DNA from: Desulfosporosinus acididurans
GTDB taxonomy: Bacteria; Bacillota; Desulfitobacteriia; Desulfitobacteriales; Desulfitobacteriaceae
Length of the DNA: 64,000 bases
Direction of reading: 5' to 3'
Assembly (NCBI RefSeq): GCF_001029285.1
Contig: NZ_LDZY01000005.1
Span: 1-64,000, forward strand
The notes under the pieces are model-generated. The model was not told the origin of the DNA. It ran no database searches and saw nothing but the letters and a program-made list of their open reading frames with translations. The position numbers were made by a program, and so were the translations under genes. Numbering within the stretch: position 1 is the stretch's first letter; the number at the start of each line of letters is the position of its first letter. Positions 1 through 64,000 of this stretch are shown here, one piece after another.

Positions 1-15
1 CCAAGGAATTTCGTT

Positions 16-148
16 TTAACACTCTCTCTTTATGCTGTCAACATCTTTTTCTTGAAGCAACAGGTTTGAGAGGTATTTAGAAGCGCTGTTCTTGAGCGCT
101 TTGTTATAATACCACTTCTTCCTTAACTATGTCAACATATTTTTTCAT
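16..148 (-). pseudogene. Small ORF apparently broken by a one-base frameshift
   Basis: On the minus strand an ATG at 148 opens a frame reading MKKYVDIVKEEV that stops at once. Moving one base into the next frame near position 110 gives a coding-looking continuation (YYNKALKNSASKYLSN, then LLLQEKDVDSIKREC) to a TAA at 16-18. Removing one G would make a single protein of about 43 residues, basic and probably helical. I do not recognise a family. The upstream ribosome site is weak. It could be a decayed gene, a sequencing error, or chance. Confidence 0.3.
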
Positions 149-199
149 TTTCTTATTCAATCCGCCTAATTCTGTGTAAACTGGATAAAATGTAAACGT

Positions 200-1369
200 T
201 TAAACATAGTATTTTGCAGTAAGCTGTAATAGATTCATCGGCGTATGGATAGTTAAACGGCCTAAATCGTTTTGCCCTAAAATTCGGGCATTTTCTCGAG
301 TTGCCATCGAATACACTTCTAGCCTTGGAATTCCAGCTTGAATCAGCCAATCCATTTCATCATACAAGCTCTCGCCATGAGGTACAAGATAGGCACCGGC
401 ATCCGTGCCAATTCCAATGCGAACATTTTTTTGATAGGCTTCATAAATCACAGCAAGTTGTGTCTCAAGAATTCGTTTTAAGGTATCAATCTCCTTGGCA
501 GAATAGCGGTTTGTCGGGTATTTTAAAATATTACCAATGGGAGAAACCGTCGGTATCCAGGCAATACCCTGATTTTTCATCTTATTCAAGTGTTCAGACG
601 TCATATAATATCCGTGTTCAATCGAATCAACCCCGGCGTCAATGGCGACAGAGATCCCTTCTTCACCACTGGCATGGGCCATCACTAAAATACCTCTCTG
701 GTGAGCAGTCAGGACAATCCTTTGCAATTCTTCAACGGTCCATTGTGTCGGTCCAACAACCCGAAAATTATCGAAACGTATCAGTCCTGAAACAATGACT
801 TTAAGTTGGTCAATGCCTTGAGTATAAAAATTAATGATGTTCGTTTGCCAATCAGAAATTCCATCAAAACCGCGTCCTAAGAAACGCCCATACATACCTT
901 TGCGATTTACTGCCTCATGTACAGAAATCACTCTAGGTCCAAGCCAACTACCCTCATAAAGTCGATTCCGGGCAAACCAAGCAAACCCAGGTTGATCTCC
1001 TCCGTCCCTGATCGCAACAATCCCCAGATTAAGATAGGTTTGCAGATAAGCTTGAATGTTTTTGTAAATTAAGTTCGGATTTTCCCAGTTTTTTAAGCAT
1101 TGATAAAAATCCAAACTGTCCAAAGCCAAATGGACATGAGCATCAAGCCACCCAGGCTGGAGATAATAGGATTTCCAATCATAACATTCCGCATCAATGT
1201 TTTCAGTAATCCTTAAAGGTTCAAGACTATGAACTTTGCCATCTTTCCATTGAAGGACAGTAGGTAAGGAATTCAAACCATTTTCCGGACTCCAGAATCC
1301 TCCAATAATTGCCTGGCCCTTAGGAGGTATTTCTAAAACTCTTTTCTCAGCGCTGCATGAAATATTCAA
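200..1369 (-). CDS. Amidohydrolase family protein (imidazolonepropionase-like)
   Basis: Metal-dependent hydrolase of the amidohydrolase superfamily, predicted to hydrolyse a C-N bond in a small cyclic or acyl-amide substrate that cannot be named from sequence. The HxH metal motif is seen in LDAHVHLALD. A later MAHASGEEG and an SIEHGYY segment supply further histidines, and GIGTDAG supplies the late aspartate. About 389 residues is normal for the family, and no signal peptide is evident. The first possible GTG (1378) lies inside the ribosome site. The sequence AAGAGGTGA followed five bases later by TTG at 1369 is the better start. The gene stands alone. Confidence 0.75.
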   Translation of the reverse strand: MNISCSAEKRVLEIPPKGQAIIGGFWSPENGLNSLPTVLQWKDGKVHSLEPLRITENIDAECYDWKSYYLQPGWLDAHVHLALDSLDFYQCLKNWENPNLIYKNIQAYLQTYLNLGIVAIRDGGDQPGFAWFARNRLYEGSWLGPRVISVHEAVNRKGMYGRFLGRGFDGISDWQTNIINFYTQGIDQLKVIVSGLIRFDNFRVVGPTQWTVEELQRIVLTAHQRGILVMAHASGEEGISVAIDAGVDSIEHGYYMTSEHLNKMKNQGIAWIPTVSPIGNILKYPTNRYSAKEIDTLKRILETQLAVIYEAYQKNVRIGIGTDAGAYLVPHGESLYDEMDWLIQAGIPRLEVYSMATRENARILGQNDLGRLTIHTPMNLLQLTAKYYV

Positions 1370-1374
1370 AAAAT

Positions 1375-1560
1375 TCACCTCTTAAAAAGATCCCTTCGAT
1401 TTTTATCGACAGAGCGAACATGCTCCCACCACTTACGTTCTGCGAACGTTGAAGTGCCGCAGGGTACTCTACTTATAAGGCAAGGGTTGAGAAGATTTTT
1501 ACTGGCGTTGACATCCCTATCGTGGTGAGTGCCGCACGAGGAGCAATCCCACCTTCCCGA
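1375..1560 (-). pseudogene. Relic of an IS200/IS605-type TnpB (OrfB) C-terminus
   Basis: The minus strand reads WDCSSCGTHHDRDVNASKNL followed by a short tail to a TGA at 1375-1377. This is the final zinc-ribbon half plus HDRDxNA signature that ends TnpB/OrfB transposon proteins. The frame is closed upstream by a stop at 1561-1563, and the preceding Cys pair and catalytic RuvC domain are absent, so only about 60 codons survive. It lies directly upstream of the amidohydrolase and contributes its ribosome-binding site. Confidence 0.7.
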
Positions 1561-1685
1561 TTATATGTTAAGAACTCAAGAACACCTACAGCTTTGCTCA
1601 CACAATTGTTATATGTATTTATTCTACTGTTCTAAAGAATAACCTCCGAGTTTTCTGAAAACATTTAAAGAATAGTTTGTATTGA

Positions 1686-1718
1686 AAAGGAGCAACGGCT
1701 TCTAACCAATGCTCCTTT
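1686..1718 (-). terminator. Probable terminator of the efflux operon
   Basis: Perfect 9-bp arms AAAGGAGCA / TGCTCCTTT around a 15-base loop lie just past the stop of the MFS gene. Only a short T-rich stretch follows on the minus strand. Confidence 0.5.
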
Positions 1719-1743
1719 AAGTCAGTAATTTATTTTTGTTTCA

Positions 1744-3468
1744 TTAGGCGGGATCTGATTTGGAAGCAACTGCTTTCCTGATAAAAAGCGCCGGGATCAA
1801 ACCAATTATCGCCAATACTGTTGCAACGATAAAAGAATCATTAATCCCCTGAATCGTAGCTTGTTCAGATACTAAGCCGTATATTTCCTGCAATCCGAGA
1901 ATACGTCCTGTTTGGGGTGAAAGACCTAAATGGGAAATAAAATTGTTAAGCTGGACAAGAATCGACGGATTGAGTGAGGTAATTGTACTTGAATAGGTGG
2001 CAAAATGGATAGTAGTTCTTGTCGACATTATTGTGACCAAAATAGCTGTACCCAACGAACCAGAAACTTGACGCATCGTATTGAACATGGCAGTACCATG
2101 ACTATTCAAATGTCTCGGTAATTCATTTAGGCCAGCCGTCATCAGCGGCATCATAATTAATGATACACCCAGAGAACGAATCGTGTAGAGCAATAATATA
2201 TTGTCGTACATAGTAGCATTAGTGAGTTTGGTAAATTCCCAGGTTGCTATCGCTGTAATTGTCATTCCCACTACCGCTAAAACCCTAAGGCCAATAAGAT
2301 CAAATACTGCGCCGGCAATAGGCCCCATAATTCCCATCAACAATGCTCCGGGTAATAGGAGGAAACCTGATTGTAAAGGCGTGAAACCCCGGATATTTTG
2401 CAAGTATATTGGCAGCAGCATCATTGCTGCGTACATAACTGTCGTAACGACAGCATTAATTATTATTGTCAGAGTAAATGCTCGGTATTTGTAAACACGC
2501 AGGTTCAGCATCGGAGAATCTACGGTAAATTCGCGTCTTATAAAGAGCAGTATGGCAAAAATCCCGACGGTTAGAAAAAGTATTACTTCCATACTACCCC
2601 ATCCTTTGTTGCCCGCTTCGCTAACCCCATAAAGTAAGCTTCCTAAACCGATTGTCGAAAACACTGCTCCCCATACATCAAACCTCGGAAAAGTTAATTT
2701 CAAAACGTCTTTCATCCAGATTACGGCTAAAAACAAATCCAAGGCTCCAATTGGTACGAGAGCGGAGAAAAGAAGACGCCAAGAGTAGGTCTGAACTACC
2801 CACCCACCAAGAGTTGGTCCGATAGCTGGCGCAAAAACCATGACGATCCCCATAGTTCCTAAAGCTTTACCTCTTTGATGAGGGGGAAAAATAGCAAGAA
2901 ACACATTGGTCAATAAGGGCATAAGAATTCCGGCCCCAATTCCTTGAATGATTCTTCCAGTCATAAAAACGGGAAATGTCGGAGATATGGCACAGACCAG
3001 TGAACCCAACGTAAAACTGATCATTGCCACAAAAACCAGTTTCCGACTTCCTACAGATTCCATAAGGTAGGCAGTAATAGGAATCAACACTCCATTGACA
3101 AGCATATACCCTGTTACAATCCATTGGATAGTACTTGCCGAAACATTAAAATCCAGCATCATATGCGGTATTGCTACATTATCCAAAGTTTGATTCAAAA
3201 TGGAAACAAAGGCACCCAGCATTAAAACAATTAGAATTTGAAGAGTATTAAAGTCTTGTACCCCAGTATCGCTTATAGCATCAGCCGGTGTTCGCGTCTG
3301 ACTCGTAAATGGATGTTGAGCAGGTCCAGAAGTCATTAAAACCGGCTCTTGAGAAGACTTATCATCTACGTCTTTTACTTTGTCTTTCTTCTTTCGCAGG
3401 AGTCCCAGATTAACAAACATTAATAAAACGAAGCCTAAAAAAATGTAGACAAACGCTAGAATAATCAT
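1744..3468 (-). CDS. MFS drug-efflux permease, DHA2 (EmrB/QacA) family
   Basis: Fourteen-helix major-facilitator permease expected to export hydrophobic toxicants with proton motive force. The visible signatures are the helix-1 LNQTLDNVAIPHM motif, GRIIQGIGAG, and motif C (APAIGPTLGGW) in helix 5. The protein has 574 residues, longer than usual, because a separate N-terminal membrane segment (about residues 1-24) and a charged 50-residue linker precede helix 1. It follows the EmrA-like gene by 13 bases on the same strand, so the two probably form an inner-membrane pump and its adaptor. The substrate is unknown. Confidence 0.85.
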   Translation of the reverse strand: MIILAFVYIFLGFVLLMFVNLGLLRKKKDKVKDVDDKSSQEPVLMTSGPAQHPFTSQTRTPADAISDTGVQDFNTLQILIVLMLGAFVSILNQTLDNVAIPHMMLDFNVSASTIQWIVTGYMLVNGVLIPITAYLMESVGSRKLVFVAMISFTLGSLVCAISPTFPVFMTGRIIQGIGAGILMPLLTNVFLAIFPPHQRGKALGTMGIVMVFAPAIGPTLGGWVVQTYSWRLLFSALVPIGALDLFLAVIWMKDVLKLTFPRFDVWGAVFSTIGLGSLLYGVSEAGNKGWGSMEVILFLTVGIFAILLFIRREFTVDSPMLNLRVYKYRAFTLTIIINAVVTTVMYAAMMLLPIYLQNIRGFTPLQSGFLLLPGALLMGIMGPIAGAVFDLIGLRVLAVVGMTITAIATWEFTKLTNATMYDNILLLYTIRSLGVSLIMMPLMTAGLNELPRHLNSHGTAMFNTMRQVSGSLGTAILVTIMSTRTTIHFATYSSTITSLNPSILVQLNNFISHLGLSPQTGRILGLQEIYGLVSEQATIQGINDSFIVATVLAIIGLIPALFIRKAVASKSDPA

Positions 3469-3481
3469 TGCCTCGACTCCC

Positions 3482-4180
3482 TTATCTTATATGTATTCGT
3501 GCTGTTACACTCATCCCCGGAGCGAGATTCAACCCTTTATAACCATCTAGCGTTATTATTACTGGAATAACCTGTGTCACCTTAGTAAAATTGGCGGTAG
3601 TATTTTGTTGGGGGAGAAGTGAGAATTGTGCGGCAGTTGTCAGTCCGATTTGGCTTACTTTACCTGAAAGAGCAGTACCGGGATAGGCATCGACGTATAC
3701 ATCCACACTCTGATTTTGTTGTATGTTGTTGATATTCGTTTCATTTATGTTAGCGCTTACCCATAAGCCATCCATGTTATAAGCGTAAGCTAAAGGAGTT
3801 CCTGCAGCAACAAAACTATTAGGGATAACGTTTTGCTGAACAATCGTACCATTAACCGGCATAGTTATATCCATTGTTGGAGGAGTTGTTGCAGAAGCGG
3901 TTGCTGTGGTTCCCCCGACCACTTGAAGCCCGCCTAGGCGTTGCCCTGCAGTGAATCGACTGTTTATCGCTCCATTCCAATCTGTAATTTTACCATTGCC
4001 CAAAGCACTGATTGTAATTTGTTGACCATCAATGCGGGCATTATCTGTCGTGACGTAATAATAGGATTGATTGTAATAATAATAAACCGTAATTCCTCCA
4101 CCTATGATCAGCGCCAGAACAAGAATATTAATTAAAATAATGCGGCTCGTATTTGATGCCCGTCCATCAGCCATTCTCAT
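3482..4180 (-). CDS. HlyD/EmrA-type efflux adaptor
   Basis: Membrane-fusion-type protein of 232 residues. One N-terminal transmembrane helix (about residues 13-33) is followed by a TDNARIDGQQITISALGNG segment typical of the first lipoyl half. The later part (MPVNGTIVQQNVIPNSFVAAGTPL) is the second lipoyl half, followed by a beta-barrel domain. The long coiled-coil hairpin of Gram-negative EmrA is essentially missing, as expected in a cell without an outer membrane. An AAGGAGG site sits 4 bases before the first ATG and 10 before a second ATG at codon 3, so either may be used. First gene of the pair with the DHA2 permease. Confidence 0.8.
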   Translation of the reverse strand: MRMADGRASNTSRIILINILVLALIIGGGITVYYYYNQSYYYVTTDNARIDGQQITISALGNGKITDWNGAINSRFTAGQRLGGLQVVGGTTATASATTPPTMDITMPVNGTIVQQNVIPNSFVAAGTPLAYAYNMDGLWVSANINETNINNIQQNQSVDVYVDAYPGTALSGKVSQIGLTTAAQFSLLPQQNTTANFTKVTQVIPVIITLDGYKGLNLAPGMSVTARIHIR

Positions 4181-4378
4181 ATAACCTCCTTAAACTCCTG
4201 TACATTTGCGATTTCTAGACATAATCAATTAATCGTTAAACTGCAGCTAATTTGTGTCATATTCTTATTAGCTATGACAGGGAATATTAGGAAGCTAAGG
4301 AATCAGGACATTTGTATAGTAGTTTATTAAAATTGGTAATCTAACGAAAGAGGTTGTTAAAGGAGGCTTAACAAAAAA

Positions 4379-4921
4379 ATGAACGTCTATGTTGTTTATG
4401 ACAGTGAAAGCGGTCATACTGAAATGCTTGCCAAAGCTATTGCCGCAGGTGCTGAAAGTGTTAAGGATACTAAGGTACATCTAAAACATGTTTCGGAAAG
4501 CAGACCCGAAGAATTAGTAGATATGGATGCTATTATTTGGGGATGCCCCGGTCATTTTGGAACGATAAGTGCCAATTTGAAAGCCTGGATTGATGATCTC
4601 GGGATTATCTGGGCTGAAGGCAAATTAATTAATAAAGTTGGCGCCGTTTTTTGTACAACAGCCTCAGTTCACGGCGGAACTGAATCCACTCTCCTTAACC
4701 TCATAACAACCATGCTTCATCAAGGAATGATCATTGTCGGTTTACCCGGGAATATTCCGGAAAACGCTCTCTTCGGCTCGTATTATGGAGCCGGAATTAC
4801 ATGCCCAGTGGAAAGCAGCCCTGATAGTCCTCCAAACATGCCCACGGAATCAGATTTAGCATTGGGAAAAGCCCTCGGTCAACGAGTTGCTGAAATCGCC
4901 CTTAAGTTTTGCCGAGTTTAG
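4379..4921 (+). CDS. Flavodoxin-fold NAD(P)H:quinone oxidoreductase-like protein
   Basis: Cytoplasmic flavodoxin-fold protein of 180 residues related to WrbA and other FMN-binding quinone reductases. The N-terminus [16 protein letters not shown] is the FMN phosphate-binding loop. [19 protein letters not shown] and [12 protein letters not shown] are the isoalloxazine-contacting loops. An AAAGGAGG site precedes the ATG. It is divergent from the EmrAB-like operon and monocistronic. A function in quinone or electrophile detoxification is inferred from the family only; electron donor and acceptor are not shown by the sequence. Confidence 0.75.
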
Positions 4922-5001
4922 AGATCCAGACATAAATTGCCATTAATAATCCAGTAGATAATTACCAAAAGATATTCCTTCTGGCAATAGTGAATAAAAA
5001 G

Positions 5002-5030
5002 AAGACTTGGCATACTTCCAAGTCTTTTTT
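5002..5030 (+). terminator. Rho-independent terminator after the flavodoxin-like gene
   Basis: AAGACTTGG and CCAAGTCTT form a 9-bp stem with a 7-base loop, followed by a run of six Ts on the plus strand. Confidence 0.75.
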
Positions 5031-5102
5031 GAACAAAGCGCTATTAATTTTATATGAGAAAAAATTTTTCTTTTGCCGCTAAACGTAAAGGAGTGATCAG
5101 AA

Positions 5103-5453
5103 ATGCTTTCGTTTATTGCTTTCGGAATTGTCGTTGTGATTGCTGTTGCTCTTCTATTGACATACAATTTACGTGCTTTTAATCGAACAGCAACGATAAA
5201 AGAAACTCCAAGCGAAACAGATTCCTTAAGCGAAGTTATAAGTAACAAGGAACCGGAAGCTTCGCCACAAAATCCGGAAGAATCCGTTCCTAATCTCAAC
5301 AAGAAAAGTTTATCGCAAATGGCTGATCAACACTATAGAAATGCGTTACGTCAATCGCTTAGTGAAAGGGAAGAGACAGTTACCCCTTCAGTAAAGCGCA
5401 GAGACGAGGAATATCGTTCTGCCTTACGCTCAATGCGGTCTCCAAAAGGGTAA
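5103..5453 (+). CDS. Small membrane-anchored protein of unknown function
   Basis: The 116-residue protein starts with one hydrophobic helix (LSFIAFGIVVVIAVALLL), followed by an acidic, Ser/Pro/Glu-rich linker and a basic C-terminal part carrying two similar stretches (QHYRNALRQSL and EEYRSALRSM). The similar stretches suggest a short internal repeat, YR-AL-R. AAAGGAG precedes the ATG at good spacing. No family recognised. It is convergent with proA. Confidence 0.55.
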   Translation: MLSFIAFGIVVVIAVALLLTYNLRAFNRTATIKETPSETDSLSEVISNKEPEASPQNPEESVPNLNKKSLSQMADQHYRNALRQSLSEREETVTPSVKRRDEEYRSALRSMRSPKG

Positions 5454-5472
5454 CGGTTGTCATGAATTAATT

Positions 5473-6723
5473 CTAAGTCACAATTTGTCCGTCTCCATAG
5501 ACTATATACTTGATGGTCGTTAATTCTTTAAGACCCATAGGCCCTCGAGCATGCAATTTTTGTGTGCTGATCCCAATCTCTGCTCCAAAGCCAAAGCGTC
5601 CGCCATCTGTAAACCGCGTTGAAGCATTAACATAAGCTGCAGCAGCATCAACCTCTTTCAAAAAACGTTGAGCCTTAGAATAATTCTCAGTTATAATTGT
5701 TTCTGAATGCTTAGTACTGTATTGATAGATATGGTCGAGAGCTGCATCCAAATTTGGTACAACTTTTACGCTGAGAATAAGGTCTAAATGCTCTGAAATC
5801 CAATCATCTTCTTCCGCGGGAAGAGCGAAGGGCAAAATCTCACAGGTTCGTGGGCATCCCTTGATTACAACCTGGTGTTTCTTCAATACTTCGCCTATTC
5901 TTGGCAAAAAATCTTCGGCGATTGGTTCATCTACCAAAAGAGTCTCTAACGCATTACATACTCCGGGGTTTTGCGTTTTACCATTAATAATAATGGCAAT
6001 CGCCTTTTCATAATCCGCGTCTCGGTCAACAAAAGCATGACACATTCCTGTTCCTGTCTCTATGACCGGGACAGTTGCATTCTGGACGACAGTCTGAATT
6101 AATCCTGCTCCCCCTCTTGGAATAATAACATCCACAAAGTTATTCATCCGCATAAGCTGCTGAACCCAATCTCGATTTGTTTCAGTTATCAACTGAATAC
6201 ATCCTTTGGGCAAGCCGCTCTCTTCAGCGGCTTGGGCAATAACCTTTGCTAGAACTTTATTACTTTCTAAGGCCTCAGATCCTCCTCTTAGAATCACAGA
6301 ATTACCGGACTTTAGACATAAGGCCGCCGCATCAACCGTTACATTAGGCCTTGCCTCATAGATCATCGCCACAACCCCTAAAGGGACGCGTGTCTGTTGA
6401 ATTCTTAAACCATTAGGCCTAGTCCAAACCTCCCCTTCTCCAACTGGGTCCCGCAAAACAATAACTTCCTTTAAAGCATTACTAATATTGGTAATCCCTT
6501 CTGAAGTCAGTCTCAACCGATTTATGAGACTTTTTTTAATACCCTTATGCTCAGCTGCTTTAACATCAATGGTATTAGCCTGAAGTATCTCTTGCTCATT
6601 CTCCAGCAGTGCCTCAGCCATTGCGAGCAAAGCCTTATTTTTAGACTCCGTACTCGCGTACGCCAACTGACGGGCAGCTTGTTTAGCCCTTTTCCCAATC
6701 TCCAAAAGTTCCTGTTGAATCAC
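5473..6723 (-). CDS. proA: Gamma-glutamyl phosphate reductase
   Basis: Cytoplasmic NADPH-dependent reductase converting gamma-glutamyl phosphate to glutamate semialdehyde, the second step of proline synthesis. The protein has 416 residues, the normal family length. The aldehyde-dehydrogenase fold is seen in IYEARPNVTVDAAALCLKSG. The catalytic cysteine lies in KTQNPGVCNALETLLV, and the C-terminal ARGPMGLKELTTIKY tail is typical. Last gene of the proC-proB-proA operon, 28 bases after proB. Confidence 0.95.
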   Translation of the reverse strand: MIQQELLEIGKRAKQAARQLAYASTESKNKALLAMAEALLENEQEILQANTIDVKAAEHKGIKKSLINRLRLTSEGITNISNALKEVIVLRDPVGEGEVWTRPNGLRIQQTRVPLGVVAMIYEARPNVTVDAAALCLKSGNSVILRGGSEALESNKVLAKVIAQAAEESGLPKGCIQLITETNRDWVQQLMRMNNFVDVIIPRGGAGLIQTVVQNATVPVIETGTGMCHAFVDRDADYEKAIAIIINGKTQNPGVCNALETLLVDEPIAEDFLPRIGEVLKKHQVVIKGCPRTCEILPFALPAEEDDWISEHLDLILSVKVVPNLDAALDHIYQYSTKHSETIITENYSKAQRFLKEVDAAAAYVNASTRFTDGGRFGFGAEIGISTQKLHARGPMGLKELTTIKYIVYGDGQIVT

Positions 6724-6751
6724 ACTAAATTCCTCCCAATCATAATAGTTT

Positions 6752-7876
6752 TTACACAGAGTCCATCATCAGAGTCATGTTATCCCGGTGAACAACTTCT
6801 TCCCCGGAAGAATCAGGGATAAGTTCCTGCATTTTTTCAGAGTGCAACCCTTTAACAAGTTCTACTTCGTGTCTGCTCAATTCTATAACTCCCCTGGCCA
6901 CCTCATCACCAACAAGATTCAAGATACGCACAATTTCTTTTCGTTCCCATGTTCCTTCGGTAGATTTGATCCCTTTAGCCAGCAAACTTTTTCCTTCTTT
7001 TACCAAGGCCTTTACAGCTCCGTCATCTATTTGAATACTTCCCTCCGACAGTCCTGCATAGGCAATCCAGCGTTTGCGCCCTGCCAGGCGGTGCTTTACA
7101 GGGTGAAAATAAGTTCCTCTAGCTCCCTGCCCTTCGTTCAGTTCCACTAACTCCCCAATCCGCGTAAAATTTAGTAAAAGCATCCCAATACCAAAACGTG
7201 TAGCAATCTTGGCTGCTCTTAATTTTGTCAGCATGCCACCAGTTCCCAGGATACTTCCTGCACCTCCAGCCATCATCTCAACCGCTGAAATATCGGCTAC
7301 TTCTTCGATAAGTTGAGCTGAACTGTCCTTTTTGGGATTCGCTGTATACAGCCCATCTACATCTGTGAGAATGACTAACAAATCTGCATGAACTAATCCG
7401 GCGACCAGGGCTGAAAGGCTGTCATTATCTCCAAAGCAAAGTTCTTCAATGGCTACTGTATCATTTTCATTAATGATCGGAACTACTTGCAGCCGTAAAA
7501 GTTTCTCCAAAGTGTTTTGCGCATTATGATAGCGCGATGCTTCTGCAAGATCGATCCGCGATAATAAAATTTGAGCCCCGACTAACCCATGTCGTTCCAA
7601 ATTTTGAGCGTACTTTTCAATAAGAACGCCCTGTCCAACTGCTGCTACCGCTTGTTTACCGGCTAAATCACGTGGTCGTGTATGAAGTCTCAATTCTCCC
7701 ATTCCCGCTGCTACGGCTCCAGATGTTACTAAAATACATTCTATCCCTGACTGCTTCAAAGCGGCAATTACATCGACAACTTCTGCGATAGCTTCTTCAT
7801 CTAAGCCTCCCCGAGAATGGTTCAAACTGCTGCTTCCAATTTTCAAAACAATTCGACGAGCTGAAAATGTGGTCAC
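6752..7876 (-). CDS. proB: Glutamate 5-kinase with PUA domain
   Basis: Phosphorylates glutamate to gamma-glutamyl phosphate, the first and normally proline-inhibited step of proline synthesis. The amino-acid-kinase core begins RRIVLKIGSSSLN and shows VTSGAVAAGMGEL, NENDTVAIEEL and LTDVDGLYTANP. A PUA domain fills the last 100 residues (ARGVIELSRHEVELVKG). At 374 residues it is full length. Its start overlaps the end of proC by four bases (ATGA), which implies translational coupling. Confidence 0.95.
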   Translation of the reverse strand: MTTFSARRIVLKIGSSSLNHSRGGLDEEAIAEVVDVIAALKQSGIECILVTSGAVAAGMGELRLHTRPRDLAGKQAVAAVGQGVLIEKYAQNLERHGLVGAQILLSRIDLAEASRYHNAQNTLEKLLRLQVVPIINENDTVAIEELCFGDNDSLSALVAGLVHADLLVILTDVDGLYTANPKKDSSAQLIEEVADISAVEMMAGGAGSILGTGGMLTKLRAAKIATRFGIGMLLLNFTRIGELVELNEGQGARGTYFHPVKHRLAGRKRWIAYAGLSEGSIQIDDGAVKALVKEGKSLLAKGIKSTEGTWERKEIVRILNLVGDEVARGVIELSRHEVELVKGLHSEKMQELIPDSSGEEVVHRDNMTLMMDSV

Positions 7877-8682
7877 ACCGAATACTCTCCTTCCATTTCT
7901 TCTGAGCGCAGAGCACAGGCCTTCGCAGCTTTCACTACCGTTTCGGCTAATTTTTCTTCCATAAAAATATTAATTGCTGCATAGGTGGTTCCGTTGGGAG
8001 AGGTGACCTCCTTTCGCAGCCTGCCTGGTGACTTCTCACTCTCAGCAATCATTTTTCCTGCTCCGATTGAAGTTTCAAGGACTAACATTTCTGCTTCTTT
8101 TTCACTTAATCCCAATTGAACTCCAGCCATAATTAAGCTTTCGATAAATAGATAAAAGTACGCAGGTCCGCTTCCGCTTATTGCTGTAAGGGCATTCATT
8201 TTTTCTTCGGGAATCCATAAAACTTTCCCTACAGCAGAAAAGATTTGTTCGCTCATTTCTGCTTGTTCCGAAGTAACATCTTCACCGCGTACTAATCCCG
8301 TCATAGAATGAAGCACCGTTGTTGAGGTATTCGGCATTGCCCTTATAACAGCAACTCCCGGCAAAAACTTATAAAATAATTTGAGGGGAACACCCGCTGC
8401 GACACTTATAATGAGTTTACCACCAAGATCAAAGGTTTTTAGTTGTTCAAGAACGTCTTTAACGTTTTTGGGTTTTACAGCAATGATTAAGACACAGGAG
8501 TTCTCCACAAGTTCATTCAAGTTGGAAGCGAGAAGATTATATCTAACAGCCAGCTGTTGTAACCTCTCAGTATTTGCATGGTTTGTCACTCTAATTTGTA
8601 TCGATTGGTCTACTTTCGTCAAACCGCTAATCATCGCCTCGGCAATATTACCAGCGCCAATGAAGCCAACGGTTAGTTTCAT
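7873..8682 (-). CDS. proC: Pyrroline-5-carboxylate reductase
   Basis: Reduces pyrroline-5-carboxylate to proline with NAD(P)H, the last pathway step. The Rossmann start VGFIGAGNIAEAMISGL, the AVKPKNVKDVL segment, VIRAMPNTS, and the signature SGSGPAYFYLFIESL to KEVTSPNGTTYAAI are all present. An upstream ATG at 8691 lies inside the ribosome site (AGAAAGGA). The ATG at 8682, eight bases after it, is the better start and gives 269 residues. First gene of the T-box-controlled proCBA operon. Confidence 0.94.
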   Translation of the reverse strand: MKLTVGFIGAGNIAEAMISGLTKVDQSIQIRVTNHANTERLQQLAVRYNLLASNLNELVENSCVLIIAVKPKNVKDVLEQLKTFDLGGKLIISVAAGVPLKLFYKFLPGVAVIRAMPNTSTTVLHSMTGLVRGEDVTSEQAEMSEQIFSAVGKVLWIPEEKMNALTAISGSGPAYFYLFIESLIMAGVQLGLSEKEAEMLVLETSIGAGKMIAESEKSPGRLRKEVTSPNGTTYAAINIFMEEKLAETVVKAAKACALRSEEMEGEYSV

Positions 8683-8823
8683 AGTTAACATCCTTTCTAA
8701 ACCATATTACTAATAATTTTTGAAAGCTCCTCTGCAACAGATCATTGTTCTTATTCTGTCTATCCATTAGTTTTTTATTAACTGGAATCCTTGATAAACA
8801 CCTGCTGGGACTAAAATCCAAAA

Positions 8824-9085
8824 CAAAAAGACTTCTTTCGTCCATAATTTAAGGACGAAAGAAGCCTTCCGCGGTACCACCTTTATTGCAAAGCCAGCTC
8901 AATGTTATCAGAGTAATCCAATAAACAATCCCTCTAACGGTGGAAACCGTCTGATTCATCATCAGAGTCTCACGACTGGGTTTCTGACAACGCAGAAGGA
9001 AAAACTCTCAGCGCTTGTTTTCCTCTCTGAACTCCACGTCGATCATACTGGGTCGATCCTTGACTTCATTCAATATACAATTCAA
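8824..9085 (-). promoter_or_regulatory. T-box leader controlling proCBA
   Basis: The minus strand carries the T-box core AAAGGTGGTACCGCGG (about 8869-8884). It is followed by a terminator with 12-bp arms CTTCTTTCGTCC / GGACGAAAGAAG (8832-8864) and a T run. Upstream lies a stem-I-like region with AGAGAG and a GCTGAGAG apical loop flanked by GGAAAAC/GTTTTCC. Uncharged tRNA is known to stabilise the antiterminator of such leaders. From the downstream genes the tRNA should be proline-specific, but I could not place the specifier codon with confidence. Confidence 0.88.
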
Positions 9086-9089
9086 CTAT

Positions 9090-9118
9090 ACTGTAGCGTA
9101 TATAGTTATAATATGCAA
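9090..9118 (-). promoter_or_regulatory. Possible sigma-A promoter for the T-box/proCBA transcript
   Basis: TTGCAT (9118-9113) and TACAGT (9095-9090) are separated by 17 bases just upstream of the leader. Several AT-rich alternatives exist nearby. Confidence 0.35.
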
Positions 9119-9192
9119 GTCTGATAATCTTGTAAATCATAAACATTAAGTATTTTTCTCAGCAGTAAACGATGGTTAGACACACCGACTTG

Positions 9193-10260
9193 TTATTTTT
9201 TCCCTAGGGCAGCTACGACTGCGTCCCCCATCTCACGAGTACCCAGGACTTTATCCCCAGGTTTTGCAAGATCCGTCGTGCGGTATCCCTCTTCTAACAC
9301 TCTTTCCACGGCACGCTCAATCAGCTTAGCTTCCTCTTCCAGATCAAAGGAATAACGCAGCATCAACGCACCTGAAAGAATCGTAGCCAGAGGATTGGCG
9401 ATATTTTTACCGGCAATATCGGGAGCCGAACCATGAGCAGGTTCATAAAGCCCTTTCTTCCCGTTTAAGCTTGCTGAAGAAATCATACCAATAGAACCCA
9501 TCAGCATAGAGGCTAAATCCGTTAGAATATCACCAAACATATTCTCTGTCACGATGACATCAAACTGAGTTGGGTAACGAACAAGCTGCATGGCAGCATT
9601 ATCAACGTACATATGGGTTAATTCAACTTCAGGATACTTTTGGGCAACGTCCAGGGTGATCTCCCGCCAAAAACGAGAAGATTCCAAAACATTGGCCTTA
9701 TCAACTGAGCAGAGCTTGCCGCGACGCTGGCGAGCCATTTGGAAACCAAGCTCAACGATCCGACGAATTTCCTCTTCCGAATAAATCAAGGTGTCAAAAG
9801 CACTGGGAGGGTTCTTGGTTCTGCCTTTTTCTCCGAAATATAACCCGCCCGTTAATTCACGCAAAACCACGAGGTCAACATTTTGTACGACTTCAGGGCG
9901 AAGAGTTGATGCTTCAACTAACATGGGCAGCATTTTAACGGGACGTATATTGGCAAACAGAGTCAGTGCCTTGCGAATTGCAAGAAGACCGCCTAACTCT
10001 GGGCGCTGCGGGGCGGGCAGGGTATCCCACTTTGGTCCGCCTACTGATCCTAAAAGAACTGCATCTGCGGCTAATGCTGCCTCGAGAGTAGCATCCGGAA
10101 GAGCCTTTCCAGCTTCATCAATGGCCGCTCCACCAATTAAATGATTTTCAAACTCTATCTTAACTGCACTGTCTTTTAAGACAGCGTTTAACACTTTAAT
10201 TGCTTCCGGGGTAATTTCTTGACCAATACCATCTCCCGGAAGAACAACGACTTTAGGCAT
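9193..10260 (-). CDS. leuB: 3-isopropylmalate dehydrogenase
   Basis: NAD-dependent oxidative decarboxylation of 3-isopropylmalate in leucine synthesis. It starts [19 protein letters not shown]. The substrate-binding arginines lie in [10 protein letters not shown] and [14 protein letters not shown], and the metal/NAD segment [19 protein letters not shown] and [13 protein letters not shown] are intact. At 355 residues it is full length. Last gene of the ilv-leu operon. The other leucine genes (leuA, leuC, leuD) are not here; only a leuD relic lies immediately upstream and supplies the GGGAGGG ribosome site. Confidence 0.95.
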
Positions 10261-10261
10261 T

Positions 10262-10373
10262 CTGTTCCCTCCCTCGAATATGGAATCAGTTCGCCCGTAC
10301 GAATCAACTCCTGCATAATTGGAGGAAACGATCTGGCCTGAAACTCCATACCTGTTGTTTTATTCACTGGTGA
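10262..10373 (-). pseudogene. Relic of the 3' end of leuD
   Basis: Between ilvC and leuB the minus strand reads [20 protein letters not shown] and then [13 protein letters not shown]. This resembles the C-terminus of the small subunit of 3-isopropylmalate dehydratase (VN-TTG-EYQA-PFPP...II-AGGLI-Y). There is no start codon or upstream part; the frame opens directly after the ilvC stop codon. I read it as a deletion scar: an ancestral ilvC-leuA-leuC-leuD-leuB order lost everything except the last 35 or so codons of leuD. Confidence 0.65.
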
Positions 10374-10388
10374 TTTTACCTGCTGTTT

Positions 10389-11387
10389 CTATTCGTGTTT
10401 TTTCAGCCAGCTCATCATACCTCGTAATTGTTCTCCAACTTTCTCGATGAGATGATTTTCTTCACGACGAGCCATAGCATTAAAGGCCGGACGATTAGCC
10501 TGATTTTCCAATAACCAGTTCTTAGCAAATGTCCCATCTTGAATTTCAGTCAGTACCTTTTTCATTTCTTTGCGGGTCTCATCATTTACAATTCGTTTTC
10601 CTACAGTCATATCGCCATATTGAGCCGTATCAGATACTGAATAGCGCATCCAGCTCAAACCGCCCTCATACATTAAGTCTACAATCAGCTTTAATTCATG
10701 CATACATTCGAAGTAAGCAATTTCCGGTTGATAGCCGGCTGCCACCAAAGTCTCAAATCCGGCTTTAACAAGCTCAGAAGTACCGCCGCACAGAACAGCT
10801 TGTTCACCGAATAAATCTGTTTCGGTTTCTTCGCCGAAGGTCGTTTCTAATACTCCGGCTTTAGTGGAACCGATTCCTTTAGCGTAAGCTAAAGCCAACT
10901 CTTTGGCTTTACCTGTAGCATCTTGATGAACTGCAATCAAGGATGGTACTCCTGCGCCTTCAGTATAGGTTCTGCGAACCAAATGTCCCGGACTTTTTGG
11001 TGCAACCATGAATACATCAACATCACTGGGAGGAACAATTTGTCCAAAGTGAATATTAAAGCCATGGGAAAAGACAAGAGCTTTGCCTGAGGTTAAATGT
11101 TGTCTAATTTCATTTTCATAAACTTTACTTTGGGTTTCATCAGGAAGCAGAATCTGTATAACATCAGCACGAGCGGCTGCTTCGGAAACCGTCATCACTT
11201 CAAAACCAGCTTCTTCAGCCCGTTTCCAGCGTGCACTGCCGGGGCGAAGTCCAATTAAGACCTTAAGGCCTGAATCTTTAAGGTTTTGAGCTTGAGCATG
11301 TCCTTGACTGCCATAACCCATTACCGCAATAACTTTTCCTTTGAGTAATTCGAGATTTGCATCAACTTCATAATACATTTTTGCCAT
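10389..11387 (-). CDS. ilvC: Ketol-acid reductoisomerase
   Basis: Mg- and NADPH-dependent isomeroreductase of the valine/isoleucine pathway. The Rossmann motif [38 protein letters not shown] and the metal-binding segment [16 protein letters not shown] are visible. The 332-residue protein is a class I (short) enzyme. It follows ilvN by 69 bases in the same operon. Confidence 0.95.
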
Positions 11388-11456
11388 TTAATATCTTCCT
11401 CTCTAATTCTAAACTATTATATTAAAATAAGCTGCAAACAACATCTATTATACACC

Positions 11457-11942
11457 TCATGCCTCAGAACGCATAATAGCAATTTTGCCCGTTCGCACTA
11501 ATTCTAATAAACCATAGGGACGAAGCGCATGAACAAAGGCATCGATTTTATCTATGTCCCCGGTCAATTCAACCGTGATATTGCTTCTGCCCATATCAAC
11601 AACCCGTCCACGGAAAACATCCACGGTTTGAAAGACTTCAGAGCGCGTTTCCGAATTAATAGGAATCCTCACCAGGGCCAATTCTCTATCCACTACGCTC
11701 TTCTCAGTTAAATCTACAACTGAGTGAACCACAACAAGTTTACTTAACTGGTTTCTAACTTGTTCGATAACTTGATCATCACCGGCTACAACAATCGTCA
11801 TCCTTGATACTTCAGGATCCTCAGTCTGACAAACAGTCAGGCTCTCAATATTGTAAGCCCTGCGCGCAAAAAGTCCCGCTACTTTAATCAAAACACCAGG
11901 GTGATTTTCCACAAGAACTGCAAGTGTATGCAACATACTCAT
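11457..11942 (-). CDS. ilvN: Acetolactate synthase small (regulatory) subunit
   Basis: ACT-domain regulatory subunit that binds valine and activates the catalytic subunit. The first 75 residues (HTLAVLVENHPGVLIKVAGL) form the ACT domain, followed by the conserved C-terminal region ending LRPYGLLELVRTGKIAIMR. 161 residues, normal length. Its start shares one base with the ilvB stop, so translation is probably coupled. Confidence 0.94.
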   Translation of the reverse strand: MSMLHTLAVLVENHPGVLIKVAGLFARRAYNIESLTVCQTEDPEVSRMTIVVAGDDQVIEQVRNQLSKLVVVHSVVDLTEKSVVDRELALVRIPINSETRSEVFQTVDVFRGRVVDMGRSNITVELTGDIDKIDAFVHALRPYGLLELVRTGKIAIMRSEA

Positions 11943-13630
11943 TACCTCACAATCATTTCAGTGATAACTTTTCCTGGAGGGACTAACGGTAAAACATTTT
12001 CATCAGGAGAAATCTTGAAATCCAGCAATATCGGTCCAGAAGAATTAACCGCTTCCTCAATAGCACCACGGACCTGATCTACAGAATTAACGTGAATTCC
12101 ACGAATTCCATAGGCCTCGGCCACTTTGACAAAATCCGGATTTCCTTCAAGTTGAATATGGTTGTACCGTCCGTCATAAAACATCTTTTGCATTTGACGA
12201 ACCATTCCAAGAACACCGTTATTAAGCAAGATAATTTTAATTGGTAGTTTGTTTTGAGCGACGGTTCCCAGCTCCTGAATAGACATTTGCAGTGAACCAT
12301 CTCCGGTTATTAAAAATACATTATCTTGAGGACGAGCCAATTGAGCCCCAACTGCAGCCGGCAGTCCATAACCCATGACTCCTAGACCGCAGCTTGTTGC
12401 ATAATTGCGCATATGGGCTATCGGATAAAACTGAGCCACCCACATTTGATGTTGTCCTACGTCAGTAGCTATTACAGCCTCTCCGCCTGCCAGTTCACCA
12501 AGTGTCTTTACAACTAATTGAGGAGTTAAGGAGTCTAAATCACAGCCTAAGGGATTATCCTTCTGCCAGTTACGAATTTGTCCCCACCATTCGGATAGAT
12601 CAGGAAGCGAATGTCCGGGCAGGACCTCCAGGAGTTCCTCAAGAATTTTACGAGCGTCTCCGACAATTCGCATGTGTGTTTTTACAACTTTACTAATTTC
12701 TACAGGATCAATATCCATATGAATGACTTTTGCTTTAGTCGCGAATCGATGGCCTAAACCGCTTGTTACCCGATCATCGAAGCGAACTCCTACAGCAATC
12801 AGTAAGTCACAATCATCCACTGTATAGTTGGCAGTCACTGTGCCATGCATGCCGACCATTCCTAAAAGATTAGGATGACCGTAAGGAAGACTGCCGATCC
12901 CCATTAACGTGGTAACAACAGGTAAATTTGCCCTTTCAGCAAATTGACGCAGAACTTCCTCGGCGTTTGCTGTCACGACTCCCCCGCCAGCATAAAGAAC
13001 AGGTTTTCGCGCTTCGGAAAGTGCTTGAGCTACCTCTTCGATTTTACTGTTATTGCCCCTGCCAAAGATTTTATACCCCTTAAGCTTCATATCGCTGGGA
13101 AAAGGCTCAACATTTTCCTGGGCTAAAACATCCTTCGGCAGATCAATTACAACTGGACCTGGCCGTCCGGTTCGGGCAAGAAAGAAGGCTTCTTTAACTA
13201 CTCTGGGAAGATCACGAGGATCTTTAACGATATAGGAATGCTTTGTTATCGGCATTGTAATGCCAATAATATCGACTTCCTGAAAAGAATCCGATCCAAG
13301 GGAGCTTGTTGGCACTTGCCCTGTTAAAACGACTAGAGGAATGGAATCGGAATAGGCATTAGTTATACCGGTTACCAAATTTGTAGCCCCGGGGCCTGAC
13401 GTCGCCAGACATACTCCTACTTTACCACTAACTCGTGCGTAACCATCAGCAGCAAAAACAACCCCTTGCTCATGGCGCCCTAAGACGTGGCGTATGGGCG
13501 AATCCAGCATAGCATCATATAGAGGAAGCAATACCCCGCCGGGATAGCCAAAGATAATGTCCACACCTTCCTCTCGTAAGGCATCTAATAATAGTTTTGC
13601 TCCACTTAATCCCTTCTTTTCCTCACTCAT
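11942..13630 (-). CDS. ilvB: Acetolactate synthase large (catalytic) subunit
   Basis: Thiamine-diphosphate and FAD enzyme joining two pyruvates, or pyruvate and 2-oxobutyrate. The catalytic glutamate lies in GRHEQGVVFAADGYARVSGK. The central FAD-domain segment and the ThDP motif GDGSLQMSIQELGT followed by ILLNNG are present. 562 residues, full length. Second gene of the operon, 17 bases after ilvE. Confidence 0.96.
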   Translation of the reverse strand: MSEEKKGLSGAKLLLDALREEGVDIIFGYPGGVLLPLYDAMLDSPIRHVLGRHEQGVVFAADGYARVSGKVGVCLATSGPGATNLVTGITNAYSDSIPLVVLTGQVPTSSLGSDSFQEVDIIGITMPITKHSYIVKDPRDLPRVVKEAFFLARTGRPGPVVIDLPKDVLAQENVEPFPSDMKLKGYKIFGRGNNSKIEEVAQALSEARKPVLYAGGGVVTANAEEVLRQFAERANLPVVTTLMGIGSLPYGHPNLLGMVGMHGTVTANYTVDDCDLLIAVGVRFDDRVTSGLGHRFATKAKVIHMDIDPVEISKVVKTHMRIVGDARKILEELLEVLPGHSLPDLSEWWGQIRNWQKDNPLGCDLDSLTPQLVVKTLGELAGGEAVIATDVGQHQMWVAQFYPIAHMRNYATSCGLGVMGYGLPAAVGAQLARPQDNVFLITGDGSLQMSIQELGTVAQNKLPIKIILLNNGVLGMVRQMQKMFYDGRYNHIQLEGNPDFVKVAEAYGIRGIHVNSVDQVRGAIEEAVNSSGPILLDFKISPDENVLPLVPPGKVITEMIVR

Positions 13631-13647
13631 TTCATTTCCCTCCTCTA

Positions 13648-14547
13648 TTATCTGGCGGTTGCGCTTTGCGCTTTATAAATCTCAGGACCGTTGACAAGAG
13701 TTAAAGCCCTAAAAGCAGCGAGAAGTTTTTTAAAGACTTCTCCGGGAACTCCATTGTCAATGTCCCTGCCATCGACATTAACTACGGGGATAAGTTCAGC
13801 CGCTGTACCCGTTAAAAAGCACTCACTGGCAGTATAGAGATCGTGACGGGTAAATAATTCTTCAGCGGTTCTAATCCCCAATTCACGCGCAAGCTCCAGA
13901 ACTGAATTCCTGGTTATACCTTCCAAAACTCCCGCAGATAAAGGGGGTGTCATCAGTACTCCGTTGCGCACAATAAAAATATTGTCAGAAGTTCCTTCGG
14001 CAACGTAGCCATCTTGAGTCAACATGATTGCTTCCACAACTCCCGCTTGATTGGCTTCGATTTTAGCAAGAATATTATTCAAATAGTTAAGAGATTTAAT
14101 TCTTGGATTTAAGGAATCAGGGTTATTTCTTCGGGTGGCAGCGGTTTTGACTTCCAATCCTCGTTCATATTTAATCGGCTCAAAGATTTTTATTTGATCC
14201 GCGATACAAAAGATCGAAGCTTGAGAACAGTTATTAGGGTCAAGTCCTAAATCCCCTTTGCCACGGGAAACAACTAAACGAATATAAGCATCTCTTAATC
14301 CATTTCGGCGTAACGTTTCCAAGACAATCTCCTGCATTTCATCCTTCGCTATCCCAATAGATAAATGAATCGACTTTGCCGATTCATAGAGCCGTTTTAA
14401 ATGCTCATCTAATTTAAAGACTCGGCCATGATAGGCACGAATTCCTTCAAAAATTCCATCTCCATATAAAAAGCCATGATCAAAAATTGATACTTTGGCC
14501 TCTTGTTCAGAAACGAAAGCCCCTTTACAGTAAATTACAAGTCCCAT
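13648..14547 (-). CDS. ilvE: Branched-chain amino acid aminotransferase
   Basis: PLP-dependent class IV aminotransferase catalysing the last step of valine, leucine and isoleucine synthesis. DHGFLYGDGIFEGIRAY is the N-terminal signature. RIKSLNYLNNILAKIEA carries the PLP-binding lysine, and EGTSDNIFIV and ITRNSVLELA are family motifs. 299 residues. It is the first gene of the ilv-leu operon and lies directly behind the riboswitch-terminator, so its transcription should be the controlled step. Confidence 0.93.
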   Translation of the reverse strand: MGLVIYCKGAFVSEQEAKVSIFDHGFLYGDGIFEGIRAYHGRVFKLDEHLKRLYESAKSIHLSIGIAKDEMQEIVLETLRRNGLRDAYIRLVVSRGKGDLGLDPNNCSQASIFCIADQIKIFEPIKYERGLEVKTAATRRNNPDSLNPRIKSLNYLNNILAKIEANQAGVVEAIMLTQDGYVAEGTSDNIFIVRNGVLMTPPLSAGVLEGITRNSVLELARELGIRTAEELFTRHDLYTASECFLTGTAAELIPVVNVDGRDIDNGVPGEVFKKLLAAFRALTLVNGPEIYKAQSATAR

Positions 14548-14593
14548 TAGTTTACCCCTTTCTATAAAATATCCTCAATAATTCAGACAACTT

Positions 14594-14645
14594 AAAAACC
14601 CAAGCCTAGTCCCTAGCAACGTGGAACTTTCCGCTTGGGTTTTTT
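14594..14645 (-). terminator. Riboswitch-controlled terminator before ilvE
   Basis: AACCCAAGC and GCTTGGGTT pair around a 27-base loop and are followed by a T run on the minus strand. The left arm overlaps the last aptamer helix (GGGTA...AACCC), so ligand binding and termination should be mutually exclusive. Confidence 0.8.
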
Positions 14646-14725
14646 CTACCCACGGTGTAAATCCGTAATTGGATTCTGTATCGCTTGGACCAGTCAGGTT
14701 GCCCCCGGAACCCTAGATACACTTC
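14645..14725 (-). promoter_or_regulatory. ykkC-class riboswitch, probably the ppGpp (subtype 2a) type
   Basis: The minus strand shows the ykkC core in order: CTAGGGTTCCG, ACTGGTCCAAGCGA, ACACCGTGGGTAGAAAAAAC. These match the class consensus (UAGGGUUCCG, CUGGUCC, ACACGG, GGG...AAAA..CCC). Members of this class sense guanidine, ppGpp, PRPP or nucleotide diphosphates. Those upstream of branched-chain amino-acid genes in Firmicutes belong to the ppGpp group, so ppGpp is inferred from the downstream ilvE. The overlapping terminator suggests an ON switch, raising ilv-leu expression during starvation. Confidence 0.8.
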
Positions 14726-14766
14726 CTCCTCTGTTATAAGACATTTGTACTGCATACGTTGTGTAT

Positions 14767-14795
14767 ATGATACAGAATACAATCCTCAGTGTCAA
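14767..14795 (-). promoter_or_regulatory. Sigma-A promoter of the ilv-leu operon
   Basis: A perfect TTGACA -35 (14795-14790), a 17-base spacer and TATCAT -10 (14772-14767) lie about 40 bases upstream of the riboswitch. Confidence 0.75.
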
Positions 14796-14834
14796 CCCTT
14801 TTTCCATGAAATTCATATTAATTCACGGGATCCC

Positions 14835-14864
14835 TTGTCAAAACTTGATAGTTAGCGGTATAAT
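14835..14864 (+). promoter_or_regulatory. Sigma-A promoter of hom-thrB
   Basis: TTGTCA and a perfect TATAAT separated by 18 bases, about 48 bases before the hom start. Confidence 0.7.
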
Positions 14865-14911
14865 GTCCACTATTAAAATACATTTGTTTTTATTGAGAGG
14901 AGCTGCCAAAG

Positions 14912-16207
14912 ATGCCTATTAACATTGGAATTTTAGGTCTTGGAACCGTTGGTAGTGGCGTTGTCAGCATATTACAGCAAAATGCCGAAGATATACAAAC
15001 GAGAACTCAAAGTGAAATTCAGATAAAGAAGATTCTAGTCCGCAATCCCGAACTTCCCCGAAATATTCAGGGGAAGTTTCAACTCACGGACCAAGCCAAT
15101 GATATCCTTCAGGACCCTGAGGTTGATATCATTGTTGAAGTTATAGGAGGGATTGAACCCGCTCGTTCTTATATATTAGAAGCGCTGCGCCAAGGCAAAC
15201 ATGTGGTCACAGCGAATAAGGACTTATTGGCTCTCCATGGGCAAGAACTCCTGGACGCTGCCAATACGGCAGGTAAAGACCTCTATTTTGAAGCAAGTGT
15301 CGCCGGCGGAATCCCTATCATTGCTGCCCTTAAACACGCTTTGGCTGCGAATCGAATTTCGGCTTTAATTGGAATCATTAACGGAACGACCAACTATATC
15401 CTGTCTGCTATGGCAGAACAAGGTCGGGATTATTTTGAAGTATTGGCTGAAGCTCAAAGCTTGGGTTATGCTGAAGCTGACCCTTCGGCCGATGTCGACG
15501 GATTAGATGCAGCACGAAAGCTGTCCATCCTGGCTTCTATTGCCTTTAATTCACGGGTTACCCTCAAGGACGTTTTTGTAGAAGGCATCTCCAAAATCAC
15601 TCGCCAAGATTTAGCCTATGCAGCAGAACTCGGCTGCACCATCAAATTACTGGCAATCGCAAAACATCACGAAGAAAGCATCGAAGTTCGTGTTCATCCG
15701 GCAATTTTGCCCATGAACCATCCCCTAGCTGCCGTAAACGGTGTTTATAATGCCATTTATGTTGTGGGCGATGCCGTGGGAGAAACCATGTTTTACGGCA
15801 GAGGGGCAGGATCACTGCCGACCGGCAGTGCCGTAGTTTCTGATATCATTCGTGTCATTCGCAACATCCAGGCTAACTCCACGTCGATGATTAACTGCAC
15901 CTGTTATCGTGATCTCGGAATCAAAGCCTCCTCGGAATTCTTCACTGCCTTTTATATCCGTCTTCTCGTGAAAGATGAGCCCCGCGTCCTTGCCACCTTG
16001 GCGCTCCTCTTTGCCGAAGCCAACATCAGCTTTGCTTCTATTATTCAAAAGCCACGCGGCGAACAGCAAGCCGAAATCGTACTAGTGACGCACCCCTGCC
16101 GCGAAGGCGCGCTTCAAGAGGCTCTGGACTCTGTTCGGGCGTATAGTAAAGTTCTCATGATTCACAACGTAATACGCTTTGAAAAAGGGGAGGAGTCGAA
16201 CTCATGA
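14912..16207 (+). CDS. hom: Homoserine dehydrogenase
   Basis: Reduces aspartate semialdehyde to homoserine in threonine/methionine synthesis. N-terminal NAD(P) domain (IGILGLGTVGSGVVSIL), then the catalytic domain with VVTANKDLLALHG, EASVAGGIPII and GIINGTTNYIL. An ACT domain fills the last 80 residues (LLVKDEPRVLATLALLFAEA) and should mediate threonine feedback. 431 residues, full length. A GAGAGGAG site precedes the ATG. The gene overlaps thrB by four bases. Confidence 0.95.
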   Translation: MPINIGILGLGTVGSGVVSILQQNAEDIQTRTQSEIQIKKILVRNPELPRNIQGKFQLTDQANDILQDPEVDIIVEVIGGIEPARSYILEALRQGKHVVTANKDLLALHGQELLDAANTAGKDLYFEASVAGGIPIIAALKHALAANRISALIGIINGTTNYILSAMAEQGRDYFEVLAEAQSLGYAEADPSADVDGLDAARKLSILASIAFNSRVTLKDVFVEGISKITRQDLAYAAELGCTIKLLAIAKHHEESIEVRVHPAILPMNHPLAAVNGVYNAIYVVGDAVGETMFYGRGAGSLPTGSAVVSDIIRVIRNIQANSTSMINCTCYRDLGIKASSEFFTAFYIRLLVKDEPRVLATLALLFAEANISFASIIQKPRGEQQAEIVLVTHPCREGALQEALDSVRAYSKVLMIHNVIRFEKGEESNS

Positions 16208-17100
16208 TCGTAAAAATCCCTGCTACCTCTGCCAATCTCGGACCCGGTTTTGACTGTCTTGGCCTGGCCCTTCAACTATATAACTCAATTAAAATCGACA
16301 TCAACCGCCCCTTCCAAATCTCATTAACAGGAACCTATCAGGAAGGTATATCAACTGATGAGAGCAACCTTGTCTGGCAAACCATGTGCCGCCTCTGGGA
16401 GCAACTTAATTATCCCATTCCGACGGTTGCCCTGACATTGGAAAATCATATTCCTCCAGCTCGCGGTCTCGGCAGCAGCTCTGCTGCCATCGTGGGTGGA
16501 CTTGTAGCAGCCAATATTTTGGCCGGAGCCCCTTTAGCAAAATTAGAGCTGCTGCAGATGGCCAATGCTCTTGAAGGACATCCTGATAACGTCACACCTG
16601 CCTTATATGGGGGAATCACCTTAGCTGTTTCTACAGATGATGGAGTTCAGCCCAGAGTTTTAGGGCAGGGAGCAAATCTGAAGGCAGTGGTTCTTATTCC
16701 GAACTTGCGCCTAAAAACAGAAAAGGCCAGAGGCATTTTACCTCCCGAAGTATCTCGTCAAGATGCCGTATTTAATATCTCCCATGCAGGATTATTAATT
16801 GACGCCTTTATTCGTGAAGATTATCCCCTCCTGAAAGAGGGAATGCGCGACATGCTTCATCAAAACCAGCGTTCCGTTCTTATCCCAGGTATGTTTGAAA
16901 CACTGAAAGCAGCTGAACAAGCCGGAGCCTATGGAACAGCTCTAAGCGGTTCAGGCCCGACACTAATTGCCTTAATTCCGGAATCTTCAAAGAACGAAGT
17001 TTGCCAGAGCATGCTGACAATGATAAAGCAATTTGGGGTTGAGGCCCAGGCCATCATACTTGATATTGATCACTGCGGTGCCGTCTCTTCAGGCGAATAA
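16204..17100 (+). CDS. thrB: Homoserine kinase
   Basis: GHMP-family kinase making O-phosphohomoserine for threonine synthase. The N-terminal PATSANLGPGFDCLGLAL, the ATP-binding PPARGLGSSSAAIVGG and the C-terminal GTALSGSGPTLIALIP motifs are all present. 298 residues. Translation is coupled to hom through an ATGA overlap. Threonine synthase is not in the window. Confidence 0.94.
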   Translation: MIVKIPATSANLGPGFDCLGLALQLYNSIKIDINRPFQISLTGTYQEGISTDESNLVWQTMCRLWEQLNYPIPTVALTLENHIPPARGLGSSSAAIVGGLVAANILAGAPLAKLELLQMANALEGHPDNVTPALYGGITLAVSTDDGVQPRVLGQGANLKAVVLIPNLRLKTEKARGILPPEVSRQDAVFNISHAGLLIDAFIREDYPLLKEGMRDMLHQNQRSVLIPGMFETLKAAEQAGAYGTALSGSGPTLIALIPESSKNEVCQSMLTMIKQFGVEAQAIILDIDHCGAVSSGE

Positions 17101-17139
17101 GGAATTCTTGCGACACACTGAATTAAGAAAACTTGGCGC

Positions 17140-18033
17140 TCAAAGATACTTTCTTCGCTCTTGACTATCCAAATACTTCACCGCCTGAAGAGCCGCAGTT
17201 CCGCCTTCTCCTGCAGCTTTAATTAACTGATAGGGTTGTCCCGTGCAATCGCCGGCTGCAAATAACCCCGGAAAACTAGTCTCTAATTTGTGATTTACCT
17301 TAATGGCACCGTCTTCCATTTCCAGACCTGAAATAAGCTGCTCGGCAGGAAGATTTTCTCTGATGATAAATACTCCGTCAACGGTTAATTGTTCCTCCCC
17401 AAGGTCAAGTTGTTCTACCCTTTCTTTCCCCACAATCCTCGCAACGTTGCTCTTCTTAACGTCAACCCGGGAATCAAGGGAGGGAACGTCACTGTAATAA
17501 GGAATATAATAGACTTGGGAACAGATGTCGGCCATAAAATTGGCCTCATCCTCACCTTCATGGTTATAAGAAATAATCGCTGCCTTCTTGTCTTTATACA
17601 AGGGACCGTCACAGGTAGCACAATAGCCGACGCCCATACCTAGCAATTCGGCTTCACCAGGAAATAATTTACTCGCCGAAACACCCGTCGCCAAAATAAG
17701 AGCATCTGCTTCCAGGGATTTCTCCTTGCCCATGATGGTGAAAGGAGGGCCCGGATATATACTTGTAACTTTAAAGGGAATAATAGATATTTCCTTTTCC
17801 TTAAGATGATTTAGAAACCGCTGTCTTAAATCCTCACCACTTATTTTGGGAAAACCGAGCCAATTATCGATTTGAGGTGCCTTAGACAGCTTTGGGCTGC
17901 AGAATTCCGAACCCAACAAAATAAAATCTCGTTTCCTTATTTTGGCATTAAGGGCTGCCGCCATCCCTGCCGGACCGCATCCAATAATTGCAAGTTCATA
18001 ATGATCTTTGATATTATTAAGATCCTCAGACAC
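17140..18033 (-). CDS. Thioredoxin-reductase-like flavoprotein lacking NAD(P)H motifs
   Basis: FAD-dependent disulfide reductase of 297 residues. The FAD motifs LAIIGCGPAGMAAAL (N-terminus) and GLFAAGDCTGQPYQLIKAAG (C-terminus) are intact, and a redox-active CATC lies in GYCATCDGPLYK. The central domain should carry GGGNSA and HRRxxxR for NADPH. Here it reads AAIISYNHEGEDEANF and VYYIPYYSDV, so both are missing. Clostridial ferredoxin-dependent flavin thioredoxin reductases lack the same motifs, so ferredoxin is a plausible donor (inference). No thioredoxin gene is adjacent. Confidence 0.72.
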   Translation of the reverse strand: MSEDLNNIKDHYELAIIGCGPAGMAAALNAKIRKRDFILLGSEFCSPKLSKAPQIDNWLGFPKISGEDLRQRFLNHLKEKEISIIPFKVTSIYPGPPFTIMGKEKSLEADALILATGVSASKLFPGEAELLGMGVGYCATCDGPLYKDKKAAIISYNHEGEDEANFMADICSQVYYIPYYSDVPSLDSRVDVKKSNVARIVGKERVEQLDLGEEQLTVDGVFIIRENLPAEQLISGLEMEDGAIKVNHKLETSFPGLFAAGDCTGQPYQLIKAAGEGGTAALQAVKYLDSQERRKYL

Positions 18034-18148
18034 GTTTTAAACCTCCTCGATTCATTTCCTTTATAGCAGAAGTGTTCCCCAAATTTCCCAAATTAACTAT
18101 CAACTTTTAATATTGCTCTGAGAAATCCTGATAAGGTAATCATTAAAT

Positions 18149-18193
18149 AAAGGCGTTCTTACTCCACTATATTAGTGAAGCGAGAACGCCTTT
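18149..18193. terminator. Long inverted repeat, probable terminator
   Basis: Perfect 11-bp arms AAAGGCGTTCT / AGAACGCCTTT enclose a smaller nested inverted repeat (CACTA-TAGTG). It sits between two minus-strand genes, downstream of the DUF302 gene. The T run is weak in both directions. Confidence 0.55.
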
Positions 18194-18294
18194 GATTATT
18201 TGCACCCATTTTAGATTTTTAGAGTTAAGTTTTTAGACAGCTCCAAGGATTATTAGAATAATATCCCGAAATGATGTTCACCGTGATTAATTAT

Positions 18295-18681
18295 CTAGAT
18301 CGCCTCATCCAACGCTTTCTTTAACACGCTTTCTACCTGCTGAGCAACACTTAGCAATTGTTCGTGTTCCATCATACCTATCAAAGACGTCGGACGCATC
18401 ATTCCCATATACACACTTTTTTCTTTTTCGTATACGACCACCTTACAAGGCAAAAAATATCCAACTTCAACCTGAAGCTCCAATACTTCTTTTGCTTGTT
18501 TGGGATTACAGACCTCTAAAACCTTAAAGTGACCTTGAAAATCCAGCCCTTTTTCTGCCAATTTGTCTTTAAAATCAAGTTCCCACAAAACGCCGAAACT
18601 ATTGTTGCTTAATGTTTTCTTGAAATCTTCCACAGCTGTCTCAAAAGGTTTATTCGTTTTGACCTCATACTTTAAATCCAT
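18295..18681 (-). CDS. DUF302 domain protein
   Basis: Small cytoplasmic protein of about 128 residues matching the DUF302 pattern. MDLKYEVKTNKPFETAVEDF opens it, GFGVL-type and EVCNPKQAKEVL segments follow, and GYFLPCKVVVYEKEKSVYMG is the core, ending in a helical tail. The first ATG (18714) has no ribosome site. GAGGGA six bases before the ATG at 18681 marks the likely start. DUF302 proteins are of unknown function, often linked to redox or metal stress; a single Cys is retained in the LPCKV core. Confidence 0.72.
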   Translation of the reverse strand: MDLKYEVKTNKPFETAVEDFKKTLSNNSFGVLWELDFKDKLAEKGLDFQGHFKVLEVCNPKQAKEVLELQVEVGYFLPCKVVVYEKEKSVYMGMMRPTSLIGMMEHEQLLSVAQQVESVLKKALDEAI

Positions 18682-18764
18682 GACTTTCCCTCGCTTTATC
18701 GGATAATAATTCAATCTCGGCGATTTTACGCGATAGACTTCTTCATTCTAATAGTATAAGCAAA

Positions 18765-18983
18765 TTAATCCGAAACAACTCCCAATACATATAGGATACC
18801 CAATAAACGGTCTCTTTCCTCTTCCAAATCTTCTCGTTCCGCTACCATCCGCGGCTGCACAGAGTGAAACGGCCAACGAGCTCTAAGATCAATAAGCTTT
18901 TTCTCAACTTCTTTAAGGTGCTGTAATACTTCCTGTTGATCCAGTGGTTTTTCATGCACTTGTCCATCATCCGCCATTAGCAT
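18765..18983 (-). CDS. Small coiled-coil protein next to a ferredoxin
   Basis: The 72-residue, charged and helical protein is dominated by a coiled coil (EVLQHLKEVEKKLIDLRARW and EREDLEEERDRLLGILYVLG). Its start overlaps the 3' end of the ferredoxin gene, with GGGGAG just upstream; an ATG two codons later is an alternative. No family recognised. The tight coupling suggests a partner of the ferredoxin. Confidence 0.55.
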   Translation of the reverse strand: MLMADDGQVHEKPLDQQEVLQHLKEVEKKLIDLRARWPFHSVQPRMVAEREDLEEERDRLLGILYVLGVVSD

Positions 18984-19170
18984 TCATCTCCCCTACATCT
19001 ACAAAGGTAATAGCGCCATGCATGCAAGCTTCCATGCAAGCTTCACATTCCACACATTTCTTAGGATCTACCACTGCTAAATGTGACAACATGGCAATAG
19101 CCTGTTCGGGACAGGTATTGACACAGCGTTTGCAGCCCCGGCAAAGTTTTTCTAAGATAAACGCTGACAT
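18967..19170 (-). CDS. 2[4Fe-4S] ferredoxin
   Basis: Small 67-residue electron carrier with two complete clusters: CRGCKRCVNTCPEQAI and CVECEACMEACMHGAI, each CxxCxxCxxxCP/M. An AAGGAGGAG site precedes the ATG. It lies between the FmdB-type gene and the small coiled-coil gene, with which it overlaps. It could feed electrons to the ferredoxin-type flavoprotein at 17.1 kb, but nothing in the sequence links them directly. Confidence 0.88.
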   Translation of the reverse strand: MSAFILEKLCRGCKRCVNTCPEQAIAMLSHLAVVDPKKCVECEACMEACMHGAITFVDVGEMNANGG

Positions 19171-19184
19171 TCCTACTCTCCTCC

Positions 19185-19304
19185 TTATTCCCGCGGCATT
19201 AAAGGAACACCCGGTTCCTCATTAGCAGCCTGCTCAGCCAAAGCGCTGAGGACCAGAGCTTGAGCCAATGGAAGATCCCCCGCTTGAGCTTTTCCCCATA
19301 ACAT
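19185..19304 (-). CDS. Possible 39-residue ORF overlapping the FmdB-type gene
   Basis: In another frame of the FmdB-type gene's 3' end an ATG at 19304 opens MLWGKAQAGDLPLAQALVLS, which runs on through ALAEQAANEEPGVPLMPRE to a TAA at 19185. The composition is protein-like and it fills the gap before the ferredoxin. There is no ribosome site, so expression is uncertain. Confidence 0.25.
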   Translation of the reverse strand: MLWGKAQAGDLPLAQALVLSALAEQAANEEPGVPLMPRE

Positions 19305-19437
19305 TAATTGTGGTAAATCGCTGTTTTATTTGGTCACTTCCGCATACCGGACATACTTGCCGGTCTTTTTGGCTTATGCTGCAAAAGACAGAAAACTTAT
19401 GATTACACGTCTGACAGATTAAATCATAACTTGGCAT
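19234..19437 (-). CDS. FmdB-family zinc-ribbon protein
   Basis: A 67-residue CxxC...CxxC zinc ribbon (YDLICQTCNHKF and CPVCGSDQIKQRF) with a Ser/Gly-rich tail, as in FmdB/CxxC_CxxC_SSSS proteins. The ATG at 19437, ten bases after AAGGAGG, is preferred over an in-frame TTG at 19446 that touches the ribosome site. Family members are described as putative regulators with no settled mechanism. First gene of a small cluster with the ferredoxin. Confidence 0.8.
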   Translation of the reverse strand: MPSYDLICQTCNHKFSVFCSISQKDRQVCPVCGSDQIKQRFTTINVMGKSSSGGSSIGSSSGPQRFG

Positions 19438-19621
19438 CGTCTTCAATCCTCCTTAATTAACTCTTTAGTTCATAATAACTTCTTAGCTCAGCTCCAGCCA
19501 CATATTCAGAATCCCGATCCTTACTCCTGGATCCCAGCTCCTTTTGTGCTGCACACACTTGATATTTTGGAGATGAGTCTGTCGTATACTAAGTGAAACA
19601 GAAATGTTATCTTTATCCCCT

Positions 19622-19638
19622 ATACCCCTCTAGGGTAT
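19622..19638. promoter_or_regulatory. CsoR/CstR-like palindrome (possible operator)
   Basis: ATACCC and GGGTAT flank a 5-base centre, preceded by a related TATCCCCT. C- and G-tract inverted repeats of this form are typical operators of the CsoR/CstR family, and such a regulator is encoded at 34.1 kb. The palindrome lies between the FmdB-ferredoxin cluster and the AraC-type gene. The rest of the 19447-19813 intergenic holds no gene that I can see. Confidence 0.45.
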
Positions 19639-19737
19639 TTTATTAATTCCAATATATTCGCTTATCAATGATTTGTCAACCCGTTGGAATTTTCTTTCTC
19701 TGATTTCTATAGTAATACACCAACTCAAGGATTGCAG

Positions 19738-19763
19738 GCAATACAAATTTGCGCAATACAAAT
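19738..19763 (+). repeat. Direct repeat upstream of the AraC-type gene
   Basis: Two perfect copies of GCAATACAAAT start 15 bases apart (19738 and 19753), ending about 25 bases before a TATACT -10-like element. Direct repeats at this place are typical AraC-family binding half-sites, so autoregulation is possible. Confidence 0.5.
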
Positions 19764-19813
19764 CAAAAAAAATCTTCTAATTGGTACTATACTATCATCT
19801 AGGAGGAGCGCTC

Positions 19814-20704
19814 ATGAACTATTCTCAAAGCATTCAGGACACCATCACATACATTGAACAACACCTCTGCGAGAGGCTCTCATTGGATGAGATTGTAAAA
19901 GTTTCCGGATTTTCAAAATATCACTTTGTGCGCATTTTTAAGCGCGAGATCGGCTTGGGGTTGAAGGAGCATATTCAAAGCCGTCGGTTAACTTTGGCAG
20001 CAAAACTTCTTCTGTCATCGAAGTTTAGTATTATGGATATTGCTCTCTATTGCCGTTTTGAATCTCAAGAGGCCTTTACAAGAGCATTTAAGAAGGTCTA
20101 CGCGCTTCCTCCCGGAAAATACCGCCGTGCCATAAACCATTTAGTAACTATAAATGAGGTGAACGATATGAAAACCAATGAGCAGATTCCCGGATGGATT
20201 ATAACAGGAACAGCTCCAGGAAAATTTGAAGCTGCATTTGACCACGAAGTGTTTTTTAAAGGAACAAAATCAGTGCTTTTAAAGAGCACCAGTACAGAAC
20301 TGGAGACAGGCGACTACTATGCGGTAATGCAGCAATTTAAAGCCAAAAACTATCTTGGAAAAAGAGTCCGTTTATCAGGGTTTCTAAAAGCAAGAGACGT
20401 GACAGGCTGGGGTGGACTCTGGATGAGGATTGACAGCATAACCGCCAATGTGATCAAAATTGATAATATGCAAAACCGCCCTATAACGGGCGATACGGAC
20501 TGGAATCATTATTCGGTGGTGCTTGATGTACCGGAAAACAGCGCGATCATCAATATCGGTATGCTGCTCAACGGCACGGGAGAATTATGGATGGATAACG
20601 TTTCTTTTGACATCGTTGACAAAAATGTTCCGGCTACGGATGTCGACCTCAGCAGCGAATTGCCAGAAAAGCCTATGAACCTTTCCTTTGAAGAGGACAA
20701 CTAA
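19814..20704 (+). CDS. AraC-family regulator with a C-terminal jelly-roll-like domain
   Basis: The double helix-turn-helix AraC DNA-binding domain is at the N-terminus (residues 1-105: SLDEIVKVSGFSKYHFVRIF and SIMDIALYCRFESQEAFTRA). A domain of about 180 residues follows, with beta-rich segments such as YLGKRVRLSGFLKARDVTGWGG and NGTGELWMDNVSFDIV. The latter resembles galactose-binding or carbohydrate-binding jelly rolls. The order is reversed from classical AraC. AGGAGG nine bases before the ATG at 19814 decides the start. The ligand is unknown. Confidence 0.8.
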   Translation: MNYSQSIQDTITYIEQHLCERLSLDEIVKVSGFSKYHFVRIFKREIGLGLKEHIQSRRLTLAAKLLLSSKFSIMDIALYCRFESQEAFTRAFKKVYALPPGKYRRAINHLVTINEVNDMKTNEQIPGWIITGTAPGKFEAAFDHEVFFKGTKSVLLKSTSTELETGDYYAVMQQFKAKNYLGKRVRLSGFLKARDVTGWGGLWMRIDSITANVIKIDNMQNRPITGDTDWNHYSVVLDVPENSAIINIGMLLNGTGELWMDNVSFDIVDKNVPATDVDLSSELPEKPMNLSFEEDN

Positions 20705-20707
20705 TGA

Positions 20708-20753
20708 AACACAGAGGTTATGGATTGAAGATACAATTCATAACCTCTGTGTT
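20708..20753 (+). terminator. Long hairpin after the AraC-type gene
   Basis: 15-base arms AACACAGAGGTTATG / CATAACCTCTGTGTT around a 16-base loop lie just past the stop. It can serve both this gene and the convergent cytochrome operon. No clear T run. Confidence 0.6.
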
Positions 20754-20780
20754 CACTATAACCTCAGACAAGTTAACTCC

Positions 20781-22280
20781 TCAGGGATGTGCTGCGCTCC
20801 GGTCATGACATTTGTGACAGGAGTCTGCCCCCTGCTCCAGAAGCGATTGCTGACAGGTGCTTCCATAAACTAATGGGATATTAAAGGTTTTGCCTGTGAC
20901 ACGACTGGTCTGCAGCCAACTATTTCCTTCATGGCGAATAAACGGCAACTCCTCCCCTTTTCCTGTAACAAGAATCTCATCGCCAAGTTTCAGAACAGGA
21001 AATTTAGGATTGGTTAATTGTTCTTCAAAGGCTAAGTCCTTAGGGGTGACAATCTTCTTGGTCTTGGGGAGAGTGTTTTTTGTGCCATGACAATCTTGGC
21101 ATTGAAGGTGAACTGCATCATATTGAGAGGTGTGGAGTAGGTTGTCTCCCATGACATCCTGCCTTGTGTGACAATCAATGCAATCCAGGCTGACTTCACA
21201 TTGAGCGAAGATTTCTCCGGGCAAATAATAATCTTTGACCCGGTCCAGATAATTGGTATCTCCGGATTTCCAGTCACTAATGACTTTGGTCATATCTGAA
21301 CGAAACGCAAAACTCATTTTGAGCGGGTCATGATTTCCTTGATTGTGGCACTGATTACACTGGGTATAAGGAATTTGGGTTGTCAAGCTGTGGGTCATCC
21401 CCCAGCCGAGATCAGCAGATCTCATGGTCGTATCTGTCCCGATATAAGTATGCATAGGGTTCGTTAAAACATGACATACCTCGCACCCGTTCGCTGTAAT
21501 CTTATTCTCTGTTTGAGATTTAACTCCGGTTTGGCTGCCCTGGAGAGAATGATTATCAGGAGTCGGAAAAGCTGGGATCTCCCCTCCGTTTTGATGACAT
21601 TGACTCAAACAGTTCTGCTGAAACGCCTTCTGATTAGGCTGTCCCTGCAGCGGATTGGGATAAAGCGCTGCTGACTGCCCCTTGACAAGTCCCGGCACCT
21701 CATTCGTTTTATCAAATCCGAACATCCGGCGTACAACACTGAGCTCGCCGGCCTTTGTGGACATAATCGACGTTTTCACGAGATCGACTTCATTTTTTGC
21801 TGTTTCCTGGTTGCCTGAGTGACAGGACATCCCATTCTCGGCCTTTCCCCCGCAGCTTAAAGAAACTGCGTTCAAGGAACCCGGGTGTCCCCCGCCATAC
21901 ATTTGATCATGGGCCGTCGCTTTGTCCAAAGAGAGAGGATTTCCCCCGTGGCAAGCGACACAGCCAAACGTATTACTGGGATGAGAGCTGGAGATTTCCT
22001 CTATACCGATGTGACAGGTTTTGCAGCGCTCAACGTTCCCGTTGGGAAGAACCAGATCAATGACCTCAGGCTTGCGATTTTGAAGGCTCTTGATTTCTTG
22101 CTGGAGTTGAGTTCTCTTTGCTGTATCTTTGGTTGAATTTAATTGAGCCTGCAGTCTTACTGCCTGTTCTTTAAAATACTCTCGTTGATATTGAGCCCAA
22201 TTTGGAGTGCTGCCTTGAATAAAAAGAATTAAAATAACAAGACTCAAGAAAAGGCTTGCTAAGATCAGAGCTTTTTTCAT
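20781..22280 (-). CDS. Multihaem cytochrome c, membrane-anchored
   Basis: Extracytoplasmic electron carrier of about 499 residues with an N-terminal membrane anchor (KKALILASLFLSLVILILF). Seven canonical haem sites are seen (CKTCH, CVACH, CEVCH, CNQCH, CIDCH, CQDCH, CHKCH). There is also one CxxxCH (CLSQCH) and one further SCH site (CGGKAENGMSCH) with unusual spacing, so 7 to 9 haems. An ATG at 22280 overlapping the preceding stop (ATGA) is preferred to the upstream start. It is the last gene of the operon and probably the electron donor or acceptor of the Rieske/b6 part. Confidence 0.85.
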   Translation of the reverse strand: MKKALILASLFLSLVILILFIQGSTPNWAQYQREYFKEQAVRLQAQLNSTKDTAKRTQLQQEIKSLQNRKPEVIDLVLPNGNVERCKTCHIGIEEISSSHPSNTFGCVACHGGNPLSLDKATAHDQMYGGGHPGSLNAVSLSCGGKAENGMSCHSGNQETAKNEVDLVKTSIMSTKAGELSVVRRMFGFDKTNEVPGLVKGQSAALYPNPLQGQPNQKAFQQNCLSQCHQNGGEIPAFPTPDNHSLQGSQTGVKSQTENKITANGCEVCHVLTNPMHTYIGTDTTMRSADLGWGMTHSLTTQIPYTQCNQCHNQGNHDPLKMSFAFRSDMTKVISDWKSGDTNYLDRVKDYYLPGEIFAQCEVSLDCIDCHTRQDVMGDNLLHTSQYDAVHLQCQDCHGTKNTLPKTKKIVTPKDLAFEEQLTNPKFPVLKLGDEILVTGKGEELPFIRHEGNSWLQTSRVTGKTFNIPLVYGSTCQQSLLEQGADSCHKCHDRSAAHP

Positions 22281-22648
22281 AGGCGAGTCCACCACAATTC
22301 CTTCACCATAAACCAAAACAGAAGAATCAAGACCAAGCTAAAAAGAGCGCTGAAAATCCTCATTCCCCATTTGTCCCCCCAATAATGAGCAGCCCATGGC
22401 ACCCCGGCCAGCCCGATAATAATTAAGGCGGGAACTGCTAAAGCTCCCAGCCAAGGCGGAAGATACAGCAGCAGCACTTGAAATGGCCCAAAAATCCAGG
22501 GTGCTGTTGCATGAGGAACTGCCGGAGCCAAATTGCTCGTTCCCACACCTGGAGAAATTTTAAAAGCCAATAAAGTACAAAGGATCAAAAAAATCAACGC
22601 GGCAATTCCTTCATTTTCTTTAAGATTATTAATGGGTGAACGAGCCAT
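22277..22648 (-). CDS. Subunit-IV-like membrane protein of a b6-type cytochrome complex
   Basis: A 123-residue protein with three predicted membrane helices. Between helices it reads HATAPWIFGPFQVLLLYLPP, the place where subunit IV/PetD has its PEW-type quinone-site loop. Here the motif is APW, so quinone chemistry may differ. It sits directly after cytochrome b6 and before the multihaem cytochrome, with four-base coupling to the latter. Assignment rests on position, topology and that loop. Confidence 0.65.
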   Translation of the reverse strand: MARSPINNLKENEGIAALIFLILCTLLAFKISPGVGTSNLAPAVPHATAPWIFGPFQVLLLYLPPWLGALAVPALIIIGLAGVPWAAHYWGDKWGMRIFSALFSLVLILLFWFMVKELWWTRL

Positions 22649-22662
22649 TATATCTCCTTCCT

Positions 22663-23388
22663 TTAGAGAGGGCGTACTCCCCCGTCACGGCGAATCCGCC
22701 AAAAATGATAGAGCTGCAGCCATAACATTGCCAAGGGTAAGACCGCACAGTGCCAGACATAGACAACCAAAGTGCTGCCGCTTAAGGCAGAAGGTTCGCC
22801 TAAGGCGATCTGCGCCAAGGCAGTTCCCAAACCTGGAATCTGCTTCAATAGATTAGCGGCAACCGTTGCCGCCGCACCGCTTTCTTGGGAACCAACCAGC
22901 AGGTAACCTGTAAAATCTAAAACCAAGACAAGTACCAGCAATCCTACGCCAACGAGCCAATTAAGCTGTCTCGGGGGCTTGTAGGAATGAGTCCATACGA
23001 CTCTTACCATATGCAAGTTAACGGTTACAATCATAATTTGTGCCGACCAATAATGCAAATTTCTAATGATATACCCGTAAGGAATTACCGACCCGATCGT
23101 AAGGACACTGCTGTAGCCTGAACTTGCACCGGGTTGATAGTGAAACATTAAAAGAATCCCTGTAATTCCAAGCATTAGGAATGCCAAAAATGACAGTCCT
23201 CCGAGGCAAAACGTATAGAATACCGAAAGTACTCGCTCAGAGATAAATCTCGGCCGCACGTGATTAATAAAATTATTCCGCGAATTTCCTTCCAACTTAT
23301 GTACTGGCGATAGTTTCTCTTTTTGATCATGGTCAGACATCAGTATTGGCCTTTGAACCGAAGTTTCCGTTTCTTTAGAATCCTTCAT
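22663..23388 (-). CDS. Cytochrome b6-type subunit
   Basis: Dihaem membrane cytochrome of 241 residues, four helices. The haem histidines are HYWSAQIMIVTVNLH in one helix (13 residues between) and HCAVLPLAMLWLQLYH in another. The latter has 14 residues between, the spacing of b6 rather than mitochondrial b. A 50-residue charged N-terminus precedes helix A. The gene overlaps the Rieske gene by four bases. It is predicted to oxidise or reduce quinone together with the Rieske protein and the subunit-IV-like protein. Confidence 0.88.
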   Translation of the reverse strand: MKDSKETETSVQRPILMSDHDQKEKLSPVHKLEGNSRNNFINHVRPRFISERVLSVFYTFCLGGLSFLAFLMLGITGILLMFHYQPGASSGYSSVLTIGSVIPYGYIIRNLHYWSAQIMIVTVNLHMVRVVWTHSYKPPRQLNWLVGVGLLVLVLVLDFTGYLLVGSQESGAAATVAANLLKQIPGLGTALAQIALGEPSALSGSTLVVYVWHCAVLPLAMLWLQLYHFWRIRRDGGVRPL

Positions 23389-23837
23389 AGCCGCACATCC
23401 AATCCAACTTGCTTCTCTGTATTAATGATTAAGGAACCATCCGCCTTCCGTTCCACAGCTGCCCTTGGCAAGGCTTTAGGGGCAGGCCCTGCTACAGGCC
23501 TGCCCTCTGTGTCGTAAATACTGCCATGGCAGGGACACAACCATTGTTTCCTTTCCAGATGATATGTCACTTCGCAGCCCAAATGAGTACAGGTCGCAAC
23601 CAAAGCGGCAATGCCTTGATCATCCCGCTTAACCCAAACACGTGAATTGGGAACATGCTGCCAATCCGTTTTTTCCTCAAGGCTTTTGGCATAAGACACT
23701 AAGGGCGAGCGCGGTTGATCCTCTTTGCTCATCAAATAGTCAACAAGAGGTTTGACACTTAACCCACCCACCGCAACCATTCCGGCCCAAGCAAACCGTA
23801 ATACTGTCCGTCTTGAGCACTCTATTTGCTTAGCCAT
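23385..23837 (-). CDS. Rieske iron-sulfur protein
   Basis: About 150 residues. A twin-arginine signal-anchor (CSRRTVLRFAWAGMVAVGG) is followed by the Rieske [2Fe-2S] ligands CTHLGC and CPCHGS. The open frame extends upstream to 24080, but those residues overlap the NrfD-type gene and do not look like a Rieske protein. The ATG at 23837, behind AAAGGG, is the start. It is the extracytoplasmic electron carrier of the b6-like complex. Confidence 0.92.
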   Translation of the reverse strand: MAKQIECSRRTVLRFAWAGMVAVGGLSVKPLVDYLMSKEDQPRSPLVSYAKSLEEKTDWQHVPNSRVWVKRDDQGIAALVATCTHLGCEVTYHLERKQWLCPCHGSIYDTEGRPVAGPAPKALPRAAVERKADGSLIINTEKQVGLDVRL

Positions 23838-23893
23838 CCTTCTCAGCCCTTTCTTCCTTAGATCTACAAGTCGGAGCGGTTCCCATACCTCAC

Positions 23894-24790
23894 CTAAAAC
23901 CAACGACTCCACTGCCCAGCGAAGGTTATAATATAGCGGACAAAAAAACCGCCAAAGAGAACGAGGAAACTGCTGCCAATGGTTACTGGCAATGTCCACC
24001 GAACTGATATTTTCTCTTTTAGTTCCAAGTACTCCAGGGAAAAGGGCACAATTAGCCCTAAGCCCACAATCAAAAACCAAAAAATCATAGCAAACTGTCC
24101 GTAGATCATACTCCCGTAAGCCTCAGCAATACTCAGAGAACTCAATCTGCCCATTACAATCATTACCAATAGTATAAAACATTCTAAAACGATGAGTAAA
24201 GCATCGGCCTTCGTCAATAACTGTAGTTCCCTATGCCTGGCCCTTTGCCAGGGACTAAGAGCAGAGAACAAAATCACCGTTGCTGCCCCGGTAGACAAAG
24301 CTGATACTAAAAAGAGCACCGGAAGCAAGGGGGCTGTCCATAAGGGGCGTGCTGCAGCATTGAGAAGAAGACCGGTATATGATGCCACCCCTACCGACAA
24401 GAAGGGAATTACTTTGGCCAATCGTTTTTTCCATTGTTCTAAAGATTTAGTTTCTCCTATAATTTGAAACTTCTGAGGTAGCCAAAGATAAAGATAGACA
24501 ACACTCAGCAGAGTGAACAAAAGAATCGCCCAACTACCATAAGACATGGGGGACCTTACCTGTAAAGTCATAAATAACCGATAGAAGTTAAAAGGGCTTC
24601 CTAAATCGAGTAGCAGCACACCCAGCCCTAAGGAAATTGGAAAGGGTGAAATAAATGCCCCCCAGCGGCTAACCCTTTCAAAATCATTACCACCCAAGAG
24701 CAAGGCCAGGTTCGAGGTAATCATGGCTCCTGCGCTCACGCCGGCAGTAAAGAGGTAAATAACAATTAATATGCCCCAAGTTATTTCCAC
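23894..24790 (-). CDS. NrfD/PsrC-type membrane subunit
   Basis: A 298-residue polytopic protein (8-9 helices) of the NrfD/PsrC family, which exchanges electrons and protons between a quinone pool and an extracytoplasmic Fe-S subunit. Family features are the start (WGILIVIYLFTAGVSAGAMI), then SRWGAFISPFPISLGLGVLLLDLGSPF and SPMSYGSWAILLF. A GTG start behind AGGAGGGG is likely. Third part of the molybdoenzyme-FeS-NrfD module. Confidence 0.88.
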   Translation of the reverse strand: MEITWGILIVIYLFTAGVSAGAMITSNLALLLGGNDFERVSRWGAFISPFPISLGLGVLLLDLGSPFNFYRLFMTLQVRSPMSYGSWAILLFTLLSVVYLYLWLPQKFQIIGETKSLEQWKKRLAKVIPFLSVGVASYTGLLLNAAARPLWTAPLLPVLFLVSALSTGAATVILFSALSPWQRARHRELQLLTKADALLIVLECFILLVMIVMGRLSSLSIAEAYGSMIYGQFAMIFWFLIVGLGLIVPFSLEYLELKEKISVRWTLPVTIGSSFLVLFGGFFVRYIITFAGQWSRWF

Positions 24791-24811
24791 GTGAAACCCC
24801 TCCTTCGCCTC

Positions 24812-25387
24812 TTAATTGCCCTCCGGTATTTCCGGAACCACATCATCAATATAATAAATATTGGGACCGGTTCCCACATACGTTAGCAACTGACGGCTTG
24901 GATATTTGGCGAGTAATTTAGCCACAACACTTTCGGGATCATTAAGATCACCAGCCTGCCGTGATTTTCCCAGACAAGTTTGGACACAAGCCGGCTTTAA
25001 GCCTTGCTCCAAACGCTGCAGACAAAACGTGCATTTATCAGCTTTGCCTGTCTCCGGATTAGCAAAACGAGCATCATAAGGACAAGCAGTAAGACAATAT
25101 TTACACCCGATACATTTACTAGTTTCAACAATGACTATACCATCGGGACGTTTTTGGGACGCTCCTGTAGGGCATACGGATACACAGGGAGGGTGATCAC
25201 AATGCATACAATTTCCGGGTTGAAAAACTTCTTTAACCTTGGGAAATTCACCCTGTACACCGCTGCTTTTGACCCAATTCCGTGTCTTACCGATGGGCAC
25301 GTCATTTTCTGCGCGGCACGCGACCATACAGGCATCGCAGTCGATACAGCGCGAAGTGATAATGACAAATCCCATGCGAACTGTCAT
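24812..25387 (-). CDS. 4Fe-4S electron-transfer subunit (PsrB/NrfC-type)
   Basis: A 191-residue protein with four cubane motifs: CIDCDACMVACRAENDVP, CMHCDHPPCVSVCPTGA, CIGCKYCLTACPYDARF and CTFCLQRLEQGLKPACVQTC. This is the usual order in PsrB, NrfC and DmsB. It wires the molybdopterin subunit to the NrfD membrane subunit. AGGAGGG precedes the ATG. Confidence 0.93.
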   Translation of the reverse strand: MTVRMGFVIITSRCIDCDACMVACRAENDVPIGKTRNWVKSSGVQGEFPKVKEVFQPGNCMHCDHPPCVSVCPTGASQKRPDGIVIVETSKCIGCKYCLTACPYDARFANPETGKADKCTFCLQRLEQGLKPACVQTCLGKSRQAGDLNDPESVVAKLLAKYPSRQLLTYVGTGPNIYYIDDVVPEIPEGN

Positions 25388-25398
25388 AGTGTTCCCTC

Positions 25399-27618
25399 CT
25401 ACGCTTTACTTACCGTTACAAAGGTTTCACTCAAAGCCGAACTACCCGAGAGAGGATCTGTAATAGTCTTGTGAAGAGCAGAATCGCTGGCTCCCAGTTT
25501 ATAAGCCGATTTAAGCCCTTTGCTCACATGACCGAATCCTCCGACCATAAAGATACAATCCGGCCGGATTCCCTCAGTAACCTTCGCTTTAATTGTCACT
25601 TTTCCCACATCACTTTCCAGCACAACGTCATCATCCGTCTTGATTCCTAGCTTAGCAGCTACCGAAGTATGCAGCCAGGCCCGATTTTCTGAGAAAACTT
25701 CTAATAACCAACGATTGTTTTGAGTGAACATCTGAGTGTGTTGAGCCGTTTTTCCCGTTAAAAGATAATAATGGTCTTTCGGAGGACGAGGCGGCTCATC
25801 CCAAGCGGGCACCGCTTTTTTGCCCATTTGAGCCATAATACTCGACGATATTTCAATTTTTCCGCTGCTGGTTTGAAACTCAAAGTCTTTGGAATGATCT
25901 TTTTTGAAATTTGGTACAACATAATGCCCAGCCTTCTCTAACTCATCTAGAGTAATTGAGAAGGGTTTAAGTTGTTTGGCCAAAAGATCTCGTTCGTCCT
26001 TATAAGGAAGAAAATCGCCCAGGCCTAATTTGTCAGCCAGTTCTTTGTAAATCATCAAGCTGCTTTTCGTATCATATAAAGGTTCAATCACCGGCTGTCT
26101 GATAAAGATTTTGCTGCCAATAGGGATCAACCCGTCATAACGTTCCAAATAACTGGATTCGGGCAAAATTACATCGGCATAATAGGCGGTATCACTTGCT
26201 TGAATGTCAATGACAGCGACAAAATCCAACTTCATAAAAGCATTGATGGTTTTCTGTCGTTCCGGTATCGAAAGAATTGGATTCTGCCGAGAAATTAACC
26301 ACCCTTTAGCCTCATAAGGTTTGCCGGACAAGATATTATCCCGCATAGTTTGGATTACACCATACGATAAGGGGACCAAGGGATACTGCCAGGGAACACC
26401 GTCAAGTCGTATTCCCTGGGCCTGGGGGAAGGGGGGATGAGACAAAACTCCGAGCTTAGCCGTATTGATTTCCTGATCGGGAATAAGTCCCCCCGGCTGA
26501 GCCCAATTGCCGATCAAAGCATTCAATACAGCTATTGCCCGCTCGGTCTGAAATGAGTTTTTAAAATTGGATGTACGCCAGTTAGGATGAGCAATAGCGG
26601 CAGGAGCAGCTGCAGCAAACTCACGGGCGATCCTCTCTATCGTCGCTGCAGGAATCTCGCACTTTTGCTCCGCCCATTTCGGCGTGTAATCCTTGACTTC
26701 TTGGACTAAATCATCAAAACCTTGAGTATAGGTAGTGATAAAGTCCTTCTTGAACAGTTTTTCTTTAATAATGATATTAATTATTGCTAAGAAGAAGGCG
26801 GAATCCGTTCCCGGGCGTATTGGCAGCCATTCAGTGGCTTTGGACGCTGTTTTACTGAAACGCGGATCAAGGACCACAACCTTAGTCCCCCTGGCAATCA
26901 TCTCGATCATTTCCTGAGTTTCATTATTGGAGATTCCCTCTGCCAGATTTCTGCCCGCAAAGATCATATACTTGCAATTCTTATAATCCGTTCCTGGTTG
27001 AGGAACACCGTAGGTATATAAAAAACCGGTGGTCATTGCATTGAAACATAGACTTCTCTGGGTGCCATAATTGGGGGAACCGTAGGCTTTGAGCAAAATC
27101 TCGAAAAAAGGCTGGGACAAATTGTCTGTGGAGTTAAACATCATGGCTTTTGCCCCATACTTATCCTTTATTTTTTTCATCTGATCCGCCGTATACGTCA
27201 GAGCTTCATCCCATGAAGCTCTGCGCCACAATCCGCTTCCCCGCGCCCCTGCCCGGATAAGAGGAAATTTAATACGATCAGGGCTGTATAACGTCTCAAT
27301 TCCCGCATTTCCCCGCGGACAAAGTTTGCCGACATTATTGGGATGATCGGGATTGCCTTCTAACTTTTTCACAATGCCGTTATCGACCTTGGCAATAACG
27401 CCGCAGCGCCAGACACACTGCTCACAGATTGTAGTAACCTTCTGGAGCTCAGAACTCTCATTTGCCGCTGTCTTTAACGCAGAATGCTCCACAGCAAACA
27501 TATTATCCGGCGCTAAGAACCCCAGGCCAGCCGATACACCCAAAGCGGCACCGGCGGCAGCACCTTTAATAAATTGCCGGCGGCTGAACAATTGGTCCCA
27601 GGTATAGACTTTGGACAT
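25399..27618 (-). CDS. Molybdopterin oxidoreductase catalytic subunit (PsrA/PhsA-like)
   Basis: About 739-residue DMSO-reductase-family enzyme exported folded by Tat (SRRQFIKGAAAGAALG). The N-terminal [4Fe-4S] ligands are CEQCVWRCGV to GKLCPRGNAG. The probable Mo-ligand cysteine is in RSLCFNAMTT, a position shared with polysulfide/thiosulfate reductases. NWRTSNFKNS, ILPESSYLERYDG and TGKTAQHTQ mark later domains. AAAGGAGG before the ATG at 27618 decides the start. Polysulfide, thiosulfate or another sulfur compound is the favoured substrate because of the neighbours, but arsenate or similar oxyanions cannot be excluded. Confidence 0.88.
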   Translation of the reverse strand: MSKVYTWDQLFSRRQFIKGAAAGAALGVSAGLGFLAPDNMFAVEHSALKTAANESSELQKVTTICEQCVWRCGVIAKVDNGIVKKLEGNPDHPNNVGKLCPRGNAGIETLYSPDRIKFPLIRAGARGSGLWRRASWDEALTYTADQMKKIKDKYGAKAMMFNSTDNLSQPFFEILLKAYGSPNYGTQRSLCFNAMTTGFLYTYGVPQPGTDYKNCKYMIFAGRNLAEGISNNETQEMIEMIARGTKVVVLDPRFSKTASKATEWLPIRPGTDSAFFLAIINIIIKEKLFKKDFITTYTQGFDDLVQEVKDYTPKWAEQKCEIPAATIERIAREFAAAAPAAIAHPNWRTSNFKNSFQTERAIAVLNALIGNWAQPGGLIPDQEINTAKLGVLSHPPFPQAQGIRLDGVPWQYPLVPLSYGVIQTMRDNILSGKPYEAKGWLISRQNPILSIPERQKTINAFMKLDFVAVIDIQASDTAYYADVILPESSYLERYDGLIPIGSKIFIRQPVIEPLYDTKSSLMIYKELADKLGLGDFLPYKDERDLLAKQLKPFSITLDELEKAGHYVVPNFKKDHSKDFEFQTSSGKIEISSSIMAQMGKKAVPAWDEPPRPPKDHYYLLTGKTAQHTQMFTQNNRWLLEVFSENRAWLHTSVAAKLGIKTDDDVVLESDVGKVTIKAKVTEGIRPDCIFMVGGFGHVSKGLKSAYKLGASDSALHKTITDPLSGSSALSETFVTVSKA

Positions 27619-27651
27619 AGTCAAACCTCCTTTCCACATTAACCATAAAGT

Positions 27652-28242
27652 TTAGTTCAAATTTAGGTTCTTAGCTGATTTTACTGGGGAATCAACGGAG
27701 ACACCTTTTGAATTTTCGGAAACCTTGGAGCCAACATAAAATACAAGCGTACAGAGAACAAAGAGCGAGATAAAGAGCCAATGGTTCACATGAAGCAGTT
27801 CCTCAAGGGATTGCTGCCCATAGACCCCAATGGTAGATATTTTTAAAAAGATTGATTGATAGGTAGCCCCAAAGAGAACACCGCCGGCAAGAAAACCTAA
27901 AACTCCAGGAATTAAATAGTCCAAATTTCCCTGACCACAACCTGTGATCAAAGTACCTGGTCATGTCCCGGCTAACGCCATACCAACTCCAAACAGAAGT
28001 CCACCCAGGAGATTGCCGACAATATAGGTCGAGGACATTTGGTCCAATTGAATAAAACCCAGATCTTTCAAGGCATAAAGACCCACAAGTCCCACTGAAA
28101 TCCCCGTCATCATAAATTTCATGATGGTGTTATCCTTAAATCGAAATTGGTTGACAATTCGATGATAATGACCTAAACCGGCTTTTTGCAGCGCGAAAGC
28201 GAAGAAAAAGCCAATAATTAAAGGAATAACATAGGTAGTCAT
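27652..28242 (-). CDS. Selenocysteine-containing YeeE/YedE sulfur-transport protein
   Basis: Read through an in-frame TGA (27963-27961), the frame gives one 196-residue membrane protein. The upstream part ends GVGMALAGT and the downstream part begins PGTLITGCGQGN. The TGA falls exactly on the family's conserved Cys of the G-x-CPGT motif, so residue 94 is predicted to be selenocysteine. A SECIS hairpin follows at the standard spacing. GGGAGGG nine bases before the ATG at 28242 sets the start, one base after the previous stop. Family members transport thiosulfate or related sulfur (TsuA/YeeE). It pairs with the Cys-type YeeE gene upstream. Confidence 0.88.
27932..27963 (-). promoter_or_regulatory. 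Bacterial SECIS element after the UGA codon
   Basis: Seventeen bases after the UGA lies the apical loop AGGUU, closed by a 7-bp stem UGAUCAC / GUGGUCA (one G-U pair). A G at the second loop position and a 17-base spacing match the E. coli fdhF SECIS. An outer UGACCA / UGGUCA repeat could extend an alternative fold. Confidence 0.85.
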
Positions 28243-28243
28243 C

Positions 28244-28774
28244 TTAATAATCCCTCCCATATAAAAGTTTAGTTGTAATAATTCCGGACACAAATAAGCC
28301 AACAATAAATAATAAACCTGCCGGTGAAAGCTGCATTGTCCCGGATATGGCTAAGCCGCTCGTGCATCCGCCCGCAATCCCGGCAGCATATTCAATAATC
28401 ATGCCGCCGATAAAAATCAATACCCACCGTTTTAACTTACTGGGCCCATAATTTTGGATCCACAACTGATCTGGCATCAAGCGAACTTTAAAATCACGGG
28501 ACCATAAACTTGAGACGAGAGCGCCAAGGATCATGCCAATGAACAGAATAATTTGGAAACTCAGTACAGGAGGCATTTGAAATTTGAAATACATAGAGTT
28601 CGCTAAGCTAGAATGGAACGTCTTTAAAAGCATGCTGTCAATGCTTTCGAGACCTCCTGAAGAACCGATCGTCTTATCAACCAGAACATAGGAGGCTATG
28701 CCAGTTACTCCCAGGAGGAAACCCGCGGCCCATGGGGACCATGTTTTTTCTTTCATTTTTTCGATAAAAGACAC
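28244..28774 (-). CDS. YeeE/YedE-family membrane protein (Cys form)
   Basis: A 176-residue polytopic protein, one half of a YeeE/YedE-type sulfur transporter. GGMIIEYAAGIAGGCTSGLAISG carries the conserved cysteine motif GGCTSG. Four or five membrane helices are evident. A GTG start follows the stop of the trihaem cytochrome directly, with AAAGGGGG upstream. The second half is the selenoprotein gene that follows one base later, so the two probably assemble into one transporter for a sulfur species. Confidence 0.85.
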   Translation of the reverse strand: MSFIEKMKEKTWSPWAAGFLLGVTGIASYVLVDKTIGSSGGLESIDSMLLKTFHSSLANSMYFKFQMPPVLSFQIILFIGMILGALVSSLWSRDFKVRLMPDQLWIQNYGPSKLKRWVLIFIGGMIIEYAAGIAGGCTSGLAISGTMQLSPAGLLFIVGLFVSGIITTKLLYGRDY

Positions 28775-29683
28775 TTAAGCTTCCCCCTTTCCCGTATTCT
28801 TCTCTGTCTCAGCCTCAACTAAGGATATTAATTGTTTAAGTTCTTTTTCATCCATCCTTTGCAAGTGAATCAGGATATTCTCCGGCACTTGAGACAAGAA
28901 ATGCAAGGTTTGCCGTCCATTTGGATCTTCTAGTATACTTTTAATCAGCAAAACCGTCTCTATATCCCCGGCAAGCAATTGTCTGAATACGTCTTGAACT
29001 TCCGGCGGCAAAGTATTAAAGGGAACGTTTCTCTGCCTTCCTTTGAGGTAAGCCCAAGGCCATAGACCTTTTTTCCATTTCCAAAGCAAAATCGTCAAAA
29101 CCAAAAGGATCAGAATATCGGCTGCTATAATAGACCAAGCAAGCCAGGATAGTTTGCCATTATTATTAAAGTCAAGAACATCAAAATTCGGATTAGAACT
29201 CGGCGGAACTTGAGTTGCTGCCGGAGAAGGAGCGACGGATCCCGTCTCTGCAGAAGAAGTCGTCCCTGCAGCGGAGGAACTTCCTTTCGAGCTATTTACT
29301 GAAGCATTGGACGTTGTTGCTGATCCTCCGTATTTGGCAACTCTAGCCGGAGCATCCGTTGGATGACAAGAGACACACGATTGATCCGGCTGGGCTAGGG
29401 GGTTAGCAATAATCCCGGCATGAGCCTTTGTCTTATCAGTTTCCGTTGCCACACCCAAGTGACAAGCCTGACAGAAGTCTCCAAAGGAGTGCTGTGTATG
29501 CCAATCTCCCTTTTTGGAAACAGGATCGGCTCCTTGAACCTCGTGACACGTTTTACAGGAAGACGTTGACGCCCCACAGGCAGCTTGGGCGTCTTTGGGA
29601 CTTGACAGTCCTGAAAATCCGAAGATAACTATTCCGCCAATCCCCAAGATTAAGGCAATAATAGACATTTTTAACCGCTTCAC
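28775..29683 (-). CDS. Trihaem membrane cytochrome c
   Basis: A 302-residue protein with a signal peptide (IIALILGIGGIVIFGFSG). Three haem sites follow (CKTCH, CQACH, CVSCH) within the first 110 residues. A Ser/Ala/Pro linker leads to a transmembrane helix (SWLAWSIIAADILILLVLTI) and a cytoplasmic helical tail of about 90 residues. The haem domain is outside. A GTG start behind GAGGTGAGGAG begins the operon. It may pass electrons to the molybdoenzyme or serve the YeeE pair. The cytoplasmic tail has no recognised domain. Confidence 0.85.
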   Translation of the reverse strand: MKRLKMSIIALILGIGGIVIFGFSGLSSPKDAQAACGASTSSCKTCHEVQGADPVSKKGDWHTQHSFGDFCQACHLGVATETDKTKAHAGIIANPLAQPDQSCVSCHPTDAPARVAKYGGSATTSNASVNSSKGSSSAAGTTSSAETGSVAPSPAATQVPPSSNPNFDVLDFNNNGKLSWLAWSIIAADILILLVLTILLWKWKKGLWPWAYLKGRQRNVPFNTLPPEVQDVFRQLLAGDIETVLLIKSILEDPNGRQTLHFLSQVPENILIHLQRMDEKELKQLISLVEAETEKNTGKGEA

Positions 29684-29894
29684 GTTTACTCCTCACCTCA
29701 TTTCAAAATATCAAATAATTTTAGGCTGTCTGTATATCCTCTTTTTATCACCTCCAAGGTAAAACTTGATTTAAGTTTGCCAGCACAATTAACTTTTTTA
29801 ACCATCGAATTGAAATATGTAATACTGCTTTTGAAAAATCGTCTAGCGATTAAGTGCTAGCCATGGTAATATAATTACAAATTCGTTTTGTCCC

Positions 29895-29912
29895 ACCCCC
29901 TAGGGAGGGGGT
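29895..29912. promoter_or_regulatory. CsoR/CstR-like palindrome upstream of the respiratory operon
   Basis: ACCCCCT and AGGGGGT flank a 4-base centre (AGGG), an 18-base GC-tract palindrome. A related half-site ATACCCCTAT lies at 29969-29978. Both lie in the 337-base gap between the divergent trihaem cytochrome and the small coiled-coil gene, which also has a small hairpin (CTAGC...GCTAG, 29843-29860). No further gene is seen there. Confidence 0.5.
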
Positions 29913-30020
29913 CGTTTGGTTACTTATAGCATACAATGAAAATCTCGCAGGGTCAATATAGAAAAACAATACCCCTATGTCGTTTACTGTAATATTCTGC
30001 CTAAAGAGGAGAGGTAACCT

Positions 30021-30236
30021 ATGGAGGATTTAACCTTATTAGAAAAAAAGATTCTAATCCAACGTTTAGAATCTTTGTCCGAAGACCTTGAAGAATTGGA
30101 AGTAGAGAGAGACTATGTCTTAAAACAAACTGGGCTTCATCTTCCCGGCCATACGGTCAAAAAATATGAAGCCGAATTATCAATCCTAAAAGATTCTCTT
30201 GTCCTTATTAAGGAGGAATTAGCTCGACGCGAGTGA
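30021..30236 (+). CDS. Small coiled-coil protein
   Basis: A 71-residue, almost fully helical and charged protein (LTLLEKKILIQRLESLSEDL, then EELEVERDYVLKQTG, a LPGHTV turn and a second helix). It looks like a helical hairpin. GAGGAGAGG precedes the ATG. No family recognised. Its stop codon lies inside a repeated 25-base element. It is divergent from the respiratory operon and shares its upstream palindromes. Confidence 0.6.
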   Translation: MEDLTLLEKKILIQRLESLSEDLEELEVERDYVLKQTGLHLPGHTVKKYEAELSILKDSLVLIKEELARRE

Positions 30237-30257
30237 ACTCGTTCAGCTAAAGCTGAA
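30233..30257 (+). repeat. 25-base repeat, copy A, overlapping a stop codon
   Basis: The unit begins AGTGAACTC and continues with a hairpin GTTCAGCT-AA-AGCTGAAC. It supplies the TGA stop of the preceding gene. Identical at 31934-31958; one base different at 58764-58788 on the other strand. Confidence 0.75.
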
Positions 30258-30274
30258 CGTCGGGGCCTCAGAAA

Positions 30275-30299
30275 CAATAATGTCCAGTGGACATTATTG
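30275..30299. repeat. 25-base perfect palindrome
   Basis: 12-base arms CAATAATGTCCA / TGGACATTATTG around a single G. It follows repeat copy A. Beyond it CCCCAC (from about 30350) and GTGGGG (about 30380) could pair. The block 30237-30400 resembles a small mobile-element end. Confidence 0.6.
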
Positions 30300-30410
30300 C
30301 CGAGCCGCCTTTCCCAATAGGAATACTTAGCGGCGAAGGAGGACTCTACCCCACCTGAAGTTAACTAAGGACTAAGAAGTGGGGGGCTTAAAAACTGGTT
30401 CAAAAGTCAA

Positions 30411-30437
30411 AAAAAACGACATTATAGTCGTTTTTTT
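30411..30437. terminator. Bidirectional terminator
   Basis: AAAAAACGAC and GTCGTTTTTTT pair around ATTATA, with A and T runs on both sides. It serves the MerR-type gene on the minus strand and any transcript from the left. Confidence 0.75.
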
Positions 30438-30864
30438 AACCATTATCCTTTATGTTACACTCCTCACCCGCTTGGCAACTCTTGAGAAGAGCACAAGAAT
30501 TACACATTTCGGCTTTGTCACTTGCAATGAGACAAAATGTGTTTTGGATTTTCCAACATGCTTTTGATTCATTAACCGATATAGGACTGTTCCGATAAGC
30601 GCCCCCTTTACAATTGCGATTATACCAACATGAATACATAGAAATTATGTGTCTAGCACCAGCGATATTCAGCCCTTTTTGATCTATTAAATATTTGATG
30701 AATTGCAGTCTCTTAATGTCATTGTTTGAATATCTCCGTTGTCTTCCTTTTCTTTCCGGATGTATAAGGTTATTTCGTTCCCAAACTCTTAGAGTCTCCG
30801 GATGTTCTTCAATTAACTCCGCAACCGTGCCAATCGTATACAATCCTTGATCCTCATCAAGCAT
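30436..30864 (-). CDS. MerR-family regulator with Cys-rich C-terminus
   Basis: About 142 residues. The MerR winged helix is at the N-terminus (YTIGTVAELIEEHPETLRVW, then ERKGRQRRYSNNDIKRL), closest in style to HspR/GlnR-type repressors. The C-terminal half is rich in cysteine (CNSCALLKSCQAGEEC plus four more), which suggests an Fe-S cluster or metal/thiol sensing, not proven. An in-frame TTG at 30879 is possible, but GGAAGTG seven bases before the ATG at 30864 is better. It follows the IscU-like gene on the same strand. Confidence 0.72.
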   Translation of the reverse strand: MLDEDQGLYTIGTVAELIEEHPETLRVWERNNLIHPERKGRQRRYSNNDIKRLQFIKYLIDQKGLNIAGARHIISMYSCWYNRNCKGGAYRNSPISVNESKACWKIQNTFCLIASDKAEMCNSCALLKSCQAGEECNIKDNG

Positions 30865-30920
30865 TTTTGTCACTTCCAAATTGTATAAAAACTTCCCTAC
30901 GTAATCTTAGTTTCCCGATC

Positions 30921-31322
30921 TTAGGTATCCAGTTTTTCATATTGAATATAGTAAATTCCTCGTTTAAGAAGATAGTCTTGAATTGTTTTTCCCAGAGTAT
31001 TTATGACAAGGTCTAAACTAGAATGTTTTACCTCATCGGACCATTCTAATGCGTCCATAAGATCTTGTTTGCTTATCCTTAAGGCCTCTGCCAAATGTTT
31101 TTCGTGGGCCAAAATAGTGGCCATACTACAACAGGCTAAAGTCTCTACATCTCCCTCGGCCCAAAAACTGATACTTTTTATTATACCAAATTCAACTTTA
31201 ATATAAATAGTACAAACATCCCCGCTTTGCGGATCTTTTACTGTTCCTTCACCATCCGAATTCGGCATTTTTCCTTGATTAATAGGATTCATTATTAGTT
31301 CAGTAATCTTCTGTGAATACAT
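30921..31322 (-). CDS. IscU/NifU-like scaffold homologue with altered cysteines
   Basis: A 133-residue protein with the NifU_N pattern: GTVKDPQSGDVCTIYIKVEF, a FWAEGDVETLACCSMATILA segment and a C-terminal helix. In IscU the three cluster cysteines lie in A-C-GD, GC--A-AS and H-C-S. Here the first is Ser before GD, the middle site is ACCS and the last reads KHSSLD. Only part of the ligand set is kept, so it may have another role. GGTGGTGAG precedes the ATG. It is followed by the Cys-rich MerR gene. Confidence 0.65.
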   Translation of the reverse strand: MYSQKITELIMNPINQGKMPNSDGEGTVKDPQSGDVCTIYIKVEFGIIKSISFWAEGDVETLACCSMATILAHEKHLAEALRISKQDLMDALEWSDEVKHSSLDLVINTLGKTIQDYLLKRGIYYIQYEKLDT

Positions 31323-31452
31323 CGTCTCACCACCACTTTATGAATATAATCACATTATATAGTGTTATTGAGTCCTTTTCAATAATTTTATTGAAATTTA
31401 ATATACATTAAATTATTATAGTCTTCAAAGAAACTTTTAATAAACTTAGTAA

Positions 31453-31938
31453 ATGAGTGTGAAACGAATGATTAAATTAATGATCCCTGGCAAGGGTGTC
31501 GTCGCCTTAGAGGTGTTGGTCTTAGATTTTAACGGAACTTTGGCCTTAGATGGCAACATGTTAGAATCGGTCAGAGAACATCTGCGACGTCTAGCTCTCT
31601 TAATGGACATTCATATTCTAACGTCTGATACCTTCGGAACCGTTAAACGTCAGTGCCAAGGTTTACCCGTCCAAGTAAACGTCTTATCAAGCTCGAACCA
31701 TACCAAAGAAAAGGCAGACTATGTATTAAATTTCAACCCTGATCATGTTGTTGCCGTCGGAAACGGTGCAAATGATCAGTTAATGCTGGAAAAAGCCTTT
31801 TTGGGGATTGGCGTAATTGGCTTTGAAGGGGCTTGTACGTCTGCCTTATTGTCCTCCGACGTTATTGTCAAGGATATTGAAGACGCCTTTGGTTTGCTTC
31901 TAAAACCTCAGCGGCTGAAAGCTACTCTCAGGCAGTGA
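31453..31938 (+). CDS. HAD-family protein, soluble P-type-ATPase-like
   Basis: A 161-residue stand-alone HAD domain: LDFNGTLA (motif I with Asn in place of the second Asp), HILTSDTFGT (motif II), a Lys in TKEKADYV, and AVGNGANDQLML (motif III/IV). This matches the soluble 'P-type ATPase' HAD group, whose function is unknown. The start is uncertain: no good ribosome site, and ATGs at codons 1, 6 and 10. The stop lies in repeat copy B. Confidence 0.75.
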   Translation: MSVKRMIKLMIPGKGVVALEVLVLDFNGTLALDGNMLESVREHLRRLALLMDIHILTSDTFGTVKRQCQGLPVQVNVLSSSNHTKEKADYVLNFNPDHVVAVGNGANDQLMLEKAFLGIGVIGFEGACTSALLSSDVIVKDIEDAFGLLLKPQRLKATLRQ

Positions 31939-31958
31939 ACTCGTTCAGCTAAAGCTGA
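31934..31958 (+). repeat. 25-base repeat, copy B, overlapping a stop codon
   Basis: Same 25 bases as copy A. The TGA stop of the HAD gene is bases 3-5 of the unit. Confidence 0.75.
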
Positions 31959-32009
31959 ACATATTCACCTCTGGTAAAAGCGGCAGGTTAGCTGCATTGC
32001 TAGAGGGAA

Positions 32010-32051
32010 ACAAAGGCCAAGGCTTGTCCTGGGGTAAGCCTTGGCCTTTGT
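32010..32051. terminator. Strong bidirectional terminator hairpin
   Basis: 16-base arms ACAAAGGCCAAGGCTT / AAGCCTTGGCCTTTGT with a 10-base loop between the convergent HAD and Mrp genes. Confidence 0.75.
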
Positions 32052-32058
32052 CTTTATA

Positions 32059-32937
32059 TTAGGCTAACTTTTCACCGCTATGTTTTTTGATTTCTTCAGC
32101 TAAGCGTTTCGCTATTTGGTCAAAAACAGGTGATTGATAATCTTCAACCTTACCTGCATCCGATAATTGTGCTAAAGTAGGATCAAGAGGAAGCTCACCT
32201 AAAAATGGAATATTCGTTCGTTCTGCTTCATCCTTGCCTTGAGGCTTCCCAAATACCTCCATTCGATGATTACAATCTGAACATTGTACATAGGCCATAT
32301 TTTCGATTAAGCCGTAAATGGGAGGTTTATAGTTTCGTACCATTTTAATGGCTTTGCGAACAACCATATTTGCTAATGATTGAGGACTTGTTACCATAAC
32401 AACCCCATCGACGGGCAATGATTGGAAGACTGTAATAGGAACATCTCCTGTACCCGGAGGCAAATCAATCAAAAGGTAATCCAAGTCGCCCCAAACAACT
32501 TCAGTATAAAACTGATTAACAATTTGAGTGATAAGTGGTCCTCTTAAAATAACAGGATCATCTTCTGTTTCTATCATAAGATTCAGCGACATGAGTTTAA
32601 TCCCGTCACGGCTCTGAGGAGCAAGAATTCCTGTCTTACTTACACCTGCTCTTCCTGTAACCCCAAAAATTCTCGGGACACTCGGTCCTGTAATATCAGC
32701 ATCTAAGATCCCGACTTTGTAGCCTTGACGCATTAGGCTCACAGCTAACATGCTCGTCACAGAGGATTTACCAACGCCGCCTTTGCCGCTCATAACAGCA
32801 ATAATCTTGTCAATATGGCTGGCTTTTTGAGCATCTGTCAATTTTGGTTCATTGGAACAACTTTCTCCCGTACAAGTTCCTGCTGCAGAACAGCTATTAC
32901 ATGCTTCACTCACGGTACAGCCTCCCTTTCCTATCAT
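32059..32937 (-). CDS. Mrp/NBP35-family P-loop Fe-S carrier
   Basis: ATPase that binds and transfers Fe-S clusters. A Cys-rich N-terminus (CNSCSAAGTCTGESC) precedes the deviant Walker A AVMSGKGGVGKSSV. Then come DADITGPSVPRIFG, IDLPPGTGDVPIT, the MVTSPQSLANMVV strand and a C-terminal CSDCNHRMEVFG Cys pair. 292 residues from the ATG behind GGAGGG. A GTG at 32913 behind AAAGGGAGG is an equally good start and gives the usual SEACNSC beginning. It clusters with NifX-like and DUF134 genes, as in many anaerobes. Confidence 0.9.
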   Translation of the reverse strand: MIGKGGCTVSEACNSCSAAGTCTGESCSNEPKLTDAQKASHIDKIIAVMSGKGGVGKSSVTSMLAVSLMRQGYKVGILDADITGPSVPRIFGVTGRAGVSKTGILAPQSRDGIKLMSLNLMIETEDDPVILRGPLITQIVNQFYTEVVWGDLDYLLIDLPPGTGDVPITVFQSLPVDGVVMVTSPQSLANMVVRKAIKMVRNYKPPIYGLIENMAYVQCSDCNHRMEVFGKPQGKDEAERTNIPFLGELPLDPTLAQLSDAGKVEDYQSPVFDQIAKRLAEEIKKHSGEKLA

Positions 32938-33026
32938 AAATTACCCTCCAAATGGGTAATCCGAATTTATCTTACTACCCTGATTCTTGCTTTGTCAAGT
33001 TTGTCCAATAATGGCAGAACCTTAAC

Positions 33027-33401
33027 TTAGTGACAGGTATGATTGTGTTCATGTCCGTGGTCATGTTGGCATACGGATCCGGTGCTTACAATTTTACCCT
33101 CCGCATAGGCTTGGGCAACATCTACAACTCTCCCTGAAGCTCCTGAGACGACTTCTAATCCTACAGCATTAAGGCCGTTGATCATTCCCCCGCCGATTCC
33201 GCCACAAACGAGAACGTCTACACCTTTGTTCTTAAACATATTGGCAAGTCCCTCATGCTGGTGCTGAAGACCTGTGGCACTGAGTTTTTCAACCAAGCGA
33301 GCGCTTTGCCCCTCAATTTCAAAGACTGTAAACCCTGCGGCCCGCCCAAAATGGGGATCTAAAACCTCACCATCAGTCGGAATAGCTATCTTTTTTGCCA
33401 T
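33027..33401 (-). CDS. NifX/NifB-C-type (dinitrogenase cofactor family) protein
   Basis: A 124-residue single NifX-like domain (KIAIPTDGEVLDPHFGRAAG, then VDVLVCGGIGGGMINGL) of the family that binds Fe-Mo or Fe-S precursors. A His-rich tail (CQHDHGHEHNHTCH) could bind metal. No nitrogenase genes are near, so a nitrogen-fixation role is unlikely. In sulfate reducers such proteins sit with Mrp ATPases and DUF134, as here. Confidence 0.82.
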   Translation of the reverse strand: MAKKIAIPTDGEVLDPHFGRAAGFTVFEIEGQSARLVEKLSATGLQHQHEGLANMFKNKGVDVLVCGGIGGGMINGLNAVGLEVVSGASGRVVDVAQAYAEGKIVSTGSVCQHDHGHEHNHTCH

Positions 33402-33430
33402 AAGAAAAACCCCCTTTAATTATTACCTTT

Positions 33431-33913
33431 TTAAGTTTCTTCACGCCAAGCACTGTCATCTTTCTTTCTTAAATGACTGTCGCAAGGACGTTTGATCCCG
33501 TTGTCTAAACGCATTTTCTCTAAGTTGCCACACTTCGGGCAGACTATTTCATAGCCATGCTTGCCACCGGCAGAACATGGCTTTTCCTCCCAGATATGTT
33601 GGCAATGAAGACATTCGAAAACCCTATTTTTTACAGTATAATTACCCCCTTGAATAATGATAGGCCTGCCTTCTAACAAGGCAGTGGCAATTTTCTCTCT
33701 AGCTGCTCCAAGAATTCGCTGAAACGTAGCTCTGGAAACTCCCATAGATGCTGCACATTCAATTTGATCCAGACCTAATTTGTCTTTGAGACGAACGGCT
33801 TCAAGTTCCTCAAGCTGGATTGATACCTCTGGCCAACGTGAATATCCTTGAGGAATAAACGTTTGGCAGACTATTGTTTCATCAATTCGGCCGCAACAAC
33901 GCCGTCTTGACAT
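33431..33913 (-). CDS. DUF134 DNA-binding-like protein
   Basis: About 160 residues. It starts MSRRRCCGRID, followed by the DUF134 helix-turn-helix (LEELEAVRLKDKLGLDQIEC, then AASMGVSRATFQRILGAAR). A C-terminal zinc ribbon carries CLHCQ and CPKCG. AAAGGAG before the ATG at 33913 sets the start; the ten upstream codons have no support. First gene of the DUF134-nifX-mrp cluster and a candidate regulator of it. Confidence 0.82.
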   Translation of the reverse strand: MSRRRCCGRIDETIVCQTFIPQGYSRWPEVSIQLEELEAVRLKDKLGLDQIECAASMGVSRATFQRILGAAREKIATALLEGRPIIIQGGNYTVKNRVFECLHCQHIWEEKPCSAGGKHGYEIVCPKCGNLEKMRLDNGIKRPCDSHLRKKDDSAWREET

Positions 33914-34001
33914 TGTATCAGCTCCTTTTGGGCATATGCTCAATTACAGTATAGCCACAATCATTGGAATAATCAAGTATTAGTGTTTAGCCTAAAAAAA
34001 T

Positions 34002-34033
34002 AAGCCACCGAAAGTCTTAAGCTTCCGGTGGCT
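34002..34033 (-). terminator. Terminator of the CsoR-like gene
   Basis: AGCCACCGGAAG-type arms (AGCCACCG...CGGTGGCT) with a following TTATTTTTTT on the minus strand. Confidence 0.7.
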
Positions 34034-34053
34034 GCAAAATTTGCTGGCGCAAA

Positions 34054-34332
34054 TTACTGATTCAATTTCATTAGAGTTTCAATGGCTTTACTTAAAACCT
34101 CTTGACGATTTTCTCCTTTATCGAGAGCTTCGACTAGGCAGGAATTAGCATAATGCTGAGCAACAATCACTGATACTTTCTGGACAGCCGAACGGATAGC
34201 AACGAGCTGCAATAGTATATCCTCACAGGGTTTATCTTCTTCAATCATCCGCTCAACCCCTGAAATATGACCCCGCACCGTTTTAAGTCGAGTAATAATT
34301 TTTTTGGTATCCGTTTGGTCCACATCTTTCAC
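34054..34332 (-). CDS. CsoR/CstR-family repressor, probably persulfide-sensing
   Basis: A 92-residue all-helical repressor of the CsoR/RcnR/FrmR family: RLKTVRGHISGVERMIEEDK, then PCEDILLQLVAIRSAVQKVS, then HYANSCLVEAL. Cysteines lie 29 residues apart, as in both CsoR and CstR. The copper-ligand His of CsoR (25 residues after the first Cys) is Tyr here, with a His one position earlier. That argues against a classic Cu(I) site and for a two-Cys sulfane-sulfur sensor. GC-tract palindromes upstream of the respiratory operon and at 19.6 kb are candidate operators. Confidence 0.82.
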   Translation of the reverse strand: MKDVDQTDTKKIITRLKTVRGHISGVERMIEEDKPCEDILLQLVAIRSAVQKVSVIVAQHYANSCLVEALDKGENRQEVLSKAIETLMKLNQ

Positions 34333-34387
34333 GGTAGTTTCTCCTCATTTCCTTCTCGTCATGAAATCTCCTAACAACTGCAGAAAA

Positions 34388-34966
34388 TTATGTACGGTAA
34401 AGTTTAATATATTTTTGATAACTTTTCAAGACACGGCCTACATAATCTCTGGTTTCCTTAAAGGGAATTTCTTCTTGCTGGACATTATTGGGATCGATCT
34501 GCCCGGATTCTATCCATTCCTGAACATGTCCTCTGCCACCGTTATAAGCGGCGATCACAAGAACAAGATTATTGGCAAAGACCTTCTCCAAGCTGGCTAG
34601 ATACCAAGTTCCATACTGAATATTTTTTTCCGGCTTAATAAGATCTTCATTGGAGTAACTTTTATCTCCTAAGCTTTCGGCGATTGATTGGGCAGTGCTG
34701 GGCATTAGCTGCATTAAGCCTACAGCGCCTTTATGAGATTGCGATTGAGGAAGAAACTTGCTTTCCTCCCTAATAATAGCAACTACGAGCAAAGGATCAA
34801 CACCATATTCAGCTGCGTATTTTTCCACAATTTTTTGATTCGGGTAGGGATAAAGAATTTTTTCAAATGACGGTATGTTCAATAGGCCATAGCCTATAAG
34901 GATTACGACTATTAAGACCAGAAGAAGCCTTTTGCTTGCTCTGATCCTTTCTTTCTTTTTAAACAT
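34388..34966 (-). CDS. Lytic transglycosylase (SLT domain)
   Basis: A 192-residue cell-wall enzyme with an N-terminal membrane anchor (LLLVLIVVILIGYGLL). The SLT domain has catalytic Glu in IIREESKFLPQS, then KGAVGLMQLMPSTAQSIAE and VIAAYNGGRGHVQEW. It cleaves peptidoglycan glycan strands with anhydro-sugar formation. It lies downstream of coaE, as in other Firmicutes. Confidence 0.9.
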   Translation of the reverse strand: MFKKKERIRASKRLLLVLIVVILIGYGLLNIPSFEKILYPYPNQKIVEKYAAEYGVDPLLVVAIIREESKFLPQSQSHKGAVGLMQLMPSTAQSIAESLGDKSYSNEDLIKPEKNIQYGTWYLASLEKVFANNLVLVIAAYNGGRGHVQEWIESGQIDPNNVQQEEIPFKETRDYVGRVLKSYQKYIKLYRT

Positions 34967-35008
34967 CGCATCTCCTCATCTCGATTAGGACTGTTATATG
35001 AATATATC

Positions 35009-35620
35009 CTAGTTTCCTCTTAAATATGTTTCTTTTGTTTCTTTCCAGGCTTCTCTGAGTTGTTCTATTGTTGCCTGGATAGTTCCAGAATTATCAATGA
35101 CAACGTGGGCTCGCCGGCGTTTTTCATCTAACGATCCCTGGGCAGAAATCCGGGCTTCTGCCTCACCAAGGCTCAAATTGTCTCGCTTAAGCACACGTTG
35201 AAGCTGTATATCCCGAGGTACCCAGACAACCCAAATTTGATCAACATGTTGATCAAATTCTGTTTCAAAAAGCAAAGGAACATCCCACACGCAGACCTTT
35301 GTCCCTAAATTTTCCAGTTTTTCTCGTTCACTCTTCATTTCTGCAAGTACTCGGGGGTGAACAAGTTTTTCAAGACTATTTCGAGCTTGTTGATCAGCAA
35401 ATACCAATTTCCCCAGTTTCCTGCGCTCAATTTTCCCTTGTTTCTCCGTGATTTCAGGGCCAAACGTTTCAACCAGCTGTGAAATTAAGTTAACATCCGA
35501 TTCCAACAAACGGTGTACGGTTTTATCCGCGTCAATGATCGAAACACCTTGGGTTTCAAACCAATGAGAAACTGTTGACTTTCCGCTGCCAATACCACCG
35601 GTCAAGCCGATTGTTAACAA
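35009..35620 (-). CDS. coaE: Dephospho-CoA kinase
   Basis: Last step of coenzyme A synthesis. P-loop GLTGGIGSGKSTVSHW, then IIDADKTVHRLL, KLVHPRVLAEM, VWDVPLLFET and a VDQIWVVWVPRDIQLQR lid. 203 residues. It follows ytaF by 11 bases; ytaF-coaE adjacency is conserved in Bacillus. Confidence 0.94.
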   Translation of the reverse strand: MLTIGLTGGIGSGKSTVSHWFETQGVSIIDADKTVHRLLESDVNLISQLVETFGPEITEKQGKIERRKLGKLVFADQQARNSLEKLVHPRVLAEMKSEREKLENLGTKVCVWDVPLLFETEFDQHVDQIWVVWVPRDIQLQRVLKRDNLSLGEAEARISAQGSLDEKRRRAHVVIDNSGTIQATIEQLREAWKETKETYLRGN

Positions 35621-35631
35621 AATAGCTCACC

Positions 35632-36291
35632 TCAAATCAATTTACCCAATCCGACTAGAATTAAAACAGTCCCCGGCAAAAATTCCGCTTTACTGATCCA
35701 ATTCTCGGGGACTTTACCGGCCATTTGCTGGCCTAAACATAACATAAAAATCTGGGTCAAAGCAACCACGCCAATGATAGACGCTGTCATTCCTGCCATT
35801 GCGGCTCCAATACCACTGGCAAAAGCATCCATAGCCAAGGCACTTCCCAGCAAAAAACTCTCTTTGAGACTGATCCCGCCTGACCCATCTACATCGGCGA
35901 TTTGCGGTGTCTTAAGTACTTGGATCACGAATCCTAGAAATTCTAATTGGAAGCGAAACTCTGGTTCTGCGGCAGGCTTTTCCTCAATAACAGCTATCGC
36001 TGGAACTGCCTCAGGCAATTGCTCATGATTACGATTGATTATTGCTCTGCCCAGTTGAAAAACTCCCAGAGTCAATAAAATCAGAGCCCCCAACAACCTT
36101 GCCGGAAAAAAGGTGAGCCAAAGTTTAACGATACTTCCAAAAAACATCGATATACCCATAGCAAAGACAGTACACATGGCTATAACGATTAATGAAGCAA
36201 ACGGTATGCGAATACGGCGCAGCCCGTATGCCAAACCAACCCCAAAGCCATCTAAGCTTAATGCTACAGCCATAAGTAAAGCTACTCCCAT
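35632..36291 (-). CDS. ytaF: Sporulation membrane protein YtaF
   Basis: A 219-residue six-helix membrane protein of the YtaF/MntP superfamily. The two halves share an Asp-containing helix (VALSLDGFGVGLAYG and SALAMDAFASGIGAA). The loop between them carries DVDGSGGISLKE, a canonical calcium EF-hand loop (D1, D3, S5, I8, E12). MntP proteins export Mn; YtaF itself is assigned to sporulation on the basis of family expression, with no transport substrate known. GGAGGG precedes the ATG. Confidence 0.85.
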   Translation of the reverse strand: MGVALLMAVALSLDGFGVGLAYGLRRIRIPFASLIVIAMCTVFAMGISMFFGSIVKLWLTFFPARLLGALILLTLGVFQLGRAIINRNHEQLPEAVPAIAVIEEKPAAEPEFRFQLEFLGFVIQVLKTPQIADVDGSGGISLKESFLLGSALAMDAFASGIGAAMAGMTASIIGVVALTQIFMLCLGQQMAGKVPENWISKAEFLPGTVLILVGLGKLI

Positions 36292-36354
36292 ATATGTATC
36301 CCTCCACCTTGCGACTTCAGGATAATATATGGGCAGAAGGGTTAATTGGTGAAA

Positions 36355-38196
36355 TCAATCGCTCCCTGCGATCCATTCCTCCAGTACACTATCCCGGTGT
36401 TTTTTCACCCTTTCATATTCCTCATGAAGGCTCATTGCTAATTCATAATTGTTGCCGGCGGAAGCAAGTTCACCTTCCAGCCTCCCAAGCGTTTCTTCTA
36501 ACTCTTCAATCTCTTTTTCTAAGTGTTTAAGACGCTTTTTTTCACGCGCAAGATTACGGTTTTCTTGCTGCTCTTGAGAGCCGGACTTAAGACTTTTTTC
36601 CTTTGGAGCAACGAAGGAGTCTTCTTCTTGTTTTGATTCCCGATAGTTTGTATAATCGCCCTCGAATATTCTCAAACCCTGAGGGGTTAATTCCGCAATC
36701 TTTTGGACCACCTTATCTAAAAAGTAACGGTCATGGGAAACGACAAGGACTGTTCCTTCATATTCCTGCAAAGCTTCTTCCAACAAACCTCGAGTATCCA
36801 TATCCAAGTGATTTGTTGGCTCGTCAAGCAACAACAAATTTCCTTGTTCCAGGAATAATTTACACAAGGCCAAGCGGCTTTTTTCACCCCCGCTTAGTAC
36901 AGCTGTAAACTTAAAAACATCGTCGTTTCTAAAACCATATCGAGCCAGAAGATTTCTAATTTCCGGGTCCTTTAAATTTGAGACAGTACGGATTTCGTCC
37001 ATTACAGTCCCGGCGTTGCCTAGGTTCTCGTGTTCTTGAGAATAGTAAGCCACTTTAACATTAGCCCCTAAGCGAATAGTTCCTTGATAGGGAATTTGGC
37101 GGAGAATTCCTTTCAAAAGCGAAGTTTTTCCCACTCCATTTTTACCCAATAAAGCAACTTTGTCCCCGCGCCGGAGATCCAATAAAACGTGCTGAAACAA
37201 CGTTCGATTCTCAAAACTAATCATAACATCTTCCAAAAGCAATACCCGATCCCCGCTGCGGTCTGCATTTCCCAGGGAAATTGAAAGTTTATGGTCTGAG
37301 CGCTCTACAGAGATAGGCTTTAGTTTATTCAGCTGACTTTCCCGTCCGCGGGCTTGCTTGGAATTAACTCCCGCTTTATTTCTGCGGACATATTCTTCAA
37401 GTTTAGCAATCTTTTTTTCCAACCGTTCTGCTTCGCGACTGATCGTTTTGCTTTCTATGGCACGCTGCAGTTCAAATTCGGAATAATTCCCGCTGTAACC
37501 CTTTAATTTACCATTTTCCAGGCATAAAACCTTAGAGACAGTACGATCCAAAAAATACCGATCATGGGAAACGATAAGAAGGGCCCCTGGATAATCTCGC
37601 AAGTACCCTTCCAGCCATTCTAAAGCCGCAACATCCAGATGATTTGTAGGTTCATCTAAAATCAAAAGTTCCGGAGAGCGAAGTAAGAGTTTAGACAAAG
37701 CTAATCTCGTTTTCTGTCCTCCGCTTAAGGACTGAACAAGGGTATTAGCTTCACCTTCGAGACCCAGCCCAGCCAAAATCCTCCGAATTAAGGCTTCTAA
37801 AGCATATCCGCCCTGACGTTCAAAACGTTCTGTCAGCATGGCGTATTGTTCCATGATTTTATCACTAGGGGTATGCGCCATTTTTTGTTCTAAATCCCGA
37901 AGTTGTTGCTGCATGGCGAGCAAATCAGCTCTTTCTTGGAGCATACACTGAAATACGTTCCCTTCCTCCTCGATAATGGGCATTTGAGGAAGGTAGCCAT
38001 AGGTGCCGAAAATTTGGCTCTCACCGCTTTCAAGACGAACTTCCCCCAAACACGCGCGAATCAATGTCGTTTTTCCTGCGCCATTGGGACCTACTAAAGC
38101 CGCCTTTTCTCCATTTTCCAGCGCAAAACTCACCTGTCTAAACAACGGATCTCCAGAAACATCAACACCGCAATCCCGGCAAAACAAAATACTCAT
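36355..38196 (-). CDS. ABC-F family ATPase
   Basis: Soluble tandem-ABC protein of 613 residues without membrane domains. First cassette: LVGPNGAGKTTLIR, LSGGQKTRLALSKLLL, ILDEPTNHLDVAALEWL. Second: LLGKNGVGKTSLLKG, LSGGEKSRLALCKLFL, LLDEPTNHLDMDTRGLL. A basic linker lies between the cassettes and a C-terminal coiled coil (EKKRLKHLEKEIEELEETLG). ABC-F proteins act on ribosomes, and some give antibiotic resistance. This one looks like the housekeeping YdiF/Uup-type, but the subgroup is not certain. Confidence 0.9.
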   Translation of the reverse strand: MSILFCRDCGVDVSGDPLFRQVSFALENGEKAALVGPNGAGKTTLIRACLGEVRLESGESQIFGTYGYLPQMPIIEEEGNVFQCMLQERADLLAMQQQLRDLEQKMAHTPSDKIMEQYAMLTERFERQGGYALEALIRRILAGLGLEGEANTLVQSLSGGQKTRLALSKLLLRSPELLILDEPTNHLDVAALEWLEGYLRDYPGALLIVSHDRYFLDRTVSKVLCLENGKLKGYSGNYSEFELQRAIESKTISREAERLEKKIAKLEEYVRRNKAGVNSKQARGRESQLNKLKPISVERSDHKLSISLGNADRSGDRVLLLEDVMISFENRTLFQHVLLDLRRGDKVALLGKNGVGKTSLLKGILRQIPYQGTIRLGANVKVAYYSQEHENLGNAGTVMDEIRTVSNLKDPEIRNLLARYGFRNDDVFKFTAVLSGGEKSRLALCKLFLEQGNLLLLDEPTNHLDMDTRGLLEEALQEYEGTVLVVSHDRYFLDKVVQKIAELTPQGLRIFEGDYTNYRESKQEEDSFVAPKEKSLKSGSQEQQENRNLAREKKRLKHLEKEIEELEETLGRLEGELASAGNNYELAMSLHEEYERVKKHRDSVLEEWIAGSD

Positions 38197-38221
38197 TTCT
38201 TAAATTGGCCCCTTTATCCAA

Positions 38222-38764
38222 TCACTGCAGCCTTGCATGATTCAAACTTTTGTAAGTCCTCTTTCCTTGTAGGACTGTGCTTTCAAAAAGAGTAACCTCT
38301 TTAACTTGAAATTCGCCTAATTTTTTGGTCATCAGGCTGCTTAAGTCAATTCGATTAAGATTTGGGCGAGATGCTAAGGTGATATGCGGTTTAAATTTTT
38401 TGCTTTCCAACGTAAAGCTTTTGTTGACGAGTAAAGCATGTATCCCCTCCCGCAATTGGTTCAACTCCATCAAGTTTCCGCCCACACCGGTCCAAAGAGT
38501 GTGTGGTCGTTTATATGAGGGAAAGACGCCCAAACCTCCAATATCTATTTTAAATGACTTACAGTTCTCAGCAGCTAAAGACATACTTTCGAAAATGACC
38601 GGTACTGCTTTAGGATCAAGTTCCCCTAAGAATTCCAAGGTTATGTGAAAATTATCTGTCGATTTCCAGGAACCATTGACTCCCAGTCCTCTAAGTTCTG
38701 ATTGGAACGAGAGCAGGAAATGTTTTAGTTCAGCCGGAATATCAATACCAATAAATAGTCTCAT
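38222..38764 (-). CDS. thpR: RNA 2',3'-cyclic phosphodiesterase
   Basis: 2H-phosphoesterase of 180 residues with two HxT motifs, HITLEFLGEL (about residue 41) and HITLASRPN (about residue 130). It starts RLFIGIDIPAELKHFLLSF. Formerly called 2'-5' RNA ligase (LigT); it hydrolyses 2',3'-cyclic phosphates. The cellular role in bacteria is unclear. Likely co-transcribed with scpAB downstream or the ABC-F gene. Confidence 0.9.
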   Translation of the reverse strand: MRLFIGIDIPAELKHFLLSFQSELRGLGVNGSWKSTDNFHITLEFLGELDPKAVPVIFESMSLAAENCKSFKIDIGGLGVFPSYKRPHTLWTGVGGNLMELNQLREGIHALLVNKSFTLESKKFKPHITLASRPNLNRIDLSSLMTKKLGEFQVKEVTLFESTVLQGKRTYKSLNHARLQ

Positions 38765-38814
38765 TCTTAGTTCTCCTAATTATTATGCCCGGTCAGTAAA
38801 AAACCTGCGCAACT

Positions 38815-39378
38815 TTATAGTTCAGCATCTATTTCAAGGGAACTTGCAGCTTCACCTTCACTCAGAGTAAACACTTCTAGATTGGGCAAATCATCGATTG
38901 AATGCAAACCAAAATGTAGGAGGAACTGTTCGGTAGTTCCATAAAGGATAGGACGTCCTGGACCATCTTTACGTCCAACTTCTTTGACTAGGCCTTTCTC
39001 AACTAAAGTACTTAAGGCTCGATCGGACTGAACCCCTCGAATGAAATCAACCTCCCCGCGAGTCACGGGCTGTTTGTAGGCAATAATCGAGAGAACTTCC
39101 AAGGCCGCATTCGATAAGGCTTGAGCCGGCTGTTTATATAGGGCTTCTATATAGCGGGCAACTTCCGGTTTCGTTGCCAATTTAAATCCACCCTCAATTT
39201 CTAAAAGCATTAAGCCGCACGCCTCAGCAGAATAACGGTTTCGCAGTTCATTCAGCAGTTCCTCAATCTTTGAATGATCTAACTCAAGAATTTCCTCCAG
39301 CAGATCAACGGTCAGCGGATTTTTAGCAACAAATAATAAGGCCTCTAAGGCAGCCGTTTCCGGTTCCCGAAACAGCAT
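38815..39378 (-). CDS. scpB: Segregation and condensation protein B
   Basis: Winged-helix partner of SMC-ScpA in chromosome condensation. About 187 residues: ETAALEALLFVAKNPLTVDL, then NAALEVLSIIAYKQPVTRGE, FIRGVQSDRALSTLVEKGLV and GRPILYGTT. GAAGAGGAG eight bases before the ATG at 39378 sets the start; the longer frame to 39408 overlaps scpA. It follows scpA directly. Confidence 0.93.
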   Translation of the reverse strand: MLFREPETAALEALLFVAKNPLTVDLLEEILELDHSKIEELLNELRNRYSAEACGLMLLEIEGGFKLATKPEVARYIEALYKQPAQALSNAALEVLSIIAYKQPVTRGEVDFIRGVQSDRALSTLVEKGLVKEVGRKDGPGRPILYGTTEQFLLHFGLHSIDDLPNLEVFTLSEGEAASSLEIDAEL

Positions 39379-39383
39379 TTTAT

Positions 39384-40151
39384 CTACTCCTCTTCTATGA
39401 ATTCCCATGCCTTTTCTGTCGGGAATAACATAATATCACTAAGGACCGCGGATTGTTCAGCACGAACTTTACCCGCTTTCAACAGTTCCAGTAATGCAAG
39501 AAAAGAAACGACAATTTCCATGCGCGATCTGCTGCGCAATAAGTGGGTAAAACGAAGGCCTTTGGGGTGGAGAAGCACTCGCCGCATCACGTCAGCAAGC
39601 ATAACCTCGATAGCAATTTCATCTGGCTCAACTTCCCGAATTTCTTCCCCTTTTTCAGCTCGCTCTATGACTTTACAAAAGGCCCGCCAAAGATCCTCGA
39701 AGAAAATTCCCTTGAGTGGATCCTCCGGCTGGACGTCTCCTAATAATTCCTCCACATCAATTTCTCGATCAAAGGAACGTCCTGAAGCAATTTCGATTTT
39801 TTCCAACATTTGGGCTGCCTGCTTATACGTTCTGTATGCCACAAGTCGTTCAGCTAATTCTTGGCGCAGATCTTCATCTTCAGCTTGATCTTGCCCATTC
39901 TTTACAGGCTTTGGCAAAAGTTCCCTTGACTTCATAAAGAGTAACTGAGCTGCCAGAACAAGGAACTCAGTTGTTACTTCCATATCTAAAGACTCCATTT
40001 CTCGGACTGCCTCGACAAACTGATCAGCAATGCGAGCAATAGGTATATCATAAATATCTACCTTTTCCTGCTGAATTAAGGTCAAGAGCAGATCCAAGGG
40101 ACCGTGATAAACGGGCAATTCTATTTGAGGACTGTTCTTACCACTTTCCAT
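39384..40151 (-). CDS. scpA: Segregation and condensation protein A
   Basis: Kleisin subunit of the SMC complex, 255 residues. The N-terminal YHGPLDLLLTLIQQEKVDIY and IPIARIADQFVEAV bind the SMC neck. EFLVLAAQLLFMKSRELLP follows, and the C-terminal winged helix (VSFLALLELLKAGKVRAEQ) binds the SMC head. Its start abuts the trpS stop. Confidence 0.94.
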   Translation of the reverse strand: MESGKNSPQIELPVYHGPLDLLLTLIQQEKVDIYDIPIARIADQFVEAVREMESLDMEVTTEFLVLAAQLLFMKSRELLPKPVKNGQDQAEDEDLRQELAERLVAYRTYKQAAQMLEKIEIASGRSFDREIDVEELLGDVQPEDPLKGIFFEDLWRAFCKVIERAEKGEEIREVEPDEIAIEVMLADVMRRVLLHPKGLRFTHLLRSRSRMEIVVSFLALLELLKAGKVRAEQSAVLSDIMLFPTEKAWEFIEEE

Positions 40152-41126
40152 TTACAGCCCCATGGCACTACGAACTTCTTTCATCGTCACTGCGGCCGCT
40201 TCATGAGCACGTAATGCGCCTTCTTCCAGGACCTTTTCCACCCGGCCCGGTTCCTCCCAATAGACACGACGCTCTCTAAAGGGGCTTAGTAACTTCTCCA
40301 AGTTCTCAGCTAAAAGACGTTTGCAGGCTACACACCCGATCTTTCCCGCCCGGCAATTTTCTGCGACTTCTGCTGCTTCCGGCGTGTAAATCTGATGAAA
40401 TTTATCGACGACACATACGTCCGGATGACCAGGGTCATCTTTACGAAGGCGTGCCGGGTCCGTAATCATTTGCTGAACCCGCGTCTTAATCTCTTCAGAA
40501 GAGGCTGTGAGGGAAATAGCATTATGGTAGCTTTTACTCATCTTGCGGCCATCTACACCTGGCAATAAGGGAACTTTGCCCACAAGAGCTTTCGGTTCAG
40601 GAAATACTGAACCATAAAGATAATTAAACCGACGAGCAATTTCCCGGCAAAGTTCAACATGAGGGAGCTGATCTTCCCCAACGGGCACAACACTTGCTTT
40701 GTAAACTAAGATATCTGCTGCCATTAGAAGAGGGTAGCCTAAGAATCCATAGGTCCCTAAATCTTTTCCTTGAATACTTAATTGTTGAATTTGATCTTTG
40801 TAGGTAGGGACACGCTCCAGCCAGGATAGAGGGGTGAACATCGATAAAAGCAAATGAAGCTCTGAGTGTTCTTTAACCTCAGACTGAATAAAAACGGCAC
40901 TTTTCTCAGGATCAATACCAACACTGAGCCAGTCCAGAGCAATGTCGCGGCGAAGGCGAGTGAAGTCTAATTTATCTTCATACCCCGAAGTTAAAGCATG
41001 AAGATCAACAACAGAAAAATAGCAATCATAATCTTTCTGCAGGGAAACCCAGTTTTGGATTACACTTAAGTGACCAATATGCAACGCCCCTGTCGGGCGC
41101 ATTCCACTCAATATTCTTCCTTTCAT
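40152..41126 (-). CDS. trpS: Tryptophanyl-tRNA synthetase
   Basis: Class I aminoacyl-tRNA synthetase of 324 residues. HIGH motif in MRPTGALHIGHLSVIQ and KMSKS in VDGRKMSKSYHNA. GEDQLPHVELCREIARRFN is the typical middle segment. First gene before scpA-scpB with no gap, so probably co-transcribed. No T-box was seen in the 43-base gap upstream. Confidence 0.95.
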   Translation of the reverse strand: MKGRILSGMRPTGALHIGHLSVIQNWVSLQKDYDCYFSVVDLHALTSGYEDKLDFTRLRRDIALDWLSVGIDPEKSAVFIQSEVKEHSELHLLLSMFTPLSWLERVPTYKDQIQQLSIQGKDLGTYGFLGYPLLMAADILVYKASVVPVGEDQLPHVELCREIARRFNYLYGSVFPEPKALVGKVPLLPGVDGRKMSKSYHNAISLTASSEEIKTRVQQMITDPARLRKDDPGHPDVCVVDKFHQIYTPEAAEVAENCRAGKIGCVACKRLLAENLEKLLSPFRERRVYWEEPGRVEKVLEEGALRAHEAAAVTMKEVRSAMGL

Positions 41127-41169
41127 ACCATTACACTCCTTTAGTAATCTCCGTAACCTTGCGAATACA

Positions 41170-41835
41170 TTAAATCAACCATAAATGGCCAAAAATAGGG
41201 GTTAAGATCATGGTAATAATCGTTTGGTATATTAAAACAATTCCATTCATTGCCGGGTATAAAACAATATTCAAAACATCCGTAAATAAGAGTATTACCA
41301 AAATAATCAGGCCATATTGTTCAAGTAAATAGAGATGTCGGGCCAGCCGTTCCGGTAAGATACCGGTAAGAATTGAAAATCCATCAAGCGGAGGTATTGG
41401 CAAGAGATTGAAGATCCCTAGACCCAAGTTCATAAAGACAATGGATTTTAACACCATTTGAATGTCATAGCTCCATTCTGTGCCATGAAGCCAGTGCATG
41501 CTGATATACCAAGTCAACAAGGCGAGAAAGGCAATAATCATATTCGCAGCCGGCCCCGCTAAGGCAACTAACATTCTTCCCCTGCGTTTATTGCCTTTAA
41601 AATAATGGGGGTTGATCATAACCGGCTTGGCCCAGCCAAATTGGTATAAAAGAGCCATCAAGGTTCCGAAAAGATCAAGATGTACCAGCGGATTCATAGT
41701 TAACCGCCCTTGGCTCTGAGGTGTGGGATCTCCAAGACGGTCTGCTACCCAGGCATGAGCATACTCATGAAAAGCAAACCCAATCATTAAGGCCGGAATA
41801 TTGGCTATGATTGTTGTTATATCAAATCCAAACAA
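41170..41835 (-). CDS. Site-2-type M50 membrane metalloprotease
   Basis: Intramembrane zinc protease of about 221 residues. HEYAH lies in GFAFHEYAHAWVADRLGDPT, followed by QGRLTMNPLVHLD and the second zinc-site motif NLLPIPPLDGFSIL. A TTG at 41835, seven bases after AGGAGG, is the likely start; the upstream codons overlap the preceding gene. It belongs to the Rip/YwhC-type family of short M50 proteases with unknown substrates. Confidence 0.88.
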   Translation of the reverse strand: MFGFDITTIIANIPALMIGFAFHEYAHAWVADRLGDPTPQSQGRLTMNPLVHLDLFGTLMALLYQFGWAKPVMINPHYFKGNKRRGRMLVALAGPAANMIIAFLALLTWYISMHWLHGTEWSYDIQMVLKSIVFMNLGLGIFNLLPIPPLDGFSILTGILPERLARHLYLLEQYGLIILVILLFTDVLNIVLYPAMNGIVLIYQTIITMILTPIFGHLWLI

Positions 41836-41848
41836 AGAATTACCTCCT

Positions 41849-44398
41849 CTAGCGTAGGGATTCAATCCACCGTTGAACAATTTCCTGTTCTTCTTCAGGC
41901 GAATGAATTTGACCTTCCAGCCAAGCTGTTCGTACCCGCTCTAAAATTCCCCCAATTTCCGGTCCTTCTTTGAACCCCATCTGTAAGAGAGCCTTTCCGT
42001 CAAGGGTCATGCGAATCCGATGTTCCGCTTCCTGATAGTCCTTAATCAATCGATGAAAACGCTCATCACGCTCTAAAACAGTGATAACCCCGTTAGGAGC
42101 TTTGCTCAATACTTGATCTAATTCCCTCAACGTCAGTGTCTCCTGCAGCGTTCTTTGCAAATGAACAAGCATCAGGGTTTCTTCACGCAGCGTTTTGCTC
42201 AAGCTCAAGCGGCTGATTATTTTCTCAATATCCTCAAGCCTCATTTTAGAAATGCCGCTTAACCATCTTATGTTTATGGGCCAGTTAAGACTCTCCTGCC
42301 CATCATCGTTATTAAAGTTCCAACTATAATCTTCTCTAAACCATGCTTGAAACAAACCGCTTCGTATGAGAGTCTGACACATTGACAGATAGTTATCCTC
42401 GTGAAAGATAATAAACAGTTCTTCCGTAAAGCGCTCCACGCTGAGCTTCAAAAGAACTCCCGTCTCGATGGCCGTAAATAATGCTTCCAATGTTTCTTTG
42501 GCTAATTTAAAGTTATAACGTCGGGCAAAACGAATGGCTCGCAGCATTCGGGTAGGATCCTCTATAAAACTCAAATTGTGTAGAAAACGGACTTTTCCTT
42601 GTTGTAAATCCCGCTTGCCGCCATAATAATCAACGAGTTCTCCAAAACGTTCAGAATTCAAACAGATCGCCATGGAATTGATTGTAAAGTCGCGTCGAAA
42701 CAAATCATCACGCAAGCAGGACTCTTCCACTTGAGGAAGGGCACCAGGAAAAGAATAGTACTCTACTCGCGTACTTGCCACATCTAAATGGCCCCCGTCA
42801 GGAAAGGAAATTTGAGCTGTACCAAATTGCACGTGCTGAGTTAGTTTTCCTTCTGACAAACGTTTTACTAAAACTTGAGCAAATTGACCTCCGTTACCCT
42901 CAACGACAAAGTCTAAATCCTGGGTAGGAACTGATAACAGTAAATCTCTGACAAACCCTCCTACAAGATAAACAGCACATTCTTCCTCTTGAGCTGTATC
43001 CCGCACAGCTTCAAGGATTTCTTGCACATTAACGGGCAATCGTCCTATCAAATCTAAGATGTCCTGGCGCATGGCAATGCTGCGTTCGCGCACGAGTTGG
43101 GTTTCGAAGGGAACTGCCCCGCCATGCACTAAACGCAATACATCGGATCTGGAAACAATTCCAACTAATTCGCCGTCTTCAACAACCGGCAGCCGTCCAA
43201 TATCATGCTGCACCATCACTCTTTGAACTTCATCTAAAGTTGCATTTGAATCCACAGTCACAACATTTCTCGTCATAAATCCTTTAACAGGCGCATGTTG
43301 AAGTCCATGTCTAACCGCTTTTTCCACGTCACGCCGCGAAATGATTCCTACCAAGGTCTTATCCTCAGTCACAGGAACCCCTGTATGACCATAACGCAGA
43401 AGAATTTTTTCAACCTCACCTAAACGAGTGTCCTGAGAAACCGTTTTAACCGGATAACTCATCATATCCCGCACTAAATGAGGACGAGTTGCACGGCTTT
43501 TTATGGCAAGGCGCAGTTTTTTTAGAATTGACTCAAGGTCACCGTCTTTAATAGTTGCCGAAGCAGCTCTATCATGTCCTGCTCCCCCAAATGGCTCTAC
43601 CAAACGGTTGACCGGCAGTCCTCTGCCTCTGGAACGGCCAACAATATAGACCCTGTCATCCATTCTGACCAACAGAAACCAAGTATCTGCGCCTTCAAGT
43701 TCTCCCACCCGATGAGCCAACAAGGCAAGTCCACCAACATATTCTTCCGTTTCTGCATAGGCCAGATAAACAGGCAAGCCATCAAAAAATTCCGTCTGGC
43801 CGTGATCAAGCAATTGCTGAAGAAGTTCTTTTTGTTCTTCAGTAAGAGGTTTACGCAGATATTCAGCGATAACCCCAAGATTAGCACCTTGTTCAAGCAA
43901 ATAAGCTACAGCGCGAACATCGCGTACCGTCGTACTATCAAATAATAAGCTTCCAGTATCATCATAAATCCCAATAGCAATTAATGTTGCTTCAAAGGCA
44001 CTTAACGGTAAGCCAAATCCTGCCAACTTTTCAACCAGCAATGTTGCACATGATCCGACATGATCAATAAACATCCCAGTCTTTATGGGGCCATTGTAGG
44101 GATGATGATCATAAATTTCCACTTCTATACCGGGAGTTTTAGATATTTTCTCACCGAGCATACCGGCTCTTTTTAATTCATGGGTATCCACCAGAACAAC
44201 CTTAGAAACGTCGTTAATGTCGACCTCCTGTGATTTAAGAAACCTCAGCTGATCCTTGGATAACGCTAAAAAGTCCTGAACATAAACGTTTGGCTTTCCG
44301 TCCAGAACCAAAACACTGCTTGGATATAGCTTTTGAGCGGCTACCATTGATGCTAAAGCATCAAAATCGATTTGACGATGAGCCAAAATGATATCCAT
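41849..44398 (-). CDS. DHH-CBS-tRNA nucleotidyltransferase fusion
   Basis: An 849-residue multidomain protein. Residues 1-310 form a DHH/DHHA1 phosphoesterase (VDTHELKRAG, DHHPYNGP, GGAGHDRAASATI). Residues 312-430 hold two CBS repeats (MSYPVKTVSQDT and MTRNVVTVDSNATLDEV). The rest is a class II poly(A) polymerase/CCA-adding domain (VYLVGGFVRDLLLSVPTQDL, then RRDFTINSMAICL). Such fusions occur in clostridia, cyanobacteria and Aquifex-like lineages. The polymerase part may add A or CC to tRNA. The CBS pair probably binds adenine nucleotides. Confidence 0.9.
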   Translation of the reverse strand: MDIILAHRQIDFDALASMVAAQKLYPSSVLVLDGKPNVYVQDFLALSKDQLRFLKSQEVDINDVSKVVLVDTHELKRAGMLGEKISKTPGIEVEIYDHHPYNGPIKTGMFIDHVGSCATLLVEKLAGFGLPLSAFEATLIAIGIYDDTGSLLFDSTTVRDVRAVAYLLEQGANLGVIAEYLRKPLTEEQKELLQQLLDHGQTEFFDGLPVYLAYAETEEYVGGLALLAHRVGELEGADTWFLLVRMDDRVYIVGRSRGRGLPVNRLVEPFGGAGHDRAASATIKDGDLESILKKLRLAIKSRATRPHLVRDMMSYPVKTVSQDTRLGEVEKILLRYGHTGVPVTEDKTLVGIISRRDVEKAVRHGLQHAPVKGFMTRNVVTVDSNATLDEVQRVMVQHDIGRLPVVEDGELVGIVSRSDVLRLVHGGAVPFETQLVRERSIAMRQDILDLIGRLPVNVQEILEAVRDTAQEEECAVYLVGGFVRDLLLSVPTQDLDFVVEGNGGQFAQVLVKRLSEGKLTQHVQFGTAQISFPDGGHLDVASTRVEYYSFPGALPQVEESCLRDDLFRRDFTINSMAICLNSERFGELVDYYGGKRDLQQGKVRFLHNLSFIEDPTRMLRAIRFARRYNFKLAKETLEALFTAIETGVLLKLSVERFTEELFIIFHEDNYLSMCQTLIRSGLFQAWFREDYSWNFNNDDGQESLNWPINIRWLSGISKMRLEDIEKIISRLSLSKTLREETLMLVHLQRTLQETLTLRELDQVLSKAPNGVITVLERDERFHRLIKDYQEAEHRIRMTLDGKALLQMGFKEGPEIGGILERVRTAWLEGQIHSPEEEQEIVQRWIESLR

Positions 44399-44514
44399 AT
44401 CGACACCCTAAATCCTTTATTTTTGAGTTTCATATTAAATTATATCATCTATGGACTACTAACAGCAACTTGTTGCTTAATTCATAGGCTTAAGCCCCAA
44501 TGGCAATAATAGAT

Positions 44515-44552
44515 AAAAAAACTCCGCAGTCGTAAGGAATGCGGAGTTTTTT
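44515..44552. terminator. Bidirectional terminator
   Basis: AAAAAACTCCGCA and TGCGGAGTTTTTT form a 13-base stem with an 11-base loop. It ends the minus-strand gene at 44575. Confidence 0.8.
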
Positions 44553-44574
44553 AATACTTGAAATTATAATTTCC

Positions 44575-44916
44575 TTAAATGCTGTTATTAATTTCTTCAG
44601 TAGCTTTCTCAATTTCTTCGGCAGAAAGTCCGTCTTTGCCCAAATGGAATTTTATCGCATCAGCCCAAAAGGCACATTTAGCACTAATTTTTTTATAAAC
44701 TTTCGCATTTGATTTATTTGTTTTAGTCCTTGCATCAGCATTGGACTGAACTATAGAACAAATATAAAGTGCTTTAAGACGATTATCCTTGTCCAGGTCG
44801 TTAAAGGTTTGATTTAGTTCGGCGATCAAATTCCGATAATACTCCGTAAATTCTTCAAAAGATATTTCTGTATCCATGTGTAAGTATTCTTTCAACTTAT
44901 CAAATAGCTTCTCCAA
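44575..44916 (-). CDS. Helical protein of unknown function
   Basis: A 113-residue, soluble, mostly helical acidic protein (EKLFDKLKEYLHMDTEISFE, then NLIAELNQTFNDLDKDNRLK, ALYICSIVQSNADAR). It has two cysteines, no membrane segment and no recognised domain. It has its own terminator and stands alone between the DHH-CBS fusion and the LCP gene. Confidence 0.6.
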   Translation of the reverse strand: MEKLFDKLKEYLHMDTEISFEEFTEYYRNLIAELNQTFNDLDKDNRLKALYICSIVQSNADARTKTNKSNAKVYKKISAKCAFWADAIKFHLGKDGLSAEEIEKATEEINNSI

Positions 44917-45031
44917 TGTTCACCCTCCAAATTATTCGCCTTCTAATAACTTAAATAGTATATCTCCATTCGGCGAAAATCACAAGATTTTCCTTAGTCG
45001 GCTCTTTTCAATAATTAATCAACATCCCTCC

Positions 45032-46114
45032 TTATTTAAAAAATACGGAGGATGTCTTTCCTTCTATAAATAAGCGTCGAATAACAGCCTGGGCTCTCTG
45101 GGGATCAACTTTCCAATAGCTAATTCCATCTTCTGTTAAAAAGTCTCCCGGTAAAGTCTGTGAAGATATTTTTGGGGTTCCGGTACGAAGTAGAACATTG
45201 GATAAAGCCCATATTTGGCTGATAGAGAGATTGGTTTCCACTGATTTCATAAGTTGAGGGATTAACTGAGGTAACTTGGGAATTGTCTGAACTTGAAAGA
45301 ATTCCTTCCCTAATGCTTTCAAGACAGTCTGTTGACGCGAGGTCCTTGAAATATCGGCTAAAGCATCCTGACGAAACCTGGCATATTGTAAAGCCTGGTT
45401 CCCATTTAAGCGCTGAATCCCCTTCTTGAGATTAATAAGTCCATCTGTTTTGTCCCCAGTTACATAATACATATCCTTTTCAACATTGACTGTGATGCCT
45501 CCCAAAGTATTTATAATATCCTTAAATCCCGTGAAATTCGTCAGTACATAACCATCAATTCTTTGGGCAATTAACTTCTCAATGATATTTGACGTTGTCT
45601 TAAGTCCATTGCCGATTCGAGCCGCTGCGTTAATCTTATTCATACCGTGGCCTGGGATAACGACTTGGGTATCGCGAGGTATCGAAACGAGAGCAACTTT
45701 CCCGTTCTGTATATCGACGCTGGCTACAATGAGAGTATCCGTATTACTTAACGATTTTTCATTAGGACGGCGATCCACTCCCACTAAAAGGATCGTCATC
45801 CGGTTACCGGTTAGAGAGGACGATACCTGAGGTGAAGAGTTTAAGTCAGGGTTAAAATTGGGACTTAAATCCGATGTAGACTTCGAATCTGGCTGATCTT
45901 GAGCGTCTTGTGGGATAAAATCTTGATTGTTTTTTTCTAACAAGGAATTGCTTTCTTTGGGTTCTGCTGCCTGCAGAGGCCGTTGTTCATTAGAAATATG
46001 ACTAAAAAATAACGGACCTAAAACAAAACTTGCTCCGAGAACTATTCCAAACAAAAAAAGCAGGCAATATCCTTTGCAGACTCGGAATAATAATCCGAAT
46101 GTTTTTCTCTGCAC
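45032..46114 (-). CDS. LytR-CpsA-Psr family cell-wall transferase
   Basis: Membrane-anchored enzyme attaching anionic polymers to peptidoglycan. One N-terminal helix (YCLLFLFGIVLGASFVLGPL) is followed by a 70-residue Ser/Asn/Gln-rich linker. The LCP domain shows ILLVGVDRRPNEKSLSNTDT, LVSIPRDTQVVIPG and QYARFRQDALADISRTSRQQ, with the usual Arg/Asp set for the polyprenyl pyrophosphate. GAGGTGG six bases before a GTG at 46114 gives about 360 residues. Confidence 0.9.
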   Translation of the reverse strand: MQRKTFGLLFRVCKGYCLLFLFGIVLGASFVLGPLFFSHISNEQRPLQAAEPKESNSLLEKNNQDFIPQDAQDQPDSKSTSDLSPNFNPDLNSSPQVSSSLTGNRMTILLVGVDRRPNEKSLSNTDTLIVASVDIQNGKVALVSIPRDTQVVIPGHGMNKINAAARIGNGLKTTSNIIEKLIAQRIDGYVLTNFTGFKDIINTLGGITVNVEKDMYYVTGDKTDGLINLKKGIQRLNGNQALQYARFRQDALADISRTSRQQTVLKALGKEFFQVQTIPKLPQLIPQLMKSVETNLSISQIWALSNVLLRTGTPKISSQTLPGDFLTEDGISYWKVDPQRAQAVIRRLFIEGKTSSVFFK

Positions 46115-46284
46115 CCGAGTCCACCTCACAAAACATTATATATTCTACTTCCTAGGATCAAACAAACTCCTTGGAAATATTCTTTAAGTAAAATGTAATA
46201 TTTAGAAATTTATAGAATTAAACCCAGTACCCTTGGTACATTAACCAAACAAATACATATAATGCCATTGAGAGGTGTATAGTT

Positions 46285-46587
46285 ATGGTAATTCTAAAAC
46301 GACTATTTTTCAGATCCCTTTCTTCTGCTTCAGCTTCAGACGAGAGTGCTTCACCGGAGATGCCCGCAAATACAACATTGGAAGAAGAACCACAAGCCAA
46401 TGATTATCAGTCAAAAGCATCAGGGAGTGTTATGAGTAAATTGTTACACGTTCAGTCAGCACCTCCGGAGTTCCTCTACGAAAATGAAGCTTGGTCTCCA
46501 GAACATGAATCGGTTCGACTTTTCCATAAAGGCAGCCATCATTTTGAAGACCAAAATAATCTTACCCCTTCGCAATCCCAAGAATAA
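46285..46587 (+). CDS. Small hydrophilic protein, unknown
   Basis: A 100-residue protein with a basic start (VILKRLFFRSLSS) followed by a Ser/Glu/Pro-rich low-complexity region and a His-containing tail. No membrane helix and no family recognised. GAGAGGTG nine bases before the ATG supports translation. It is one of two plus-strand genes in a minus-strand region. Confidence 0.45.
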   Translation: MVILKRLFFRSLSSASASDESASPEMPANTTLEEEPQANDYQSKASGSVMSKLLHVQSAPPEFLYENEAWSPEHESVRLFHKGSHHFEDQNNLTPSQSQE

Positions 46588-46591
46588 AAGA

Positions 46592-46618
46592 GGGGTGTGA
46601 CACTTCATGTCACACCCC
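46592..46618 (+). terminator. Stem-loop after the small plus-strand gene
   Basis: 11-bp arms GGGGTGTGACA / TGTCACACCCC, loop CTTCA. There is no T run, so it may be a processing or stability hairpin. Confidence 0.5.
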
Positions 46619-46676
46619 AGCATACCTGATTAAAAACAATCACAACGGGTGAATTTATCGGAAAGGGGGAACAGAA

Positions 46677-47042
46677 TTGAACCCTGGCAACGCCCGTATC
46701 TATGGACCTGTAACAAGGGCCCCCTTACTCTTTCATCAAAACAATCTCATCTTAAATCGTAACCACTATTTGGGTCAACAAAATTATTCACCTTATTCCA
46801 TCAACACCCAACCCGCTTTCCCCCTTCCAACATCTTCACCCTCTTACTATCAATCTTATCCTTACAGGCCTCCTATACTAGGAAGCATACCGCCATTACC
46901 TTTAGGCTATCCCCCGGTTCTAATTCCTGACAACATTTACTCAAGGCGCGTTTCTCCCAACGGTCTGACCCTAATTTTAATTGCCATTCTTATTTTAGTT
47001 GCCCTTGATTTAACTCTAGTCCGACCTCAAAAGAGATATTAA
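46677..47042 (+). CDS. Pro/Tyr-rich protein with C-terminal membrane helix
   Basis: A 121-residue protein. A long Pro/Tyr/Ser/Asn-rich region (SPSYYQSYPYRPPILGSIPP) resembles spore-coat or cell-surface proteins. A single C-terminal helix (LTLILIAILILVALDLTLV) follows, with RPQKRY at the end. A TTG start seven bases after AAAGGGGG is the only well-placed start. A spore-coat or outer-spore role is a guess. Confidence 0.55.
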   Translation: MNPGNARIYGPVTRAPLLFHQNNLILNRNHYLGQQNYSPYSINTQPAFPLPTSSPSYYQSYPYRPPILGSIPPLPLGYPPVLIPDNIYSRRVSPNGLTLILIAILILVALDLTLVRPQKRY

Positions 47043-47047
47043 TAAAT

Positions 47048-47084
47048 AAGGACCCGGATACGAATTAACGTACACGGATCCTTT
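47048..47084. terminator. Imperfect hairpin between convergent genes
   Basis: AAGGACCCG and CGGATCCTT with one mismatch, followed by TTTC on the plus strand. It lies between the Pro-rich gene and lysA. Confidence 0.4.
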
Positions 47085-47092
47085 CTTCAATC

Positions 47093-48427
47093 CTAGCGGC
47101 TGGCTATAGGCAAGTGGGTTAAACGTTCAGGGAGAACATCATTTCTCAACAAATCACTATATGTTTCACGTTTTACAATCACATCACCCTTGCCGCCTTC
47201 AACTAAAACAACAGCAGGGCGGGCAAGGCGATTGTAATTGGAAGACATCGAGTAATTATAAGCTCCGGTACAAGATACCGCTAATAGGTCACCTGATTCA
47301 ACTTTAGGCAGATTAATATCCCAAATTAACATATCGCCGGATTCACAACACTTCCCTGTGATTGAAACCTCCTCAGCAGTCTCTTCACCGGCACGATTAG
47401 CCAAGACAGCTTCATAGCGTGCCTGATAGAGAGCGGGACGCGGGTTATCAGCCATTCCTCCGTCAACAGCAACATATTTACGTATTCCGGGAATTTCTTT
47501 AATTGACCCAACCGTATAGAGGGTAGTACCCGCCGTTCCGACAATAGAACGTCCGGGTTCAATGATAATTTTAGGAGTTGGAAATTGATAATTTTGACAG
47601 GCATTTTCAAGAGCATTTTGCACGGTTTTGGCATAGTCCTCAATCCGGGCAGGTTCATCACCTGAAGCGTAGTAAATTCCAAATCCTCCGCCTAAGTTTA
47701 ACTCCTCTAACAGGTATCCCGTCCGTTTGTGAATATCTGCCATGTACTGAATCATTATGTGAACTTCGTGACTAAAGGACTCCAATTCAAATATTTGCGA
47801 CCCAATATGGGCATGGATTCCTTTGACAACAAGGTTCGAAGAGGATAATGCCAAATCCAAAGCTCGATCAGCGGTTCCGTTCACAAGGGTGAAGCCAAAC
47901 TTGGAGTCGATTTGTCCTGTCTGAATGTATTCATGGGTATGGGCTTCAATGCCAGGGGTCACGCGCAGAAGTATGCTGACCGATTCATGCATTTCTTCAG
48001 CCAATTCGTTGAGAAGACTCATTTCATAAAAATTATCGACAACAATACGCCCAACGCCGGCCTTAATGGCCATTGCCAATTCCTCTGCCGATTTGTTATT
48101 ACCATGAAAGTAGATACGCTCAGCAGGGAATTTCGCCTGCAGAGCAGTATGCAGTTCTCCGCCTGAGACAACATCCAGCCCCAATCCCTCTTGGTTGACG
48201 ATTCGACACATAGCCAGAGTGGAAAACGCTTTAGAAGCATATATCACCTCGGCATTTTTCATCCCTTGGATAAAGGATAGATAATATTGTCTGCATATTT
48301 CCCTAATATGGGCCTCATCCATAATATAAAGAGGTGTGCCAAATTCCTGTGCCAATGAAACGGTGTCACACCCACCAATTTCCAAATGCCCCTGTTCATT
48401 AACTCGTTGTGTACCGTGCAGTCTCAT
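47093..48427 (-). CDS. lysA: Diaminopimelate decarboxylase
   Basis: PLP enzyme of alanine-racemase fold making lysine from meso-diaminopimelate. VIYASKAFSTLAMCRIV carries the PLP lysine. HAHIGSQIFELESFS, LNLGGGFGIYYASGDEPA, EPGRSIVGTAGTTLYTVG and CCESGDMLIWD are family motifs. 444 residues. A lysine riboswitch precedes it. Its place next to spoVA is conserved with Bacillus. Confidence 0.95.
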   Translation of the reverse strand: MRLHGTQRVNEQGHLEIGGCDTVSLAQEFGTPLYIMDEAHIREICRQYYLSFIQGMKNAEVIYASKAFSTLAMCRIVNQEGLGLDVVSGGELHTALQAKFPAERIYFHGNNKSAEELAMAIKAGVGRIVVDNFYEMSLLNELAEEMHESVSILLRVTPGIEAHTHEYIQTGQIDSKFGFTLVNGTADRALDLALSSSNLVVKGIHAHIGSQIFELESFSHEVHIMIQYMADIHKRTGYLLEELNLGGGFGIYYASGDEPARIEDYAKTVQNALENACQNYQFPTPKIIIEPGRSIVGTAGTTLYTVGSIKEIPGIRKYVAVDGGMADNPRPALYQARYEAVLANRAGEETAEEVSITGKCCESGDMLIWDINLPKVESGDLLAVSCTGAYNYSMSSNYNRLARPAVVLVEGGKGDVIVKRETYSDLLRNDVLPERLTHLPIASR

Positions 48428-48464
48428 ATTCTCTTCCTCCTATTACTTTACCTTCTCTACTTAA

Positions 48465-48504
48465 TAAAATATAAACGGCAACAGAAGGAGGTCCTCTGTT
48501 GCCG
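48465..48504 (-). terminator. Lysine-riboswitch terminator
   Basis: CGGCAACAGA / TCTGTTGCCG (10 bp) with a 9-base loop, followed by TTTATATTTT on the minus strand, between aptamer and lysA. Confidence 0.85.
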
Positions 48505-48535
48505 TACGACTGCACGTAAACATTGACCCTCTTCT

Positions 48536-48735
48536 CCTGTTGGGAGTAGTTCTCCATACGATAGTTTTAATAAAACTATCGTATGACAGTCCCACAGTTG
48601 TTGACTATAGGACCAGCAACAAAAATTACGCTGCTTTTTGTGCTTCGGCGAAATCCCCTTTTCTATGGTCTCATCAGTTGCCGCAACCTTCTCCATAGTA
48701 CTTATGTCATTCGCGCCTCTACCACACCTCCAAAG
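48536..48735 (-). promoter_or_regulatory. Lysine riboswitch (L-box)
   Basis: The minus strand shows the L-box core in order: GGTAGAGGCGCGAATGACA, ATAAGTACTATGGAG, AAGGGGATTTCGCCGAAGCA, GCTGGTCCTATAG, GGGACTGTCATACG, and a closing GGAGAACTACTCCCA. These are the conserved blocks of the lysine aptamer (AGAGG-GCG, AAG-AGUA, AAGGGGA-UCGCCGAAG, GCUGG, GACUGUCA). With the downstream terminator, lysine should switch lysA off. An apparent 79-codon frame across it is a by-product. Confidence 0.93.
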
Positions 48736-48846
48736 AGATGAGGCATATGAAATTTTTTTTAGTATACCAAACTTCTAATGGGAAATGGTCAAAAATTATT
48801 TTTTCCTCTGGGAATTTTTTCCCAGAAATATTCCGATTCTTTTCTT

Positions 48847-49872
48847 TTATGCTCCTTGTTGCTCACCTTCTTGTGATTTGCCCTTGTAGGTACCCTTGCC
48901 AACGGCGTTGGCCCATTTTCCGCAGCGATCTCCCCATCGTGCCAAGATTGATCCTTCTTGCAGAATCTCAACAACTTCACAGCGATTGGCACAACCGGAA
49001 CATTCAAAACTTCGAGCATTAAACTGGATATCACCCAATTGTAACCCTCGGAACCTTGTCCGTAATTCTGATTGCCTTCCTACCTTTTCCTGAGCTAAAT
49101 AAGCAGCACCCAGAGCGCCCATCACACCAAAATGTTCAGGAACTATAATGGGTTGGCCAAGCTCCTCTTCAAAGGCTTTGCGAATACCAGGATTGGCAGC
49201 CACACCTCCTTGGAAGAAAATTGGGCCTCGTATATCCTTGTTCTTGCCAACATTATTTAAATAATTGCGAACCATCGCTTGGCAGAGTCCGGCCAAAATA
49301 TCCGGCAGTGCATGTCCCAGCTGCTGTTTGTGAATCATATCCGATTCTGCAAAGACTGAACACCTTCCAGCAATTTTGACGGGACTTGCGGCTTCAAGGG
49401 CTAGATGACCAAACTCCTCTATGGGTATACCAAGTCTGGCTGCTTGCTGATCAAGAAATGATCCGGTTCCTGCAGCACAGACCGTATTCATGGCAAAATC
49501 AGAAACAACCCCATCACGAAGGATAATAATTTTAGAATCTTGACCTCCGATTTCCAGAATGGTCTGAACTGAAGGATTAACTCTGGAAGCGGCTACTGCG
49601 TGAGCAGTAATTTCATTTTTAATGACATCCGCGCCCAATAACGTTGCCGCTAGCTGACGAGCACTGCCAGTTGTCCCTACCCCGATTATTTTGGCAGATT
49701 TTCCAATCTTTGACCTCAAAACCTTAATTCCTTCCTGAATAGTTTGCATAGGCCGTCCTTGAGTTCGCAGATATAGAGTTAAAGCCACTTCATTTTTTTC
49801 ACTGAGTAACACTAAATTTGTACTGACCGATCCTACATCAGCGCCTAAATAATAGTTATCGTTCCCCAACAA
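48847..49872 (-). CDS. HgdC/BadF-type acyl-CoA dehydratase activase
   Basis: ASKHA-fold ATPase that injects electrons into a Fe-S partner. YYLGADVGSVSTNLVLL is the phosphate-1 loop; GVGTTGSARQLAA and ILEIGGQDSKIIIL follow. The cysteines bridging the [4Fe-4S] cluster lie in NTVCAAGTGSFLDQQ and AGRCSVFAESDM. An extra Cys cluster (ECSGCANRCEV) marks the C-terminus. A TTG at 49872 behind GGGAGG is the likely start; the upstream frame overlaps the preceding gene. Third gene of a coupled trio with two DUF2229-type proteins. Confidence 0.85.
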   Translation of the reverse strand: MLGNDNYYLGADVGSVSTNLVLLSEKNEVALTLYLRTQGRPMQTIQEGIKVLRSKIGKSAKIIGVGTTGSARQLAATLLGADVIKNEITAHAVAASRVNPSVQTILEIGGQDSKIIILRDGVVSDFAMNTVCAAGTGSFLDQQAARLGIPIEEFGHLALEAASPVKIAGRCSVFAESDMIHKQQLGHALPDILAGLCQAMVRNYLNNVGKNKDIRGPIFFQGGVAANPGIRKAFEEELGQPIIVPEHFGVMGALGAAYLAQEKVGRQSELRTRFRGLQLGDIQFNARSFECSGCANRCEVVEILQEGSILARWGDRCGKWANAVGKGTYKGKSQEGEQQGA

Positions 49873-51007
49873 GCGACACACCCTCCCTAGAAGTTTCTGA
49901 AATGCCTTTGAGGCTGGGTCTTTCCAATAAATCCACAAAGGCCTCCAAACGTGTTTGTATTCCAGCGTGCCCAGTATGCTCGTCAACGATAAGCGTCATA
50001 ATGGGGACTTGATAGGTTTCTTGGACTCTTGGCAATACGCTGGCTGCCACGATCTCAGGCATACATGAAAGAGGAAAAATCTGAATAATCCCGTCAAAAC
50101 CTTCCCTCGCGAATTTTACTGCAGCTCCGACAGTCTCTTGCCCATGCCCTCCAACAAAATGAGACAAAAAAGGTTTAGCATGACTTGGATAGGAACGAAT
50201 TGAACGGTAACCAGGAGCAAGTCCTTGAAAAATATGATTTCCTACCCACCCTGAAAGATAAATTGACCGATCTACTTCTACTCCCAGACGTCCTAATTCT
50301 GCCTCTATTCCCACGGAGGTAAAGGGATCTAAAATCGTGTATATTTCTCCGATAATTCCAATACGCAAAGGCTTATGAAACTTATCGGCATTCTTAATAC
50401 CAGCCATTTGATGATCACGCAAACTTTGGCGTATTGAACATACCGAATCTCGAATTCCTTTAACGGTCATAGCCTGAGCCAAGCGATTTTTACCTTCCTC
50501 ATAAAGCCTTTCCGTTTCATGAGAATCAGACAGCCTTGGTCTAGCGGCATGGATCATATCCTCAACTTGATCCAGAGCAACACATTTAAGGTAAGCAAAG
50601 CGCAGAGCTTTAAGGATTGAAGCCCAAGAATTTTTCTTTCCGGCTAAATAGCGAATTCGCTGCGCCAGTCCCCTTAGACTGCCATCCGGCGGCTCTAGGG
50701 TCACGACATCAAAATGATACCCCGCTTCTCTGAGGATTTGCCGTTCAATCTCTCCATAATAGCCAAAGCGGCAAGGGCCAATTCCCCCGGTAATAACAAT
50801 GGTATCGGCGCCCTCTCGAACTGCTTCAATATAATTGCCGAGATTTAATTTCAAAGGCAGGCAGGCAGCTTCGGGGGCTAATTTTGAGCCTAAGGTTAAA
50901 GTCTGTTTGCTGTTCTGAGGAGGGACAACAACCTCAATGTTTAGAGATTCAAAGAGTGTTTGAATGACTATCCAAGCATTCCCCATATGCGGAAACGTAA
51001 CCTTCAC
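49856..51007 (-). CDS. DUF2229/HgdB-like Fe-S protein (second of the trio)
   Basis: About 383 residues. Three conserved cysteines in the style of 2-hydroxyacyl-CoA dehydratase subunits lie in EAACLPLKLNLGNY, GGIGPCRFGYYGEI and FPLSCMPEIVAASV. The end (LIVDEHTGHAGIQTRLEAFV) nearly repeats that of the preceding protein, so the two are paralogues. A GTG at 51007 behind AAAGGAGG is the likely start. The gene overlaps both neighbours. The substrate is unknown. Confidence 0.75.
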   Translation of the reverse strand: MKVTFPHMGNAWIVIQTLFESLNIEVVVPPQNSKQTLTLGSKLAPEAACLPLKLNLGNYIEAVREGADTIVITGGIGPCRFGYYGEIERQILREAGYHFDVVTLEPPDGSLRGLAQRIRYLAGKKNSWASILKALRFAYLKCVALDQVEDMIHAARPRLSDSHETERLYEEGKNRLAQAMTVKGIRDSVCSIRQSLRDHQMAGIKNADKFHKPLRIGIIGEIYTILDPFTSVGIEAELGRLGVEVDRSIYLSGWVGNHIFQGLAPGYRSIRSYPSHAKPFLSHFVGGHGQETVGAAVKFAREGFDGIIQIFPLSCMPEIVAASVLPRVQETYQVPIMTLIVDEHTGHAGIQTRLEAFVDLLERPSLKGISETSREGVSLVGER

Positions 51008-52010
51008 GAACCTTCCTCCTTTCAACCATATCCAGAAAGGCTTCCAGGCGAGTTACTAATCCCGCTTCACCGGTATGTTCATCAAGGGTTATCACCATAT
51101 AAGGCTTATGGTGCTTCCTAACTTTTTGGGCTAGCAATTCTTGGACCATCGAATCGGTACCACAGCCGAAGCAAGTTAAATAAATAATCCCGTCAATCGT
51201 AGGATCTTCGACAAATTTATTCCCTGCACCATAAATTTGTTTAGCATGGCTCCAAAAAAGCTTCTTACGTAATCCCGAAAGATGCGCTTCAACGTCTTCT
51301 CGTTCAACATGTTGGATAAGATTTACTTCCGCATGTTCTCTCAGACGTTGGAGAAGATTTAGATTGGCATAGCATTCCTGGACAAGATAGGAATGGCCAA
51401 TTAAGGTGATTTTTAAGTCCTTTTGGCAATTCTGATGGTTTTCGCTGACCTGCATCGAGAAATTTTCAGGTTTTATTTTTTGTGTCTGTCTCGTTACATA
51501 CTCTATTTCCCGCATTTTTTCTTCAAAATCCCATTTTCGCCCTCGGGAGTCCTGGTAATGCTGCTGCCATTCATGCCCCTCCAGAAACGCTCTATGGATC
51601 TCTGCCCCGCTTTTGCCAAGCTGCATTCCCAAAACTCGCAAATCTTTAAGAACTTGACGCTGACCCTTTCGCCAATTGATCACTGCGCTTAAAACAGGAA
51701 TCTCGGGGGGAACTGCAGAAAGAAGACTTTCAGGAATTCCAAGAAACTTGGGGCAGTTGTAAGTATTTTCTTCCATGCTCACCATTCGAGGCAGAAAAAT
51801 GGCATCAACATCCTTTAGGGCCTGAATATGCCCAGCTAAAAGCTTTAGCGGCAAACACGTTTCGTCGCTGGTTTTCTTAAGGCCGTCCTCCATAATTTGA
51901 CGATGAGTCGGAGGCGATGTTTCCACCTCTATGCCAAGATGATAAAAAAAGCCAGCCCAAAAAGGAAAATAATCAAAATAAAAAAGAGCACGCGGAAACC
52001 CAATTTTCAC
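50949..52010 (-). CDS. DUF2229/HgdB-like Fe-S protein (first of the trio)
   Basis: A 353-residue protein that starts KIGFPRALFYFDYFPFW. Cysteines lie in SDETCLPLKLLAGH, NTYNCPKFLG and YLTCFGCGTDSMV. ITLDEHTGEAGLVTRLEAFL closes it. It is the paralogue of the next gene, with which it overlaps by about 60 bases. The trio corresponds to the separate parts of the large fused 'acyl-CoA dehydratase activase' proteins of clostridia. It lies between spoVAF and lysA on the same strand. Confidence 0.75.
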   Translation of the reverse strand: MKIGFPRALFYFDYFPFWAGFFYHLGIEVETSPPTHRQIMEDGLKKTSDETCLPLKLLAGHIQALKDVDAIFLPRMVSMEENTYNCPKFLGIPESLLSAVPPEIPVLSAVINWRKGQRQVLKDLRVLGMQLGKSGAEIHRAFLEGHEWQQHYQDSRGRKWDFEEKMREIEYVTRQTQKIKPENFSMQVSENHQNCQKDLKITLIGHSYLVQECYANLNLLQRLREHAEVNLIQHVEREDVEAHLSGLRKKLFWSHAKQIYGAGNKFVEDPTIDGIIYLTCFGCGTDSMVQELLAQKVRKHHKPYMVITLDEHTGEAGLVTRLEAFLDMVERRKVREGYVSAYGECLDSHSNTL

Positions 52011-52032
52011 TCTCTTGGCATCCTTTCTCTAA

Positions 52033-53529
52033 TCATTTTTTTGTTTTACCCTCCGGCTGCCTGATTGGATCCTGAGGTTTTAAGATACTTGGACGTGTGT
52101 TCTTAATAGGAACCGGCGACCGAACCAAAACGGTGCCCATAGCTTTGAAATTCAAGGGCAGCAGAGGCCAGAGATAAGGGACACCGAAGGATCTGGTTCT
52201 CCAGAGGAGAAAGATAACAAGTATTGTTCCGGCCAAAAAACCCCAAAAATTAAAGAGACCTGTCAGAACAATAATGAATAAACGCGCCAACCGATTGGCT
52301 AAACCCAGCTCGAAACTCGGAGTTGCAAAAGTAGCCACTGTCGCTACGGCAACGTAGAGAATTACCTCCGGAGAAAACATCCCCACTTTAACAGCAATAT
52401 CTCCAAGCATAAAGGCGGCAATCAATCCTAAGGCCGTCGCTAAGGGAGCCGGAGTGTGCACAGCGGCCATCCGCAAAAGATCCACGCCAAATTCGGCAAA
52501 TAACACTTGGGGAAATAGACCAATTTTTGCCGGCTTAGAAACTCCTATAAACTGAAGTCCTTTGGGAAGTAATTGAGGGTTTAGAGCTGCTCCCAGCCAA
52601 AGCGGTAGGAGAAATAAAGCTGCAAATATCCCGGCAAATCGTATCCAGCGAAGATAGGCACCTACAATGGGTTCTTGGCGATATTCTTCTGCATGCTGGA
52701 GATGACTCCAAAAAGTTGCTGGCGCCATAATAACCGATGGAGACGTATCGACAAGAATAACAACGTGCCCTTCCAGTAAATGAATAGCTGCCACATCCGG
52801 GCGTTCTGTATATCTGACCCGGGGATAAGGATTCCAGAACTTACTCCCGAGAATAAATTCTTCAACGCTTTTTTCGGCCATAGGAATCCCATCAATTTTA
52901 ATTGCCTGCAGATCTTCTTGGATTTTTCGAACCATCTCCGGATTGGTAATATCCTCGATATAGGCAATGCAGACATCGGTTTTTGATCTTCCTCCAACCT
53001 GCACCAATTTCATGCGCAGTTTGGGGTCACGCAAACGCCTGCGAATTAAGGCAGTGTTCATCACCAGTGTCTCAACAAATCCATCACGTGATCCTCGAGT
53101 AACACGTTCGATATCCGGTTCCTGGGGCTGACGGGCAGGATAAGTCCTCAAATCTACGATAATTGCCTTTTCTTGTCCTTCAACAAAAATTGCCATGGGA
53201 CCCGACAAAACAAAATAGAACACCTTGTCCATTGTTTCAACTTCTGTAACTTGTAAATCAACAATTCGGCCTTTCACCAATTTGTCCAGGGCATTAACGA
53301 TAAGATCAGAGCGTTCCAAGTCAATTAAGGCATCCAGAATATAACTAGCAACGTGAGTGTCAACCATACCGTTAATGGAATAAATCGCTATTTTTTTACC
53401 GCCAATCGACATTTCCCGAACAACAACGTCAAAACTATCCGGTACTCCTAATTCCTTATTTAAGTAATCTACATTTTCCTGGTAATTTTTACTGACAGGA
53501 ACGTTTTTTTCACTTGAATTATTGCTCAT
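52033..53529 (-). CDS. spoVAF: GerA-family spore protein SpoVAF
   Basis: A 498-residue germinant-receptor-A-type membrane protein. A soluble N-terminal domain runs to about residue 285 (LRDPKLRMKLVQVGGRSKTD). Five or so helices follow, then a charged tail. SpoVAF associates with the SpoVA channel in the spore inner membrane. 23 bases upstream of the DUF2229 trio, so it may be read together with them. Confidence 0.9.
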   Translation of the reverse strand: MSNNSSEKNVPVSKNYQENVDYLNKELGVPDSFDVVVREMSIGGKKIAIYSINGMVDTHVASYILDALIDLERSDLIVNALDKLVKGRIVDLQVTEVETMDKVFYFVLSGPMAIFVEGQEKAIIVDLRTYPARQPQEPDIERVTRGSRDGFVETLVMNTALIRRRLRDPKLRMKLVQVGGRSKTDVCIAYIEDITNPEMVRKIQEDLQAIKIDGIPMAEKSVEEFILGSKFWNPYPRVRYTERPDVAAIHLLEGHVVILVDTSPSVIMAPATFWSHLQHAEEYRQEPIVGAYLRWIRFAGIFAALFLLPLWLGAALNPQLLPKGLQFIGVSKPAKIGLFPQVLFAEFGVDLLRMAAVHTPAPLATALGLIAAFMLGDIAVKVGMFSPEVILYVAVATVATFATPSFELGLANRLARLFIIVLTGLFNFWGFLAGTILVIFLLWRTRSFGVPYLWPLLPLNFKAMGTVLVRSPVPIKNTRPSILKPQDPIRQPEGKTKK

Positions 53530-53577
53530 GCTAACCTCCCTTTATCCGGATATTTTTCTAGGCCAAAAGACAAGGGC

Positions 53578-53940
53578 TTATCCCTTGGGGTTAAAGGTCA
53601 CAGACATCAAATAACCGAAAAATACTGCAGCAGCGATTCCGACCGCCGTTGCCTCGACGCCGCCTGACAAAGCTCCTAACAGACCCCGTTTGCCTACACC
53701 CTCAATAGCGCCTTGAGCTAAACTATAGCCAAAGCCAGATAAAGGGATCGTCGCCCCGGCTCCGGCAAACTTAACGAGAGGTTCATATACACCTAAAGCT
53801 CCCAAGACAGCTCCCCCTGTGACAAACGATACCAAGACATGAGCAGGTGTAAAAGATGGTTTCGTTAAATCCATCATTAACTGCCCGATAACACAGATCA
53901 GTCCGCCAACGATAAAGGCTGGAAATATCAAATGAAACAT
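53578..53940 (-). CDS. spoVAE: Stage V sporulation protein AE (SpoVAEb-type)
   Basis: A 120-residue protein with four membrane helices (FHLIFPAFIVGGLICVIGQL, then VSFVTGGAVLGALGVYEPLV, GATIPLSGFGYSLAQGAIEG). Part of the dipicolinate channel of spores. AAAGGAG before the ATG at 53940 sets the start; the upstream frame overlaps spoVAD. It resembles SpoVAC in sequence. Confidence 0.9.
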   Translation of the reverse strand: MFHLIFPAFIVGGLICVIGQLMMDLTKPSFTPAHVLVSFVTGGAVLGALGVYEPLVKFAGAGATIPLSGFGYSLAQGAIEGVGKRGLLGALSGGVEATAVGIAAAVFFGYLMSVTFNPKG

Positions 53941-53953
53941 CAGAAGACTCCTT

Positions 53954-54961
53954 TCATGCTTCAATAGCAACGGCATGACCTATCCCTGGGATCGATTCGC
54001 CCTGCAGCGCTGAAGTGGGACTGTGTAAAGCCCCGCTTCCTATAAGCAAAACACGTTTCAAGGCTCTAGCCCTTAACTTCTGCATTAAATCACCGGCAAA
54101 AACAACGGCAGAACAAGCACATCCGCTGCCGCCGGCATGGACATCCTGAGTGGAATCAAAAATCCTGACGCCGCAATCTGTAAATTCCGTCCCCGTATCA
54201 ACACCGCTTTGTTTGAGAACCTCACTGGCCAGAGCTAGACCAACGGTTCCTAAATCCCCGGAAGCTATGTGATCATAATCCTGCCCTGTACACTGCAAAT
54301 CATGAAAATGATTAAGAATCGTATCAGCGACTGCCGGAGCCATTGCGGAACCCATATTGCTGGCATCGGTCTCTCCATAATCAATAACTCTTCCAATCGT
54401 TGCTGAAGTGATTTTTGGTCCAGCTCCCTTTTTGCCCAGGAGAACACTTCCCGCTCCGGTAACGGTCCATTGAGCACTCATGGCCCTTTGTGTCCCCTGT
54501 TCAGTTGGGGCACGAAATTGGCGCTCTGCCGTGTCATGATGACTTGAGACTCCCACAAGCACGTGCTCGGCAAATCCGCCATCAATCATCATACTGCCCA
54601 AGGCCAAACTTAAGGCCATGGTAGAACATGCTCCATAAACTCCAATGAAGGGTAAGGCCATTAGCCGAGCAGCAAAATTCGAAGAAACAATCTGATTCAG
54701 TAAGTCGCCGGCCAACATAAAGTCAATTTGTTCTTTTCCTATCCCTGCTTGACTGATGCTCCCTTGCAAGGCTTCTTGAAGCATCTTGCTCTCTGCTAAT
54801 TCCCAAGTTTTTTCACCGTTCAGTTGATCCTGCCAAATTGAGTTAAAGGTTTTGCCAAGGGGGCCTTTTCCTTCTTTCGGCCCAACGACGGCATAAGACG
54901 ATAAAATAACCGGCGGATTGTCAAACAGCACCGTCTGATTACCCGCTCTTTTTAAACCCAT
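53954..54961 (-). CDS. spoVAD: Stage V sporulation protein AD
   Basis: A 335-residue thiolase-fold protein that binds dipicolinic acid. GVYGACSTMALSLALGSMMI carries the thiolase-like cysteine and HVLVGVSSHHDTAERQFRAP follows. DVHAGGSGCACSAVVFAGDL is the C-terminal core. Second gene of the spoVAC-AD-AE-AF operon. Confidence 0.94.
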   Translation of the reverse strand: MGLKRAGNQTVLFDNPPVILSSYAVVGPKEGKGPLGKTFNSIWQDQLNGEKTWELAESKMLQEALQGSISQAGIGKEQIDFMLAGDLLNQIVSSNFAARLMALPFIGVYGACSTMALSLALGSMMIDGGFAEHVLVGVSSHHDTAERQFRAPTEQGTQRAMSAQWTVTGAGSVLLGKKGAGPKITSATIGRVIDYGETDASNMGSAMAPAVADTILNHFHDLQCTGQDYDHIASGDLGTVGLALASEVLKQSGVDTGTEFTDCGVRIFDSTQDVHAGGSGCACSAVVFAGDLMQKLRARALKRVLLIGSGALHSPTSALQGESIPGIGHAVAIEA

Positions 54962-55035
54962 GTCATATGTTCATCCCCATTCATTCACTCATGTCCATAA
55001 TCCCAAATCTTCGTAGAGCAATTAATCCTCTTGTC

Positions 55036-55503
55036 TTAATGCAAGAAATAAGCTAGAACGCCAATAATGATGGAGGCGGCAATACCATATACGAGGACAG
55101 GACCTGCAACGGTAAACAACTTCGCCCCCACTCCCTGAACGTATCCTTCGCGTTTGAATTCCATCGCCGGTGAAACAATGGAATTGGCAAAACCTGTGAC
55201 AGGAATAATTGAGCCGGCTCCCCCAAATTTTCCAATCTCATCATAAACTCCAAGCCCAGTGAGCAGGGAACCTAAGAAAATCATCGCAGCAGTGGCAGCA
55301 TTTGAGGCCTCTTTTGGAGTTAACCCAATCCCGGAAAAAATATTTATAATCACTTGTCCCAAAGCACAAATCAGACCGCCAACCAAAAAAGCCCTTAAAA
55401 TATTCTTAGTAAGCGTTGGTTTAGGAGTGTATTTTTGCGCTAGTGCTTTGTATTCTTCAGGTGAGATTGAAATGGCGGGTTTGCGCAGCGTTTGATTAGG
55501 CAT
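55036..55503 (-). CDS. spoVAC: Stage V sporulation protein AC
   Basis: A 155-residue membrane protein (ILRAFLVGGLICALGQVIIN, then AMIFLGSLLTGLGVYDEIGK, AGSIIPVTGFANSIVSPAME). It is the mechanosensitive core of the SpoVA dipicolinate channel. It is the first gene of the operon, behind GGGAGGGAG. SpoVAA and SpoVAB are absent, as usual in clostridia. Confidence 0.94.
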   Translation of the reverse strand: MPNQTLRKPAISISPEEYKALAQKYTPKPTLTKNILRAFLVGGLICALGQVIINIFSGIGLTPKEASNAATAAMIFLGSLLTGLGVYDEIGKFGGAGSIIPVTGFANSIVSPAMEFKREGYVQGVGAKLFTVAGPVLVYGIAASIIIGVLAYFLH

Positions 55504-55555
55504 TCAGCTCCCTCCCTTTATAGACTAATTTGTATTATTAATGAAAACAGTATAA

Positions 55556-55584
55556 ATTATACTTATTATTTCCATTTTTATGCA
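55556..55584 (-). promoter_or_regulatory. Possible forespore sigma-G promoter of spoVA
   Basis: TGCATA (55584-55579, fits the TGMATA -35) and TATAAT (55561-55556) 17 bases apart, upstream of spoVAC. The -10 fits sigma-A equally well. The assignment leans on the known sigma-G control of spoVA. Confidence 0.4.
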
Positions 55585-55589
55585 GATAT

Positions 55590-55596
55590 TTCGACA
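55590..55596 (-). promoter_or_regulatory. Spo0A box upstream of spoIIA
   Basis: TTCGACA on the plus strand (TGTCGAA on the minus) is an exact 0A box, about 30 bases before the sigma-H-like promoter. A single 7-base match is weak evidence alone. Confidence 0.45.
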
Positions 55597-55625
55597 GAGC
55601 TTGCCAAGAATTCTTTAAAAAGCAT

Positions 55626-55655
55626 GCAGGAAAATTATGGTTATTAAGCGAAAAC
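55626..55655 (+). promoter_or_regulatory. Sigma-H-type promoter of spoIIA
   Basis: GCAGGAAAA (fits RNAGGAWWW) and AGCGAAAAC (close to RNNGAATWW), 12 bases apart, upstream of spoIIAA, as expected for this sigma-H/Spo0A operon. Confidence 0.55.
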
Positions 55656-55730
55656 ATACTTCACCTTTAATTTCACTATAGTTTCCCAATGAGGCTTGTG
55701 CCTTTTGAACACATTTTAGGGGGGATGGTC

Positions 55731-56075
55731 TTGAACCTTGAAAAAAAGATAGAGCGCCTTACCCTGTTCTTACGTTTAGACGGAGAACTGGATATGCACA
55801 CATCAGATCTTGTAAGGCAAGCCATAGACATAGAAATTGAGAAAAGGGGGATTCGTACAGTAATTCTCAATCTTCAAAACGTTCAATTCATCGATAGTTC
55901 CGGATTAGGTGTTATTTTAGGCCGATATAAAAAGTTACTCTCCTTAGGTGGAAAACTAAAAATTACCAATGTACCTCCGAATGTTTATAAAATCATGGAA
56001 CTTTCAGGCTTACCGAAAATTATTAACTTTTATGATGATGAGACCCATGCCTATGAGGAAGGAAGGAGAGCATAA
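55731..56075 (+). CDS. spoIIAA: Anti-sigma F factor antagonist
   Basis: STAS-domain protein of about 114 residues. VILNLQNVQFIDSSGLGVIL contains the phosphorylated serine. Dephosphorylated SpoIIAA binds SpoIIAB and frees sigma F in the forespore. A TTG at 55731, six bases after AGGGGGG, is the likely start; an ATG two codons earlier touches the ribosome site. First gene of the spoIIA operon, abutting spoIIAB. Confidence 0.93.
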   Translation: MNLEKKIERLTLFLRLDGELDMHTSDLVRQAIDIEIEKRGIRTVILNLQNVQFIDSSGLGVILGRYKKLLSLGGKLKITNVPPNVYKIMELSGLPKIINFYDDETHAYEEGRRA

Positions 56076-56513
56076 ATGAAATCAAATCAATTAGCCCTTT
56101 CATTTTCGAGCATCGCTGAAAATGTAGGAATTGCGCGGTTGCTCATAGCTTCTGTCGGAGCTCAATTAGATCTGCCTCTTAATGACATTGAAGAACTTAA
56201 AGTCGCAGTTTCTGAAGCAGTTTCCAATGCCATCATCCATGGTTACCGCAACAAAGCTAATCATATTGTCTTTCTCGAATTAGAAATAATGGATGACGCC
56301 CTTAAGATTGTTGTTAAGGACGAAGGCTGTGGGATTTCTAATGTTGAGCAAGCCATGCAGCCCGCCTTTAGCACTGATCCGGAACGCATGGGGCTGGGCT
56401 TCGTCTTTATGCAGTCATTTATGGATGACCTGCAGGTTGACTCAACTGTTGACATCGGAACTACTGTAACCATGAAGAAGCAGCTGAAACAAACCTCCAA
56501 TGCTTCTCATTAG
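56076..56513 (+). CDS. spoIIAB: Anti-sigma F factor (serine kinase)
   Basis: A 145-residue GHKL-fold kinase/anti-sigma factor. The N box is ELKVAVSEAVSNAIIHGYRN, the G1 box VKDEGCGISN, and the later box DPERMGLGFVFMQSFMDD. It phosphorylates SpoIIAA and sequesters sigma F. Middle gene of the operon. Confidence 0.95.
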   Translation: MKSNQLALSFSSIAENVGIARLLIASVGAQLDLPLNDIEELKVAVSEAVSNAIIHGYRNKANHIVFLELEIMDDALKIVVKDEGCGISNVEQAMQPAFSTDPERMGLGFVFMQSFMDDLQVDSTVDIGTTVTMKKQLKQTSNASH

Positions 56514-56524
56514 GGGGGCCGGAC

Positions 56525-57325
56525 ATGATTCAACGACTAACGGATATGAATCTTCCTCATTTTCCCCTTCTCTCTGATGAAGAGATGATGGAGAATCTTC
56601 ATGCTGCTAAGGACGGAGATACGGAAGCAAGAGAACGGTTAATCAATTGCAACTTGAAACTTATATTTAACCTTGTTCAGCGTTTTGCCCATAGAGGTTA
56701 CGAACTTGAAGATCTTTTTCAAATTGGTACCATTGGTCTAATTAAAGCAATTGATAAATTTGACTTTTCCTATGGTGTCAAATTCTCTACCTACGCGGTG
56801 CCAATGATTATTGGAGAAATCAGACGTTTTCTTCGCGATGATCATCCTTTAAAAGTTCCTCGGTCTTACAAAGAATTGGTCTATAAAGTTAATCGTGCGC
56901 GGGATGAACTTTCTTCCGGCTTAGGCCGGGAGGCGACAATCGGAGAAATTGCCGCCAATATCGGAGTTGATCGAGAGGAGATTGTTGCGGCTTTGGAGGC
57001 TATACAAAGCCCTACATCCATCTATGATACACTTTACCAGGATGATTCCGATCCCATCTATGTGCTTGATCAACTTTCAACAGAAAAAGGTGCAGACCCT
57101 GGTTGGTTTGATAAAATTGCCTTGAATGAGGTTTTGGATAAACTGCCTGAACGAGAAAAAAATGTTCTTTTAATGCGATTTTTTGAAGATAAAACTCAAA
57201 GTCAAATCGCTGCGATCCTGAATCTCTCACAAGTTCAAATCTCCAGAATTGAGAGAGCGGCCCTCATGAGAATCCGCGAATTATCCAAAATTGATGAACG
57301 CTCTGACCATACCCCTTGCCCTTGA
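56525..57325 (+). CDS. sigF: Sporulation sigma factor F
   Basis: A 266-residue sigma-70-family factor of the SigF/SigG type. Region 2 is GYELEDLFQIGTIGLIKAID, then KFSTYAVPMIIGEIRRFLRD. Region 3 is REATIGEIAANIGVDREEIV. Region 4 is LPEREKNVLLMRFFEDKTQS, then QIAAILNLSQVQISRIERAA. First forespore-specific sigma factor. Last gene of the operon and convergent with dacF. Confidence 0.95.
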   Translation: MIQRLTDMNLPHFPLLSDEEMMENLHAAKDGDTEARERLINCNLKLIFNLVQRFAHRGYELEDLFQIGTIGLIKAIDKFDFSYGVKFSTYAVPMIIGEIRRFLRDDHPLKVPRSYKELVYKVNRARDELSSGLGREATIGEIAANIGVDREEIVAALEAIQSPTSIYDTLYQDDSDPIYVLDQLSTEKGADPGWFDKIALNEVLDKLPEREKNVLLMRFFEDKTQSQIAAILNLSQVQISRIERAALMRIRELSKIDERSDHTPCP

Positions 57326-57372
57326 TTCAGACTGAGAAACAGCTTCGAAAAAGGAGCCCAGAAGAACCCAGG

Positions 57373-58521
57373 CTAATATCCGATAACACCTTTAAGAGTA
57401 CGTGTTATCTGTTCGGCTAAGCTTGCTTTTTCCACAGAATGATCGGCGATAAGATTTACGCTGCTTTGTAAAACATCATTCCGATATAAGAGAATTTCGC
57501 CAAGTTTTTGTCCTTTTTTAATAGGAGCACTTATTTCTGGGTTGAGCTTCGTTTCGACCCAGAAATTTTTATCATTTCCTTTTTCAATAGTAGCGCCAAA
57601 GGCCTTCTCTGTGACTGCATTTACAGTATCTTCTTTTCCTTTGGCAACTTTAACAACTCCCTCTTTTTGACCCGTTGGAGCAAAGGTTTTAAATTGATAT
57701 TTGGCAAAGCCATAATTATAGATTTTCATTGATTCCGCGAAATGCCCCCTAACCTGAGGCACCCCCATTACGACACAAATTAAGCGCAGCCCATCTCTCT
57801 CAACCGTGGACGCCAGACAATATTTGGCTTCATTGGTCCAACCGGTTTTAAAGCCATCCGTTCCTGGATACCACCAGAGAAGTTTATTCGTATTCCATAA
57901 TTTAAATTTTCCATCACGCAAATCATATTCTTTGATACTTGTTAATTTTCGAATCAAAGGATATTTAAGAGTTTCTCTGGCAATTACGGCTAAATCATAG
58001 GCACTGGTATAATGACCTTCAGCGGGTAATCCATAGGCATTGGCGAAATGAGTGTTTTTCAAACCTAATGCTTGAGCTTTGCGATTCATCTCCTCAACGA
58101 AGGCTTCATGAGTTCCGTCAATATGTTCTGCTACAGCGACACAACCGTCATTTGCTGAACCAACAGCAATGGCAATTAACATTTGTTCCAAGGTAAAGGT
58201 CTCTCCAGGTTCAAGATAAATTTGTGACCCGCCTAGCTTACAGGCATTCTCGCTTGCCGTAACTTTATCCGTTAGTTTAACCTTCCCAGATTCGACAGCC
58301 TCTGCAGCCACTAACAAGGTCATTAGCTTGGTGACGCTTGCCGGAGGCAATTCTTTATGCATATCTTTTTCATAAAGAACTCGTCCTGATGCAGCATCCA
58401 TCAATACAGCACTCGCGGCCTCCGTTTCAATTTCCGCTCCCATTACAGAAGGAACATTAGCAAAGGCTATATTACCTAGTACAAGCATGAAAGCAAGAAC
58501 AACTGCTAATCCTTTTCTCAT
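57373..58521 (-). CDS. dacF: D-alanyl-D-alanine carboxypeptidase (DacF-type)
   Basis: S11-family penicillin-binding protein of 382 residues. Signal peptide (GLAVVLAFMLVLGNIAFA); catalytic PPASVTKLMTLL (SxxK), GSANDGCVAV (SxN) and GTDGFKTGWTNEA (KTG). A C-terminal PBP5-type beta domain follows. It trims peptidoglycan stem peptides. In Bacillus dacF is immediately before spoIIA, which supports the symbol; here the two are convergent. Confidence 0.88.
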   Translation of the reverse strand: MRKGLAVVLAFMLVLGNIAFANVPSVMGAEIETEAASAVLMDAASGRVLYEKDMHKELPPASVTKLMTLLVAAEAVESGKVKLTDKVTASENACKLGGSQIYLEPGETFTLEQMLIAIAVGSANDGCVAVAEHIDGTHEAFVEEMNRKAQALGLKNTHFANAYGLPAEGHYTSAYDLAVIARETLKYPLIRKLTSIKEYDLRDGKFKLWNTNKLLWWYPGTDGFKTGWTNEAKYCLASTVERDGLRLICVVMGVPQVRGHFAESMKIYNYGFAKYQFKTFAPTGQKEGVVKVAKGKEDTVNAVTEKAFGATIEKGNDKNFWVETKLNPEISAPIKKGQKLGEILLYRNDVLQSSVNLIADHSVEKASLAEQITRTLKGVIGY

Positions 58522-58656
58522 CTTGACTCCTCCTCATTAAATTTGATGTTATTATTCCCGAAAAGAGAAATTATATTGTAATGAGAATGGAAAGCAGCAT
58601 TAAAATATGTATTACTAAAAACCTAAAAAGCTTGCAAAGGCTAATGACGCACAAAA

Positions 58657-58695
58657 TGGCAAAAGCCTTTAGGCTTGATATCCCAAAGGCTTTAA
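58657..58695. terminator. Possible terminator hairpin
   Basis: AAAAGCCTTT and AAAGGCTTT enclose a 14-base loop and are followed by A/T-rich sequence. It lies in the 270-base gap between dacF and the CoA-binding-like gene, which otherwise holds repeat copy C and no convincing gene. Confidence 0.4.
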
Positions 58696-58763
58696 AAATT
58701 CCTGTTTATTATTTTTGTTTATCCAATCGTAGGACTCCCGCTTCTGCAGAGGGGATTGGTTCC

Positions 58764-58788
58764 TCAGCTTTAGTTGAACGAGTTCACT
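58764..58788 (-). repeat. 25-base repeat, copy C, next to a stop codon
   Basis: The minus strand carries the same AGTGAACTC + GTTCA-CTAA-AGCTGA unit with one change (A for G in the left arm). It begins three bases after the stop of the gene at 58792. Confidence 0.7.
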
Positions 58789-58791
58789 ATT

Positions 58792-59277
58792 TTAATAACG
58801 TTTCGAAGGAACTTTCGAATCCTTTAAACCATGCCAGTAACAAGGATTCAAATAACAAAGACTCAGTGCAGGATATTTTTTATGCCGCAGGACACATCCT
58901 CGGAAGACTTGAATTCCCATTTTCTCGCATCCCTCTTTAAAACCTTGACTCCATGTCTGCTCTTGAAACCAAATCTTTTTTACTCCGGCAAACGAGGCCT
59001 CCGTGAGTAGTGATGGCATTTCTTCTGGTAACAAACAAGGTACGATGACCGTTATTTTATCCTTTAGTTCTTGGACACTCGAATATACTTTGCTCCCATC
59101 AATTCGCTGCAAATCTTCAGCGACAGGATAAGCTGAACAGCCAAATTCTTTTAGTGCCCGCCAAGCTTTCCAGGCATGTTTGTGAGTTTTAAATTTTTGG
59201 GCATTCCCTAAAACCGCAAATGTATCCTCCGTGGTCAGACCTTCGAGAAATGAAAAAATTGTTTTCTCTCGAGCCAT
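58792..59277 (-). CDS. CoA_binding_2-like protein (YccU-type)
   Basis: A 161-residue Rossmann-like protein. DTFAVLGNAQKFKTHKHAWK, then KEFGCSAYPVAEDLQRIDGS, KVYSSVQELKDKITVIVPCL and VKKIWFQEQTWSQGFKE follow the pattern of CoA-binding-fold proteins. The usual G-x-S-x-x-P glycine loop is modified, so CoA binding is not assured. It lies between pdp and dacF. Function unknown. Confidence 0.7.
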   Translation of the reverse strand: MAREKTIFSFLEGLTTEDTFAVLGNAQKFKTHKHAWKAWRALKEFGCSAYPVAEDLQRIDGSKVYSSVQELKDKITVIVPCLLPEEMPSLLTEASFAGVKKIWFQEQTWSQGFKEGCEKMGIQVFRGCVLRHKKYPALSLCYLNPCYWHGLKDSKVPSKRY

Positions 59278-59386
59278 AAAATTCCCCCTCCCGATACCCT
59301 CTCTATCATATACGCCGGGAAGAGAAATTTATGATTATGCACCTGAAGCCGTTCATTCTCATCGCTATTGGAAAACAAGCTAATTC

Positions 59387-60688
59387 TTATTGAATAACTT
59401 CATAAACGTACTTACTGGGCTTCGGTTTTATATTGCTGAAGGAATATGCCTGTTTCACCATTTCCACAGCTTCTTGATAATCCTTCAGATTTGTATGCAA
59501 AATGCAAATCGTATCCTCCGAACTAACCTTATCCCCGACTTTCTTCACCATGGTAACTCCTGCCGAAAAATCTATGACATCTTCTTTCTTCTTTCGTCCT
59601 GCGCCGAGCAGCATAGCAGTAACACCAATCTTTTCAGCATCAATGGCTGAAACATATCCCTTACCTGGGGCTTTAACTTCAATATGGCAGCCGCTTTGGG
59701 GAAGTAACATGGGTTCGTCAACAACCTTTGAATTTCCGCCTTGAATTTCTATCAACTCTTTGAACGTTTCAACGGCTCTGCCGGAATTAATGACATGACT
59801 AAGTTCCGAATAAGCGGCATCAAAATCCTTGAAGGCACCTCCTAAAACAGTCATATAAGATGCCAGAGTCAGCGCAATAGTCGTTTCATCGTCTGCTCCT
59901 TGTCCCTTCAAGATTTCAATAGCTTCTTTTACCTCATTAGCATTTCCCACTTCATGACCAAGAGGCTGACTCATATCTGTAACAACGGCAATTGTTTTTC
60001 TATTCAGCGATTTCCCGATTTCCACCATCGTCTCAGCTAATTCAATCGCCTCGGGAACGGATTTCATAAAGGCCCCGGAACCAACTTTGACATCCAGCAC
60101 TATGCAATCAGCACCAGAGGCTATTTTTTTGCTCATAATGCTGCTGGCGATCAATGGTATGCTGTCAACAGTTGCCGTCACATCACGAAGGGCATAGATC
60201 TTCTTATCCGCGGGCGTCAAATTGGAACTCTGCCCGACAATGGCCATATTATATTTATTGACATTATTTACAAACGTCTCTCTATCCAGCTCTGTCTTAA
60301 AGCCTTGTATAGACTCTAATTTGTCTATAGTACCGCCTGTATGTCCTAATCCTCTTCCAGACATTTTAGCAACGGGTACTCCCGCAGATGCAACAAGCGG
60401 GATAATAACCAAACTAAGCTTATCACCTACGCCTCCCGAAGAATGTTTATCAACTTTAATCCCCTGAATTGCCGATAAATCGTTTCTATCTCCAGAATCC
60501 ACAAATGATAACGTCAGGTCGGCGATTTCTCGTTTATTCATTCCTTTAAAGTAAACAGCCATGAGAAATGCTGACATTTGATAATCAGGAATTTCGTTGT
60601 TAACATATCCCTGAACTATATAGGAAATTTCGTTGGTATTTAAAGCTTCGCCACGTTTTTTCTTTTGTATCAAATCAACCATTCTCAT
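59387..60688 (-). CDS. pdp: Pyrimidine-nucleoside phosphorylase
   Basis: Phosphorolysis of uridine/thymidine to the base and pentose-1-phosphate. About 433 residues. Family motifs are VDKHSSGGVGDKLSLVIIP, SGRGLGHTGGTIDKLESIQG, KIASGADCIVLDVKVGSGAF and a C-terminal HIEVKAPGKGYVSAIDAEKI domain. The ATG at 60688, ten bases after AGGTGA, is preferred. It follows deoB, whose product it feeds. Confidence 0.93.
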   Translation of the reverse strand: MRMVDLIQKKKRGEALNTNEISYIVQGYVNNEIPDYQMSAFLMAVYFKGMNKREIADLTLSFVDSGDRNDLSAIQGIKVDKHSSGGVGDKLSLVIIPLVASAGVPVAKMSGRGLGHTGGTIDKLESIQGFKTELDRETFVNNVNKYNMAIVGQSSNLTPADKKIYALRDVTATVDSIPLIASSIMSKKIASGADCIVLDVKVGSGAFMKSVPEAIELAETMVEIGKSLNRKTIAVVTDMSQPLGHEVGNANEVKEAIEILKGQGADDETTIALTLASYMTVLGGAFKDFDAAYSELSHVINSGRAVETFKELIEIQGGNSKVVDEPMLLPQSGCHIEVKAPGKGYVSAIDAEKIGVTAMLLGAGRKKKEDVIDFSAGVTMVKKVGDKVSSEDTICILHTNLKDYQEAVEMVKQAYSFSNIKPKPSKYVYEVIQ

Positions 60689-60720
60689 AAAAATCAAATC
60701 ACCTCATTTACTGCCGTTTC

Positions 60721-61893
60721 TCAATCATTTCTAATTTCAGCCAAGAAACTTTTTCCTACTGGAAGAGGATCAAGGCCTAAATACTCAGCGACAGTCGCCC
60801 CCAGATCGGCAAACGTTGATCTCACTCCCAGATTCACTCCATGTTTGACGCTTTGCCCATAAACCAGCAGCGGAACATATTCTCTTGTATGATCAGTTCC
60901 CGGGAATGTTGGATCGCAGCCATGATCAGCCGTTATGACCAGCAAATCCTCCGGGCGCAGAAGCGCCACTAGTTCCGGCAAACGTTGGTCGAAATCCTTC
61001 AAAGCTTGAACATAACCCTCCACATTATTCCTGTGGCCATACACCATATCAAAGTCTACGAGGTTTGTCATTATCAAACCGACGTTCGTCTTAGTCATAT
61101 AGGCCAAAGTATTATCAACGCCATCCATATTGCTCTTCGTTGAACAAAAATCGGTAATCCCCTTACCCGCGTAAATGTCGCGAATTTTTCCAACAGCATT
61201 GACTGCGAGACCCTGTTCTGAAATGTATTCTAATAACGTTTTACGAGGTGGTTCCAAGGCAAAATCGTGCCGATGCGAAGTTCGATAAAATTCGCCGACT
61301 TGTCCGAGAAATGGACGAGCAATAACCCTCCCTACTTGTAAATCACCAGTTAACATTTCACGAGCAAGCTTACAAAAATGCATTAATTCCGGCAAGGGAA
61401 CAACTTCTTCATGGGCCGCAACCTGAAATACTGAATCCGCAGAAGTATAGACAATAGGTTTTCCCGTTCTCAGATGTTCTTCACCCAAGCGCTGGATAAT
61501 TTCTGTTCCTGAAGCAACTTCGTTGCCGAGTACACCGCGACCGATTGCCTTCTCGTAACGAGCAATGAACTCCTGCGGGAACCCCTGAGGAAAGGTTGGG
61601 AGCGCGTTCTCTAAAATAACTCCCGCCATTTCCCAATGGCCGCTGGTGGTATCCTTGCCTCGAGAAGCCTCTGCCATTTTGCCATAACATCCTTTGGGGT
61701 TTGATTGGGCATGCACACCTTTAATCCGGTAAATATTTCCTAGTCCCAGCGATTCCAGATTAGGGAGTTCCAGCCCCCCCACAGCTTCGGCAATATTATG
61801 CAACGTATTGCTTCCTGCGTCTCCATAATTACAGGCATCAGGCATTTCTCCGATACCGACACTGTCTAAGACAATAATAATACTGCGCTTCAT
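60721..61893 (-). CDS. deoB: Phosphopentomutase
   Basis: Interconverts pentose 1- and 5-phosphates in nucleoside salvage. Alkaline-phosphatase-fold metalloenzyme: [20 protein letters not shown], the threonine in [33 protein letters not shown] and [20 protein letters not shown] (metal ligands). 390 residues. Between xerD and pdp. Confidence 0.95.
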
Positions 61894-61934
61894 AATTCGG
61901 CCTCCATCTACACTTTAAATAATTTCAAACATTG

Positions 61935-62843
61935 TTATTCATCATTTTTTCGTTCAGCACGCGGATGGGACTTATTAAAAACATCTAACAAGCGTTTTCT
62001 TGTTAAATGCGTATAGATCTGAGTTGTAGAAATATCAGTGTGGCCTAATAACTCTTGTACGGAACGCAGATCTGCACCGTGATCCAACAAGTGAGTTGCA
62101 AAACTATGCCTAAACATATGAGGCGAAATCCTTTTCTCGAGAGCATGAGACGCTCCCCATTTTTGCAGAATGAAGGTTACTCCTTGACGAGTTAGAGTAT
62201 GACCATGCGCATTTACGAATAAGAAATCACTCGCGGTCTTTCCGCACATACGCTTTCTTGCACCGTTTATATAACGAGTAATAGCCCGTATCGCTGGTTC
62301 TCCCAATGGCACGATCCGTTCCTTATTCCCCTTTCCCAGGCAGCGTATATACCCTACATCCAAGGATACATCTCCGACGCGGAGATTAATTAACTCTGAG
62401 ACGCGTAAACCGCTTCCATAGAGAATTTCCAAGATTGCCAAATCTCGTGAAGCAGCATCCGTTGTCTCATTCGTTTCTAATAGTTTGGCCATTGTTCCTT
62501 CAGACAACACTTTGGGAAGAGATTGATTCAGCTTCGGAGTAACAAGATATGTGCTGGGATTGTCACTTCGTTTCCCTTCCTCCATTAAAAAGGCAAAAAA
62601 ACCTCGCAAGGTCGCATTGCACCTGGCAATACTTCGAGGTGATTTACCCTGTTCTTTCCAGTAAAGCAGAAATAAGAAGAGATCATTAGGCTCGCATCTC
62701 AAAAGATCGGTTTCCCTCTGCTCAAGGAACACAACAAGCTGGCGCAAATCACGTTCGTAAGCCTGACGAGTATTCAAGGAAAGCCCTCGTTCGACATTCA
62801 GAAACGTAATATATTGCTGTAAAAGCTGTTCTGTGGAGATCAT
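61935..62843 (-). CDS. xerD: Tyrosine recombinase XerD
   Basis: A 302-residue site-specific recombinase resolving chromosome dimers. The N-terminal core-binding domain is LLQQYITFLNVERGLSLNTR. Catalytic residues: Arg in ILYGSGLRVSELINLRVGDV, Lys in CLGKGNKERIVPLG, HMFRHSFATHLLDHGADLRS and LLGHTDISTTQIYTHLTRKR (Tyr). Neighbours yqzK and deoB are the same as in Bacillus, which supports XerD over XerC. Confidence 0.93.
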   Translation of the reverse strand: MISTEQLLQQYITFLNVERGLSLNTRQAYERDLRQLVVFLEQRETDLLRCEPNDLFLFLLYWKEQGKSPRSIARCNATLRGFFAFLMEEGKRSDNPSTYLVTPKLNQSLPKVLSEGTMAKLLETNETTDAASRDLAILEILYGSGLRVSELINLRVGDVSLDVGYIRCLGKGNKERIVPLGEPAIRAITRYINGARKRMCGKTASDFLFVNAHGHTLTRQGVTFILQKWGASHALEKRISPHMFRHSFATHLLDHGADLRSVQELLGHTDISTTQIYTHLTRKRLLDVFNKSHPRAERKNDE

Positions 62844-62942
62844 ATAATCCCCCCTTTTAAAGTCAAAAATGCATTTAAATTCTACTAAATTCTACATAGA
62901 TAAGCACTTTTCCTTGTTTACTCTGAATTTTGAGGAAAATTA

Positions 62943-63167
62943 TTACTCTTTCTGAGAGATAGGGAATAATTGCAAAACAGACTTTGTCCATCCGGGCGCT
63001 TCAACTTTCATCGGATTTCCCATAGGCTTATCTTCATTATGAAGCAATGATGAAACCCAAATATTACAGACAACTGCAAGTTTCGGGAGCAACACCGCAA
63101 GTAAAATCAGGAGGAGAAATACCCGTCCCAAATATAAGAAAAAGTCTCCCCAATGTTTTTTTGGCAT
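62943..63167 (-). CDS. DUF4227 (YqzK-like) membrane protein
   Basis: A 74-residue protein with one strong membrane helix (GRVFLLLILLAVLLPKLAVV) and a short polar tail ending APGWTKSVLQLFPISQKE. Size, topology and place just upstream of xerD match Bacillus YqzK. Function unknown. Confidence 0.65.
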   Translation of the reverse strand: MPKKHWGDFFLYLGRVFLLLILLAVLLPKLAVVCNIWVSSLLHNEDKPMGNPMKVEAPGWTKSVLQLFPISQKE

Positions 63168-63221
63168 GACTCTACCTCCTATCTTTAAAGCTTATGCAAC
63201 TCACGATTGTCCTTATCCCCC

Positions 63222-63287
63222 AAAAAATCAGGACCGTGTTTTAGTCGGTCCTAAAAAAAAGAGTGAAATCATATCACGATTTCACTC
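63222..63287 (-). terminator. Tandem terminators of ald
   Basis: On the minus strand GAGTGAAATC / GATTTCACTC (63261-63287) is followed by eight Ts. A second hairpin AGGACCG / CGGTCCT (63230-63252) is followed by six Ts. Confidence 0.85.
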
Positions 63288-63338
63288 GAAGTCACTTCTC
63301 AGAATAGTCTGCTTTAACAATGCCGTTCTTGACACCTG

Positions 63339-64000
63339 CTAGAGCAAAGCTTCTTCTAAAGGCGTATACATAATATTTAATGATTCAGCAACAGCTTTGT
63401 AAGTTAATTTACCGTTAATAACATTTATTCCTTTGCGCAGCGAGCGATTTTCTTGGAGTGCCTTAAAATATCCTTTATTTGCAATATCCAAGGCATAACC
63501 TAAAGTAACATTGGTCAGCGCAAAAGTCGAAGTTCGGGCGACTGCTCCAGGCATATTAGCGACCGAATAGTGTACCACACCGTGTTTAATATAGACCGGA
63601 TCACTATGGGTAGTGACTCGATCGATGGTTTCTATGCTGCCTCCTTGGTCAATAGCCACGTCAACGATAACACTTCCGGGAGTCATGGTTTTTACCATTT
63701 CTTCCGTAACCAAGTGGGGTGCACGTGCACCAGGAATAAGCACAGCTCCGACAAGCAGATCGGCCCGAGCGACACTGGCAGCAATATTATAAGGGTTCGA
63801 CATAAGAGTTTTAACTCGCCCGTTAAAAAGATCATCAATTTCGCGAAGCCGTTGAGCGCTTTTTTCAATTAGAATGACATTGGCACCCATTCCAACAGCC
63901 ATTTTAGCCGCATTTGTACCCACAATTCCTCCGCCGATAATCGTAACTTTAGCCGGCGACACACCAGGAACCCCACCTAACAACATTCCTTTTCCGCCAT
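63339..64000 (-). CDS. ald: Alanine dehydrogenase (C-terminal part; 5' end outside the window)
   Basis: The frame is open to the window edge and begins inside [20 protein letters not shown], so the first ~150 residues are missing. The NAD domain [20 protein letters not shown], then [20 protein letters not shown] and [20 protein letters not shown] are diagnostic. It catalyses reversible oxidative deamination of alanine; in sporulating bacteria it is needed for efficient sporulation. Confidence 0.94.

Follow-up and report, generated by a model that had tools for sequence, protein, structure and literature searches.

An in-frame TGA codon interrupts a YeeE/YedE reading frame

The locus described here raises the question whether two adjoining short open reading frames encode two proteins or a single selenoprotein. 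We analyzed a stretch of 64,000 nucleotides of Desulfosporosinus acididurans (contig NZ_LDZY01000005.1), referred to below as the window. The open reading frames 27961-28305 and 27652-27951 on the minus strand were found to share one frame, and a TGA codon at 27961-27963 is all that separates them. Direct reading bore out the claim that this TGA stands at the Cys conserved in the family. The complete gene (27652-28242, minus strand) comprises 197 codons and is interrupted exactly at the Cys position of AGT-U-PGT. When TGA is read as U, translation from the ATG at 28242 results in 196 residues, with U94 within AGT-U-PGTLITGCG. A change of the genetic code was rejected, because TGA serves as a normal stop in the window, where it ends 12 of the 41 mechanically called ORFs of at least 200 aa.

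The interrupted gene was assigned to the YeeE/YedE family by its PF04143 score (83.5 bits, cut-off 27). A phmmer comparison with TsuA (YeeE) of Spirochaeta thermophila (PDB 6leo, 8j4c, 8k1r) gave 6e-10. The sequence-only reading had called the product a YeeE/YedE transporter. The family stood, the full size did not: the gene encodes a single half, of PmpB type, of a two-gene transporter. It is homologous to the N-terminal half of TsuA and aligns to residues 6-103. Counted on this alignment, Sec94 falls on Cys91, the second relay cysteine. Three cysteines are lined up across the membrane in TsuA, and a thiosulfate relay was proposed for them (PMC11073785); Cys91 and Cys293 were described as indispensable (PMC11582611). 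The three relay cysteines 22, 91 and 293 are not all retained here. The equivalent of Cys22 is Gly, that of Cys91 is Sec, and a Cys of the 293 type is found, by motif, in the partner protein.

This partner, a pmpA-type half with the motif AGGCTSG, is encoded immediately upstream (28244-28774, minus strand) and scored 73 bits against PF04143, where it covers the second half of the profile (cut-off 27, profile positions 167-309). A phmmer search of the partner against the PDB revealed no TsuA structure and nothing else of relevance. Among 17 named loci, 16 hold upstream DNA, and in all 16, one of them a Cys form, pmpA adjoins pmpB. The arrangement is similar to the described PmpA/PmpB pairs. There, two adjacent half genes encode the subunits: PmpB corresponds to the N-terminal half and carries the Cys91 site, PmpA corresponds to the C-terminal half and carries the Cys293 site, and a heterodimer was proposed (PMC11582611). 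In contrast to these, the halves in the window are longer (196 and 176 aa compared with about 130), the PmpB site is occupied by Sec, and the genes are part of a respiratory operon. The window protein differs from TsuA in its half size, in the missing Cys22 and in having Sec for Cys. A further difference concerns YeeD (TsuB), which is needed along with YeeE in E. coli (PMC11073785); no tusA- or tsuB-like gene was noted in the window operon.

More specific models scored below their cut-offs. The TsuA models NF052577 and NF041049 gave 52.5 bits (cut-off 400) and 43 bits (cut-off 645), and the YedE selenium models gave 27.3 and 22.9 bits for the pmpB half, far below cut-off. An AlphaFold2 model built from 17 close sequences reached a pLDDT of 40.5 and was not used; the fold is therefore assigned from sequence. 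The genome contains another PF04143 gene (G000:C11:37470-38624), a full-length YedE-like frame of 368 codons without internal stop; three TGAs counted in its match fall outside the frame.

The TGA codon is conserved in two clades

Searches were carried out in overlapping sets of genomes. Within the genus, 17 of 29 genomes contained a homologue, with TGA inside in 16 and without it in one. Two of these 16 rows also count a TAG; the frames remain open beyond the UGA up to ends of their own. At the family level (45 genomes), TGA was present in 18 of 19 close homologues (at least 72% identity), and four weak matches were without it. The order (73 genomes) yielded 26 matches in 25 genomes, 19 of the matches with TGA. 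No further TGA member was found at 1e-15 in the class (82 genomes). At the same threshold, a phylum sample of 398 genomes had matches in 27 (29 matches, nine with TGA); five of the nine were new and came from four other families. In total, 24 distinct genomes from six families and two separate clades carry TGA at codon 94. Because the same codon is TGA in all of these, a sequencing error is very unlikely. The named loci overlap with the 24 genomes and were not added to this count. They carry TGA in 16 of 17 cases and TGC in one, and belong to Desulfosporosinus species, Acididesulfobacillus acetoxydans, Peptococcaceae bacterium CEB3 and unclassified Bacillota. A tblastn search of plasmid records resulted in one weak match.

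The two clades are distinguished by the residues on the far side of the UGA. Clade 1 (19 TGA genes) has LITGCG, clade 2 (five genes) CVAGGG or CLAGGG. The Sec motif itself is GFUPGT in clade 2, compared with GTUPGT in the window. A tree was calculated from 46 rows (24 Sec, 22 Cys), leaving out the weak matches L036-L039 and L081-L083 and the second copies L107 and L108. It requires a minimum of three changes between Sec and Cys, which means that simple inheritance of Sec from the ancestor of the group does not account for the pattern. The Cys form L025 is nested in a group of 20 rows (support 99/98) of which the other 19 are Sec; support for its exact neighbour is modest (93/76). Nine gene pairs were compared on both sides of the UGA. 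Amino-acid change was low before and after it in all nine (pN 0.012-0.165 before, 0.018-0.207 after, pS 0.36-0.87). In seven of the nine, nonsynonymous change was greater after the UGA, though still low.

A hairpin follows the UGA

A hairpin with a 7-bp stem, UGAUCAC/GUGGUCA, and the loop AGGUU had been claimed downstream of the UGA, with 17 nt from UGA to loop. We found it as described within the coding sequence at 27932-27950 (minus strand). This 19-nt element begins at nucleotide 11 downstream of the UGA, and the minimum-energy fold extends the stem to 27929-27953 (-12.2 kcal/mol). The energy alone is not striking, with a z score of -1.59 against dinucleotide shuffles and 15 of 200 shuffles as good. 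Synonymous recoding is a weak test here, as recoded sequences matched the fold energy in 4-53% of draws per gene across the 24 TGA genes. Support beyond chance comes instead from conservation of the TGA, covariation of the hairpin and synonymous constraint.

Covariation was counted in TGA genes alone, which make up 24 rows, 23 of them distinct. The pair cells of the hairpin were formed in 96.3%, and changes on both sides occurred in four of the seven pairs. The covariation score was 0.297, compared with 0.139 (SD 0.023) for shuffled and at most 0.137 for slid alignments. Clades 1 and 2 differ in stem bases and in amino acids, yet the stem pairs in both. The covariation is mostly this one split between the clades and thus counts as one strong event rather than many. 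In L087 of clade 2, the outer pairs are not formed in this register. The GG of the loop is at the same place in 24 of 24 genes (23 distinct). In the 19 genes of clade 1, the mean share of the dominant codon was 0.94 for codons +4 to +10 and 0.61 elsewhere, and among 152 overlapping windows of seven codons this one varied least at synonymous sites.

Published bSECIS criteria are a loop of 3-9 nt with G in the first two loop positions, a stem of 4-16 bp, a spacing of 16-37 nt and an energy of at most -7.5 (PMC13188914). All 24 TGA genes, including that of the window, lie within all four. The criteria are lenient, since two of four Cys relatives at the Sec94 site pass as well. L025 and L078 had no hairpin within these limits; in the nested L025, which has TGC, the stem is lost. 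The GC-rich L079 and L089 had one, and that of L079 (G066:C131:8190-8708) is strong and at the same place, which perhaps reflects a recent change from Sec to Cys or chance in GC-rich sequence. The innermost stem pair is broken in three of the four Cys relatives. An Rfam scan of the gene gave a chance match only (mgtC leader, E 8.7).

The genome encodes the selenium machinery

The genome (4.64 Mb, 47 contigs) was searched for selA, selB, selC and selD, as the sequence-only reading had proposed, and all were present, selD in three copies. By profile search, selB scored above its family cut-off, and a tRNA-Sec with the anticodon UCA is encoded about 1 kb from it. All three selD copies were above cut-off and two have a TGA inside; in both of these, the predicted loop is likewise 17 nt after the UGA. 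The selD loci are G000:C10:85584-86510, G000:C7:190800-191717 and G000:C13:16672-17577. The sel genes are located on contigs other than that of the transporter gene.

SelB was found in six of the eight genomes searched, and these six include the genomes that carry the Cys forms L078 and L080. It was not found in the genomes of the Cys relatives L025 (85% complete) and L079 (83% complete). For L025, this fits a reversion from Sec to Cys after loss of the machinery. The missing SelB could instead reflect the incomplete assembly, and Cys forms also occur alongside SelB. Genome G010 (L109, L115) contains two selB genes.

Conservation of the TGA, the hairpin, the sel genes and full-length Cys homologues that align across the TGA support the reading of Sec in place of Cys. 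Three results had been named in advance as speaking against it, namely a genome without sel genes, homologues that end at this stop, and TGT or TGC instead of TGA; none of these was found. As judged from the sequence data, it is highly probable that Sec is inserted in this YeeE/YedE half and that the protein is a SECIS-dependent selenoprotein.

The transporter pair is part of a respiratory operon

The genes of the operon are all on the minus strand. A cytochrome c with three CxxCH motifs and what seems to be a membrane segment (28775-29683, read from the sequence) is a conserved upstream neighbour and is followed by pmpA and pmpB(Sec). Next is a Tat-type molybdopterin oxidoreductase of PsrA/PhsA type (25399-27639). 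Its nearest structure, PDB 2vpw (4.6e-134), was deposited as thiosulfate reductase; against the NCBIfam PhsA model (NF012032) it scored 613.4 bits, below the cut-off of 694. A 4Fe-4S ferredoxin subunit similar to TtrB/NrfC/DsrO (24812-25387) and an NrfD/PsrC-type membrane subunit (23894-24790, PF03916 152 bits) come after it. They are followed by a Rieske iron-sulfur protein (23385-24080, PF00355 40.2 bits on 23388-23960), the true start of which is probably downstream of 24080, and a b6-type cytochrome b (22663-23388, PF00033). The latter is related to ExtP (NF040969, 258.8 bits, below the cut-off of 290). A small membrane protein without family match (22277-22648), which also occurs in the operon of relatives, takes the position of extQ in Geobacter. 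The last gene encodes a multihaem cytochrome c with seven CxxCH by motif count (20781-22316), weakly related to ExtM (NF040943, 132 bits, cut-off 800).

By tblastn, which does not give exact starts, the operon was present in the 17 named loci as far as these reach, including the Cys form L060. It was complete in L124, from the other family of the order. In clade 2, all ten operon parts were found in L117 and L120. At the threshold used, L118 had no match for NrfD or the small membrane protein and L119 none for NrfD, and L116 had no match for the molybdoenzyme, ferredoxin or NrfD between pmpB and the Rieske gene. The Cys form L121 has the entire operon; thus the operon does not require Sec. In the Cys forms L122 and L123, the transporter pair is located beside other molybdoenzymes.

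The cytochrome b near ExtP and the multihaem cytochrome distantly like ExtM link the module to the ext cluster of Geobacter. The cluster of Geobacter sulfurreducens also contains Rieske, cytochrome b and multihaem cytochrome genes and has a predicted selenoprotein of its own, ExtKL; its ExtI influences the reduction of selenite and tellurite (PMC5877670). In contrast to the window, its description lists no YeeE gene, molybdoenzyme or NrfD, and the window proteins fall below the ext family cut-offs.

Relation to earlier predictions

A Sec-containing YeeE/YedE protein has been predicted before: two reviews list one member of the family, WP_012471001.1 (PF04143), as a single example (PMC13188914, PMC9312934). 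As here, one Sec is predicted, and the entry describes no characterisation, site, operon or distribution. Its motif is GUxSG (PMC13188914), in contrast to GTUPGT in the window. TsuA itself has GCASG at Cys91, so GUxSG could represent either TsuA site. The sequence-only reading knew of no characterised system of this kind. This held for the open-access literature, where we found no characterised case, but a predicted member with a different motif had already been listed. No earlier report of Sec at the Cys91 site, its distribution or its operon was found in that literature. YeeE/YedE does not appear in the main texts of PMC2398784, PMC5029168 and PMC12013277, and PMC12170894 contained nothing relevant. 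A few parts of transporters have been predicted to hold Sec (PMC13188914).

A probable second Sec site in half-size family members

A phylum-wide PF04143 search, with matches listed down to about E 2e-29, revealed a TGA inside the match in 17 of the genomes listed. Sixteen of these were taken, and G175, which has several stops, was left out. The 16 regions taken, from half-size genes among the matches listed, comprised ten with putative Sec in the motif YGUNIG, five with Cys there and one without such a motif. The YGUNIG genes (L161-L166, L168-L171) occur in at least ten genomes from two families. In the one protein aligned, L166, the Sec residue corresponds to Cys293 of TsuA. A hairpin loop was found at 27 nt in ten of ten YGUNIG genes; the stretch after the UGA is near-invariant (seven distinct sequences among the ten), but some hairpin that attains the energy limit is likewise present in four of the five Cys relatives. 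In L162 and L171 a thioredoxin-reductase-like frame comes after the gene, and in the Cys forms L158-L160 a TusA-like frame comes before it, both as read from translations. No earlier report of Sec at the Cys293 position (GUNIG) was found in the open-access literature.

Thus, Sec seems to take the place of one relay cysteine in some lineages and of another in others. A broader view is tentative and, in our estimate, rather doubtful: YeeE/YedE proteins might be chalcogen relays in which selenium replaces different cysteines. The selenol would then carry sulfane sulfur covalently (Se-S), in a group transfer coupled to the respiratory chain rather than a passive, hydrogen-bonded passage of ions.

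Alternative explanations

A standard annotator sees two ORFs at this locus. The TGA might accordingly be a true stop that splits the gene into two short proteins or marks a decaying pseudogene, as TGA is an ordinary stop in the window and a GTG far downstream (codon 152) has GAGG 11 nt before it. This reading is extremely improbable. The same TGA is kept across six families, amino-acid change is low on both of its sides, the window gene has no in-frame ATG downstream of it, and the split would fall inside the conserved CPGT motif. The UGA might also be read through by a suppressor or near-cognate tRNA that inserts Cys, Trp or another residue, and relatives with Cys at position 94 do exist. A conserved, covarying hairpin with a GG loop at SECIS distance, the complete Sec machinery in the genome and the innermost stem pair broken in most of the Cys relatives all argue against such read-through, and we consider it very improbable. 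Selenocysteine is therefore the preferred reading of codon 94.

Other alternatives accept the selenoprotein and concern its task. The transporter might carry, or detoxify, selenium or tellurium species and not sulfur. This is possible, although we regard it as the less probable case. The resemblance of the cytochrome b and multihaem protein to ExtP and ExtM would fit with it, given the effect of ExtI on selenite and tellurite reduction (PMC5877670), and relatives of YedE were proposed as selenium transporters (PMC9312934). However, the TsuA models outscore the YedE selenium models, all of them below cut-off, the sel genes are on other contigs, the genome has its separate YedE-like gene, and the molybdoenzyme is nearest to the thiosulfate reductase structure. 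Acididesulfobacillus acetoxydans, which bears the gene (L059), uses selenate, but also sulfur and thiosulfate as electron acceptors; it disproportionates both of the latter and reduces neither polysulfide nor sulfite (PMC8982180). Its physiology is compatible with thiosulfate as substrate and is no proof of it. Sec94 might further be the redox partner of a nearby Cys, in which case the protein would be less a plain transporter than a redox-gated carrier or sensor. Cys102 (codon 27937-27939, minus strand) is indeed present in 19 of 19 Sec proteins of clade 1 and in none of the four Cys relatives. But clade 2 has Gly there and, in five of five, a Cys at +4 instead, which is also found in the distant Cys form L090. 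Moreover, the hairpin includes the Cys102 codon, and constraint on the RNA could therefore account for this residue. We consider a redox pair unlikely and retain a sulfur transporter with Sec as the preferred reading.

Proposed role of Sec94

The UGA at 27961-27963 would be read as selenocysteine under the direction of the hairpin at 27932-27950, together with SelB and tRNA-Sec. The PmpB-type half would pair with the PmpA-type half encoded upstream, and the two would move a sulfur species across the membrane. Outside the cytoplasm, the PsrA/PhsA-like molybdoenzyme may process a sulfur compound such as thiosulfate or polysulfide, and the transporter would act beside this enzyme and the bc-type electron chain of the same operon. 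A selenol is more acidic and more nucleophilic than a thiol. As Sec94 occupies the relay position of Cys91 in TsuA, its selenol probably captures the sulfane sulfur of thiosulfate or of a related species at this central site and hands it on through the membrane. The substrate named by the sequence-only reading, thiosulfate or sulfane sulfur, draws its support from homology; on balance, we favour thiosulfate or another sulfur species.

Standard annotation probably breaks genes of this kind in two or cuts them short, and a step of sulfur respiration in Desulfosporosinus and its relatives would then go unnoticed. Most selenoproteins of known role are redox enzymes. A selenol in the permeation path of a membrane transporter, kept across lineages and next to a respiratory molybdoenzyme, would, if true, suggest that the relay cysteine takes part in chemistry, capturing sulfane sulfur as a nucleophile, and does more than form hydrogen bonds. 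The natural Sec variant would also allow the TsuA mechanism to be tested cleanly at a single residue, with Sec, Cys, Ser or Ala.
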